Shown one piece after another: positions 1 through 64,000 of a stretch of DNA of 64,000 nucleotides. Position 1 is the stretch's first letter; each line of letters begins with the position of its first letter. Below the pieces are notes generated by a model. That model ran no database searches, was not told where the DNA came from, and worked only from the letters and a program-made list of their open reading frames with translations. Source of the DNA: Owenia fusiformis (lineage: Eukaryota; Annelida; Polychaeta; Sabellida; Oweniidae); the NCBI GenBank assembly GCA_903813345.2, contig CAIIXF020000005.1, forward strand, positions 26,415,375 to 26,479,374, given 5' to 3'. The translations under genes were made by a program, and so were the position numbers.

Positions 1-82
1 AGATGTTTTTTGGGTCACTCTGTATTCTGCAGCATATAAAATATACTTAGCTTTCATTTCTTAAAATACAATGTTTTTCCAG

Positions 83-3000
83 GTGGGCAGTATATTGTGA
101 AAATGACTGTAAAAGCCTCAATGATTGGGTGCTACTTTACACCGCTGGCTTTCCAATTTAAGAAAGTTCAGGATGAGGCTGGGTTCCACATCGTGCGATA
201 TCTGGCTGCTCGCTGTACTAACCCTGTACTGGAATCTCTCAAACCCACTGCACCATATAAGCGACCACCAAGAGTTGCTGTAAAGACCTTTAAACGAGAT
301 GTTGTGGAGGGTGTGCCGTTACCCAAGTAAGTAACGGAAAAGATTATTTGGATCTAGCATGAAATAACAAAATTATATTGGACTGTGATTGAGAGAATTT
401 TACTATATTGATAGTCAAAGTTATCATAATTTCCGTGTAGGATGGGTTCTGAAAGATTGAAGCGTGTCATTGAACTTCAGCAGCATACTATACCGAGGGG
501 TCTTCGCCGTGTGATGAATCGCGGCCTGGAGGAGACCCCACGAATGTCAGCAGAAGATAAACTAGACATGAAAGAGATAAAGTAAGATTCATTAGAATTC
601 ATAAGCCAAAATATTTCAAATTGTGTAGAAGTATGCCCCATAAGGATATGTTTTAAAATGTATCATGTTCTATTGAATGATAATAAAAAACTGTTAAAAA
701 GCTTTTCTATTAGATGGCTTTTATTAACATTAGTTTTCCTAGGATGCATGTTTTTGTAATTCAATTATATTAGAACAATATTGTCCAAATTCCTCAGAGT
801 TTCATTGAATAACTTGAGCCTGAGGGAGAGATCTACCTTTGCCCCTCCCCCTCTTTGCTGATATGCTTCAATTACACGTTACAATTACACATTCTAGGGC
901 CCAGTTAGAGGCTGAGCTAACTATGGACAATTTCCTAGACAAGCTCTGTCACCTGCTACATATAGAGGAGATACAAATGGAGGTGGATATAAGAAAGTAT
1001 GACATGGAAGATGTCTGCATGAGGCGTTGTAAAGCAAACCCTCGTCTTCTTGTACTCAAGGTAAGGCCCACCTGGCCCGGGAAATGACCCTCTCCCACAA
1101 AATTCTTTTATATTTCACATCCTCGCTTTGAGCCATTATACTGTACCTGTCTTGTAATTTTTAGTAAGACTAAATAACTAATAATGCAATAACTATATTT
1201 CAGAAATATTTAAGAGAATCGTCCCTCAATACACTGCAACTGCAAAGTGCATTACATTGTGAAATAAATTAAATTAGAAAGAGAGAAACTTGCAATAACT
1301 CAATATGTCCACGCTTTGATTTATTTTCTAGGTGCCAGGTCTGGCTGAGAATCGTCCCTCGGTGTTGCGTGGAGATCATCTATTCGTCCATATGCAGAAG
1401 GACACTGTGGAATACAAGGGCTATGTGCATGAAGTGATGCTTGATGAGCTGAAGCTCGGCTTTGATAACAGGTGTGTAAATGTATATACCCAGGAACATG
1501 AAAATGAATATTGTGTATGTGGTGTGTCGTAACAAGAATATTCAAAATTAAAATAAAGGCATCACCAACAGCGATTAATGTTTTTTTTTATAATAGTGCA
1601 TATTGTATCTGGCTGTCAAGTTAGGTGAAGATGTTAAGCCAAGAGAATGTGGGTTTGAATTTCTGCATTTTCGTGAGCTCCCTGTGTTTTTTGACGCATG
1701 CATCATCATGTTAATTAATATATAATTTCACATGAAGCTCTGATGTAAAGCAAAATATATATGATAACATATGTATATGTACATATACATGTACCATGCA
1801 TGTATTTTATCTTGTTATTCATCGACTCCTCATTTAATTTTAGACTCCTGAAAAACTTCTTGCCAAACATGAAGTTTGGTGTTCGATTTGTGTTTAACCG
1901 CCTGCCATTGCGGCTGCAACATAGAGCTATACAGTTAGCTGAGGAGTGCTCCCTAGACAAGCTGCTATTCCCTACGTTAGAGACAGCCAGCTCTTGGGGC
2001 ACCATGCAGCCTTCATCAACGAAACTCAGGTAGGATCTAGGATTGCACATGACTGAAATCGAGGGATTGAAAAATTCAATATAAAGAATTGTCCTTATAT
2101 TGAACAACTAACTAGGTTATATAAGATGCCGTTCATTCTTATCTAGTTGATTCACTTGGTCTATGAGGCCTTTTAGCGATTGGCATTTGAATTTGAATCT
2201 ATCATGCTCTTAGGTTGAATGATCGTAAGCTTGAGGACAATCACGAACAATACACAGCTGTACAACATATTGTGGCAGGAAGTTCTCGTCCTGCCCCATA
2301 TGTGGTGTTTGGACCACCAGGAACTGGCAAGACTGTCACTATCGTAGAAGCCATGAAACAGGTAGCCAAAATGTGATAGTATTCAGTGTCGGCCCTAAGG
2401 TCCGGTCCGATGGTCATTACCAGGTTACTTTTGATAAGGACCAGTTGATTTTGTCACTAGGTATAGGAAAAACATCGCAACTGGTCTGTAATGCCATTTT
2501 GACCAGCAGGTTTTAGATCCTTAGGGCCTACACTGATAATATTGTTTGGTATTTTACATTTTACATTACATTAAATACATTCTCTTTTGACATATTGTTA
2601 CAGTGATGGCTGGTATTCTAGGGCTTGTTTGATGGAATTTGCTTGGCATTGCCATTATGTAGTTGAAAACCTATGATTGTATTGTTTTAGATAGTCCAGT
2701 GTTACCCTAACACTCACATCCTGGCATGTGCGCCTAGCAACAGTGCAGCAGATCTGATTACGGAGAGACTCTTAGAACATCTCTCCAAGACACAGGTGTT
2801 CCGCATGAACGCATTCTCACGATCTTGGGCTAGCATACCACAGAAAATCAGGGTAAGATTGAGACCAAACAAAAAATATTAATGAATACATCAGATTTTA
2901 AATTATTTACTCAGTGGTATTTTTCCAACATTTCATTTTGTTTAAATGATTAATTATCGTGGGACATAGTTTTCCATATTTATTTAAATAATTACTGCTT

Positions 3001-5959
3001 GACTCAACTCTTACTTATTGACGTTATGGGACACATCATATTCGTCAAAATGACAGGAATATTATGAATTTTCCACTTCAAAATCATTCAATCACTTTTC
3101 TTCAGAGCTGCTGCAACTATGATAAATACGAAGATCAGTTCTTCTTCCCAGAGAAAGATGAGCTGATGAAGTATCGTGTTGTTGTCTGTACATTGGTGAC
3201 GGCAGGTCGTTTAGCATCTGCCAACTTTCCTCCAGGTCACTTCAGTCATGTGTTTATAGATGAGGCAGGACACGCTATTGAACCAGAGTGTTTGATACCT
3301 GTGGCAGGTAAGTCAGATGTTGACATTTCATTTCGGCTGACTTTTCTTAAAATTTTATTTCATTCAATGCAAAGTTTGTAAAAAAGTTGGGAAGTCGTTC
3401 AATGAAAGATAAACAATAACAGTCCCTATATTTTTTGACAGTTTAAAAAATATTTGTATTTTGTATTATCACTAACATTTACAAAAGCATTTACATGTAC
3501 TGTATTAGAAGTATCCTGTATATTTCAGGGATCCTAGAGTGTGATGTCAAGGTTGCTAATGGAGGCCAACTTGTTTTAGCGGGAGATCCAGAACAACTGG
3601 GTCCCATACTTAGATCTCCTGTCAGCTTGAAATATGGTCTAGGTGTGTACTATACTTTACTGCCACTTGGGTTGATGGAAGAACCATTACCTTTGTGCTG
3701 TCTATTGACCATCATTTATTTAAATTATGGGTTCATGTCATACAATATAAGAAAAGTTGCTGTTCACAAAATTTTCAAGGAATTAACAGTGAAATAATTG
3801 AACAAAGGATAAAATGTATCTGCAGGAAATAAAAATTGAAAGTTGTTCATTTTCTACAGTGGAAATCACTGTAATATCAAAATAAACTTAGGAATGATTT
3901 GAATTGACTTCACAAAGATTTTACCTTTTTACAGAAACATCAATCCTAGAACGCTACATGAAGCAGTGTGAAGTTTATGACAAGGCTGTAAACCCTGGAC
4001 CAGATTTGAAGTCATTCAACCCTAACCTCATCACTAAGCTTGTTCGCAACTATCGCTCACACCCAGCTATTCTACGCATACCAAATGAACTTTTCTATAA
4101 CAGCGAGCTTGAACCTCATGCTGATTTACTTCTCAGGGAATCCCTGTGTAAATGGGAGGGTTTGCCATGTATGGGGTGTCCAATTGTATTCCATGGGGTG
4201 ATAGGGCAAGATATGCGTGAGGAGAGGTCGCCATCATTTTTCAACCCAGAAGAGATTGTGCATGTGATGAAATATGTGGATACTTTATTGGAGGAGAAGA
4301 AAGGCGGGATTAATATTCATCCCAAAGATATTGGCATTATCACACCATACAGGAAGCAGGTAAATACATTGTACTGGAATTCTTGATTATAAATTCGAAG
4401 TGAATGTGCTTTGCCATTTTAGAATGTGAATGGCTTAAACACATTCAACATCAGTTTGGTTGAACAGAAACTATAAAAGTACAATAACATCCATATAATA
4501 GCACTTGTCAATCATTGGATAATTTCACATACTGTCGGTTTCTATAACATTTAAAAAACATCTAATTTTGCTCAATAATCTGGTTACATAATGCTAATTT
4601 TAAAATTATAGGTTCAGCTTATGTTCTATTTATAGGTTCAGAAAATCCAGGGTCTTGTTCGTCAAAAGAGACTTACTGAGATCAAAGTTGGCTCGGTAGA
4701 GGAGTTCCAGGGTCAGGAACGGAAGGTGATCATCATCTCCACTGTCAGAAGCAACCCAGAATACATGTCAATGGATATAGAGTACCAACTAGGCTTTGTG
4801 AAAAATCCAAAGGTTGGCCATACTCAATGTATTGTATTATTAACCCTTGTAGAACTGCACTGTTCATACAAAAAGTGACATTTTATTGACTATAGAGTGT
4901 AGACACACACAAATTTTAATGCAAATGCTAAAAAGTTCACTCAAACCCAGCGGGACTTGCAACTCTTCTATAATACATAAATCCACAAATGATTGTGCTA
5001 GCCAATCAAGATATAACAACCACATTTTAGCAACGTTTTGAAATCTTTAGAATTGCAATGTGAAATGCTGAATGTAAAGTGCAATTATTCTGTTTTGCAG
5101 TTAACTAGCAATTTCTTTTCATTTTCCATTTCTTATTTAGACAAAATGAAACTTAATTTCCTTCATTTTTATGGTTTCAGAGGTTCAATGTGTCGCTGAC
5201 GAGAGCTAAAGCTCTATTGATAGTTATTGGAAACCCTTATGTTCTAAGGCAGGATCCATGCTGGTCCACGTAAGTAAAGACTTCCAGAATACTGTCTAGA
5301 ATAATACCTCTATAAGGAGGCAGTGAAAATAATATCAGTTTGGTATTATTGTTGATGATCAGTATGTTACATGATTTTCAAAATCCTGCTCCGTAATTGT
5401 TTTTGGCTCACATGGCATAATTCATCCACTCATCTCTCCTTATGTCAGTGTCCATAACAAATGGCAGGTGGTGACATTTTGCATGTAAATATCTTGTCAT
5501 CAATGACATGTGCCTGCACTACTACAATTGTACATGTTTTTTGTAATCCAGGTTCTTGAACTACTGTCGTGGCAACGGTGCATACAAAGGCTGTGACTTT
5601 GACAACCTGGAAGATCATTTAGAGGACATCACTCAAAGGTTTAATGCAGTCAGTCTCAGTCAAGGTATAGTTACCCTGAATACAGATGAGTTTAATGGCA
5701 GTTTATATGGAAGAGAATGTAAGATAGGCAGAAAATATAGCAATGTGATTTTTTAACTGCATACAATAAAACCTTTATATTTGAATACCTCTAATCAGCT
5801 CCAGTTGTTAGAGACCTTGAAGTTTGAACACATAGCTTGGTAGCATAAACATGAATAGAGTATTTTTTGAACCCCTTTGCAGAATCAGAAGATGGGGTGG
5901 AAGTCAGTCAGTTGGAACAGCAGGTTGAACCAGAGTGGACGACAACTGAGAAAATCTGA
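83..5959 (+). CDS. MOV10: MOV10-type SF1 RNA helicase, C-terminal ~792 residues (5' exons lie outside the window)
   Basis: Fourteen coding exons join in phase with GT-AG borders: 83-326, 441-581, 898-1060, 1332-1471, 1844-2029, 2214-2361, 2691-2852, 3106-3307, 3529-3642, 3935-4359, 4636-4812, 5181-5269, 5552-5664 and 5883-5959 (TGA). All SF1 helicase motifs are visible: GPPGTGKT (2311-2334), [20 protein letters not shown] (DEAG box from 3259), [29 protein letters not shown] (about 4696-4719) and [16 protein letters not shown]. The DEAG box and the order of motifs fit the MOV10/MOV10L1/Armitage branch of the UPF1-like family. The C-terminal half resembles vertebrate MOV10 more than MOV10L1, as judged from memory. 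Members unwind RNA 5' to 3', act with Argonaute/piRNA complexes in the cytoplasm and restrict retroelements. Human MOV10 is about 1000 residues, so roughly 200 N-terminal residues are missing off the left edge. No frameshift or stop is seen. The exact paralogue is the main uncertainty. Confidence 0.93.
2384..2535. mobile_element. 152-bp hAT-like MITE in a MOV10 intron
   Basis: The ends are inverted copies: CAGTGTCGGCCCTAAGG on the left and CCTTAGGGCCTACACTG on the right. The flanks ATAGTATT (2376-2383) and ATAATATT (2536-2543) match at 7 of 8 bases, which fits an 8-bp target-site duplication. CAGTG-type ends with an 8-bp duplication are typical of the hAT superfamily. It sits 22 bp after the donor site of the exon ending at 2361 and holds no ORF. 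Confidence 0.75.
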
Positions 5960-8150
5960 GTGAACCTTGTGTAACAATCTACTGAAGATATATGTGGACC
6001 AGAAGGAATTGAGGGAACAACATACATACATTGAAGTCAAGTCTACTTAAATCCAGATGCTTTAAGTCAGATAAATCATTAACACATGGACAAAAACAGT
6101 TGAAATGGTGTGCTAAATGAAATCAAGATTTTCATTCTTCAGTGCAAGAATATGTGTATGTGTACTACGCAAACATTCAGTCTTGTGCTTGCAATATGCT
6201 TTATTATTACCACCTTAACGGGTCTGTTCTAGGGGTATTAGTGCTAGTTTGGAAGGCATTTATTTTACTATATCGACCTGAGCAGTATGTGACGTCATAG
6301 TCGCGGGCCATATTGGCAATCAATAATGCATTAATGACTGGCAATTTTCCCCGGGAAATTAGATATCGTTCAGTGCGTAAGATTTTCTTGCTATTTTAGC
6401 CCTGGGCATTAATGGTGGTAATAATACTAATAACGTCATTTCTGCGGGCAATGTAGTGAAATATTGGACCTTCCAAATGACATTATTGTACTATTGACAC
6501 ATGGGGGGGACTGTAATGTAAAAATGCAGCGAAGTTTGGTCTTGACCCATATCATCTCACACTCCATACTATGAAATGTCATTAAATAATCAATTCAACA
6601 TCTTCATTACAAGAAATGCATTTGATACATGTTGTAAATTTTCAGATACAAGTATTGTACATTTTACAATTGAAATATTAATTTTAGAGACTGATTTTTG
6701 TAAGAATGAGTGCTTATTTATACATGATACAAGTATTATTTTAGTTAACAATTGCTTCCAAGACTGGGAGAACCAACTAGACTGCTTTTTGTCAAATGAT
6801 TTTTTAAAGGTCATGTGTAAAGCGACACATTAATATTTTTAGATGTAGTTCTTGCATGCAATTTCTTTCTCATTTTTAAGAAAGTTAATGATTGTTCATT
6901 ATAGAGTGTGGTAGTACAGCGTTGCATCTCAGTTTAGCATATGTAGTTTTAAATACTTTTTATAGATTACATTTGTAGTTGTCCCTGTAGTACAAAAACT
7001 ACCAGTTATGTGACATTTATTTGAGATTTATGTAGTCTATAAGATCTTGAGGCATTGATAAATATATCATTACAGCCTTAAATCGTAAAATAGTTTGAAG
7101 GATTTGGAAATGCAACAATTAATAATTATGTAGCATAGATTGTATCTCTAGTTGCACTTGTAGTAGAAAAAGACAAAACTATAAGGCATATTTGTTGAAA
7201 ATACGAAAAAGAAACACAATAGATTATAAATATGTATGAATCTTACTTGATGTGAATATTTGAGGACCCCATGAAATTGCAGCAAATTATAGATCTTGTA
7301 AATAGAAAACACTATTTTTGATGAAAATTACCCATTTAAAAGATGCATCATGACATGCGTATATTCTAAGTTTAATTAGTGTAACTAAGAAATGATAATG
7401 TTTGGATAGTATCTAAATTAATGAATGAAATTAATTTTGAATTATCAAATTTTAATGCGTTTATTTTCATTATAAATTAAGAATTATTTATGTGACATGT
7501 GTTATTATAAGTTCTTCACACCTGGCTTAATCCCATCTTACTGTCCAATTTTGCTAATAACACGAATATGGCATGTGTATTTTTAGTTAAAGCAATATAT
7601 GATAATTGGATGTATGTGAATAATAGTATTGTCTGTTTTTTATAGAATACAATGTTTCTTATTTTGACAACTGTATTTTAATCTGTAAAATGCACTGCTT
7701 ATTTATTTGTATGTTTTAAATGTTCAAGGAGTACTTATTTAAAAATGTCTTGCCTGTATTTTAAAAACCAAACAGTATTTTAATTAATTGTTTGTAATGT
7801 CTTTTAATTCTGTCTATTTTACCATGTCCATGATATTTTAGTCCATTCTTAGCATTTTTGCATAATGTAATTTTGCATGTTATTTTCATTGAAAGATGGC
7901 GTGGTATCACTTGTGCACTGCTTTTTCAAGAAAATATGAAAAGTTGAAGAAATATTTTATTCAAAATTGTCAGAATTTGGTGATATTTGACCATCAAATT
8001 GTTCATATATTATTATATAAGCAAGTTTAGGATGCAGTCAACCATAATGATAAAGAGATTGATTAATATTATAGATTGTATTAAAATTGTACAATGTCAT
8101 TGATAAATGAGGAGTAGTAATAAAACATATTTTCAAATGAAAAAAAACAA
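5960..8150 (+). other. Probable 3' UTR of the MOV10-type gene
   Basis: AT-rich sequence with no coding potential follows the stop codon directly. A candidate poly(A) signal AATAAA lies at about 8120, followed by an A-run near 8140. Earlier sites cannot be excluded, so the end is inferred. Confidence 0.4.
6202..6426. mobile_element. ~225-bp MITE with TATTATTACCACC ends
   Basis: TATTATTACCACC on the left is matched by GGTGGTAATAATA on the right, and the similarity continues a little inward (TTAACGGG against GCATTAA). The interior is more GC-rich than its surroundings, including the GCGGGC and CCCGGG blocks. No ORF is present. It lies within the probable 3' UTR of the MOV10 gene. Confidence 0.6.
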
Positions 8151-9239
8151 CTTTTTGTCCCTTCAGCTATTTATTGTTTAGAAGGATCAGAAATAGTCAC
8201 TAGATTTGGAAAAATCAGAAGACTCTATAACTTGCACTAGCAATAGATTCTTTTCTGTAAAATGTTGAAAATTTCAAACCTAGTGAAGCATGGAATTAGA
8301 GAGGTGTTTTATGTTAATATTTACCATCTAGAAGTTTTGTATCAGCCCATTGATAATTATTTTGATTTTTTCATTGGTGTATTTAAGGATTTTGTTCCCT
8401 TTAAAGGTTTCAAACATTAATGCCAAACTAGATATACTGTTTGTTTTATATGGAACAAGTGTAAAAGAGCAAAGCAAATAAACAAAGGTTTTAAACATTA
8501 ATGCCAACTTGAAACTTAAAATAAAATACAATGGCAATTTGAATTCCGTTTGCTTTACAGTTTGATAATTTCATGATTTTGATAATTAAATTCCAATACT
8601 TAGATAATATTAGATAAGAGGAATTGTCTTTGACTACCAGATAAAATAGATTGTATTCATAATTCGTCTATCTATTATAGGCCATTATGGATATAGGTGT
8701 GCACGTGACTGCATAGAGAATGAAATTCACAATCAACAAAACCAGAAAAAGTCTTATTTGTTCTTTCATGGAAATTCTACTGGAGATCCTAGCCTCGCAT
8801 TTGACCGCATGTGGTGACACCAGCAAGTGCCCAGGCTGATCTGAAACCTACAAGATTCAAGCAATGACTTCTAAAACTTTCAAGCTTGCTGAACTATATT
8901 GATTTTAATTCTTTCACATAAGCGCTATTAGTCCCTGAATAATTTAGCTTACTCGAGTCTCTAGCCAATACAGTGGCCTTAGAAGAAGGTAAAATTTAGC
9001 TAATTGATCTAAATTTACGGTATGTGTTAGATCTCCTGTTTCTCAACTTTGTTCTGGCATTCAGGTGTCAAGCACTATTTAAACAAAGGATATAAACAAA
9101 CAAACAATGTGAAGTATTTTTTTTATTTCCAATTGAAAATTTTATCTAGTCTAATTTGGTTTTCAGGTAGAAGGATTCATCTTCACACTATGGAAGACAT
9201 GAAATTATTTCATATTTAAATTCGCCGCTCGTTTCCATA
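8151..9239. other. Intergenic, nothing recognised
   Basis: AT-rich sequence between the MOV10 3' UTR and the kinase promoter. A short direct repeat of the form TTTAAAGGTTTCAAACATT / AAAGGTTTTAAACATT occurs at about 8400 and 8485. I see no gene, RNA or transposon end. Confidence 0.5.
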
Positions 9240-9528
9240 ACCCGGTTTTCAATTTAGTGATAATTCATTTTTGTAACAAGCTATTTGATTCGTCAAATTA
9301 GTCACGTGGGTAATTGATGACGTCGATGGCAACCAAGCATTATTATGCAGGGACAAGAAATAGCAACAAATAATCTCGAACGGTACACAGAAAGTCACTA
9401 TTTGACCATTTTACTGACATATTGTACTAAATAAACTATCTGGATATAAAGTTAAATATATAGTGGATATTATTAACATGTTACAAGGACAATCGGAATA
9501 ACATTTAAGTTTGAATCCCAATGGAATT
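9240..9528 (+). promoter_or_regulatory. Probable promoter and 5' UTR of the DYRK2-type gene
   Basis: Upstream of the start codon lie an E-box CACGTG at 9303-9308 and a CRE-like TGACGTC at 9318-9324. An in-frame TAA at 9499-9501 closes the reading frame upstream, so ATG 9529 is the first in-frame start. The transcription start is not visible. Confidence 0.45.
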
Positions 9529-11193
9529 ATGACAACCCGAGTGAAACAAATGCCTGTTCAACGGACTCGATCGTTGACTGGAAATCCGCCTGGAGAAAAC
9601 ATTTATTCTCACCATACTATAGACAATCCTGCCTCTCACCATTTACCGCCACTGACCAGTCAGACAGTGGGCGGTTCATCGATACATCACGGAAACCAGG
9701 CTGGCGTGAAGGTCCAGCAATTGTATGAACAAGAAAAAATCGAAAATAAAATCCAAAATGGCGACCATTCCTATCATGTTAGTCAGCAGTTGCCCTCTGT
9801 CAGGGCCACATCTAGTGCAGGGAGCCAGGCTAGCAAAGGCAGCTCTGCAAAACGTACTGGTACAATGACACCAGAGTCCGCTATGAAACAGTATATGCAT
9901 AAACTCTCGTCTTTTGAACATCATGAGATTTTTAATTATCCGCATATTTACTTTGTCGGAGCAAACGCAAAGAAACGACAGGGAGTCGTTGGTGGGCCAA
10001 GTAATAACGGATACGATGATGAAAATGGATCCTATGTTCATGTACCTCACGATCATATAGGCTATAGGTACGAAGTTCTCAAAGTGATTGGGAAAGGAAG
10101 CTTTGGACAGGTTGTTAAGGCCTATGATCATAAAACCCACTCGCATATTGCTCTCAAAATGGTTCGCAATGAAAAACGTTTTCATAGGCAAGCCCAAGAA
10201 GAAATTAGGATTTTAGAACATTTGAAAAAGCAAGATAAAGACAATACAATGAACATTATCCATGAATATGAACATTTTACATTCAGAAACCATATATGTA
10301 TCACCTTTGAACTACTTAGCATGAACTTATACGAACTGATCAAGAAAAATAAGTTTCAGGGATTCAGTCTGCAACTCGTGCGCAAATTTGCTCATTCTAT
10401 TTTGCAGTGTTTAGATGCGCTGGCTAAAAACCGCATAATCCATTGTGACTTGAAACCAGAAAATATCTTACTGAAACAACAGGGTAGGAGTGGTATTAAA
10501 GTTATAGACTTTGGCTCAAGTTGTTATGAACACCAGAGAATATACACTTACATCCAATCTCGATTCTACCGAGCTCCTGAGGTGATTATGGGCTCCAAGT
10601 ATGGAATGCCCATAGATATGTGGAGCTTAGGCTGTATCCTGGCGGAATTGCTCACTGGCTATCCCTTGTTCCCTGGGGAGGATGAAGGTGACCAGCTTGC
10701 CACTATAATAGAGGTTCAGGGAATGCCACCCCAGAAGCTGTTAGATAGCTCAAAACGTGCTCGCAACTTCATAAGCTCCAAGGGTTACCCACGTTACTGC
10801 TCTGTTACTACACTGCCAGATGGCAGCACTGTTCTCAATGGGGGAAGATCCAGACGTGGCAAGATGCGTGGTCCACCAGGTTCCAAAGATATGATAACAG
10901 CACTGAAGGGTGCAGATGATCCACTGTTCCTCGATTTTATGCGTCGCTGCTTAGAGTGGGACCCAGCCACTCGTATGACCCCTAGTCAGGCTCTCCGACA
11001 TGCCTGGTTACGCCGTCGTCTCCCTAAACCCCCACCTAACGAGACTGCAGGTAACACTCGTCAACACTCTGCCAAGGGAATAATAACCAAGCTACCTAAT
11101 GGTAGTTCCAAAGGTGGTGAACTCATCACAGAGAAAATGAAACCAGACATCAATACTAGGACTAAATTACCACAGATAGGGTCGACTATGTGA
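9529..11193 (+). CDS. DYRK2: Dual-specificity tyrosine-regulated kinase, DYRK2 type (554 aa, one exon)
   Basis: This is a single uninterrupted frame of 554 residues. The ATG at 9529 is chosen because an in-frame TAA lies 30 bp upstream with no other ATG between. The conserved [16 protein letters not shown] block (about 114-135) and the DYRK homology box (about 161-178, [10 protein letters not shown]) precede the kinase domain. Motifs visible are GKGSFGQV (188-195), the ALK lysine (K210), HCDLKPEN (305-312), DFG (327-329), the YTY activation-loop motif (339-341), APE (349-351) and the CMGC insert near [10 protein letters not shown]. Class 2 DYRKs autophosphorylate the second tyrosine of YTY during synthesis, then phosphorylate serine/threonine substrates in p53, Hedgehog and cell-cycle pathways. 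The close match over the whole domain and the LPQ-type tail favour DYRK2 over DYRK3 or DYRK4. All catalytic residues are intact. Confidence 0.95.
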
Positions 11194-13200
11194 TGCAAAA
11201 GGAGACATTGGGAACAATGAGCAGTGTTAGTATAATCCTAGGACGATTCTGATTTATACAAACGCCGTCCATTCGACTAGAAGATCTCAGATAAATTAAC
11301 ATGGGAGATTGTTGACATCAAGTACATGGAGGCAATATTCAATATTGTACATTGCCAAATAATACCAAAGTGTACAGCCTGAATTATTATCTACTTACAG
11401 ACCTGTCTAATGTAATGTACATTAGGCATGGTACATATGGAGCTTTATCACAGTTTTACTATGGCATCGTTCAATTTGAACTCCCAAGTCATTCAGAAGA
11501 TAATCATCAACAAATATAATTTAGTACATCTGGAGTATGTATTATTATTAGTATTGCAAACCAATATGGGTCCAACAGAAACATGCACGTGCAAGGTTTA
11601 TAAATCATATGCATAATTTATTCTTTCCCTTTGACAGAGATTGCATGTTTCAATCTGCATAAACCTCAGTTACAACAATGATACATTTCCAAAATGTAGA
11701 CTGTTCTGTGTATTACATTTTTCTGTGTGTGAACATTTGTGTTATTTCATTACCATTATTTGCAAGGTTTTTGCATCGATCATATTGCTGTGCAGCCAAG
11801 TGTTTATAACTGCCAGAATCTATGTGACAGCTGTACTTAAACGTGACTAAAGTGTATGTATTCTAATCAGCATGGCTCAGTAGGTTACAGCTAGAGTAAT
11901 TGAACAATTTGATAAACCACAAGTTTTGTCTACTTGCCCTTTCTTTTAGTATCATTAGGACAAAGTTGGTCATAATTATTGGTTATTGGTAGAAGGTTTT
12001 AAGTTGTTACCCAGCTTCATGAGGAAATTGGTTTCCTGATTAAGTAATCACTTTAAGTTACTTAAGATTTTGTTCCAGGATGAAAGGGTTAATATTGGTC
12101 AGTTCAGAAATATTGGTTGTACTCAACTCTTGGTCAAGTATAAGTCACTGCTAACGGCCAGTATATAAATGAGACCATTATGGAAACATTTGTTCAGCAA
12201 TAATTTTCATATACATTTGTATTGATACAAAATCTTATTGTAATTTTTATTTTGTTGATTTTGTCAGATATTGAGTTTGAAGTTTTTCAAATCGAAATTA
12301 ATTGGGGCAGTCAGAGGGTTGGGGTTGTTTTAACGTTCGTGATGATGACTTCATTTTTACTGTTCATGTTATATTTATGCAATTTTAGTAAATGGTATTA
12401 TAATAGATTTATAGTTGTAACACAAATACTCTACAACTAAACCTATTTTTACATTAGGTTTCTCTGTTATGTTCATAAATATGATAGAAATGTCAAGGTT
12501 GAAGTTTTGTCTTTTTATGTCAATTTCAAAGGCAAACATACCTCTGTGGGAAATTGTATTTTATTTTAGTATTATATTCAACTAGTTTTTCAAATTCTGT
12601 ATATTAGGATATTTCTTGACTATTGAGAAATATTTTTACTTCGGTTATCCGTGAACCTGTAAAAATACTCAAATCAATATTTGTCTGTGGTATTGAAATT
12701 GAATTCCACGAACTTTAATAGTTTCATAATTAAATAATGATTACTTCTGTAGTAAATTGAACAGGTAAAATTGACTTAATCGTTAGAAATTTTGGTCTGT
12801 AATTTGTGACTTGTGAAATCATTGTCCGTTATTTGGAACTTATCAGCCAATAAGATACAATATGCCTTTTCATGTATGATTCCAAGAAATGTCTCAATTC
12901 TTCATCATTGACATGGGCTAATTAACCAATTTCTTGTCCTGGACTATGAGCTGTCAGTCAATAAAAAGGTGTGAATGTTTGTAAGTTATTATCACAGTTG
13001 TATGAGTCGCATTCCAATGTTTACAAATGCCAGAAATAGCTGATGTGATTGCCTTGTTTGTACTAATTATCAGACTGAGATACCAGTGATGGCATGCTAG
13101 ATTGGCCCCATGATCAGCATTCACATCTTTCAGAAAACTTTTCAATTAAATAATAAATAATAAATGTATATTTATACTTCATATTGAGGATACGGTACAG
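11194..13200 (+). other. Probable 3' UTR of the DYRK2-type gene
   Basis: About 2 kb of AT-rich non-coding sequence follows the stop. AATAAA-type signals cluster at about 13150-13165. No transposon ends were found. The transcript end is inferred. Confidence 0.4.
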
Positions 13201-15740
13201 TTGTAATAAGCCCGATAGGTAAATTGACTGTTAGCGTTTTCTTTCTGTTTGTTGGCATTTTTTTTAATAATATGAAAGTGTCACATGTCAAAATGAAATA
13301 ACAAAAATCTTAAAATCCTCTAGAGTGGATTTGACCAAGGAGGCTTTTAAAATCACCAATTAGACTGCTTAACAGACATTTAATTTGTGGGGCTTATGAT
13401 GTGTTCTAAATGTACAGGTATAACACAATCAACATACTGTGGTCATGGACCTCTATCACCATGGTGTGGTCTACTGTTGTATGATAATTGTGTATTTTAT
13501 GTAAAAAATGTTTCTTGTGGACAATTATATCATGATTAGAGTTTCTACGTATTATTTTGTAATTGTCAACCAGTAACGTCTGATGTATTTCTTTGATACA
13601 AAACTGCACAAAATGTAAAAATGTATAAAATGAAAATATTTAATGATGAAACTTGTGAATAATACATATTATATAAAAAAATAGATTTCTGATGTTGAAT
13701 AATGGCTCCCAGATGCTGTGGCGATTAAATCTTTGCAGGGGGAGTAGCACATTAACGTAATGGCCATTTTGGAGGGGATTTTTGTAGAAATGAATGAATG
13801 AATGGTATCTATAACAGTCCATTTTTAAAGAGACATTCCAAGTTAAATTTTTCCTTCAAATAGTTTTATATTTGATTATGTTCGGTTCAGTGTTTTCCTA
13901 ATGTACCCACCACAATCTGACTATTTTCTCGTGATAACTGTGGACTTGATATTAGATCAGATGGAACCTAACCAAGAAAATTGAATTTTTGATCCATTGA
14001 TCCAATACAAGAAGGCTAATAGCATGGTATCATGCATGTTATTTTCTCCAGAGGGGTTCCCTGCTAGATGAATAATGTATGGCCTATACACATGTTATAT
14101 TAGTTCATTGATCCTACTTACTGAGGTCTTAGATCAATACAGCTCCATCATTCTTGGTATTAACGCAAATTGTGTCCCAAGATTCAGTGTGGTTATTCAA
14201 AATAGCACTTTTTCCAAATGGTGCCCATAACCAAGCCTAGATGAACCTGTTCTAAGTGCAAATATGATTAAACAGTAATAATGCTGATTTTATGAACTAG
14301 TGAGAAAAATTATCAGTTAGTAATTTCAATGTTACTAGACTATCTCCAGGGGAGTGTAAATCAATGATGGATGCTTTGAAAATTGGACCATTACTCATCT
14401 CGTCAGTGAATCAATATTTCTATTTTCTTTGTAAAATATCTGAACATTTGATCTACTATGAACTATAAGGATTTCTGTAATGTACAATAATACACAAAAC
14501 GTTATCTTTCTGTCACTTCAGAATTTCACTTTGGGGATAATCTCTTTTCAGTGGTAAACATAGGGGGGGGGGGGGGTGGTTGGTTACTTACAGGGGTCCA
14601 TTTCTTATCTTAGGCCTTAGAATTGACATTTTAGGCCTGATTTTCAAAATTGGCTTTTAAGAAATATTGGGCCTAATGCGGGAAACAGGAAACATGGTGC
14701 AAGATCCCTCAGTAGTTCTTTGTGGAAGGTAAACACATTTCCGTTTCTGAATTGAAAAATAAATGATGCCCTTTTACGAAGGATAGGAAAATGATCCAGT
14801 GTATTGTTGAACTCAGTGTATGTTGCATTGAGTGTTAACAGTTGGTGGTCCCAAAAGAATGGTGTGCAATATGTGCATATGAATGTCTGGGGGCAAAACT
14901 TGCAGTATACTTTTAGAAATAATGAAAGGCTCCAATCAAGTTCAGTTTAACTTTATAATGCTTGGTGATATGCTATAAATGGCATTGCCCCAAGGTACTA
15001 ATATTCAGAAAATATATTTTTGATTTCTTGATACACATATAGACATGCTGATAAAAAAAGATAAAAACTAGATGAACTTTAAAGTCCTGAAGATATGAGA
15101 TAGTTCCACATTACTGGTGATGAATTAGTCATTACACAATCATAATTACAAGTCATTGCCTTTTTCAATACTGGACTAATTTTGCCTCTTAAAAAGCATC
15201 ATCACACTGAGCCTTTGTGTAGTTACTGTGCCTCAGGGTACTGACTATTCAGTCTACAAGGTGGCACATTATAAGCGAAAATCAGAGGTGTTATCAGAGG
15301 TGGCCAGTATAAATGGATTTGTGCCCTGGGAAAACCATACCTTCACATCAATGTGAATTTTAAAACATGCACATGTCCATTCAGTCGATCAATTTCAGAT
15401 ACAAATAATTGCTTTTTATCAATGGTTAAGTTGTTAAAGCACCTATGCAATTAATGAACTCCTTGATTAAAGTATTTGCAGTATGCTGAATAAAGCTGCA
15501 TGTTTGATAGTAAATATTGATCACATATAAAATCCTCAGTTACCATCAAAAATACAGGTTTTAGAATATGTACATGTATTTCAAAGGCTTATTTGCATAA
15601 TTGTAAGTATTTGTACAGTAAGACATGTTGGTACATAGTTGTATATATTTGCATATTGAAACATCCAAATATGTGAACAACCTCAAGGGAGATAGGAAAA
15701 TGAACTACATGGCCTGAATCAGGTCAGCTTCACACGCTAT
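13201..15740. other. Gene-free stretch with a poly-G run
   Basis: No reading frame, RNA gene or element ends were recognised. A run of about 14 G (near 14562-14576) interrupts otherwise AT-rich sequence and could form a G-quadruplex or be an assembly-sensitive homopolymer. Confidence 0.5.
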
Positions 15741-15781
15741 GGTCTTCACTGCATTCAGACAGAGCCGAATGAATGAAGATG
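15741..15781 (-). repeat. Copy of a dispersed hairpin repeat (also at 27548-27600)
   Basis: Read on the minus strand, this gives CTTCATTCATTCGGCTC, then a short spacer, then GCAGTGAAGAC. The plus strand at 27548-27600 gives CTTCATTCACTCGGCTC, a similar spacer and GCAGTGAAGAC. The two copies are therefore in opposite orientation. Confidence 0.6.
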
Positions 15782-15834
15782 GAATCAGAAAGCCATTTTA
15801 GAGTTATTAAAAATACCTTCAATCTTCAAGAAAC

Positions 15835-15962
15835 AAGGCATTAATATTACCACCTGCTACTTGTTACAGACACCGAACACCGACTGTTGGATGCGAAACA
15901 CCAAAAACTGTCCATAAAAAAGTTGGAGACTTTAACAATATGTCACCACTTGTGGTCATTGC
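15835..15962 (+). repeat. Dispersed repeat copy, AAGGCATTA...TTACAGAC family
   Basis: This shares AAGGCATTA, ACCACC, TTACAGACnCCGA and ACAATATGTCACnAC blocks, in order, with 24248-24675, and the first three with 30209-30310. All three copies have the same orientation. The family looks like a short interspersed repeat, but I cannot assign a class. Confidence 0.6.
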
Positions 15963-16007
15963 ACTTTCTTTTTGATCAGTCTTGAGATGACATTGCAGTT
16001 GGAAACA

Positions 16008-16036
16008 GCAAGGACGTCTATCTCAGACGTCCTTGC
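16008..16036. repeat. Perfect 12-bp hairpin
   Basis: GCAAGGACGTCT (16008-16019) and AGACGTCCTTGC (16025-16036) are perfect reverse complements around a 5-nt loop. The left arm is preceded and the right arm is followed by AAACAGCAAG-type sequence, giving a short direct repeat as well. Confidence 0.85.
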
Positions 16037-16173
16037 AAACAGCAAGTTGTGACGAGTACTAGTATCAGAAAGTAAGGCAAGGTCTTATCCAGTTTCTCTC
16101 TGACCTTATCCTTGGAAAAGTAGCAATATAAGTGCCCCCATTCTGATTTATCAGAGTCCCTCTTTACCTAACG

Positions 16174-16364
16174 TTTACTGACATCTACTATTCTTGTCAC
16201 ATATTAGACATGCGATAGTTTAGGGAAACTTAGGCGACTAGATTATGTCTCCCAGGTCCCCACACAGAGACCTCTCACTACTTGTTCACAGACTGCATGA
16301 ACAATGCGTGTACATAACTGGTGATGTCTCAAGACATTTTCTAAGTCATCTCCCCAAGAACCAT
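16174..16364 (+). repeat. Left 191-bp direct repeat of the 16-18 kb element
   Basis: This runs from TTTACTGACAT to AAGAACCAT and matches 17690-17880 with about four mismatches (near 98% identity). The offset is 1516 bp. It contains an ATG opening a short frame that leaves the repeat, but the frame looks incidental. Confidence 0.92.
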
Positions 16365-16413
16365 TACAGTACCACACTGACAACACAACAACAACAACAA
16401 CCTAAACCTCAAC

Positions 16414-17163
16414 ATGAGCTCTGCCAAAGACCTATCAATAGGCCAAATGATTGCCAACGCAAACGACACACAGGCGTCTATTTGCAGTGGAAAATTCAAC
16501 TCCCATAACTCTATGGAGATGAATGACAGCAGGGACACCATTCCCGACTCAGAAGTACCAGCAAACAGCGCTGTCTTCAACAAACAAGCCTCAAAGCAAG
16601 CAACAACAAGCAGCCCTAAAGGCAAATACCATACCAAGCCGGCCTCTACCTTCACAATAAACAACCCCTCATACTCTATACCACGCAAACCGACCCTCAA
16701 CATCATAGACGCGATGGGCCTAGGCCAACCTACAAACATCGGTAACCACACCAACTCCACACGCCAAGCAGACCCAGCTCTACTTACCCGTTTGAGAACA
16801 TCAATACACTGGGAAGCCAGACATGATGGCGTCCTTAAAAGCCTTAACAACTGCCCGGGAGGCATCCCAAGAGGCCTCATACCAAATATCAAATGTGGCG
16901 CCCCTGAAAAGGAAACTTCCGACATTGAAAAAGCGTTCGAAGTAATCCTACATCACTGCAGTGACCAGCTTACAGAAGCCACAACACTGCATAGTCAAAA
17001 CAGACTAGACTATCACAGACAACAAACCACAGCAACCATCCAAAAACTAGCCAAAACCATCGGCCTTGTGGAAGCAGACAAACTGGCAGAACAATACAAA
17101 CGTGAGGCCTTCAAACCAAAAAGAAGGGAAGCAAGCACAAAACCCCGTGGGAAAAGACAGTAG
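16414..17163 (+). CDS. 249-aa basic protein of the 16-18 kb element, unrecognised
   Basis: I do not recognise the family. The ATG at 16414 follows a CAA-repeat leader, and the frame ends at TAG 17161-17163. The first 90 residues are polar and rich in Ser, Thr, Asn and Lys, so probably disordered. Residues 120-160 include the block NNCPGGIPRGLIPNIKCG. Residues 166-232 look helical and possibly coiled-coil. The C-terminus (228-249) is very basic (PKRREASTKPRGKRQ), which suggests nucleic-acid binding. Codon use is A/C-rich, unlike the host genes in the window, and the same bias continues outside the ORF, so it belongs to the element as a whole. The immediate downstream histone-type stem-loop suggests a non-polyadenylated mRNA. 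A nucleocapsid-like or structural role is possible but not shown. Confidence 0.6.
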   Translation: MSSAKDLSIGQMIANANDTQASICSGKFNSHNSMEMNDSRDTIPDSEVPANSAVFNKQASKQATTSSPKGKYHTKPASTFTINNPSYSIPRKPTLNIIDAMGLGQPTNIGNHTNSTRQADPALLTRLRTSIHWEARHDGVLKSLNNCPGGIPRGLIPNIKCGAPEKETSDIEKAFEVILHHCSDQLTEATTLHSQNRLDYHRQQTTATIQKLAKTIGLVEADKLAEQYKREAFKPKRREASTKPRGKRQ

Positions 17164-17192
17164 AACAAAACTACTTTAAAAAATACAACCCC

Positions 17193-17208
17193 GGCCCTTC
17201 TCAGGGCC
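17193..17208 (+). terminator. Histone-mRNA-type 3' stem-loop after the element ORF
   Basis: GGCCCT-TCTC-AGGGCC is a 6-bp stem with a 4-nt pyrimidine loop, followed directly by ACCA. This fits the metazoan replication-dependent histone consensus (GGYYYU, four-base UHUH-type loop, ARRRCC, then ACCA). A purine stretch AAAAGAG at about 17222-17228, some 14 nt downstream, resembles the U7 snRNA target (histone downstream element). The stop codon is 30 nt upstream, a normal distance for histone genes. Confidence 0.7.
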
Positions 17209-17500
17209 ACCAATCTCTACCAAAAGAGCAATTTAACATTTATGAATTAAAAAAGTATGAATGTGTATAACGTATGAGATGTATGAACGTGTATGGAAAC
17301 CACCAAACATGTTAACCCGAACCTATATCAACCCCCTAGAACTAATAAAACAGACCTTTGTATCACAAACTTTAAAACCAAACAACACCAGTGCCAACCA
17401 AAACACACCAAATGTTTACAATTCAAACCTGCAAACCATTGCCCGTACTTCGGAACACACACCCGTGTATACACTAACATTCCCCCTCCCCATTCCCCAA

Positions 17501-17614
17501 GCCGCTGATGAAGAACACATCATGGACTACCACCCATGAGTTCGAAACATCTTGTGCTCTTATTATGACACACATATAAGAGAGATGGTCCACTACAGGA
17601 CCGGGATGTCCGGC
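17501..17614 (+). ncRNA. Hammerhead self-cleaving ribozyme motif
   Basis: All core parts are present and in order. Stem I is GCCG (17501-17504) with CGGC (17611-17614). The core is CTGATGA (17505-17511). Stem II is GAAC (17513-17516) with GTTC (17540-17543), extended by CATGG (17521-17525) and CCATG (17534-17538). GAAA follows at 17544-17547. Stem III is CATC (17548-17551) with GATG (17605-17608), and A17547 pairs with T17609. The predicted cleavage is after GTC (17608-17610). Stem III is capped by two further hairpins: CTCTTAT/ATAAGAG (17557-17563/17576-17582) and GGTCC/GGACC (17587-17591/17598-17602). One extra A (17512) lies between the core and stem II. Activity is predicted, not shown. 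Confidence 0.75.
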
Positions 17615-17689
17615 CGCCCTCACATAAATAACAAAAAACAAAACAATATTATTTGTTGGGTAAGATACGAACAATATCTTACGCCATTT

Positions 17690-17880
17690 TTTACTGACAT
17701 ATACTATTCTTGTCACATATTAGACATGCGATAGTTTAGGGAAACTTAGGCGACTAGATTATGTCTCCCAGGTCCCCACACAGAGACCTCTCACCACTTG
17801 TTCACAGACTGCATGAACAATGCGTGTACATAACTGGTGATGTCTTAAGACATTTTCTAAGTCATCTCCCCAAGAATCAT
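17690..17880 (+). repeat. Right 191-bp direct repeat of the 16-18 kb element
   Basis: This is the second copy of 16174-16364, ending AAGAATCAT. It starts 76 nt after the hammerhead. The hammerhead is not found upstream of the left copy, so the similarity is confined to these 191 bp. Confidence 0.92.
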
Positions 17881-18764
17881 CTGAACTATTCCAAAAGGAT
17901 AGTAAAGGCTGTGGATCCCACAATGAAGTGCCCCCCTCCCCGGCAGAGCATTCTAATACCCCGGGTCTGATACTCATCACACATTTTTGTTTCACTATCA
18001 AAATGAACAGTCTCAGGGCTGAGAAGAAATGAGATGCAATGGTTTATCATGATGCCTGCAGAGTGGGTTTAAAGAGAGAGGCGGATTGTACTTGTTTCAC
18101 CTCTGACATAAAAATAATTACTAAAACACATATTCAAATTTTTTGAATTACTTTTATTATTTCATACAAATCAATTGAAGAGATGTGTAAAAAGTTGCAA
18201 ACCACACCTAGGGTAGTTGCATTTCTAGCAAATAACTTGCACCTCTATAAACATGCTTTTACATGTGTCTTGGATGCAGCAACCCACACTATTTACTGTT
18301 AATTAGTCCCATTATTAACATATTAGAGCCTCTTTACATGAAAGCATGCTGAAAATTCATAAAAATCCATATATTCATAATTTAGTGATAATTACAGGCC
18401 ACTTCTCTGTAAACAGATGGTGGGTTGACATTTACTGTTAATAAGTACATGTATCAAATGATAATAAGGAAAACTCACACTCTATTAGAAATATGAATCT
18501 TTGGTACATTAAATGTGCTGATAAATATTTCATTACTTGGAGCATGTATAAAATAACTGTTAATCTATAGAGATTTGGATATTGGTAATTCATTATATTA
18601 TTAGATATTTAAATAACAGTTCCTGGTACCCTTAATGCAAATATAACATCAGCTAAGTAGTACTAATAAGCAATAATGGCAGATGTGAAAAATCTTCACT
18701 TTTATATTTCAGAAATGGTACCAACCTGAATATAGATAAAGATGATAAAGTGGACCCATCTTTT
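17881..18764. other. No gene seen
   Basis: AT-rich sequence after the element. I see no coding frame, RNA gene or paired transposon ends. Confidence 0.5.
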
Positions 18765-18846
18765 TTAGTCTAGCAACAAGCCCTTGTGACCACCCCCTCC
18801 CCCCCCCCCCCCAACTACAACAAGGTCTTTTTCTAAGGGGCCATGA
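18765..18846 (+). repeat. Partial MITE copy with a poly-C run
   Basis: TTAGTCTAGCAACAAGCCC matches TTAGTCTAGCTACAAGCCC at 28168, including the following C-rich run (here about 14 C). The right end is not preserved, so this is a truncated relative of the 28168-28294 element. Confidence 0.6.
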
Positions 18847-18961
18847 ACATGTGAATGTCATCATGACCTAGGGCTACAAAACGATCATTTTCCAAGTCAA
18901 CCAACAATCAATTAAAATATAAAAATGGGTTACATCGAACACTGTGTGTAATAGAAGGTAA

Positions 18962-19576
18962 CTGGTCAACTCGTACCCAAGACAAGTCGTACCCAAGACA
19001 ACTCGTACCCAAGACAACTCGTACCCAAGTATAAATTCTTTTTTTAAATCAAGCATTGGACTGGGAATGTGAATAGATATACATATTACAATTGTAACAT
19101 ACTGTTCAGAATAGTTTAAAGTTTGAAGAAGAATTTTTGGAAGAAATTGATTTAATTTTGTGACATTTTGAGCTGAGTGTCAATTTATATTGACTATTAT
19201 TTTATATTGGTCACAGATTCAGGATGTTCGAGTGAAGAGACAAATGTTTATAATCATTTTTCAAATGTTTATGAGTGTTTGGAACAAGTGTCAGATCTAA
19301 TGTTGTAATTATATTTATTTATATATATGTTTGACAGAAAAATGTTGAAAACAAGCGCTTCAAGCACTTCTTTTATTTAATAAAAAATGCTTAACTGATC
19401 CATTGAGAAAAAATGTCGTCTAAATTCAAAAAAAATATTGAGGCTTATTTGATTCACATTATAACATGAAAGCATTACAAACTCAATTTTTTCCCTAATA
19501 TGCACCCATAATACTGAAAATAAGCTTGGGTACGAGTTGTCTTGGGTACGAGTTGTCTTGGGTACGAGTTGACTAG
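18962..19576. mobile_element. 615-bp foldback-like element, TIRs of 16-bp tandem units
   Basis: The left end carries about four tandem copies of AACTCGTACCCAAGAC (18968-19029). The right end carries about three copies in inverted orientation (19525-19573). The termini are CTGGTCAAC and GTTGACTAG. The flanks GAAGGTAA (18954-18961) and GAAGCTAA (19577-19584) give an 8-bp target-site duplication with one mismatch. The interior is AT-rich without an ORF. Tandem repeats inside inverted ends are the hallmark of foldback elements, and an 8-bp duplication fits hAT-type transposition. Confidence 0.82.
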
Positions 19577-19584
19577 GAAGCTAA

Positions 19585-22229
19585 TAGAACGCACTGATCA
19601 TAAAGTGTGGAATTGGCTAGACGTATTAATAAATAAATGCAATTAATTAATTTACTCCTCGTTGGATTTACTAAAACATGCAGTTTGACATGATTGATAA
19701 ATTGAAGTCACACAGTCAGGAAGTTTCTTACACGAGAAATTATTAATTAAATTAATCTATAAAATTCTTGGTCAGTACATTTAATATAGCAAAATTCTTA
19801 TTTCTAAACAAATGGATTTTCTAATAGACTTAATTGTTGATAAAATCAATTAGCCAATTCCATTGATAATATAAATGTTAATATTTTCAAGGGTTTTATT
19901 CATTAGTTCACATTCAATGATTTTCTATTAAGCAGTTAATTGAAGCTGAACTTTACATAGGTTCGAATTTCCAGTTCCCGACTGGCAATATCTTTTCTTC
20001 ATCTTAGGTGCTAATATAACTATTGACAGTACTTTTTTATCACTGGAATTTTCAAGGATATAAATTTTTTTTGTGACCTTCTATATTAAATTTATAAATA
20101 AATAAATATTATATTTGTTTGTATGGTACAATTATCAAAATTGATTTTTCACTGTAAACATACCTCCCAAGTTCTAAAATAGTCATGACTTCCACATTCT
20201 AAAATAGTCATGACTAAAGGAACTGGTTAATCTTAATGAAAATATTATTCTATTTACAAATGAAAAATGATCGCCAAATCACCACACTACTTAGCAGTTG
20301 CTAAGAGAATGTTGTATCGATTGGAATAGTTCCATGGTACTACAAAATGTCAAAGCCCCTTTTTGTCACATGTTAGTGAACACGTACCACTCTATACAGA
20401 ACAACCTTCAGTATATTGACTCTAGATATGTTCTATACTATAAGAGTACTGCTTGCGGAAATCAACGATTCCATTGGGACGAGATATTTATATACAGGAT
20501 CCTTGTATTTAAACAAGCAACTTCACAACTGGAGGGGTTTTAATCATTGAAAAACTTAAAGAATTTTATAATTCTATAAATAAAAAAAACATGTTGACAG
20601 AGTGTCTCTGAAATATGTGTGAAGAATAAAAACCCATTTAATCATTTGCAAACATGTCTTCAATACTTCAGAAATATGTTTTAACAATGTTTTGAACAGT
20701 TTTTGTTTAGTATTTGACAATGATTTCAACGATATAGAAAATAAAATAATGACAGGTATTTGGGGCACTTACAGTTATAGTCGCACATTATTTTGTAAAT
20801 CTGAAATTACAAAATATTAAGAGGCACTATTTGGTCATTGTGGGAAGGGAGAAGCCATATAAAAAAATAAATTGGGCCATGTCATAATTTCGATAAAAAT
20901 GGATGGATGCTGTAGGGCTCCGTGGCTTTTTTGTAGAAAAAATATTTTTTATAAAAGACCTTATAAGGATCTATGGCCCTTGGGCTGATATAATATATTC
21001 ACATCAGGATAATCTCTATACATCCTACAATTAGGATAATCTAGGCCTAATTATGTAAAGTCGATGACAAAATGTAATTTTACCATCCAGCCCCTTTCCC
21101 CTGTCAAAAAATGTGAACTGTTGGGTGTGGATGCTCAACCCCAAATCATGACCAAATTTATTATAACACGTATTGATTTCTGTGTTCAGGCCATTCAATC
21201 CTGAAACACGGCTGGTAGGTGCGACTACACCCTATGTTATCCATTTAACAGTTTAATGGGTCTGCTATTTGTCTTGGAATGACATTTCTGTCAAAACGTA
21301 TTATCCAAATGATATAATGAAACAAGAATGAAAGAAACAATTTATTGATTACACAGTCTTATTGCAGTGGCTAATAATCACATAACATACTCCAGCAATG
21401 AGGTGCAACAACCTTGCAATTCCAGATGTGATCAATATAATAACACAGGCTAACTATAATGACAATAATTTTGCAATGGCACAGTAAGCATTCCGTTACT
21501 GTTGATAAATTTGGCCAGACTAATATAATTTACTCTTGATTGGCCAATTGATTGTTTAATTGATTAACTGGGTGAATCAATTATCTATTTTCAATTTTAT
21601 GATTATTTGGATGTTTTGAATATCATCTTTAACAGTGGTTGTGGTTTATTAGATCGTTTATTCCTCAAATGTTTCCCATTGCCTTTTGTGATCAGACTAA
21701 CAGGCCATACTCATATATGTCGTATCATACATTAGCTTACACTGGCATAGTATGATCAAATACACTAAGATTTAACAATGGCTTGTACATGTATTTTTTC
21801 AATTTCTGAAACATATGGCCATTGTTGAATCATAACTTACTTCCCCTGGTTTTTTAAGGTTCTATTGATTTAAAATTCACCTATATTCATTAATGATAAA
21901 TTGAGGCAAAATCAGATAAAGGTCTACTGATACACATAAACACTCATCTACTTGCAAGGGAGCGTGTGAGGAAATTAATCATTTTAGAAGGGTAACTAGA
22001 AATATTATTCAACTTCATGATTAGACATGAAGTTGCTTAACAATTGATGACATTTAATTAAAATTATTGAATAATATTATCATCCAGCATTTATTTGTGT
22101 ACATGTACTTATGTAAGGGTTATTTTAAGGACAATTCAACTCACGTTATTTATGACTGTAAAATGCACAGTCTCCCAAATTGGGTCAAACTCAAAACTAA
22201 TTTATATTTCTTGGGGCTTTACTATAGCT
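19585..22229. other. No gene seen
   Basis: AT-rich intergenic sequence. A 24-bp direct duplication built on TTCTAAAATAGTCATGACT occurs at about 20171-20215. Nothing else was recognised. Confidence 0.5.
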
Positions 22230-22356
22230 ACAGTGAAAACTGTATATCTGAACACCTTTCTAATCTGAGTACCTCTTAATGTGAACACTTTGTTTGATTT
22301 TGTTATCTCTGATTGGCTCACATATTTAACATCTGCTAATAAGACAGGTTTTACTG
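22230..22356. mobile_element. Short pogo/Tigger-like MITE
   Basis: The left end CAGTGAAAACTGTATATCTG is followed by AACACC, and the right end is GACAGGTTTTACTG, followed by TA. The CTATATCTGAACACC motif is shared with the elements at 23903 and 39053, which marks one family with Tc1/mariner-pogo style ends. Confidence 0.6.
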
Positions 22357-23028
22357 TATACAGTTCTATCCTAACTTTGATGTAAAAGATTAAAGTAGAC
22401 ACAGCCAGCAGAGCAAATTGGGTTATCTCAGAAATATTGTCCAGATATTTGACAATTGGAATTAGGTCAGTATGTCTAGATTTTACAGCTGTTGTCACAA
22501 CAAATAAATAAGCAACATTAAAGCAAAATAAAGTTAATGATAAATGAAATACAAATAACACTATAAAACTCCCATAACTATATTCCTATTGTTTGCCATT
22601 ACTATGTAAATGTTAATGGGTGCATTTATTACATTTCAGTCTAAAATGGCTAGATTAAATGCCTTGGTCTTATTTAATGTGCACATATTTAGAATGTCTA
22701 AAATATCCCTTTTCAATATGTATTTGTAATCTGTGTTTAGTAAATTAAGCAAATTCGAAAAACTTTGCAACCTGCTTAATTAAAAAATATGAAGTAGGAA
22801 AGCCTTTCATTCGACAAATTAAAATGGTTTTAATTGACATAAGTTAGGATAATTTACACACATACGAGAGGACTCACTGAAAAAAGTTTCATTTTTAAAC
22901 AGTACTGATTTTCTGCAATAACAATTTTAGGAATACTTTACTTTGTTTCAGATTAAATAATAATATAAATAAATAAACAAGCCACACAGTCATAAATATC
23001 TCACTTTGAAGAGCAAAATGGTCACAAT
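22357..23028. other. No gene seen
   Basis: AT-rich sequence without recognised coding or repeat ends. Confidence 0.45.
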
Positions 23029-23105
23029 GTAATTTACCCAGCATGCCCAAAACCTAATCAGATCTTGGCGCTAGTCTGCATTTACATCTGTAAGAACAAA
23101 AAGTT
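23029..23105 (+). repeat. Dispersed 75-bp repeat (second copy at 46836-46911)
   Basis: GTAATTTACCCAGCATGCCC and the following ~55 bases closely match 46836-46911, including AAAACCTAATCA, ATCTTGGC, TAGTCTGC and AAAAGTTGA, in the same orientation. No terminal structure is evident. Confidence 0.7.
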
Positions 23106-23902
23106 GAGCTGAGAATAGGCAAACCATATTATATTGATGAATTGATAAATCTATAATTTTGCAAATTGTCCTTGGTACTATGCACTGTAGTATTTCTAGT
23201 TATCTGCCAAATTACGATGGTATGTGTATTGTTGGATACAATTATCAATGAAACTAATAATACTTGAGTATTATAATGTCATTTATCTAAATTCCAGTAC
23301 TTTCTGGATCTGTTTCTGGATCAATGAATTACAAATATGTGGCACATCACAAAACCTATTTTTTGTAACTGTCATTCTTATAAAATCAAAATAACGAAGC
23401 ATAAATAATTAATATGAATGCCCAATCTCAATTATCTAAAACTGAATTGTCCTGCCAGTAAATAACTGCACAAATGTTAACTGCAGGCTTTGACATGAAT
23501 GCAAGAGAATGACAGCTGCCATTATTCAGTTATTGTTATGTTATGGTACATTATGGGAAAAGCAGATTTTAACATTCCTTCAGTATTTCAAAAATCCTAT
23601 ATGCTTTGTTTCTATCTAGAAATGTGTAGCACTGTTTTCATCCAAAAGAAACAGGGTATTTTAGGTGGAAAATGGGATATGAGGTTTCATCAACATAGGA
23701 TCAACATAATTAACTTTTAGAATCCATTCACGTTAGAAATTATATATCACAAAATTATATTATTATCATATTACAAACACTTGTAAATCAATGGTCTTGA
23801 ATGAGCAGAATAAAAAATGGTACAAGACAAAATATGGGACATGAAGTTATGGGTATACAACAAATAAAACCTGGTTGTACTAATTGACAGAATGTTCACA
23901 TA
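23106..23902. other. No gene seen
   Basis: AT-rich sequence without recognised features. Confidence 0.45.
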
Positions 23903-23997
23903 CAGTAAAACCTCTATATCTGAACAACCTAATCTGAACACCTTTAAGTGAACATTTTTTCTATGTCCCAAATCTATATCTCCCACTTACTCAAATA

Positions 23998-24236
23998 CAG
24001 TAGAACCTGTGTAAGAAGAACACCCTTGGGATCACAGAAAAGAAAGTGTTCCATTTGTGAGGTGTTCCACTGTTCCACATGTTGTCATTTGCATAAACAT
24101 ACCATGTTAAATCTCAAACTGCATAGATGATATGCCCAATAAGGTGTCATCCACTTGAAAATGTATTTTTTAATCTTCCTATTGGAAATAAATAAATAAC
24201 ATAACTTGTGAGGCGTCCACTTAGCAGTTTCTACTG
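23998..24236. mobile_element. 239-bp MITE nested in the 23903 element
   Basis: CAGTAGAACCTGTGTAAGAA on the left and GCAGTTTCTACTG on the right are imperfect inverted ends, each flanked by TA. This matches TA-targeting Tc1/mariner-pogo type insertion. The insertion into the older 23903 element gives a relative age. Confidence 0.6.
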
Positions 24237-24247
24237 TATTTCAAAAC

Positions 24248-24675
24248 AAGGCATTAACATGACAAAATGTCACCACCTAGTTGAAGCAAGATAAAAAAGA
24301 CCTTTTTGACCTTGACGAGGTCATTAAAGGTCATATCTATTTTGATCTTGAGAATGTCATTGAAGGTCAAATCTATAGTCAGATTTGAACTGTTGAGAAC
24401 TTGTAGATGATTTTGAAAACAAAATTGGTCAAGTTGAAAAAAGACCTTTTTTGACCTTGAAAAGGTCATTGAAGGTCAAATCTTAAATATAAAGTCAGAT
24501 TTGAACTTATGAAAAGATGTAGATGATTTTGAAAACAAGTGAACTCAGTCTATACAGTATTTGCTAAATTATTGAAAGTTGTAAAAATTTGTTACAGACG
24601 CCGACCGCGGATCACCAACCATCGCCCAAAAAACGGAGACCATAACAATATGTCACTACTTTTTGGTGGTGACAT
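24248..24675 (+). repeat. Dispersed repeat copy with duplicated AGGTCA motifs
   Basis: This starts AAGGCATTAACATGAC and ends ATATGTCACTACTTTTTGG plus GTGACAT, with the TTACAGACGCCGACC block inside. It is related to 15835-15962 and 30209-30310. It is longer than the others because it holds two copies of a GACCTTTTTTGACCTTGA / AGGTCATTnAAGGTCA unit (about 24299-24333 and 24443-24478). Confidence 0.6.
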
Positions 24676-24996
24676 AATAAAAACTTGTGAATGCCTACTA
24701 ATCTGAATACTTTTGAGTGGTCCCGATGGAGTTCAGATTAGACAGGTTCTACTGTGTTTTTAACTCTAATGAATAAGTTGCTGCGTTCTATCTAGAACAA
24801 ACATTAGATATTGTGTAAGCATTTGGTAAATCAATATGACATTCAGGCCCTTTTTATATAATTCAAACCCACTATAAAATCGATAATGGAAAAAACTCAA
24901 AAATAGAATTAGTCTATATTCAGTATTGGCACCACATTCTTTACTTTGTACTCAGGAATAATAATCGGATAATACTGAATCTTGTTAAAGAATTTG

Positions 24997-25067
24997 TACC
25001 CTTTGCATTTGTTCAACTTCACTTCTTAATAGATCTTCGTTTATAACTAGACTTTGTGGGCAGGGTA
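24997..25067. mobile_element. 71-bp MITE with a perfect 9-bp target duplication (family A, copy 1)
   Basis: The ends are TACCCTTTGCATTTGTTCAA and GACTTTGTGGGCAGGGTA. AAGAATTTG flanks it directly on both sides (24988-24996 and 25068-25076). No coding capacity. Further copies lie at 25613, 28309 and 33630. Confidence 0.82.
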
Positions 25068-25612
25068 AAGAATTTGATGACATTACAAACTTTATGACAT
25101 ACACTTCAATATATAAATGGTATTCACAGCTATGTATTTATTTGACCAGATTTAAAGCTTCAGTATGGCATACATGTATACAATAATCTAAACAAATCAA
25201 ACTTATTATAAAGATCTTAATTAAAAATTACCATTGGTTCCAGTAACTGTACAGACTTTAGCTATATATAGGCTTGTCAGACTTTTAATGCATTTTAAAA
25301 TCAGAACACACCCAAGAGTGACATCTCCTCAGGATGCTCATTCAATCAGATTATATTTCATGGAATTGTCACCGAAAATTGATAATCTATCTCATATGTT
25401 CTGGTACAAAATAAATACTTTTTGGCTCATTCAATACTGGATCCATGGGTATAATCTAATTTGACCTGCATGTACATTAAGTTGTAATAGAATATTTCTG
25501 TACAGAAAAAATGAGGGGAAACAAACTTTCACAAATGTCAGGTTTAAAGCATAGTCATGAAGGTATAACCACAAAATAAGTTCTGATTTTCCTGACTGAA
25601 TACTAATAATAC

Positions 25613-25683
25613 TACCCTTTGCATTCATTCAACTTCGCTTCTTCAGTTACAGTAGTTTATAACTAGACTCTGCATGCAGGGTA
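25613..25683. mobile_element. 71-bp MITE, family A copy 2
   Basis: The ends are TACCCTTTGCATTCATTCAA and GACTCTGCATGCAGGGTA. The flanks TAATAATAC and TAGTAGTAC match at 7 of 9 positions, in line with a 9-bp duplication that has decayed. Confidence 0.75.
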
Positions 25684-26241
25684 TAGTAGTACATATTAAT
25701 AAATGACCAGTACTATAATGCTTTGTGCTCACATCCAAGAAGAGCAATTCTTATCTATGTAGTTCAATATACATTTGACCTTCATATATTAGGTTAAAAG
25801 CTGTTATTAAGATATAACCGCAAACTAACTTTTGACTTTTCTGACTGAATAATACATACTAGTATCAATAAATGATAAGTACTTTTAGATAGTACTATAA
25901 TGCTCTGTTTTAGTGTCGAAGAAAATCAATTCTTTTCCATCTCATATGTTGTCAAATATCCATTTGGCAAAAATTCCCATTTCGATTTTCTTGTCAAATG
26001 TACAATATCAGACTAACTAGTGCATGAGATCTTCAGCTTTTATCTGTCATCTTGTGTTTCACACCAAATAATACATATAATCACACACTGTTAGTGTGTA
26101 GGGTGTGGGAGGTCAGAGGCTGTTTAGTTGACTAGACCTAAACAGCAAAATATACAAAAATTTATCATAAATTTGCACTTCCAATAACTGATTTATAAAC
26201 AAGGATGTCTGATTATGTGTAAAGTTTAGTGCAAAACATTT

Positions 26242-26328
26242 GAGGGGACCCCTTCGACAGATCCTTCCAGAGAGGACCCCTTAGACGGAACCTTCCAGAA
26301 AGGGCCGCTTTAACACTTCCTTCCAGAC
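26242..26328. repeat. Short tandem repeat, ~29 bp x 3
   Basis: Three imperfect units each end in CCTTCCAGA, and the first two carry GGACCCCTT. It is an isolated GC-rich island in AT-rich sequence. Confidence 0.65.
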
Positions 26329-27547
26329 CCATTCATATCATAATAATCAATATCAATCTAAAATGTACAACAGATTTGTCTCTATGAGCAATATCTCCAC
26401 TTAATAAAACCTATATAAACAATGTCATGCAAGACTCTTTTTACAAAAATAATATTTTTCTTTTTCTAGGGACCTTAATGTTGCTCAATATTTACATGGT
26501 ATGAGAAATTTTTATTACCCTTGTTTAAAATCAAATCTCAAGATTCAGAGATTAGTACAGGCTCCAGAAACTTCAAGTAACATTTACGATTCAGAAATCT
26601 AAAATTAATTTGTGAAGGAGCTGGTAATAAGGTAAAAATAATAAGTGCAGTAATCAAAAAATTTCAAATCTGTATATTCTTTAATTAAATAAGGTATGAC
26701 ATTTTCGGATTTAAAAAATAAAAGGAATGACATAAGACAAAAACACTGAATAAGATATACTTTATGTCGTCCCCTCTGTCTGATTCTACCTTTAATATAC
26801 AAGAAATAATATAGATCAGATAGTAAACAATGACTCATCTGAGTAGAAAAAAATGCTCCAAATACAACACTATTGATTCTAATAATAAGGACTATTGTCT
26901 TCAGAACTGAAATTCTATAGCAGTGGCTACTTTCAGAAATCAGGATAATTACAGAGTAAACCAACAGCAAAAGTCCCCCAACATATAAACCTACATACAT
27001 TATGTTGACCCGATGAACACATATACTTGGGTGAGGAAATATGAAGTGAACAGAGGTTTTTACTACATTTTCAAGTACAATCATTCATTACATGTATCTC
27101 TACTATGTAAGATTTCATTTTGATGAGAGTAAATATCAATTTCAATAGGCCTAGCCCTCTGTCTTTAATAACGACTGTGGGGGTGTTTGCTAATATTTGA
27201 TTATTTCAAATATCCCACAACATCAAGACCTCCTTGGTCTAATATTCTGAGACCAACAGAGACTGGTGTTATAACTATCACCATAGCGACAACATTCTAG
27301 GAGGTCCCATTTAATATTGATAATTGCATTATGCAATAACCATCATCATAATGATGATGTTCTTAGAAGTTGATTAATTGAACAACAACAATTGATGTGA
27401 TATCCATCACCATGGTGATAGTCTAAGTAAATGTACTCATTATCATGTTATATAGTATTGGAATTATTAACACAAGGTAATTAAGTGATAATATATGGTA
27501 CATACCGGAAGTACCAGATATTATCACACAGGGATTCTTTGGGGCGT

Positions 27548-27600
27548 CTTCATTCACTCGGCTCCCCTGATGAACGCAGTGAAGACCGAGCATGCGAAGA
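27548..27600 (+). repeat. Dispersed hairpin repeat copy
   Basis: This is the plus-strand relative of 15741-15781. Its outer parts CTTCATTCACTCGG and CCGAGCATGCGAAG are imperfect inverted repeats, so it can fold into a hairpin. A run of nine G follows at 27608. Confidence 0.55.
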
Positions 27601-28167
27601 TGTCTCTGGGGGGGGGGTGTTTATCCGCTTTCTTGTATAAGTATGCGTAAAATATAAATTGTCTTCTTGTTTACAGTTCACATACAATATGATTCTTGTT
27701 TACAGTACACATGCATATAATGTCCCTTTACCTTGTACATTTATGACATCATAATTTCAATTTCTTTCCACTTCAATTCTGTTCACTTCCATTGGATTGT
27801 TTTGCCATAATTGCGTTCCACTTTACATATGTACATGAATTTTGAGTTCGAGCAAGTTGTGCTCAGCCGCTGTATGTCTAATATATTGTTTTCGACTATG
27901 CATTCCTAATGTGTTGTGTTTGACCATTGTTCTTCTAATGCATTGTGTGTTTGACCATTGTATTCTGTTCGACCATTGTCTTCCACAGGTTATGGTATCA
28001 TCGACTATTAAGACTGAAAAAGGAAAATAAGAACATTTTTATATAACATCTACATTTACAGTTGTAAAAATTGCAATGCATTAAACGTAATACGTAACAT
28101 GATGTTTAATACAAACAAAACATGAATATACAAATCTACAAAAAGGCAATAATAACATTAGTCAATG

Positions 28168-28294
28168 TTAGTCTAGCTACAAGCCCTTGTGATCCCCCTC
28201 CCCCACTACACACCTCCCTACAATGTAATGTAATGTATTGGTGAAGTAGATAAAGGGGGGGGGGTAGAGGTCCACTGTCTTGAAGCAAGACTAA
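28168..28294. mobile_element. ~127-bp MITE, TTAGTCTnGCTnCAAG family
   Basis: The left end TTAGTCTAGCTACAAG matches the right end CTTGAAGCAAGACTAA in inverted orientation. C-rich (left) and G-rich (right, about 11 G) tracts continue the inverted pairing. Relatives lie at 18765 and 34709. Confidence 0.7.
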
Positions 28295-28308
28295 GTCTAT
28301 GAGCTCAC

Positions 28309-28460
28309 CACCCTTTGCATTCGTTCGACTTCACTTCTTAAAAGAGAGCTTTGTCTTCACTCTTTCAGTTTACAATAAATCTCACCGAGCCAATCAGATT
28401 TCGTAATTTAGTCTATACTAGGCAGAGGGTAGTTTATAACTAGACTTTGCACACAGGGTA
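28309..28460. mobile_element. 152-bp MITE, family A copy 3
   Basis: The ends are CACCCTTTGCATTCGTTCGA and GACTTTGCACACAGGGTA. The flanks TGAGCTCAC (28300-28308) and TGAGATCAC (28461-28469) match at 8 of 9. It has the same ends as the 71-bp copies but a longer interior, which it shares with 33630-33894 (AACAATAAATCTC, GAGCCAATCAGA, ACTAGG). Confidence 0.78.
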
Positions 28461-28469
28461 TGAGATCAC

Positions 28470-29510
28470 CAAAGATAGAAGATATTCTTGAAATATACTT
28501 CTGCATACAGTTTACATAATAAAAAGCATTATTCACATGCCCCATCCCCAGCAGTAAACGTGACAAGGAAAAATAAATGCACATCATCCCCAACATTATT
28601 TTTAAAGTACATTAATAATAGTATAAGCTTAGTTCAAGCTAGGTGTACAATAAAGGGTATCAGGTACAATCTTGCCTCAACCTTTGCATACCTCCTCCCT
28701 ATAAAAGAGCACCTTAAACAGATTGGGGAAATACTAAATACCAAAGGGCCAACAAAAGATACAGCAAAAGAAGTTAATCTATCTATCCAACATGACAGAG
28801 TTTTGAAGCAGTTGTCCACTTTGTAAATTGACCTTGTAGTACTATGTAGTAGACGTGACACATGTGCCGCCAAATCTGGTTGCTATGGGATGTTTACATT
28901 ATAATGTGATTACATATAATCTTGTATTTAAACTTTCACTAAATTTCCATATTTATGAAACAGCAATTCTAGATCCTGGAAAGGTAGTATTTGTATAAGG
29001 TATTTACAGTTCCGAAGCAGGATTTGATATATATAATCTTCTTAAATATTACATCATATTTTGTAGTGGACTGGGTTTATTTACAGTTTATACAGTTTAC
29101 CATTTATATCTAAGATATGGTCAATGTGTATGTGCTGCCCTCTTTTAATTTCATTAACACCCTGTTAGAAAATTCCCCATGATGATGTCCTATATAGTAC
29201 ACCCCTCTCCCCAATCTGATACTCATAATATCTTTCTTGTTGTTTTACAAGAAAAAGGCTGAGAAGAAATGAGATCCTGGATCTTTGTAACATAATATTA
29301 AGCTATTTGATTAATTACACTTGAGGGGGTATTTTGTGATCTATCAAAGGAGATGAGACCCCAGGTGCCCAAGCCCAAGATCATATTTGCACTATCAATA
29401 ATGGATAATTCTAATATCTCTGGACTTTCTTGATTACTTGGTAACTTTGCATGTAAGCAAGCAATAACTAATGAATGTAAGAAAATTAGGTAGAGAAATC
29501 ACAATTTTGT
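28470..29510. other. No gene seen
   Basis: AT-rich sequence. The short frames on both strands near 28490-28870 do not resemble a protein family and lack splice or start context. Confidence 0.45.
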
Positions 29511-29800
29511 GAATTGTCCAGGGTATGAATGATTCAATTTTCCAAGGTACCCAAATGATTTAATTATCCAACAGAGTACCCAATGATTCAATTGTCCAGC
29601 AGGGTACCCAGATGATTCAATTGTCCAACAGGGTACCAATGATTCAATTGTCCAGCAGGGTACCCAGATGATTCAATTGTCCAACAGAGTACCTGATTGA
29701 TTAAATTGTCCAACAGAGTACCCGATTGATTCAATTGTCCAGCAGGGTACCTGAATGATTAAATTGTCCAGAGTGCCCAAATGATTTTAGGGCACCTGGA
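29511..29800. repeat. Minisatellite, ~30-bp unit, about nine copies
   Basis: Units follow the pattern ATGATTCAATTGTCCA(A/G)CAG(G/A)GTACCC, with length variants of one or a few bases. The core ATTCAATTGTCC is the most constant part. No coding frame is preserved because unit lengths vary. Confidence 0.9.
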
Positions 29801-30208
29801 TATGTAAATTAAACATTGTTTGCAGTAACCTGAGGCTATAAACATACTTTTAATTACCTATTGTTTAGAATAATATTGTCCGAGAAAGTTCACTAAGTAA
29901 CTTGCCACAGGCTTAATATGTTATTCAGGCCAAAAACCTGGTGAACATTTATTTCCTTTTAGAGCACAATTGGCTAGCTATTTCTAAGAAAATACCTTTT
30001 ATATATATGTTAATATTTTTCAGGTAGCAACAGTCATGATATAATAACTTAAAATCGTTTTGGTTTGAATGATTTTATTTTCATTCAGATTCACAATGAG
30101 ACGCCCTCTTATTCATTCAGGACAAAGGGGCAATGACTTACCTTGATATTTTGTTATACATGCAGATACCTAGAGTATCTAAGTACACAACCATAACAAA
30201 ATAGTAAT

Positions 30209-30310
30209 AAGGCATTGACATGCATTAGCAAAATATAACCACCTGCCATTTATTACAGACACGAAACACCGACTGGCAGACACGTTCACAAAGAAGTTGA
30301 AGATAACTGG
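30209..30310 (+). repeat. Dispersed repeat copy, AAGGCATTA...TTACAGAC family
   Basis: AAGGCATTGACATGCATTA, ACCACCTGCCA and TTACAGACACGAAACACCGA match 15835-15962 in the same order. The right part has diverged. Confidence 0.55.
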
Positions 30311-32039
30311 AAATCTTCCAAGGATAGCAAATCTCACCAAGCAAAACATATTTATACAATCACTTCTTTTTAAACATTCATGAAAATAATGAAAAAAAAA
30401 TTCTGCAGATATAACATATTACATGCATAGGTTAGACAAGCCAAACTATTCCCCAAACTTCAGGGCAAATAACAGGTAAATTTTAAATTACCTGGAATGC
30501 TGATTCTCTCATAACTGTCTATTTAATTAATTAGCTTCAGGTGTTACATCTACCTGTTAAATCTCCATTTACATTTGTGAGATATAAATACACCTGTACA
30601 CACGCAATACATTTGTTATTAGACATGCTTTTCTTTCTGTTAAAAAATCAATACTATATTTATTTTGAAAATAAGAAAAGTGACATTGTCATCTACGATT
30701 ATATTTTTGTGACATCTATCACCAAGACCTATTAAAGAAAGTACATTTAACATTAACATGACAGAATATTAGAATATTTGCCTTAGGAAGAAGGGATGCC
30801 GACATGTTTATGTCATGTAGCCACCACACGCCATAGATAAGTTATGAAGAAATCATCTTGAGGTCATAAAGATCAGCTGGTCAAACATGATATTGCATAA
30901 TAAATAATATAACATAATTAAACGTTATAACGAGAACATGACATCTCTATAGAGTTACAAATAAAAAGGACAGCTTTCTAAAATCATTATGGCCTATTTT
31001 GAAGACTTTTAAGCAAAATATGATACTGTATGGATATATTATATTTTGGGATATATTCTCTTTTTGAATACACCTCTCAATACTATTCAGTAAGGTGCAT
31101 GACAGCTACCCAGATTTGAGAGAGTTTGAGATGTGATCATCATATAATAGTCAGATGTTGATGTGATTAGTTGAAAGTCAAATAAGAGCTAGCAATAGCA
31201 ATACAATTCTTAAATAAAAGACAACGGAAATAGATTTTCTCAACTTGCAGCTACAAAAATGTGGTAGCCATTATAAAAGAAATGTTAGATACTGTAAATG
31301 GTCATAAATAACGTTATAAAATTAACTGATCAATCAGATTGGCCCCCACGTGATTAGTAACATCATACATAATATATAGTTTTAGTTTATTGATCCCTTG
31401 GTAATCACAACAACGACCATAGGATTGTTGTGTAAACAAATAACATCTTGGCATTATGACGTCATGATTTAATGGGCCACATGGGGACCACTGACAGATC
31501 ACGTGGGGGGCAATAACGTCACAATCTATTCGAATATTGCTTATTAAGCAGCTATAACAATCGTTAGAGTGAAATAATTTTCACAACACTAATGAGAAAA
31601 CATGTCCAAATACATTTATCAAAAAATTATATTGATTCCTTTAGGTCAAAAATACCATTTCATAACTGCTTTAACTAGAAATCAACAACTCCACGAAGTA
31701 GCAAATTCCAACAAACACTATATTTAAGAATCTGTAGTGTCACAATATTTAATCTACTCTCCCCTTGTTAAATTGGCAGAATGATATTAAAAAACATACT
31801 ATATCAGACCATTTAGTCAAAGATACAATATTTGAGATCTAATATAGTATAATATAACCATACATTGAAGAGATCTCTAAGTAATAGCGGATTCTTGCTC
31901 TAGGCAGCCATTTTGAATTATCTGAGGCATGTATCAGAAAAACAATACCATAATTGTGATCTGCTCTAAAATTTCTTAAATTTGAGTATAATATAAAATA
32001 CTTTGAAGAGATCAAGAAATTATTTTAAATCCCACATTA
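30311..32039. other. No gene seen
   Basis: AT-rich sequence with no recognised features. An E-box-like CACGTG lies near 31347 and another near 31501. Confidence 0.45.
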
Positions 32040-32805
32040 CAGAGATCACGATAGTTGAAAAAACTTGTTAGCCATTGTGGCTAAATCTTCCAAAATTTTT
32101 TTCGCCAACCGAAATATGAATTAGCCATTTTGAAAAACCGTAAAAAAGGGAACATTAAAATGATCCAATGTCTGATGATGACAGTTTCACTTTTCAAAAT
32201 CATATTCAGAAATAAAAAAACGTCAATTAAAATTGAATGTAAAGCATCTGCCGCGAATGTGATCGGCATTTCACATAGTCTGCACGGTGTAATATCACCA
32301 ATTCGTTTACCTTGTGATATCGGAGTCCCAAAATACTTCCAAACTGCCGACTTTTTCGACTTAGATGCCGGCTCGATTTTTCAATTTCTTTCCTACATCC
32401 GGCATACTGATAATGCACTCGATTTGCGAACGACGATGAAGAAATTTACGAACAAGTATTACCATCTACCTGAAATCGCGGGTCCGTTAATAACACTTTT
32501 CAATGCAAAGAAGTGTAATCTAGGTACGAGGTAAGTGAAAATATTTAATTTTTCAGAACGAAATAGGAGGTGTTCCTCACTATTTATACACGTTTTTATG
32601 CATTTTAGGGAAGGAATGTATGTACCGATATTAACCCTTTCTGTCCCATGTCCCGAACCGAAGCATCCGGACCGAAATTCGGTCCAATATCGGGAAACCG
32701 TGACACCTCTAATTCGCCATAACTGCGAAATACCTTTACATATTTTTCGCCACCTCTTTCGAAAATTCGCGATTGGCGAATGGCGAACGTCTACCGTGAT
32801 CTCTG
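32040..32805. mobile_element. 766-bp DNA transposon with a perfect 7-bp target duplication
   Basis: The ends CAGAGATCACGATAG and CTACCGTGATCTCTG are inverted with one mismatch in 15. CACATTA flanks both sides directly (32033-32039 and 32806-32812). The interior is richer in CG than its surroundings and contains a 134-codon frame. I cannot assign the superfamily. P-type and hAT-type elements make duplications near this length. Confidence 0.82.
32130..32534 (+). CDS. 134-aa reading frame inside the 32-kb transposon, unrecognised
   Basis: An open frame lies within the element bounded by the CAGAGATCACG ends. The middle and C-terminal part (GVPKYFQTADFFDLDAGSIF onward to NAKKCNLGTR) has mixed composition and looks more like protein than the surrounding AT-rich chance frames. 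A GTAAGT donor-like site overlaps the stop (about 32531), so it could be an exon of a spliced transposase or a captured host exon. I do not recognise a domain and see no catalytic motif. Confidence 0.35.
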   Translation: MKNRKKGNIKMIQCLMMTVSLFKIIFRNKKTSIKIECKASAANVIGISHSLHGVISPIRLPCDIGVPKYFQTADFFDLDAGSIFQFLSYIRHTDNALDLRTTMKKFTNKYYHLPEIAGPLITLFNAKKCNLGTR

Positions 32806-33629
32806 CACATTAGATGGTCATTTAGACTGACTGACAGATGGAGGGCTTCACTATGTCCCTACTGAACTTTGTTCATATGGATAATGATGATACCTTCACT
32901 GTTGCATAACCATTGTGAGATAACTATGTGATAATCATTGTTCAATAAGTTTTATAATATGTCAAATTATAATAATAATATGTGTTATAATATGTCTACT
33001 TATTATAATATATCTCTAATTGCATCAATTTCAACCTGGGAGATAACCAAATAAGATGAAGAGCTCAGAAAAATTGATGACTTGAATAATACGTCTTGCC
33101 AAGGTCTATAGGGCTTACATCACGTACTGTAAGGTACAGACTACTATATATCAGTTGACTTCAATATCATGTTTGTTACATTCTAGTCATCTCACACTGA
33201 ATATGAGCTTTTCTTTCAGAGCCACAAAAATGAAAAACACTTGAACCTGGTATTCAAAGTAAAGTGAATATTGGTTTGGATATGTATAGAGGCATGCGTC
33301 CTGTCAAATTTTTTCATATGTTACTAAAATTATTCGAAAGAAATATGTATAACCTTTAAATTGATTGAAATATATAACCTTAATTGATTGAATGAAACAT
33401 AAAATAAATTTTTAAAAAACTGCTGAACAAATCAATTAACAATCAAAATTGCATTTCATTTAGCCACAATCAGTTTTAACATTAATTATTTCAAGATACT
33501 ACTGTACATTGCAGCAGTTGAGAACCCTTTGCAATATCAATTTTTTGAAAGACAATATCATATTCACGATCTACTTTTTAAATATCATTTATCTAAATAT
33601 AACAAACAAAAACAAAAAGGAATATTTGG

Positions 33630-33894
33630 TATGTGACTTCGCTTCTTAAAAAAGCTTCGTCTTCATTCTTTTAGTTAACAATAAATCTCTGAGCTAACTG
33701 AGCCAATCAGAGTTTGTTAAGCACATATTCCTTCTAGCTCACTGATTGGTTGAGAAAAGGTAAGCGCAGTAGGTTTGAAATGATTTATGATACAGGTTAT
33801 CGTGGGTACCGGTCATGAGGGCAAGCCTCCTAAACTGTAATATAGTCTACACTAGGTAGAGGGTAGTTTTTTACTAGACTCTGCACGCAGGGTA
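33630..33894. mobile_element. MITE, family A copy 4 (left end decayed)
   Basis: The right end ACTCTGCACGCAGGGTA and the internal blocks GACTTCGCTTCTTAAA, AACAATAAATCTC and GAGCCAATCAGA match 28309-28460. The left terminus has lost the TACCCTTTGC motif, and no duplication is visible. It directly abuts the TTAA-flanked element at 33903. Confidence 0.6.
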
Positions 33895-33902
33895 GCAGTT
33901 AA

Positions 33903-34450
33903 AGGCCGAGTTCCGGGAAATATTAACACAATTGAACATGTTGAACAACTAATATACATACTTTTTGTGGCTTGGTTGAATGGCTATTAATCCCAAGTTC
34001 CGATGTGCCTCATTAAGAAGACGATAGAGTGACAAAGATTATGTCAAGCGGAGTTTATAATTTTTGTGCAAATTTTCTTCTTGGATCGAAAAATTTCATT
34101 TTAATTCGATTAACTTACGATAGGTGGCAAAAGGTCTAAAGGTAGGTCACGTGACACAAAACAACGAATCATATGACACGAAACAATGATTCATTCGCCA
34201 GATGGCGCAGTTAAATGAGGTCAATTTTACGACAAACGAAAACCGTTTAGCTCAGCTTCAATTTTGCTCTCGCAGTCGAACGAAACTGACACTTCTTTCG
34301 TTGATATCTAGGTGAGTGATTTTTTCAGGCTCCGGTATTTTGACAAAAGTAAGTTCAAGTCGTACCCATTCTTAGGGGCAGGTTTCAGGCACCAACGATT
34401 TATTTTGACGTTTTTCTAAGGAATTATTCCCGATTTCCAGTATTGTCCCT
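33903..34450. mobile_element. TTAA-flanked MITE, piggyBac-like target
   Basis: TTAA lies at 33899-33902 and 34451-34454. The ends AAGGCCGAGTTCCGGGAAAT and ATTTCCAGTATTGTCCCTT are weak inverted repeats. The interior is GC-richer and carries a CACGTGAC site near 34148. Assignment rests on the TTAA flanks and end pairing only. Confidence 0.45.
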
Positions 34451-34708
34451 TTAAGTAGATAGTTATTTATGGAGACTTTCTAAATCCTTCCTGCTTGAAT
34501 GAATACTCAAATTGATTGATATTTTCCAGCCTTGAGGTATATTTACATGACAAAGAAAAGTCACGTAATGCCATGACAAAACTCATCTTATTTTGACCAA
34601 TTGATTGATTCCAAACCCTAGGCGATAAGTATGTGATTAAGAAAAACCCTGGCATGCCAAAACCTTATCTTATTTTGAATTAATGTTTAACACAATTAAC
34701 GGTATATG

Positions 34709-34808
34709 GTCTTGCTTCAAGAGAGTAGACCCCCCTATCTACTTTACAAGCTGTTGTTAAAGCAAATGAGGGGGGGGGATGGGTCCAGGGTGTTGTTGAA
34801 GCAAGACA
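34709..34808. mobile_element. ~100-bp MITE, TTAGTCTnGCTnCAAG family
   Basis: GTCTTGCTTCAAG on the left and TTGAAGCAAGAC on the right are inverted. C-rich and G-rich (nine G) tracts pair inside, as in 28168-28294. Confidence 0.65.
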
Positions 34809-35999
34809 ATTAGGTGAGAAATATAATAGAAAAAGAATACTGATGAATATGAGCATGACCTGAGAAGTGATGTTGATAGCTTGTTGATAGCTTGCATGAC
34901 CATCTAATATTGTAACAAGGGTGTAACAGATTTTGAAGTAGCGTCTAAGAAAGCTAGCGACCTCCCAAGAATGGAAACACACTTTCACAATCAATAAGAT
35001 GAACGGTCAACAATCTTAAGATCTGAATAAATTTCAGACTTCTTTAATCAAATGTAAAAGCCGAGTTTCTTTGTGAAATCAAGGGATAACAAGTCCAGGG
35101 TAATATGTATGTAAAAGATTACTATGAAGCATGAACAGTACATATTTGATACTTCTGGTAAATATCCAAAAATTCTGGAAAGCTTAGTGAGGATTTAAGC
35201 TGTGGACATTGTTACATATTTATGACATTGATTTTGTCATGTGCAAATGAAATCAAGGAATACTCGATTCATTATTCTTCTCTGATCAGGAGATACTGTT
35301 TGGATTAACAAATGATGACAAGTATTAAATAATACTTTGACATGTCAAACAAGATCTTTGAATTCTAAATGAAACCTTGCGAATTCTGAAACCTTCGTGG
35401 ATTCTTTTAACAATAGTCATAATAAAAAGATTATTGGTCACATATTTAACCATAAGTCATTGTTCCATAATATGAAAGGGTCATATCCATATGTAGGGAG
35501 GATATTGTATCTTCCCTCAACCTTTCCAGAGCTTCAGGATGTCCTATTAATTTTAAAACTTTAAACATGAAATTTTTCCAAAAATGATATCTGTATATTT
35601 GAACCCAAAACCTTTATTAATATCCCTAAAGGGCAGAAACCCCAGTCCTGTAGATATAGATACATCCCTTGAGATAAACCCACACTCCCAGTATAGGACC
35701 ATTATGTATGTTACACAAACAACTATTTTCAATCCTAAAGACAAAACAACTTGGATGTCAACAGAGAAGATGTTTACTAATAATCTCATACTCTTCTTGG
35801 GGGACTTATTATATCTACCCACATTATCCAAGATGAGTGTCTCACAAATTATGATATAACTATGAAACATTACGCAAGTAAGTAAACTAAAAATAAGAAA
35901 AACAGCAACCCCTAGAATTGCAAATCCCAGCGAAAAAAATGATCAAATCACTTGTCATTTTGAAGATGATACAAAGAAGTCATCAGTCTTTAAGAGTTG
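34809..35999. other. No gene seen
   Basis: AT-rich sequence. Overlapping frames on both strands at 35553-35870 mirror each other and do not resemble a known protein. Confidence 0.45.
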
Positions 36000-36370
36000 G
36001 ACCAAATCTGAGAACCAGTATTTGGGCAGCCATCTTGAAAGGTCCTTCTAGAGCACAGTCCTATGTCCACAAGGCATCCTTGACTACTGGTACCTGAGTT
36101 AATCAAAGATTACATTCATACAAAAATGATGGCTAGTTTGAATTGAGCAGCTACGATATATTGGAAATTCCTTCCTTAACAGATCCTTTTCTGATAAGAC
36201 ACTAACGGTGGCTTTTTTGAACTGAATGGCCATATTGAATTTCTTTCCTTAGCCTAAGAGACACAGTACTATAAAATTTTAACCAAATCTGACAAGTCTC
36301 TATTTGAGTTATCACACAAAGAGACAGAGACACATACAGGCAGACAAACAGACAAACAGACTGACTTACA
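36000..36370 (+). repeat. Dispersed repeat, ATTTTAACCAAATCTGAC...GAGACAGAGACA type
   Basis: The blocks TTTTAACCAAATCTGACAAG, TTTGAGTTATCACACAAA and the following CAGACAAACAGAC tail are partly matched at about 49484-49620 (TTTAAACCATATCTGTCAAC, TTTTTGAGTTATTGCC). Internal near-duplicates (GCCATnTTGAA..., TTCCTTCCTTA) suggest a modular repeat. Confidence 0.5.
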
Positions 36371-39052
36371 GCTTCTCCATATATTTACTAGAACTGTGTT
36401 TGGTGGGATAAAAAATCACATGCAATTACTTATTGTATAAGATGTAGACTAATCATTTAACAATGTACTTTTGACATACTGTAATTATTAAACAAGTGAT
36501 GGATAATAATCTGGTTTTCCTCATCTACTCACAGGTATTGCCAGCACATGTCATATTAATACATAACATGTGAAATAGCATGTGCATTTTAATAAAAATC
36601 AAAATCAAATTACATATGGAGATGACAAAGAACATTAGAGTTCTTGAAATCACACATAATTTGAAATTATTTTGTATTGTTGGACTTTTCCTTAATCACC
36701 TTGGTTGTAAGCATTGATTGCATTTATATGTACGCTCACCATATGTACTTACATCCTTCAAAAATGTCACATGGCATCCCAGAATGCAAAGTGAAATTGC
36801 ATAATTGATTACATGTACTTAATAAATGCAAGTTGCAACCTCACCCCATCTAAGATTTTGAAGATTTTTCAGATATAAAATGAACGATGTTGTGATTTGA
36901 ACTAATAAGAATAACATTTATCATTAAAAAATCTTGAATTGATTTTACATAAGAGTTTGATAACAAGCAATACTTGATTCCATGGATACTCTATGGATAA
37001 GTCTGGATGGTACATAAATCAGGAATAGTATTATATCTCTTTCCGAGACTGAGATATTAAACACGTTTTTTTTTGTAAAATAATATAAAATATCTTTGAT
37101 GAGTAATCTTGGATTTTACTGTGTATAGAAGACCACTCAATTGTTCCTTAGCAACCAATAACGAAGACATCGCCAATTAAAAGCAATTATCTGACTCTTA
37201 ACTTTATTAACAACCGGTGAATCGTTAGGCGGGTGATAAGTGTTATATTCCCCACATGGAGATGCCTATGACTCAATATATCCTGGCGAAGTTTACTTAG
37301 CACTTCCAATCAAGTCGATTTAATCTTTTTCTAGTTATTCACTATTTTTTACTGGAAGCATAACTCTTATTCATAAAGAAAATTAAGTTCATATGATATT
37401 TAATCAAGATCACAAGATAAGTATGTCAAATATCCCCAGTGAGCAAGGCTGGAGGCAAACATACATTCTATCGATGTGCTTCCATACAAGAAATTGAATA
37501 TAAAAAAGTTCACTACCACTGATTAGAAAATTGTAACCAAATAAATAAAATATATCAATCAAATATGAGGATTAAATACAGTTTACTTGACATGTACATT
37601 TGTAAATCAGAGGTATATTTAGTATATCATTTTGAGGGAAATGAATGGAAAAAGTACATCGATATATTATACATCATGCAATGATGACAATTGTCTCCCT
37701 AAAAATCTGATCTTTTCTTAGGATTTTTTGGTCAAAATTGTCCATATTATACATGTAAAATGTAAACATAAATTGGAAAATAAAAGCTGGCTACAAACAT
37801 GAGTGTCCATATATAACTGTATAATTCGATTTAGTATTAAAAATGAAAAGATGCACATGACATGACATGACATTGACATGACATGAGATATAAATGCAGT
37901 TGTATTCTTTACCAATCTTCTTCACCATTCAAAGTACTCAAAACACAAAACTATCAGTGTCGCTTTATAATGGCTCTAAATAATAATTGAAGCCATGTTA
38001 ACCAATATTGATAATATTACATTTAAGGTGTCATGTTAAGACTAATGAACACATTCTCGATTTCCAAAAAATCATTTTCATCAACCACTAAGGTTAAGAT
38101 AATATTTCACTGTCTAATTACTTCTCAGGAAATTCACCAGTCTGTCTATTTTTGCCAACTTAAAGTCAATTCATCAAAAGTTTTTCCATGAGTACTTCCA
38201 TGTTGCAATGATATCTTCCCACTGGTTGTCTCTCACAGAGAAAATAACTCATTAATATAAATTGATTCTATCAGAATAGCATCAACGCATTTCCTTCGAA
38301 ACAGAAGAATAATCCTTCAAACATTAGTAGAATGTCACACAGCACAAGATGGCAATATTACATGTGACACGTCTAATTTAAAACTAGATACTAAGGAATA
38401 ATATTAAGCTCAAACGGTTTGATCAATTAGTTCTGTTCTGTTAGTTCAAGTAAGTTAGCTATCAAACCAATTTTTTGAACATGTATTTACCCTTTCACAT
38501 ACATGTTCTGAAATTTTTTCCTTGCGTAGGTTTTCGATTCTCACTTATTTTTGCTGCTTTTACAAGTGTGAGTGAAAAGGTTTTTAGAATGGGTGCAAGC
38601 CTTTTTACAAGATTTTGAGTTTAGTTTCTAAGTTTCTCATTGGCAAAAATGGATAGACAGTTTATCTCCACAATAGTAACATTATAATTGATTGACAAAG
38701 TGACAAAAAGTACAGTCTAATTAAGGGGTTGAATAAAAGAATCAGCAAAGATGAGGAAAATGAAAAAGAAGAAGATTTATTTGCCCATAATTAACCAGCA
38801 AGATGTCACGTTCTAGTCTGTTATTGTAAACAACAAGAAGAGAAGGGGAGGGGGTTACTTGTCAATTAACAATAGATATGACGTACCTTCCCAGACTAAA
38901 TGTCTATCATTATACTCCTGAAACAAGACGTTGCCTTGTGAAGAGCTCTCAAACTGACAATAGATCAAGTGAATGAGACAATTACGCAAGTTTTAACTCA
39001 CGTAACATGTAATTTTGTGCCATTTTTTAGATTTCCTTGAAATGAACATAGT
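36371..39052. other. No gene seen
   Basis: AT-rich sequence. A short GACAT tandem tract (about 37857-37887) is the only repeat noted. Confidence 0.45.
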
Positions 39053-39490
39053 ACAGTATTAACCTGTTTATCTGAACATATCCCTAATCTGAACACCTCC
39101 CAATATGAACTCTTTTTTTCTAATCGCATTTTCCCTTCCATTGGCAACCATGTTAAAAACCTTGAATGGGAAACCTGCTAATTCGAACAATGAACAGTAA
39201 TATTTGAAAAAAAAGAATCTGTTTAGCATGAAGACTTTTCATAAAATATCACAAGTTTTATGCAAAATCGCTCAAATATTTTCTTTTCATCACTTTTTAT
39301 GATGTTCAAACTTTTGGAAAAAACATTAATTGGTAATAAATTCATTTGAATCAGATTCTCTCTTTGGTATGATGTTGTACTATATATATCTATTGAAAAT
39401 GAGTTCACATTTCTTCAAAATCCAGAATATCTCCTTATCTGAACACTTTCAGCCGGTCCCAATGGCGTTTGGATAAGACAGGTTTTACTG
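39053..39490. mobile_element. 438-bp pogo/Tigger-like MITE
   Basis: The left end CAGTATTAACCTGTTTATCT is followed by GAACATATCCCTAATCTGAAC. The right end is GACAGGTTTTACTG. It is bordered by TA on both sides. The right half carries GGTCCCAATGGCGTTTGGAT, homologous to the 24754 end. No transposase frame. Confidence 0.7.
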
Positions 39491-40582
39491 TAGATATTAA
39501 GAGGTAGTTTTATCCATCACGAGTCTTTCCTATAACTTGACATAATGAACATTACCAGGAATAACAACCAAGGGGTGATTTCTCAAAGGAGTAATTCTTC
39601 TGTAATTCATGGACAGAAACCAATTGTTTTTCCACTCTAAAAAATATCACTCAATCACTTATATGCAACCTTCATAATCTTGTTTCCTCAGAGGCCCATA
39701 GAACTATATTCTGTGGTTGATTACTAATATCACAGCTGAGTGATCAGGTCATCTAGTGATTGATCACTTGACTGATATCGAGCAATCAGACCTTGAAATT
39801 CCATATATTTTTCATGGTGTCACTCATAAAACCAGGAATTAAGCAGATATATATTTCAGCAGCTGCGTCATTTTGCAAATCAACAAAGCCACATTTAAAG
39901 TACAGAAATTGAACAAATGTTATTTTAAATGGGGTAATATTTTCTAATGATGATTGAAAAATCAATTGATACCAGCAATCTGTAAGTTGGTTCCAGGTAT
40001 GATTATAACAGAGCAAAACAGATATTCAAACAAATGATGAGAAGTCAGATTAGCACTCTCTCTAATGTTTATTAGTCTATGTGGACAAGGTAAAAGTAAA
40101 GTCATGAAAAGCCAATACTGATAACATAAAGCCCTGTCTCTAAGGCATGATTTAAGAGTCTTACATAAACCTAACATTATTTTTGATTATTTTGAATCTT
40201 AACTAGCTACCTACCATCTTTTGGCACTTTAGATTCACCATTTACCACAAAATGGAAATATCAGAGATGATTTAAAGACAGAGAAATATATAATTACTTA
40301 AAAGATGGCAACATAAAGCAGTATATAATACCATGATGACATCTTTAAATATTAAAAAAAAATTGAAAAGATGGTGTAGCTGTTTAATGGTATATCATAC
40401 AAACTATGTAATGGTACAAGGAGTTACAGAAAGATAGATGTCATCATTAAAAAAAAAACAGCTGACTAGTCTTTCAAATGAACTTTTCAGAAATCAGTAC
40501 ACTTCAGTTGAAATTGCCATTTACTCCTTCCTCTAAATGACACGGACTTCCTTATTGAAATACTATAGATATTTGGAAGTCC
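39491..40582. other. No gene seen, possibly distal FBXL5 3' UTR
   Basis: AT-rich sequence between two elements, downstream of FBXL5 in its direction of transcription. No features recognised. Confidence 0.4.
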
Positions 40583-40587
40583 TAATT

Positions 40588-41436
40588 CACCCTATGCAGA
40601 CAGAGCCTGTGGGAAATATTGGGTGCGGAGCAAATGAGCGGAGGGTGCGGAGCTAACGGTTATTTTTGAATTTAAATTTGGGATATTTCTGAAACTAAGC
40701 CGTTTTGGGACTTCAAATATACCAAGATATGTGTATTTGACACCAAATATCAATACAATTGTGAAAATAGTAGCGCAATTCATTCTATAGCGACGCAGTG
40801 TGCCTTAAACCTTTCCCAGACCTATATATTTTGAAATTATCCTTTTAATACTGAGTCCCCAGCATTCATAAAAAATGGTGTTCAAGGTGCACTATCTATA
40901 CAAATTATTTTTGCATCTTGGAAGCCAGGCAGTATCTGTGTGATTTTATAAAAATTCGGAAATTTTTTCAGATATGAGCCCCCTCTAAATATTGGGTGCG
41001 GAGCAGCTCCATAAACATAGCTCCGCACCCAATATTTAGAGGGGCTCATATCTGAAGAACATTTCCGAATTTTTATAAAATCACACAGATACTGCCTGGC
41101 TTCCAAGATGCAAAAATAATTTGCATGGGTAGTGTATCTTGAACACCATTTTTTATGAATGTTGGGGACGCAGTATTAAAAGGATAGTCTCAAAATATAT
41201 AGGTCTGGGAAATGTTTAAGGCATACTGCGTCGCTATAAAATGAATTGCACTACTATTTTCACAATTTTATTGATATTTGGTGTCAAATACACATATCTT
41301 GGTATATTTGAAGTCCCAAAACGGCTTAGTTTCAGAAATATCCCAATTTTAAATTCAAAAATGACCGTTAGCTCCGCACCCTCCGCTCATTTGAGCCGCA
41401 CCCAATATTTCCCACAGGCTCTGTCTGCATAGGGTG
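40588..41436. mobile_element. Giant palindrome, 417-bp arms and 15-nt loop
   Basis: The left arm 40588-41004 and right arm 41020-41436 are both exactly 417 bp and near-perfect reverse complements, with only scattered mismatches. The loop is 41005-41019. TAATT flanks both ends directly (40583-40587 and 41437-41441), a 5-bp target duplication. The motif AATATTGGGTGCGGAGC occurs near both the outer and inner end of each arm. No ORF of interest. It starts 50 nt past the FBXL5 stop codon. Confidence 0.93.
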
Positions 41437-41485
41437 TAATTAAAACACTTTCCTCACCTGGTATATGTATGAATAATATGAAGAA

Positions 41486-44400
41486 TTAATTGCCCTTCCT
41501 GCAGCAGACCCTTGCATTACACTCCACATTCTGACAGCCACTTGCAGTGGAGGAATAGGGACCATCTTCTATGTTATCACAATAGAAGAGTGTCTCAGCA
41601 GGGAGATTGGGGCACCTCTTTACAAGATGAAACAGTCCTTTAGCAGTAACCCCCAAACAGCCTGATAGATCAACTAGTGTCAACTTTGGCAATGTGTGTG
41701 AACCAATAGCCCTAGAATGGAATTATTAGAAATGATTAAGAAATACATTTATGGCAAGTTAAGGTTGTAGCATGTTTTCTATAACATACAACAAAGATTA
41801 ATTTAAACATAATTTTTAGATACATGTATTTTCTACCAAAATTTACTTTTATCTTAGTAAAATAAGTATTAGATAGGTTCAGCTTAAATGATCTTGTCAA
41901 GTTCAAGGTGGTGCGTCTCAATTTTGTATGTAAAAGGTTTTAGTGGCTGTACCCTATTGAAGGACTATTTCCCACCCAGTTCAAAATCTGTTTGCACACA
42001 GCAAAACTTGGATTTACCACCCTGTTGGAGAAAAAACCTTGGGAGACCACTGAGAATTGTTAATTAATTTTGAAAACACTATTCAATTGTATACCTTAAT
42101 CCAACATCTGAGACAAGAAAGCATCCGGAGACATTTAACTTCTCCAGGGTACACACCCAACGTCTATCAATGTGCCTGTTATTGCACAGATCCTTTGTGG
42201 CTTTTGACTTTCCAGTAGGCCTTAATAGCACCTGCTCTACGGAGTAGCCATTGTCTTTAGGATTACTTTTGTATAGGGTGGTACAGTCTTCAATGTTAAT
42301 AGAGGAATTTGATTGGGTCTTATCACAGCCTTCGTGGCACTGGGTTCCACAATTTTTAACTGCATTTGGGTGGTTTTTGTCCTTAACAGAGTCACGTGGT
42401 TTGCATTTAAGCTTATAGCTGCTGCTCTCACGTAGGTTTTTGTAATCACAACATCCAATTGGTGATTCATTGCCAGCTTGTGTTTCTGTGTGATTAGCAT
42501 AGTGGCTGTCGATTCCCTGGTTTCCATCATTTGGCACTGTAGTATTGTCAGTATTCTGATCACCTTGCAAAGTCAATCTATTCAGTCTATCACAATAACA
42601 AAACTCCTCATTTGCATCAGGAGTCTCCTTGTGTTGTTTAGAAGAGGTCTCCTTGTCAGAATGGTTGTAGTCTTCAGAAGTGTCTATGTAGTGCATGGCT
42701 TCTGCCAGCCTTAGCATGGCAATGTCTGATATATTTGTACAACCTGATAGGTTTAAAGTCTTTAATTTCTTGCCACATCTATGCTTGGCCAACCTGAAAT
42801 CAAAAATAAAACATTAATGTTTGAGAAATTGTACTCGCAAGCTTTTTGGTTTAGTTGATCAAATAAGTTTCCAAGGGCTTTTCTGAATATCATAATTTGA
42901 GCTTTTTTTACATGGAGTGTCTATTACATACCCTTTGAATGCACTGTCTCCCACTCTTGTTTGACTACAATCTACATGCTCCACATTTGGACACCTCTTC
43001 AACATCTTATTCATCTGAAAGATTCATAAGTATAAGAACTGATTATATCATTATTTAGAATACTGTAGAAGTGGAAACTTTAGCGAAACAAAACTTTAGC
43101 GAGATGGTCCCTAAAACTCTATTGCCGAATTAAACTTTACCGGACCAGCAATCAAGAAAATGGAAAATTACTTGGGCGAGCTTATAAGCTTATTATTAGA
43201 TTATCATGACGCATTTATTCACCAACACGATTGGTTGCATTTTTTAAACCCCGAGATGTTAACATGTATCACAGTTATTAGCCCTATAATTAAACTTGCC
43301 TTTCGAGGAATGGCGTGTCACCATCAAAGGTAAGTCGTTTATGTTTGTGTGTAATCCCCAATCAATGTGCTCAAACGGTACAGTAGGTGTTAATACCCGA
43401 CAAACAATCAAATAAGTAACAAACTTGGCTAATTCACTATCATTTTTCTATTTATTGTACTATTGTAGGTGGATGTTGACTTGTGTTTATGTTCTGTTCA
43501 GTATCTTATGTTTTGTTTAGGAATAAATACTAGTATATTCTCATAAAATAATCGTGTCATTCATGTTAGTGGTAACTTGTCACGTGACAGTAGATATCCA
43601 ATCAAATAACAGATTTTGCGATCGAAAAACCGAAAAATTGATTTCTGTAATGTTTTCATCATTTAGGGCAACAAAACATGATTGCAAAACAAAATAGGTA
43701 TTAATTATGATTGTAAATCGATGAGGAAGCACTGAGGTATGTATTATTTATGTATTCGAAACGAAATTCAGCATCTGAAGCCTCATTCATAAAGCCAACG
43801 TAAATATTTCCATTTACGTCCACGTAACTCAATTGTACGTTGGACGTAAAAACATCGCTCCGTCGTATTCATAAACATATGCGGAAATTGGAGATCTACG
43901 TTTAACTTTCCGCAAGGACTTACGCAATGAAAATAATATACTATATACTCCCATATCATGTCCCAATTTTATGATCACGTGCATGTACGTATTTGAATAA
44001 GATTGCATCGTTCACGCACGCGTAATTTGACGCATTCCTCGTTGTCACGATTGCCTCTTGATTATTTATACCCCTATATAAAACCGTACCATATTCCATT
44101 CGACTTCATTTTCTCCGCACATTCCTCGGTAAAATCATGTCTGAGAAAAAAAGACAAGTACACTTTACAATCTTCGGAAAATGAAGCGCTCATTAACAAA
44201 ATTGAACTTGAACAAGATGTTGTCAATAATAAACTTTCTGACATACAAGGGGTGATCAACAAATAACCCAAATATGACCCTATATCAGAAACTAATTGGA
44301 GTTGGAACACCAAATTTGAAACATCGTATCACCAAACATTCATCAATATTTTGGGAAAATTTCAGGCACAAACATTGATATATACCAAAGATACAATTAC

Positions 44401-47400
44401 CATAGTAACCCTGGGTATGGGTACCTGAAGCAGGTCTTAAATATTAAGTAACAAGAAGGATTTGGCACACGGCAACCTAAGCCATGGACACGCGAAGCAC
44501 CTCAAATGTACGATGTCACAAATATGTTTTTGATAATCATTTTCATGCTCATAACTTATGCCCAGTTCATGTTAAATAGTGACGGTTTCTTCAACCATGA
44601 CCAGCTGCTCTTCTTCTTTAATCATCTCTGCTGTGCGTGTTGTTTTTGGAGCACCTATACATGAAGCATCCTCAGCGGATCTTCTTGGCTTTACAGAAAT
44701 GTGCTGTACCATCTGTAGACATTGCTTAGTTCATTTACATCACCAAATGACTTCTTTAGCATTTCATAAGTTTTTTTTGCAGTGACATTTCATTCAAAAT
44801 ACAGCATTATATCAGTTCTCTCTGAGTGTCTTCTATTGAGATCTGAAGTTTTCAATTCAACCATTTTTCAGTATGACTGACTTGACTTTGACTTCCTCAA
44901 TGCCTGTGTCTTCTGTCATCCTATCGTTGGATATCGACATGTATAATGACAAACCTATTATATTGTTGGGTAGGTATAACGACATCACGATTGATTAGTA
45001 TATCACATCAATTAACAGAAACTTTTCAAGATTGATTTACACCCGAATAACATCAAATCTGAATGAATTAACGGTGTCTTTTAAACTCATTTTGGACAGA
45101 CGTTCAATATGTTACGCGGTAAACACGATACAAAAATATGTCATATTCCGCAATGATTATGGCATATTCACTTGCGGTGTATGACAGATTCACCTGCGGT
45201 ATATGGCATACACACTAACCAATGAGAACGTGATACGGAAGTACGCAATTGTCAATTGCATCGATTGAACGAACAAGTAAAACGTTATAAATTATTATGA
45301 TGATTACTGAATCAACAGTTCTGTGTATCGAATATATTAACTTAGCAGAAGTATCAGTCACCAATCCTGAGTAATAAACTTACTAAATCAATCCAGGATT
45401 CATATATTAGTACTCGACCACTAACTATATTTGTAATCCAGCGTAGTTTTACATTTAGAGTCGATTCTCGCAACCAATCAAATCAAGGCTTTCTGTATCA
45501 CGTTTTCACCTGCGGTATATGTCATATTCACCTGCGGTATATGGCATATTCCGCAAGTGAGTATGACATATTCCGCAGGTGAGTATCGGGTATATAGAAT
45601 ATCGCATATTCACCTGCGGAATATGCCATATACCGCAGGTGAGTATGACATATTCACCCGTATCACAAATACCGCGCAACCATGAATGTATGCCATATAC
45701 CGCGTAACACAATAAATTATCGTTATGATTCACGACCTCCTTCAGATGCCCATACCACGGGTTGCTATGGCAACCGTTACTCCGACATAAAGTAATATTT
45801 GTGCCTCAGATTTTGTGGAAATAATGATGAATGTTTGGTGATACAATGTATCAGATTTGGTGTTCTAACTCCAATTAGTTTCTGAGATAGGGCTCTATTT
45901 GCGTTACTTGTTGATCACCCCTTGTAGTTACGAATAGGCGGAATGCGTGGATGCGAATAACCAAACGTGTAAGTTTTAATACGCATGCTAAGCTTAGTTG
46001 CATCGTAGAAAGATGTCAATTCATTTCCGTGTCTCAATATCTGCACCATCAATTAAACTGTATGTAATTATTAAAAATGCGCATGTAATTACAAAAAATA
46101 ATAAACAAAGTCATGTGATTATCAACGATTCGTATTTTTTAAAAACATCATTATACTATGCATAGGTAAATGCAGTAGGTGGCCCGAGAGAGATGTTGCT
46201 GATGTAAAAAAAATTACGTTGAACGTAAATGAAAGATACGTTGCTGTTTACGCTTGGACACCTAAAAATTGATGACATTTTCGTACCTGTCTTTGGAACC
46301 AGCTAGATACTTGAAGATTTCAAGCAAATGACAAATCATTTTAACATTATACGTATTATATCTAAAACAAGTGTTTCACAAAATCTTATGGTAATTGGAT
46401 ACTAAACGTACGAATAAACAGTGTTTTTAAGGCTGGGCGTAAAGTTACACGGTGAAGATACTTGACGTAAATATTTTGTAAGATCCGCAGGACTTTACGT
46501 TCATCGTAAAGTTACGTTTGCTTTATGAATCCCAAAATAAGTTTCCGTAATACGATACTTTGACGTAAGTCCTACGTTGGCTTTATGAATAAGGCTTCTG
46601 GATGTTAATCTGTATTCGTCACGGTATTATCGCCCACCGATATTTTTTTACATTTTTCTCTACGAATTTTTATTTTGGTGTCTCTCCTCCAACGCTAAAT
46701 TTCGCCAAAGTTTCCACGTCGTTAAAGTTTCCACTTCTACAGTAACTACCATACTTATGCCAATATTAGAGCAACAAGACACACCTTGATAAATATCAAG
46801 CTTTTTATCAAAGAAATTCAAGATGACTGCCAAGTAATTTATCCAGCATGCCTAAAACCTAATCATATCTTGGCAATAGTCTGCTCTTGCATCTGTATAA
46901 ATTAAAAGTTGAAAGGGTAAGCAGTTTTTCTAGAATTTTGACAAAATTTTTGTGATGCCCACCCACCGTTAGTTACCCACAGATACACGCCCATCGACAC
47001 AGATTTAAATGACTACAATATAGCACTTTAAAAAGTGTGATAATGATTATGAATCATAGAGGATAATAAACTTATTTCTCCATGTCACCTAACTCACCAC
47101 AGAATTGGTGATTCCCCTACTTCCAGCAAGGTCTAATGTCTCTACTCCAAAGCCAACCATTGGCAGCAGGTAACGGGAGATCCCACTCAACATCTTTGCT
47201 TCTTTACGAATCTACAAGTGAATCACATCATAAGAATACTTGCATAAAAAACATTTTCTCCACTTTTAATAATGAAATGAAGGAACAGTTGATTTCACAT
47301 TTAAACCCTTCATTTACAATTAGCGCTAAATAGGCTATTTCTCAAACTATGATAAAGCAATCTGATAAATGATTTAAAACTGTAAAACCAACACATAAAA

Positions 47401-50400
47401 ATAAATAACATCACTTTTCTCCATTATTACCTGTATGGCTGTGTTGCTATAGTAACTATTGGAATCTGAATCTGATGTTGTGTCTTCATCTTTATCTTCA
47501 TCTATAACTACATAGTTGTCGCTGTCTTCACTATCATACTCTTCTTCAGAAGGGATGTCATCCATGCTACCGCAATAGTCCCAGTTTCCTGGAAGTCATA
47601 AAGAATGACCACTGAATTGATATTTCCTAACCTAAACTATGCCTCTTTTCTTAACTGATTTGTAATATTGTTTCAGACTACAACAACCCACAAATGCAAA
47701 TGTTGCCTAGAATCAAGCATATGATCCTCACTTTCTTTTCCCATAGAGAATAAATACAAATAAGCAGAGTTTAGTCCCGAACTGTGTTCTATGTAAAGAT
47801 AGCATCATTTATGTTACAAGGAAAGACAAGGTAGTTTATGAGGTTGAAGTGTTTTTTTCAGGAGGTTGTGACAGTGTTAAAGGATGGTTTGGATTACCAT
47901 TATACTGTGACTTACCAAGTGCCCACTGTACAGGGAACATCTTCCATAAACTGGCATCCAAAGCAAGCTCGCTCCATTGATGACACACCTGGAAGGAATA
48001 GTAGAATAACATGAAACACTTAATATTCATAAACAACAGACTCAGGGTTTGAAAATCACAGCTGCATGACTGTCAATGGCAATCGCTTACCACTCTTGGA
48101 AAAACTTGGAAAGGGCTAGATGCTTATTGGGCAATGGATTAAAATTTGCCAATATGGTTAATTGTGCCAACCTTAGTTGTGAACACTGAATAGACTACTT
48201 ATCCCATAACTATGAAGAAACTTTAAATCAAGTGGTCCTGTAAAGGCCAGTGTCAAGATGACAGCTTTTCATAAATTATAATAGGATTTTATTGAGTTTT
48301 ATTACATTTTACTGCTATAGAGATGGATGGTTGATCTGAATTTAGTTTTTAATTTTATTTAAAAAATAAAGCTTGTAATACCCATTTAACTTTTAACATC
48401 TTCCCAGGAAATGACACAAAACTTGCTAGAACATAGTTTGCAATTATTAAGAGTGAAAATATCACCCACCTCTCTGCAAGATATTTTCTCTTTGGGATTC
48501 AGAAAAGAGAATATCTCCACAGTGACCTCATTGGGAAGGTCAAGGATAGAGGTCTTGGAAGTCTCTTCACAGTGTGCATCTGCAACTAACAACAGATGGA
48601 TCTGTGTACTTGCTAGAATTAATGGCTCTGACTTAATCATACAAATACAATTAGACATTATCATATTGAATTTCTCTATTTCTAAGAAGTTGCTCACAGA
48701 GAACATGATTTTAATCCAGGTACACCTTTTTAACATTTGATAATTTGTTGATCTAACATGGCTCTATGGGCAAAACAACATACATGTAACTTATATCAGA
48801 ATATACTCTTTATCCTAATCTAAATCCAGCAATAGAAGGCATAAACATTTTATCACTGATAGTGATAGATGTATTTCTCATATGATAACATGAAGATACA
48901 TAGGCAGTTATTATTTATGTATCAATTATCCAAATAACTCCTCTGGGTCACAGGGGAGTAGACACAACCCATGTGAAAGCAATCAGACATACCTTCATTG
49001 CGCTGCAGGAGGTCATCATCAGGTATGACTAGTTTCTCCTCACTACTGTACTTCACCTCATTCCAAGAGTGTGCCTGTACTACAGCCTCCTTCAATTCCT
49101 TCAATTCTTCCACTGTAAAGTACTTCATCAGCAGTGGCTGGAACACCTATAAAACATAGAATCATACAGGGTGGGCCAAAATGTTACCATTATTATAATC
49201 AAAATGGGTAACAGTTTTGGCCAACCCTGTAGAGAAATGGAGGATGTAGCTTTCGAAAATTCTGATATTCTTAAAACTGATAAAGAATATCCTTTCTTTA
49301 TTGCTTGAAATTGTTATCAACCACTTGTCTGTCTGTTTCTCTGTCTGGCTGTCTATATATTGGTGGCTTTTTACTCTTTCACAAAATTACATCTTCAAAG
49401 TGACTATACTATATCTCTAGAAAACAGCAACTCAAAAAGATTACATTTTTTACAAAAAATGAGGGCCATTTTGATTTGAGCAGACATATTAAAAATTCTT
49501 TCTCGAGCAGAGGTTCTTCTACATCCATAAGGCACATATCTATAAAATTTAAACCATATCTGTCAACCGCTTTTTGAGTTATTGCCCGGACACATAAAGG
49601 AATGGACTGATGTCTTCTTTATATCGCTACAAACTTCTTGCAAAATCTAGAAATTGACAGTTCTTGAATATCCTTAAAGGAATATTCCTTGCCAGACCCT
49701 TTCTCTCTTGATATGGTAGCTATAATCATATATATATTTTCCATATTTAGCAAAACATGGGAAAATGTTTTAATATGGTCAATATTGATCATTTAAAAAT
49801 CTAGTGCTTATTTCCAGTGAGCTGCCATCTTTTAAGATTTCTTGCAGGAAGTGATGTCATCAATTCTCAACTTCTATAACCTTGCCCATAACAGTATAGG
49901 AAAGTAGCACAAAATCACTTCTAGACAAGTGATCGTTACTTTCTGTGCAAAAATATTTTCAGGGCTTGTCAACTTAGAATAAAAGAAGAGATTTTCAGAA
50001 GTATTAAATAAGATACAAAGTTGAAAAAGATTATTTAGCTGGTTTTGTAATTCTTAATAGCTCCTCACCTAATGCTATATGCAAAGTTGAGAGTCGATGA
50101 CATCACTTCCTGTGTGAAATTTTAAAAGATGGCAGCTTACTGGAATTGAGCATCACATTTCTAAGTGAACAAATTTGACCGTATCAAAACATTTTTGCGG
50201 GTTTTGCTAAACATGGCAAGCATATATATGGTTATAGCTACCATATGAGGAGAGAGATGGTTTGGCAAGGAATATTCCTTTAAGTATTGCAGCAATTTAT
50301 AGCTAAAGCAAGTTTAAACTGGTTAATTATATAACATCAACTTTCCAGTTGGTGAAAATTCATGGAAAATTTTGAATAGCTGCCACTTTTTGAAAGTTCA

Positions 50401-53400
50401 TCCCAATATAAGCCAAGAACCTGTAATACCACTTTATCATTTACCCTCAGCATTATATTAGATAAGGGGTGCCAAATGTTCTTCAATTTATACAGATTAC
50501 AGTACCTAGTATTTTAACTTCCTAGTTTTTCCCCTGTTAAACAGAAAGTGGTGAATCATTGTTGTTTGTTATTATAATGAGGATTTCCCTTTAATGAAGA
50601 AAACAGTTATGATGACCTGAGTTTCGAATTACAAAACAGATTAGATTAAGCATTCAAAAGTAGTATTGTATTCAATGTTTTCCAGCATGTTTTTCTTAAA
50701 TGCATTCACCAGGGGCTCACAATTCTCTCCTTTTCACAGTTATGTCCATTTTTTCAACTAGATGCTGCAACTATTCAATTCAATGCTATACAGGGTGTCC
50801 CAAAAAAAAGGAAACCAGCAATAGATTGCTTATTTCTCAAATATGAATAATGATAGGAAAATTTCACAGCTACCATCTGATAGATTATGATGTCCTCTTT
50901 CTTATGATACCAAAGTTGTCTATTTTCCTTCACGGATGACTGAGTTATAAGGGATTTAAGTGACCATGTCAGAAATGAGTTTGTACCACTTTCAGCCAAG
51001 TCAATTTCACCATCATAACAAAGTGATAAGTAACAACAAACATAAGGATATCACTCTTTTACTCATTTATTCCAATTAAAATTACACATATCATATTTAA
51101 CACCCCTTTTAAATCCCAATGTCCATTTAAAGTTGTTTTAACCCCAGTGTCCTTCAACATGACCCCCATTCCTTTCAATGCAAATGTCTCCCCATGATCT
51201 CATAACACGTACTGCATCCCCGATGATGTCTCTCTGTCCCCTTAAATCCTTCACTGCTGCGACAATCCTTGCCCTTAGATCATCAACGTCTCTTGGTGGT
51301 GTTGTGAAGACTTTACCCTTAAGATAACCCCAAAGGAAGAAGTCGCAGGGTGTCAGGTCTGGGGATCTTGGTGGCCACTCAATCTCGTGGTTCAAGGCAA
51401 TCACTCTTCTGTTGAACAGCGCCCTTAATCTGTCCAGAACGATAATCCGACGATGAGGAGGAGCATTACGAATACTCTTTGATCTTGGGTCAGCTGCATG
51501 AACTTGCTATGTTGAATGCTTGTTCAGAAATGTGTATTACGAATAGGACATGGTCTTGCATAGCCATTTTAATCCCTCATTGTTCAGCCATTCATGACAG
51601 AAAAAGTGGCACAAACCAATTTCTGACATTGTCACTTAAATCTCTTAGAACTCAGTCATCCGTGAAGAAAAATAAACACCTTTGGTATCATAAGAAAAAG
51701 GACATCATAACCTATCAGATGGTAGCTGTGAAATTTTCCTATTATTATTCATATTTGAGAAATAAGCAATCTATTGCTGGTTTCCTTTTTTTTGGGACAC
51801 ACTGTAGTATAGATTTAGATGGATTCAACCAACATGTTTTGATAAATCATGAAAGTACTAGTAAGTGATTATTGCAAATTTTTACCAGAGAAGCTAATTG
51901 CAGTCTGGTCAAACCGAAACAAAGAAAAACAAGAGCTGACATTTATTCATGTTTATTCAGTTATAGCAAATCCTTTATTGGTTAAGTTTATGTTTTGTAA
52001 ACATTGTTGGTAATTTTGTTCTCTATTTCTAATATTTAAATAATCATATAACTGGATGTATACTTATAGGAATTTGAAAATTTGCCAAAACAAAAAGTAA
52101 TGACAGAATTTCAACACTGTAGATTCTTAGATATTTCCTCAACAGAATAAATGTTCTTACCTCTTCCTCCTCTTTCATATGGGGTAAGAAATTCTCAGTA
52201 AAATCCTGTAAGACTCTTCGTAATTTGTCCCCATAATACCAGCGATCATTGGGCGTCTTATTTTTCCAATCAAAGCCATCTCTCACAATCTCCAGCACCT
52301 CAACAAGTTTATTATCTTTATGACAATTACATACTGCAGTGTTGTGGATTTGGAGAGCTCGAAGTTTGGTTTTAAGTCTCTGCATAATGAACTCATTCTC
52401 AATTTTTTCATGACTTTTGAATTCGGTGAATGTCTTGATTAGGCTTTTTAGCAGCAGCTCAAAATTGACAACATTGGAGAAATCAGTTTGTGTCATCTGC
52501 AAATAAAAAAACAAGTAAAGCCTTTTGCAAAAAATGTCATTATCTTAACTTGTTACAATGTTAAAAGATATATCCCAGAATCTGAAAACATGTAACATCT
52601 CTGAAGTCCATTGTCAATAAATCCTAAAAATAGGTATAATCTTGCAATGATGTTGATGTGGTAATTTGATTCCTAACCATAGGCTAGCCTAGTCCAACAA
52701 TATTAGACCTAGCCCCCGGGACCCAGCCTGGGCCTCGTTTCTTATCTGACATGTCTTATGGCCCCGGCTAGGTCTAACCTCCATGATCATTTTGCCTTTG
52801 ATGCGTTAATTTAATGGGGTCAACCCAGTTGTCCGAAACCCAGTTGTCCGAAACCCAATTCTCCGAAACCCAGTTGTCCGAAACCCAGTTCTCGGAAAAT
52901 TACAGCTTACAGCTCTATGAACGAGCACTTTTCATTGTTAAAGGGTGTATTTGAGAGTAAATTTCATCAACTGAATGATTCCTTTATGGGCTGGTATTTA
53001 ATAAAACTGTCAAAATCAAACAAACAAAGTTAAATTATGTTATTCTCATTGCAAAGTGGCGTTTACATAACAATTTTTAAACCAATTTTCTTCATGGCCC
53101 ATGGGCCTTTCGAGAGGGAACAACATTTTTCCAATGGGTGGTGGGTGTTCATAAAAGGGGAAATAGCTTTCCCAAGCCAGTGGGCATTTATTTAGTAAAG
53201 TTTACATGTACATCTTTTGAAACCAAAACTTATTCTTCCCTTACGTACTCTGTTTGAGAAATAGAGATTAAATTCAAAAAGATGAAGTGAGTACATGGCG
53301 AAAATGAAACTTCTTGAGAATGGGAGAACATCCATTTTGATACGAGGATAGATAAACTGTTCTGTAATATATATTGTGTTTTGATAACCTTTTTAGAATC

Positions 53401-54934
53401 TCAATGTAAAATAAATCCCCCTTTCCTGCCATTCTGGTAACGTCACACGTCCATGCCATTAATTTGGCCAAATACATGGCATGGAACTGGCCTAAGCTTA
53501 AGTATGTCCCCCCTTTCTCTGGTAAATTATGACTACATTTTTCGGAGTAATGGGTTTCAGACAAATGGATTTCGGAGAATTGGGTTTCGGACAACTGGGA
53601 TTTGGAGAACTGGGTTTCGGACAACTGGGGTGTACCCAATTTAATCGTTCCGCAGGTTTCGACAAGTGGAAATAGTTAAATTGACTGGAGGTCAAACCAG
53701 ACAAAAATGTCTAAAAATGCAAAATTTTTTGTCACTTCCTGTTTCGTCATTTCCCTTTAACTTCCATGGCACCTTAACACAATAATATTGTTTAAACCGC
53801 TTGATGTTATGTGTTTTTATATTATTGTCAAGTATCAGTTGCATGTTATCACGGAAAAATGGTTTTGATGGATCCAGAACTTGCAATGAAGGAAAGAATA
53901 GTAAGGAGGTTAAACTCAATAATGGCCAAGAAAATTCCTAATAGTAAAGAACCCCGTTATTGAGTTACAACGTCGAACTAGTCTAAGGCTACAGTCTGTT
54001 TCACTGCTTCAAAAGCAAGCAGTTGAAGCTGAAAAATAAGAAATCTAAAGACTATTGTGCCATAATATATTGAAAAATATATTCATATTGCACATGAATG
54101 ACATTTGTACATTTCAGATTATTTAGTGTTTAGTGCAATAAGCCTGTGCCCTCTTGTAATTTGAGGTCTCTCCGCCATGTTATTTCTTCAGAATTAACCT
54201 GTCAGAGAAGCATCAAAATATAAGAGGTTGCAGGCTACAGTCTGTTTCACTGCTTCAAAGGCAAGCAGTTGAAACTGAAAAATAAGAAATCTAAAGATTA
54301 TTGTGCCACAATGTATAGAAAAATATATTCATATTGCACACGAATGACATTTGTACATTTCAGATTATTTAGTGTTTAGTGCAATAAGCCTGTGCGCTCT
54401 TGTAATTTGAGCATGAGGTCTCTCCGCCATGTTATTTTTTCAGAATTAACCTGTCAGAGAAGCATCAAAATATAAGAGGTTGCAGACTTTAATCTGTAAG
54501 CGCAATCCAAGATATAGGCTAGTCAGTCAAGATATACAAATGTCATTCGTGTGCAATATGAACATTTACATACATTATTGCACAATAGTCTTTAGATTTT
54601 TTATTTGTCAGGTTCAACTGCTTGCCTTTGAAGCATTGAAACAGACTGTAACTTAAATCTAAATCTAGACCATAGGCCAAGGGTAAAGTAATAGTAAGCT
54701 GTATATAGAAGACATATCCTAGAAAAAAATTGAATAACAAAAAAAACGGAGGTTCAGTTCAGATGTATAATGCTAAATCGAGGTGTAATTGAAGATGTTG
54801 ACCCTCGTGGTTTGAAAGAATACATATCTTTTAATCATATAAATTACCATTTGACAATAGCCATTCACTAATTCCTTCATTCTTGAGTGTGGAATCGTGA
54901 AAACATCAACTTCTTCTGGAAAACTGGGCGCCAT
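41486..54934 (-). CDS. FBXL5: FBXL5: hemerythrin-domain F-box/LRR iron sensor (complete, 679 aa, 10 exons)
   Basis: Exons on the minus strand join in phase: 54934-54848, 52496-52161, 49146-48993, 48579-48470, 47988-47916, 47588-47431, 47211-47098, 43014-42932, 42793-42095 and 41711-41486. The product is the substrate receptor of an SCF ubiquitin ligase that degrades IRP2 when iron is sufficient. The N-terminal hemerythrin-like domain (1-about 160) keeps all seven diiron ligands by alignment with human FBXL5: H16, H58, E59, E62, H88, H135 and E139. The F-box is at about 203-245 (LDLPNEVTVEIFSFLNP). An acidic linker (DDIPSEEEYDSEDSDN onward) and leucine-rich repeats follow. A long polar insert is encoded by the 699-bp exon. 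The C-terminus keeps the cysteines of the [2Fe-2S] site (YCDN, ASGC, VCC). Human FBXL5 is 691 residues. The start MAPSFPEEVDVFT matches the human one. Introns carry at least eight transposons, yet the frame is intact. Confidence 0.96.
44246..45924. mobile_element. Nest level 3, ~115-bp TIRs, TA-flanked
   Basis: The left end CAAGGGGTGATCAACAA and the right end TTGTTGATCACCCCTTG are inverted. The pairing continues for about 115 bp (for example AGAAACTAATTGGAGTT and TATCACCAAACATTCATCA). TA lies on both outer sides. The interior has no convincing transposase. Confidence 0.85.
45110..45709. mobile_element. Nest level 4 (innermost), foldback-like, TIRs of tandem ~24-bp units
   Basis: The ends are TGTTACGCGGTA and TACCGCGTAACA, flanked by CAATA on both sides (45105-45109 and 45710-45714). 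Units of the form CACCTGCGGTATATGnCATATT occur at 45150-45215 and, in both orientations, at 45510-45660. The architecture is the same as at 18962 and 52816, but the sequence differs. Confidence 0.78.
46836..46911 (+). repeat. Dispersed 75-bp repeat copy
   Basis: Second copy of the 23029-23105 repeat, same orientation, in an FBXL5 intron. Confidence 0.7.
49167..49229. mobile_element. 63-bp mini-MITE beside an FBXL5 splice acceptor
   Basis: CAGGGTGGGCCAAAATGTTA on the left is matched by the inverted GTAACAGTTTTGGCCAACCC plus TG on the right. TA lies on both outer sides. Nearly the whole element is a hairpin. It ends 20 bp upstream of FBXL5 exon 3 (acceptor next to 49146). Confidence 0.8.
49678..50279. 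mobile_element. 602-bp MITE flanked by TTAA, piggyBac-type
   Basis: TTAA lies directly outside both ends (49674-49677 and 50280-50283). The termini AGGAATATTCCTTGCCAGAC and its inverted partner (GTTTGGCAAGGAATATTCCT) match at 19 of 20. Inverted similarity continues for about 200 bp, for example GATGGCAGCTTACTGGAATT against a GTGAGCTGCCATCTTTTAA block. No transposase remains. Confidence 0.8.
50791..51804 (-). mobile_element. Tc1/mariner-type element with ~210-bp TIRs and a transposase remnant
   Basis: The ends CAGGGTGTCCC and GGGACACACTG are flanked by TA. The inverted arms extend over roughly 50791-51000 and 51597-51804, about 90% alike by eye. Between them lies a minus-strand transposase fragment. 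It sits in the FBXL5 intron between exons 2 and 3. Confidence 0.85.
51138..51475 (-). pseudogene. Tc1/mariner transposase, C-terminal fragment
   Basis: About 112 residues encode the C-terminal catalytic part of a mariner-like transposase. The hallmark IEWPPRSPDLTPCDFFLWGY and KGKVFTTPPRDVDDLRARI are clear. Upstream, the expected QDGAPPH is IRNAPPH, so the second catalytic aspartate is lost. The N-terminal DNA-binding half and first aspartate are absent, replaced by the extended inverted arms. The fragment ends at a stop at 51138-51140. Confidence 0.85.
52816..53637. mobile_element. 822-bp foldback-like element, TIRs of 15-bp tandem units, perfect 8-bp duplication
   Basis: The left end is GGGGTCAACCCAGTTGTCC, and five tandem copies of CCCAGTTGTCCGAAA follow. 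The right end holds about six such units in inverted orientation (about 53542-53630) and ends CAACTGGGGTGTACCC. AATTTAAT flanks both sides exactly (52808-52815 and 53638-53645). The interior is AT-rich. Frames over the tandem units read as low-complexity repeats and are not genes. It lies in FBXL5 intron 1. Confidence 0.88.
53987..54484 (+). repeat. Tandem duplication of a ~246-bp unit in FBXL5 intron 1
   Basis: GGCTACAGTCTGTTTCACTG starts both copies (53987 and 54233), and GAGGTTGCAG ends both. Differences are few: single substitutions and an extra GAGCAT in copy 2. A partial copy in inverted orientation follows (54535-54655). Confidence 0.92.
54535..54655 (-). repeat. Inverted partial copy of the 246-bp unit
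   Basis: AAATGTCATTCGTGTGCAAT at the start and GCATTGAAACAGACTGTAAC at the end are reverse complements of the first half of the unit at 53987 and 54233. Direct plus inverted copies could form a stem of more than 100 bp. Confidence 0.8.
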
Positions 54935-55117
54935 CTTGGTTTTGATGGTGTGTCACGTGATCTCGAGATTGAATGAGATGTAGCGAGATTATGACGTTTC
55001 ATACATCACCATAACGACGTTTACAGTTGCGCTAAATCAATCAGCAGTGTGTACAAAAGTTTAGAAGAGGGAACATATTGAGAGAAGAGTAGAACTTTAG
55101 ATTAAAAGAACAATAAA
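54935..55117. promoter_or_regulatory. Bidirectional promoter between FBXL5 (-) and the SPMIP1-like gene (+)
   Basis: Only 183 bp separate the two divergent start codons. The interval holds a palindromic E-box TCACGTGA (54953-54960), the palindrome ATCTCGAGAT overlapping it, and CRE-like TGACGT (54992-54997) with a second AACGACGT site near 55013. No TATA box is obvious. Confidence 0.7.
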
Positions 55118-55708
55118 ATGGCGAGGAACTACCCTGCCAATACACAAATACAAAAGTTCCTCGAGGAATCATATAATAAAGAGAGAGACGCACGTTTAGC
55201 ATGGTATCTAAAACTTTCAAGGGGAGAAACTGGTTCTCAAGTTGCTGGAAACTCTAAACAATATGAGGTGTTCCGAAGAAAAATCGAAAATGCCCCTAAA
55301 CATGCCGAAGATATGAGTAAACGTCTGCCTAGGCTACAACCTAAACAGTTCCATAAACGTCGAACACAAGCGGACGATAATTTAGTCAAATTAGCCGACT
55401 CAGGCAACCCAGACTCTTTGCTCATCGAAATGAGACCCGTCACACCACAAACCAAAAAGGTTTTATACCACGGATTCTCAAAAGAAGGCACTGGGCGATA
55501 CTTATACCTTCAAGACCGCTACAAAACATATATTCCTGAGGAAAAATATGAGTTCCCAATTACTAGCTCATGGGAATATGGATGGCGATTGGGTGATGTA
55601 ATTAAGAAAGAGGACATTCGTAAACCTGCTCACGGTAGAAACCGCATAGTAGCTGACACTTTTTACACAAGAACAGGCATTCCAGCAATAAGAACAGGAT
55701 TTATGTAG
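55118..55708 (+). CDS. SPMIP1/ATP6V1FNB-like axonemal protein (196 aa, one exon)
   Basis: A single open frame of 196 residues starts at ATG 55118, in good context (AAAATGG), and ends at TAG 55706-55708. The N-terminal part is charged and helical (FLEESYNKERDARLAWYLKL, 14-33). The second half has the blocks MRPVTP (105-110), GFSKEGTGRYLYLQDR (119-134), TSSWEYGWRLGD (149-160) and IVADTFYTRTGI (177-188). I associate this pattern with the sperm microtubule inner protein 1 family (SPMIP1, ATP6V1FNB), small proteins of cilia and flagella axonemes. The match is from memory, so another small ciliary family is possible. No signal peptide or membrane segment is seen. It shares a short promoter with FBXL5. 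A candidate poly(A) signal AATAAA lies at 55889-55894. Confidence 0.75.
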   Translation: MARNYPANTQIQKFLEESYNKERDARLAWYLKLSRGETGSQVAGNSKQYEVFRRKIENAPKHAEDMSKRLPRLQPKQFHKRRTQADDNLVKLADSGNPDSLLIEMRPVTPQTKKVLYHGFSKEGTGRYLYLQDRYKTYIPEEKYEFPITSSWEYGWRLGDVIKKEDIRKPAHGRNRIVADTFYTRTGIPAIRTGFM

Positions 55709-58700
55709 ATATGCACGGCTGTGATAAACTTTTTATACGTAATATAGATTTTTATACTTTGCTCAATGCAAGCAGCCCAGCATGATAAACTTTTATAAAG
55801 TTTCCAAAAACTTTAAAAACCAAAGATTAGAATCAACTTACATTGTTCAGCTTCAAGAAATCTCAAGAACAACCAACAACGACGTGACAATAAATCCTTA
55901 TCTCCGTAAAGTGTACTTGTATAGCACTTATCTCAACACCTATACAGACATGTAAATAGAAGACTGATATGGACTTACAATCAACTTGGAGACCAAGGAT
56001 TCCTAACTACGTTTCTAAGACTCTTACAATAATTCTAAACTTGTGTGGTAAAATATACATTCAATGATTTTTTATCCATTTGATTTCCAAACGATATCTG
56101 ATAGGTACTTGTTAGTAAAAGGTTCTTACAGTAATTAATCAAATATGGACATGTCACTTGCAACTTTTTCGAACTGTAGTGTAAAGGGTAGAAAGTTAAT
56201 TTTCATTTTGGCGTCTCCAGTTTCCATAGTAACAGATTTAGTGACAGTCTCAATGGATTGTTAGTAGGGGGTAGGGTATCTAGTTTCTAACTAACTGATA
56301 AGTTTAATCAACTTAATAGACCAGTATTAATGAACTTAAGGTGACATGTATCAAGTTGAGAATTTAAAAAGCACATGTGATATTTAACTGAATATAATTC
56401 AGATGAATATATTTTGATATTTACTGTTTAGTGTATTGTAATGTAGTTATCAGCCTGTATCTTAACTTCTATAGATTTAGATTACTGAATTATCTAATTA
56501 ATATCTATGGAGGCAAAATGGTTGAGTTATTAATTTGGTAGACACTGTGGTAATGATTAAATGCTCTAATGTTCTTATTCTCCACGCAACATTATGTGCC
56601 TATCATATAAATCAATAGAAATGAATCCAGTAGAAACAATATAAAACTAACAATGGGTGTTAAATTTGCATTCTCAAGCATTAAAAGATAAATTGATTTC
56701 TTGGTTGTTATGAGACTTGCAGGTAAAATATTGATCTAACGAACCAATAAAATACCTTCAAGTACCTCCATTTAATTTCTCAGGACAGACTAACATTTCC
56801 TACAGAATATTCATCATCTCTTAAATAATTTATTTCCCATTTGGTGAAGAGGAAATTAAATTAAATATTTAGCAAGATTTGTTTACTAGGTTTAATATCA
56901 ATTGACAATATGTATTGTACTTTAACCCCATTGTGTAGTATTTGTATACAAATTTTATAACCAGATTCTAGTACACTGTACTCAAAGATAAAGTGGTTTT
57001 GAGAATAAGAAATTACTATTATTGTCTTTGACTAGTGCTATGTCAACATTGGGGAAGATAGTTGATTAATGACTAATCTGTCATTCTATTTCATGATTCA
57101 AATAAATTAACTAAATTCTTTCTTGTACCTCACATTTAATCATTATCATTTTGAAAATCATTATTAATTTCTTCTCATCTATTTACCACTCATCAAAGGA
57201 AATAATACTGTAGTTTATTATCTTTTGTGTATTCATGTACTGTATGTACAGTATATCTAGGCATATAAACATGTAATTTTTTGTTTTTTCTAATGTCTAT
57301 TAAACCTGTGTTTTTTTCTAATGTCTGTTAAATCTGTCCATCATAAGCTATTATACTTTGTGTGCCAAATTGTATATATTATGTATATAAACTTTAATGA
57401 TTGCAGTAAGGTGACATAATTGTGCATCATACTTACTTTTAAAAAATATATTCGTGTAAATAAACTAAAGGCCAGAGGTCTGAAGACCCAGCACCTTATC
57501 ACGCATTCCGTCCATGCGATGTACATACATAGGTAGTTATATTTAATCAAAAATTGTATACAGTGTAGTTGAATATTACCTCTATTAATTGTGTAATGTT
57601 ATATTATTTAAACAAGTCAATTTGTATTGTCAGATAATGTTTCTGTTCATATTAGTGTCACATTTTGATAATTTACTTAAAATTACTGCTGACATCATAT
57701 ATCCAATTTAAATCTTATGGATATTTAATCACACACATATAATGGTTTATATAATCACCATAGTAACCTATCTATTGTCTTGTATATTCTATGTCATTAC
57801 TGCTCACTGATTTTGATTATTGCCAAAAACTGTTAAAGCAGGTGAATAAAAATAATATTCTTCGGTGTTGTAATAATTTATGTATGAGTGTTACATAATG
57901 ATGTTGTTGCCCATTATCATTAGCTTTTCACAGTTATTGTTTAAATAGAAAATATTGTAAAATCTTGATTCATTGTATCCTATTTGTATATCAAGCAAGG
58001 AAAAGTATTAATAAAATATAAAGCTTATGATCACACAAAGCAATAACATTATATATTAGTTTGTGACATTTTTAAGGTGTAAATAGCACCAGGTGAAAGT
58101 TTGAAATATTTGATTTGCTAATAGAACACTTCCTAATGCATTGTATTGTACATGTACAATGCATTAATATGAGAATGGCTGGATGACAGTGTTGTTGTTA
58201 TAGTCCATATAGATATTCATATTAAAAATGCAGGTAAATCAAACACTTGAAACTTGTGAAAACAGCTTTCATTCAACATATACTTGAAGAACAATCAACA
58301 ATACTCGCATTAAGTTGCATTCTCCATCTTTATATCAGAAGAAATAATAAACATTTTAGTATGATGGCAATATGAATAATTCCCAACATACTTTATGTTT
58401 TCAATATTTTTCTGATTGTGATAATCTGTTTGTCCCACTAACGAAAGTGGGGAAAGTCTATCAGAGTAGCCTTAATTTCTTCTTTAAATTTCAATCGTTA
58501 TAACTGATCTATTTGTTCAATTGTTTTAGTCTATGATGTCATGATTATAGGAACAATTTTCAGTTGCTTGAAAAAGATTTATGTAATAAATCGAAATATT
58601 GCAAAACTAAATCATTTTGTTATTTAACATAAAAACAACTACTTGACTTTATATTTGAAGTAAAAATGTACATATGGAAGTCATACACTTTATTTGATAA

Positions 58701-58999
58701 ATCTAACAGGCTGTTATACCTTATCTCAATTCATTGAAAACTATATCAACTTTCCAACATATTTTCTTCTATTTCTGTTACAGTAATATCATATTCTCTT
58801 TGAACGTTATTCACTGAGTAAAACCTTTGAAAACTATCATCGATCCTGGCTCTGTGTATATCCATCACCATTAGAAACAACAATAGAAGTGGGAAACAAT
58901 ATAGATTGCGAAGAGGAAATTATAAAATTGTAACATCCAATATTTCAGATTTAATATCACTTAATTTGGTTCGCCCTGTGATTGTAAATGGCTATATAG
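55709..58999. other. 3' UTR of the SPMIP1-like gene, then gene-free sequence
   Basis: The transcript probably ends soon after AATAAA at 55889. An RFX X-box-like GTTTCCATAGTAAC lies at 56220-56233. The rest is AT-rich without recognised genes or element ends. A perfect palindrome TGCATTGTATTGTACATGTACAATGCA-like block sits near 58138-58164. Confidence 0.45.
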
Positions 59000-61900
59000 A
59001 TTGATTGAAATGCATTAGGCTGGTGAAAACAAAATATTCGTTTATTTCTTATGCATAGGGCTCTATTTGATTAGCATGTCAGAACCAAACTGAATAAATA
59101 AATTTGCCAATTTTATATTATAATGGCACCATAAAAAATAAATAATCTCCTGAATATACATTACAAAAGAATATGTATAAGTTATAATGTTCTACAATTC
59201 CACTAAGGTAGGTTTAAGTCATATTTGAAGGTTCAAGCCATGGGAAAAATAAATGAATTTCTCTCACATTGATTGTCAGACTCCTTTTTGTGTCAATGTA
59301 GGTTTAAAGATCAATGTATTGAGATATGTGTTACATAATGTATTGATATGTGTTACATAATGTATTGATATATGTTACACAATGTATGAATATGTATTAC
59401 ACAATTTACACAACATACTTATATTAGCAAACAGAGTCTCTGATTTTTAATAATTAATTAATATCACCATTGGAACTTATATGCTTGAAACAAATCATCA
59501 TACATGGAAAACATGCCCAAACTACTGCCATCTTAACTTTTTATTCCTCATCTTTTGATTTTTTAGCTTATCTAATTTCAATGTCATTTTCTGTACACTT
59601 TTGAAATGCATTCATTCTATTTATTTACATTTATGCATTATATTTACAAAGTGTGAATTTCAATTAGTGATGTTTGAAATTCAGCAAAACGTATTCTTAT
59701 TTTCTTGGCCTTATTTAGATTTCATGCCAGTTTCCTATCAGCGACATTTTTTTATTGCTGCTCAGGTATCCAAGATTCCCGGCGATACCTTAATTAATCT
59801 GAATTCCCAAGAGGAAGAAAAACAGTGATTAAATTCGAAAACTAAAACCAATCAATCAATTATTCATATTAACCAACCAATATCCTCATTGATCTTCCCC
59901 ATAGTGCCAATCGCAAATGCATTTACACACATTTTCGCATGTTTCTGTTATATTCCCTGCGATAAATGTAATCCACTGTGATTATTATTCTGGGATTACC
60001 TGTAATTATAAGATCATCTTTACAATAGGCAGACATATGGTTGCATTTTATGAAGATCTGGAACCGGATAATGTATGTACAATTGCCAGACAAAGCCTAC
60101 GATCAGCACTGTAATTATTCATGTATGAGTGCATCTTAAATGAAATTAAATGGACGTTTAGAATCGGGGTTTCATTAATCTTCCGCGGCAAACAATATGG
60201 TGAGAGAAAATGAGATAATACGTGGAGCTCGGGGAATTTGTATTAGTTTCATTGTAATTTATCAGTTTTATATGACACTCTTTATTTTAAACACTCCTTC
60301 ATGTTTTGTTCCTATGTAATATTATAGTGTTTCGAGCCTATTTGACTGGATTAATTGCCTTATATACTGGCAGAGGTATACCAGAACTGATAACACACAA
60401 AATTCATAAGAATAAATCTGAGTTATTATCTAGTAACCAGACTTTATTTAACAACTAATCAATACATTATTACTAACATAATATTTTGAAGTGATACTCT
60501 TAAGGAATTCATAGAACACGAAGAATTTATGAAGAAACTTCAGGTTAAGGGTCTTTTTAATTCAATTCTATTGATTTCTCCGCAATAGCACTATTACCTG
60601 TCAACTTGCTCTATTTACCTCTATTTGAACATAAAATATTTGCATATAGAAGAATGTTATCGCTAAGTGAGAGAGCAGTCTCTCTATCCATTAGTCACCA
60701 ATCAATACAAAGACCAACTTTTTTAATTCTTTTTATTGTGGTACTTATATTGAATTTCTTTTGTTGTAGCTCAAGTGCTATTGTAAACATGCTCTTTTCA
60801 GGTGTATTTTAGTGGTCTATTGTAAGATCTGCATGTAACGGTTGCTATGGAAACCTGTAAATTATATCGGTTAATGTCTAAAGTTCATGGTAAAGTGTCT
60901 GGAGATATGTAGTTAAAAAACCAACTTATATATTGATAGTAATTTTATTTAATGAATTACTTAAAGAGGCAATTGGTCTTAGAAATATTACAAATAAACT
61001 CATGAATAATGATAAAAACAACTACAAAAAACAACATGTACCAATACAATCATACAAAAAATGAAAAATCAACAATGAAAAACAGTTATTAGAAATGTAA
61101 AATATGTTTTAATGCTCTACCTAAAAATGCTCTACCTAAAAACAAGGAGGTACTTATTCCAAATGATTGAAGTTACAATTACATATACCCTTTAATGTTT
61201 CATTTAGACATCCAGTGTTTTAATGTCTTATTGGAAAAGAGTAGTTTTAAGAAATATTAACAACATTTTCATGCAACCTAGTTTTCAGATGTTTTCCTTA
61301 TTCCTACAGCATTTCATATCCACATGTTCTTTGCAGATTTTTTTATTTCAAAATTCCTAAGAACCAGACTACATTGTATGCCATTTATAAGACATGGCTG
61401 ATCATGAAGCTTTAAATTATTGCAAATTACATCCTTACTAAGCATGCTAACATGTTCACGCTATATACAGATTATCCATGGTAATCTGCATAGATGTTTA
61501 TTTATCTGAGATGAGGTAACCATGACAACCATTATTCCTTAATGTCAACATCAGTCTTACTTTATCATATGAAAAGAAAAGTAGATAGAAAATGGATATT
61601 GTCATAAAGACTGTTTCAAATGAGAATGAAATATAAATCTTGTTATTGTTTGGAATTATGCTAGACTTTGTGGTACATTTTCCCTTTTCAAATTTGAATT
61701 CAAACTTGAAAACTTTCAAGAACAAATATGTCAATCCGCGTTCATTTCTATTTCTTGTGTATTCAACTGATTATCAGGCATGGTCAAGTTTACATAAACT
61801 TTGTAACAAAACTTGAATTCAGGAAACATGTATCAATGTGGACCAATGTATGAAAAGGGCATTGTTGCTGGGTTCTATTCAGTTGCTGATACACTCCACT

Positions 61901-64000
61901 CTTTGTGGGGGATTTGAATTAAAAAAAACAATCCAAAACAAACCGTAAATGTTTTTTTAAAAGAAAGATGTACCAGAGTTCGAAAAAATAAATTAAACAG
62001 TCAATGTACTCAATGACTATTTTAGTATTTTTGAATATTTTTTAAAACTTATCTGTCCAGAAACAAATTCATATCAGATTACCCCCACCAAGCTATATGA
62101 GTAGATTTCCATCTCATGCGCATATCACTATATGTATGCTCTATGTACCATTGTAGTATCAGTTTCACTTAATTTAAGACCTGAAGTATATCAATACATT
62201 GAGTCCATAGAAATCATATATGACAGTCTTTCAAGATGGAGAAAAATGTGAATTTCAAAATGCTATTTTTTATGCGTTTAGTTTTTGAAATTGACAGTTG
62301 TAACATGAAATTTAGATAGGAGTATTCATATACGTGTCTTTTGATAATCAGACTCGGATAAAACATGCTTGTCACAAAAGAGTGATTTATTGTTCGGGTC
62401 GCATATTAACACCTTTGAAAAAAGTTCTCACTTTTCAAAAGTTAAAAACATCGTGTAATTTTGATTTATCTTGCGGATTAATATTACATACTTGCACATT
62501 AGGAAGATGGAAATGGCCACTACTGACCTTTACCAAGCTGGGTCACTGTTTAAGGCTACTAGAAACAGGAAACAGGTTGTTAACGGCATGGCAATCTTTA
62601 AGAATATACTGAGGCAGACATATTGATAATAAGTTTCATATGTCATGACACTTAAACTTAAAAGTTACGAATTCTGTGCATTGCATTCATTCATAATGAC
62701 TACATACTTCAAAACACCAAATTTTGTTACCAAATCTAAATTTAATGATGTAAATTTTTGACAAGATGTCAACATAACAGGTTCTAATGTATTTTCGCCT
62801 TTGAAGTCTGTAATGACATCTAAAATGTCAAAGATGATTATCTTAGCTTCCATGAAGATATACAATAACAAAAAAAATACATGTACATCAAGAAATATTT
62901 GAAAAGCAGGATTCATACCATAAACCCATAAATCTTAGTCAATGGTGCCGACTTAAATCTTTTTCACTGCATGTTTGAAATAACTGCATTGTGCTCATTT
63001 GCCCTCTCATTTAAATTTCCTCGATTCACAATAAATGATCCCAAAATTACAGAAGTTAACCTAAATAATAAATATAGATCTATAATTATCAGACAAATCA
63101 TATTTTTCATAATAATCACAGATTTAATGATCAGGATGTTTAGAAAGCAATGTATATTAGCCTTAAGAAAAATATGAAGAGACTTTACTTATAAATACAA
63201 TTAATATACTTGATTAATTGCAGGTCGACATGATTAATGAGAATACAATTAATCATTAATCAAAAAACAATTGCAACTGATAAAAAATTAATCTAAGTTC
63301 AAATCAACTCATTTTATATACTTTGTTTTATAACAATATAAGTATACATTTTCTTTTCATATAACCTGTTCACAGGGTTCAATTTAGAAAGACCTTTTCA
63401 TTAAGGCCTACCCAGTACCATTTGATATATGATCTTTTATTTTCTCTGTTTCAAATTTTTTCATGAATTTTTCGTTAAAGTGCCCTTCATACCAACACTC
63501 ATTAAAGGGGCACATTTGCATTAGTTCAAGTAGACATAATCCATTTGTTAAAGTGGCACATATATACATATACATGTAAAGTGATATCTAGAGGGGTTAA
63601 AGTTAAACTGCATTAATCAGATTTTAATTTCATGGGTTGGATATTATGAATTTACACACAATATCAAATGAACAACATTCTTGTCGGCAAATGCACTTTA
63701 TTTCTAAGAGATTTCATGACAAACTTAAAAGCATCTATTTTTCATGAATGAAAAAGTATCCGGTTGTTCAAGTAAATAAATATCATTAATTCATACCAAT
63801 TTTCTTTTATATTACGAGACGATGAACATAAACCCAGTGATAAATACTGTAATTAAGAGACTTGTTCAACCGAAGGTTTCAATCATTCGTGATAAAACAG
63901 ACAATTCTATTAATTACCACACTACATAAACAAGTATAAAAATCTTTTAATCCAACAATTTTTTTCTAAATCATGTAAACCATTGATATAAATAGCGATT
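59000..64000. other. No gene recognised
   Basis: AT-rich sequence to the window end. Tandem ATGTATTGATATGTGTTACATA-like units (about 59317-59405, four copies) form a small satellite. A less AT-rich block lies at about 59870-60250. An X-box-like GTTGCTATGGAAAC lies at 60841-60854. Short frames here lack splice context and known motifs. Confidence 0.45.

Follow-up and report, generated by a model that had tools for sequence, protein, structure and literature searches.

What kind of genetic element carries, on one strand and within 1.7 kb, two direct repeats, an open reading frame, a histone-type mRNA 3′ end and a hammerhead motif? These parts were named in a preliminary description of a 64-kb stretch of DNA (hereafter, the window), which belongs to a genome of 498 Mb in 525 contigs, and all of them are present on a single strand in the order given there (Table 1), including a CAA-rich leader and a 249-codon ORF for a basic protein of pI 9.5 (hereafter, ORF2). 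The segment from 16174 to 17878 is an RT-less, non-autonomous insertion of a Penelope-like element (PLE). It overlaps neither of the long ORFs nearby, of which the one at 9511-11193 looks like a DYRK-type kinase and the one at 3904-4386 like a helicase. Elsewhere in the window, a 16-bp unit (CAACTCGTACCCAAGA) forms a short tandem repeat at 18967-19029.

Table 1. Parts of the PLE insertion, in window coordinates.
Feature	Position	Strand	Remarks
5′ pLTR, truncated	16174-16362	+	Without the first 79 nt of the unit; 3′ end abuts the ORF transcript start
ORF2 transcript 5′ leader	16363-16413	+	ATTACAG..., then CAA repeats; begins 2 nt past the presumed start A
ORF2, 249 codons, basic	16414-17163	+	dN/dS 0.13; C-terminal half predicted helical (low confidence)
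Histone-type 3′ stem-loop, GGCCCT-TCTC-AGGGCC, then ACCA	17193-17208	+	GGCCCTTCTCAGGGCC; Rfam Histone3
Histone downstream element, AAAAGAG	17222-17228	+	+13 after the stem, like host genes
ATGAAT motif	17242-17247	+	Common to 14/14 host stem-loop loci read
Hammerhead motif, type-I-like, extended helix III	17501-17614	+	Predicted cleavage 17610/17611
3′ pLTR, complete	17611-17878	+	From the predicted cleavage site to the element 3′ end (AAGAATC)

The direct repeats (16174-16364 and 17690-17880) differ at 4 of 191 positions, in agreement with the identity of about 98% first reported, and they represent the 3′ part of a longer unit, the pseudo-LTR (pLTR), that is complete only in the downstream copy. 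This identity had been read as the sign of a young element. The figure stands, but as a measure of age it is imprecise, since different RNA templates may have given rise to the two pLTRs.

ORF2 had been considered an orphan. Among the 43 protein matches listed for the genome, however, 13 (including the window) span the full query without stops, and ORF2 and the 191-bp repeat recover the same companion loci (numbered with the prefix L; contigs carry the prefix C). On contig C518, the two recur head-to-tail with a period of 6301-6304 bp, giving 8 ORF copies, and further copies reside on C420 and C1. One unit (L001), read whole, opens with a pLTR and a non-coding, A+C-rich segment that contains internal repeats. 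These are followed by a 634-codon RT ORF, a TATAAATA box, ORF2, the stem-loop, the hammerhead and the next pLTR. The 634-residue product matches Pfam RVT_1 (E = 6e-13) and no PDB sequence; this RT is absent from the window copy. The RT-bearing partner and the head-to-tail copies that the preliminary description had suggested looking for are thus found in these full-length 6.3-kb units, and the 1.7-kb piece, which it had viewed as a separate kind of element, is instead an RT-less derivative of this 6.3-kb PLE. Its view of a mobile element with kinship to PLEs, in which the ORF, stem-loop and hammerhead belong together, is borne out: the order ORF, stem-loop and intact hammerhead core recurs at 6 of the 16 other ORF-bearing loci read (L001, L002, L004, L014, L019 and L021), with the hammerhead residing about 2 kb past the stem-loop in L014 and L019 and with a damaged stem in L021.

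Three RT proteins encoded elsewhere in this genome end in a GIY-YIG domain (L028, L030 and L031), and the parent RT aligns with them along its whole length (26-32% identity). In Pfam searches the GIY-YIG domain of L031 is over the cut-off and that of L030 just under it; the domain of L028 is not reported, and we assign it because the last 160 residues are 55% identical to those of L031. We presume that these RTs are of PLE type from the combination of RT and GIY-YIG domains and from sequence motifs. No GIY-YIG domain was detected in the parent unit (best E 6.7), with the three GIY-YIG sequences serving as queries that find one another at E values of 1e-5 to 1e-57. Eleven full-length open RT copies each lie beside a full-length open ORF2; the units are near-identical (100% identity of the RT frames after rounding) and are not independent. 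The small contigs that hold the tandem arrays have round lengths (50,000 and 14,000), and the arrays could in part be a product of assembly.

Two other observations concern these units and their RTs. Copies are inverted head-to-head in L004 on C1, and the orientation of the array switches near 11 kb of C518, reflecting either biology or assembly. In addition, at least 12 stop-free places in the genome (for example, C1:30191863, C2:35458282 and C9:7690511) have open frames of 112-161 codons whose similarity to the PLE RT is confined to roughly its first 100 residues, and two more contain stops. These frames may represent a small gene in its own right, carried by another PLE derivative.

How did a copy without RT arise? 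In L001, L002, L004, L014 and L021, a TATA-type box precedes ORF2 and the A of TCATA falls at position 31, and we placed the presumed transcript start from the boxes of L001, L002 and L004. With this A as +1, the ORF2 portion begins at +3 in the window, at +3 in L006 and at +1 in L013 (aligned by eye), and the leader start of the window is therefore identical in L006 and equivalent in L013. A pLTR is joined directly upstream of this start in both the window and L013, which belong to subfamilies that are 32% identical in protein, and L006 begins at the ORF2 start with no upstream pLTR. Because two copies from such distant subfamilies join a pLTR directly to the predicted start, the RT-less form probably arises by copying of an ORF2 transcript and a jump to a second pLTR. 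A different origin, in which a full unit simply lost its interior by deletion between short repeats, would fit a junction that lies in a short stretch where CA is common to both sides. Yet L006 has the same start with no pLTR and L013 has the equivalent start with one, and it is improbable that three deletions would all stop within 2 nt of a single predicted start; we regard simple deletion as unlikely, while giving it more weight than the other alternatives considered below. Splicing was also entertained as the origin of the pLTR-ORF2 junction and was rejected, as the intron would not end in AG.

The window copy diverges from its parent unevenly. Relative to the C518 copies, the pLTR, hammerhead and leader are 96-98% identical (2% divergence for the pLTR), and the 3′ UTR differs by 10%, yet synonymous divergence within ORF2 reaches 0.36. 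Synonymous divergence that so exceeds non-coding divergence means that either the window copy is a mosaic or its non-coding parts are constrained. Likewise, the hammerheads of L021 and the window are 100% identical and their ORFs 91%. Template switching among copies would yield such mosaics. No target-site duplication of at least 4 bp was seen at seven insertions (window, L003, L005, L006, L058, L059 and L060; the ends of L003, L005, L006, L058 and L060 were read by eye).

The stem-loop, called histone-like in the preliminary description, is the only Rfam match over its cut-off within the 64-kb window (Histone3, 34.5 bits versus a cut-off of 34). Four other loci score 35-37 bits (L014, L016, L017 and L019), and six miss the gathering score (L001, L002, L004, L013, L021 and L022, which include the C518, C420 and C1 copies). 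Because the general model is borderline for these sequences, we built a covariance model, R1, from 12 host stem-loop loci only. These come from 14 host loci read among 74 matches listed (75 of 98,227 candidates scored), with two dispersed-repeat loci left out. R1 recognizes the window copy with 59.9 bits (E = 1.4e-10). Over 201 kb it yields 15 matches at E values of 5.5e-8 or lower, and the next two are at 0.79 and 0.92. The signal is present in 10 of the 16 other ORF-bearing loci (L001, L002, L004, L013, L014, L016, L017, L019, L021 and L022), among which L021 is decayed, with stops in its ORF and the damaged stem mentioned above; R1 also finds the dispersed-repeat loci L026 and L027. Six ORF-bearing loci show no R1 signal: deletions run through the site in L006 and L015, and unrelated sequence follows the ORF in L018, L023, L024 and L025.

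The resemblance to the 3′ ends of host replication-dependent histone genes extends to a 6-bp stem, a 4-nt loop, the ACC that follows, AAAAGAG at +13 and ATGAAT. Loops in the PLE copies read UCUC, UCUU, UUUC or UUUA, with U at positions 1 and 3. The downstream element resides at +13 in all eight PLE copies measured, even where synonymous sites are saturated, and at +12 or +13 in 14/14 host loci, although L045 reads AAAAGAT. ATGAAT is found at +21 to +34 in all 14 host loci and in 5/8 PLE copies. TATA-type boxes precede several host stem-loop genes as well. Judged by its sequence, the stem-loop is a match to the host histone signal and no look-alike, and it differs from host histone genes in following an unrelated protein and in residing inside a retroelement. 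The host has an SLBP gene; a search for U7 snRNA gave no match in the genome and likewise none in the controls.

Replication-dependent histone genes are generally considered to be nearly the only genes with 3′ ends of the histone type. Four of the 14 host loci encode linker histones (Pfam E of 3.5e-28 or lower) and three (L045, L049 and L050) have no notable ORF before the stem-loop. At the remaining seven (L041, L044, L046, L047, L048, L051 and L052), the stem-loop and downstream element follow non-histone ORFs of 92-148 amino acids, so that use of the histone 3′ end by this host seems to extend to a broader set of genes. Some of the host stem-loop matches are clustered in the genome. A dispersed 4.6-kb repeat (L026 3038-7633, and L027) also carries a histone-type stem-loop, scoring 70.5 bits with R1, on the strand opposite an N-terminal fragment of a PLE RT, and the same 3′ end is found in L049 (C12:12147067) and L045 (C5:21461514).

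ORF2 is under purifying selection. Between the window and C518, dN is 0.047 and dS 0.364 (dN/dS 0.13), and codons 125-186 hold 15 synonymous changes and 1 non-synonymous change; dS is 1.46 between the window and L013, and it exceeds the range of the formula (saturation) for L014. Distant relatives (31-44% identity) keep a block of the form GIPxGLxPxIxC..PEK or PDK...HSQ, and both of those that reach the N-terminus also keep T(I/V)PDS. Searches of Pfam, NCBIfam and PDB sequences gave no credible family for ORF2. The best Pfam values for the eight ORF2 sequences of our alignment A1 were 0.009, 0.02 and 0.13, each for one member and for unrelated families (A1 omits L004, L006, L016, L017, L019, L021 and L023-L025, mostly because of stops or frameshifts). 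An AlphaFold2 model has a mean pLDDT of 55, with helices at 121-145, 165-216 and 218-232 and an N-terminal half predicted to be disordered, and no PDB fold matches it at E of 0.001 or lower. Given this poor model and the lack of a fold match, we claim no function for ORF2 from structure. A search of viral contigs gave 66 pattern matches, none of which was confirmed.

ORF2, its promoter and its 3′ end could represent a host stem-loop gene that was captured as a passenger and plays no role in transposition. Rotifer PLEs are reported to hold host genes between pLTRs in the available part of one account (PMC3846280), ORF2 forms a complete gene cassette, and small non-histone host ORFs share its 3′ end. 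Moreover, at six ORF-bearing loci (L015, L016, L018, L023, L024 and L025), neither a pLTR nor a hammerhead match was seen within the 3.5-6 kb of sequence covered; none of the six has an intact full-length ORF2 frame. A passenger, however, need not accompany 11 of 11 full-length RT copies, nor adjoin the pLTR or hammerhead in subfamilies of 32-34% identity (L013 and L014), nor be maintained by purifying selection. In addition, profile comparison, with small alignments, finds no similarity between ORF2 and the host stem-loop protein family. We therefore consider a mere passenger improbable, and somewhat more so than the deletion discussed above.

Hairpins near the 3′ end are common in retroelements, and so the stem-loop might be a binding or packaging hairpin for the element's own RT, with a convergent likeness to histone genes and no histone-type processing. 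The fact that copies run past the stem-loop, such that RNAs ignoring it are the templates, agrees with this possibility. Three features speak against it. First, the match to the host-trained R1 model includes an unstructured downstream element at a fixed distance, and neither this element nor the ATGAAT shared by most PLE copies is needed for a hairpin. Second, the three GIY-YIG PLE loci (L028, L030 and L031) have no R1 signal. Third, by inspection, ORF2 has its own TATA-type box, as do several of the host stem-loop genes. We judge a private hairpin to be less probable still than a captured passenger.

The hammerhead motif was likewise correctly recognized in the preliminary description. Its core reads CTGATGA...GAAA...GATGTC, with cleavage predicted after GATGTC, although Rfam hammerhead models report nothing at the gathering score in the window, nor at E of 5 or lower in a 751-nt stretch. 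We aligned 13 hammerhead rows, 11 of them distinct (alignment A2), omitting the near-identical L033, L034, L035, one L020 copy, L002 and L004. The window and 11 other rows have CUGAUGA, GAAA, UH and three helices; in L006, the 5′ part is missing and GAAA is altered. All rows except L006 were selected for the exact core, and the invariance of the core is therefore no independent evidence. In the helices, 98.8% of 322 cells are paired and ten cells in three pairs have changed on both sides. The covariation score and the numbers of paired and doubly changed cells are above all 500 shuffles; the number of pairs changed on both sides (3, reached by 182/500) and that of further pair types (493/500) fall within the shuffle range. 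Helix III is composed of four base pairs and two conserved hairpins, and the double changes reside in these two hairpins, with none in the core stems. The stability of the fold corresponds to a z of -3.5.

Boundaries of other insertions also bear on the hammerhead. Solo pLTRs with different flanks start at positions equivalent to 17611 (L005), 17613 (L058), 17614 (L060), 17615 (L003) and 17617 (L059), such that 5 of 10 solo pLTR loci begin 0-6 nt from the predicted cleavage site. The other five (L053-L057), which represent one derived repeat, begin at 17631-17635, off the cleavage site. In the partial tandem of L002, AAGAAT(C) is joined to the predicted cleavage product. Insertion boundaries at the predicted site give independent, though indirect, genomic support for a function of the PLE hammerhead. 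For the PLE PAc of Anolis, however, insertion in vitro did not require hammerhead cleavage, and the hammerhead site coincided with neither the starts nor the ends of reads (PMC11167929); this calls for caution about its role here. Separately, a hammerhead-like sequence of the form CTGATGA...GTTCGAAAC, whose core looks incomplete, occurs in L020 at 3285 (+), 5569 (-) and 8636 (-), and the same sequence with CTGATTGA occurs in L001 at about 410-480 (-); these lie immediately past the downstream end of the pLTR, on the other strand. That the stem-loop and ribozyme are chance matches in a segmental duplication, as the barely sufficient Rfam score of the former might have suggested, is contradicted by signals conserved across diverged copies, the A2 shuffles, R1, the downstream element and the solo pLTR starts, and we give it almost no credence.

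Where does this element belong? Like canonical PLEs (Penelope/Poseidon and PAc of Anolis), the parent unit has a PLE-type RT, pLTRs, tandem or partial-tandem units and a hammerhead at the junction, and copy ends are set by RT starts inside tandem RNA (PMC11167929). It differs from them in three respects: we could find no GIY-YIG endonuclease, a second ORF is preceded by a promoter-like sequence of its own, and there is a 3′ end of the histone type. Since endonuclease-deficient PLEs exist, the missing GIY-YIG domain counts only against the canonical EN+ clades. The hammerheads of PLEs are described, in the available portions of two reports, as type I motifs of minimal form that have no known role (PMC7761336, PMC7229834), without helix III or loop contacts according to the first; helix III here is, by comparison, long and structured. 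The rotifer endonuclease-deficient Athena elements and Terminons are similar in having an RT without GIY-YIG, extra ORFs and hammerheads, as far as the accessible text of two papers tells (PMC6431247, PMC5408684). The extra ORFs described in that text are of DEDDy, GDSL, coiled-coil and transmembrane types, none of which ORF2 matches in Pfam. Association with telomeric repeats of the TTAGGG type, as in Athena and Terminons, is also not seen, as no TTAGGG/CCCTAA 12-mers (one substitution allowed) occur in the window, L001, L002 or L004. Finally, the metazoan retrozymes, which are similarly non-autonomous, hammerhead-bearing repeats thought to be mobilized by PLEs, are short and non-coding and have circular RNAs of about 170-400 nt in the part of the source at hand (PMC7229834); the window copy instead has two pLTRs and an ORF under selection. 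The word 'histone' does not occur in PMC6431247, PMC5408684, PMC3846280, PMC7229834 or PMC7761336, and no histone-type mRNA end is mentioned in the text consulted. We file the insertion as an RT-less derivative of an apparently endonuclease-lacking PLE that carries a new kind of gene cassette.

Taken together, these observations are best explained by an apparently endonuclease-lacking PLE that makes a short S-phase ORF2 mRNA through the histone pathway and whose RT-less copy came from readthrough and a jump, a reading that we consider probable. A genome-length RNA would span head-to-tail units and encode the RT, and the hammerhead would cleave it wherever a pLTR begins. A second RNA, begun at the internal TATA promoter before ORF2, would be a short mRNA that encodes a basic, helical protein and receives its poly(A)-less 3′ end from the host histone pathway through SLBP on the stem-loop and U7-type pairing to AAAAGAG. 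If so, the ORF2 protein would be made mainly in S phase. Transcripts that start at ORF2 and read through the stem-loop into the pLTR would be the templates for reverse transcription; complete processing at the stem-loop would bar templates from the pLTR, and processing is therefore expected to be partial or timed. A jump of the RT from the transcript 5′ end to another pLTR would then give the order pLTR, ORF2, stem-loop, hammerhead and pLTR seen in the window, and L006 would have followed the same route minus the jump. The ORF2 protein itself may be an RNA-binding or assembly partner of the RT. The preliminary description had already proposed a short mRNA ending at the stem-loop beside a longer RNA trimmed by the ribozyme. 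Two such RNAs are plausible, but the ribozyme would not trim the end of this insertion, because it would cut at the 5′ boundary of the pLTR, where the next unit begins.

A bolder and quite tentative extension, which we rate no higher than the deletion origin, is that an element without an endonuclease took over the histone pathway such that its accessory protein is made only in S phase, when free 3′ ends exposed at replication forks or in repair gaps could serve its RT as primers. The absence of target-site duplications would be expected under this reading, because there would be no staggered nuclease cut.

Among the papers listed by searches of one open-access library with few subscription papers, none reports a transposable element with a histone-type mRNA end, judging by titles and the opening lines of abstracts. 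We also know of no other such element. The presence of the stem-loop on the second gene suggests, from sequence features, that ORF2 expression is timed to DNA replication. If true, this would be the first transposable element of its kind known to us, and the histone-type signal would add a third route of 3′-end formation to those provided within the element by the ribozyme and by the RT start site. A selfish element with a histone-type end would show a direct way of coupling transposition to S phase, and altering a single stem-loop would then make it possible to test whether retrotransposition depends on the cell cycle.
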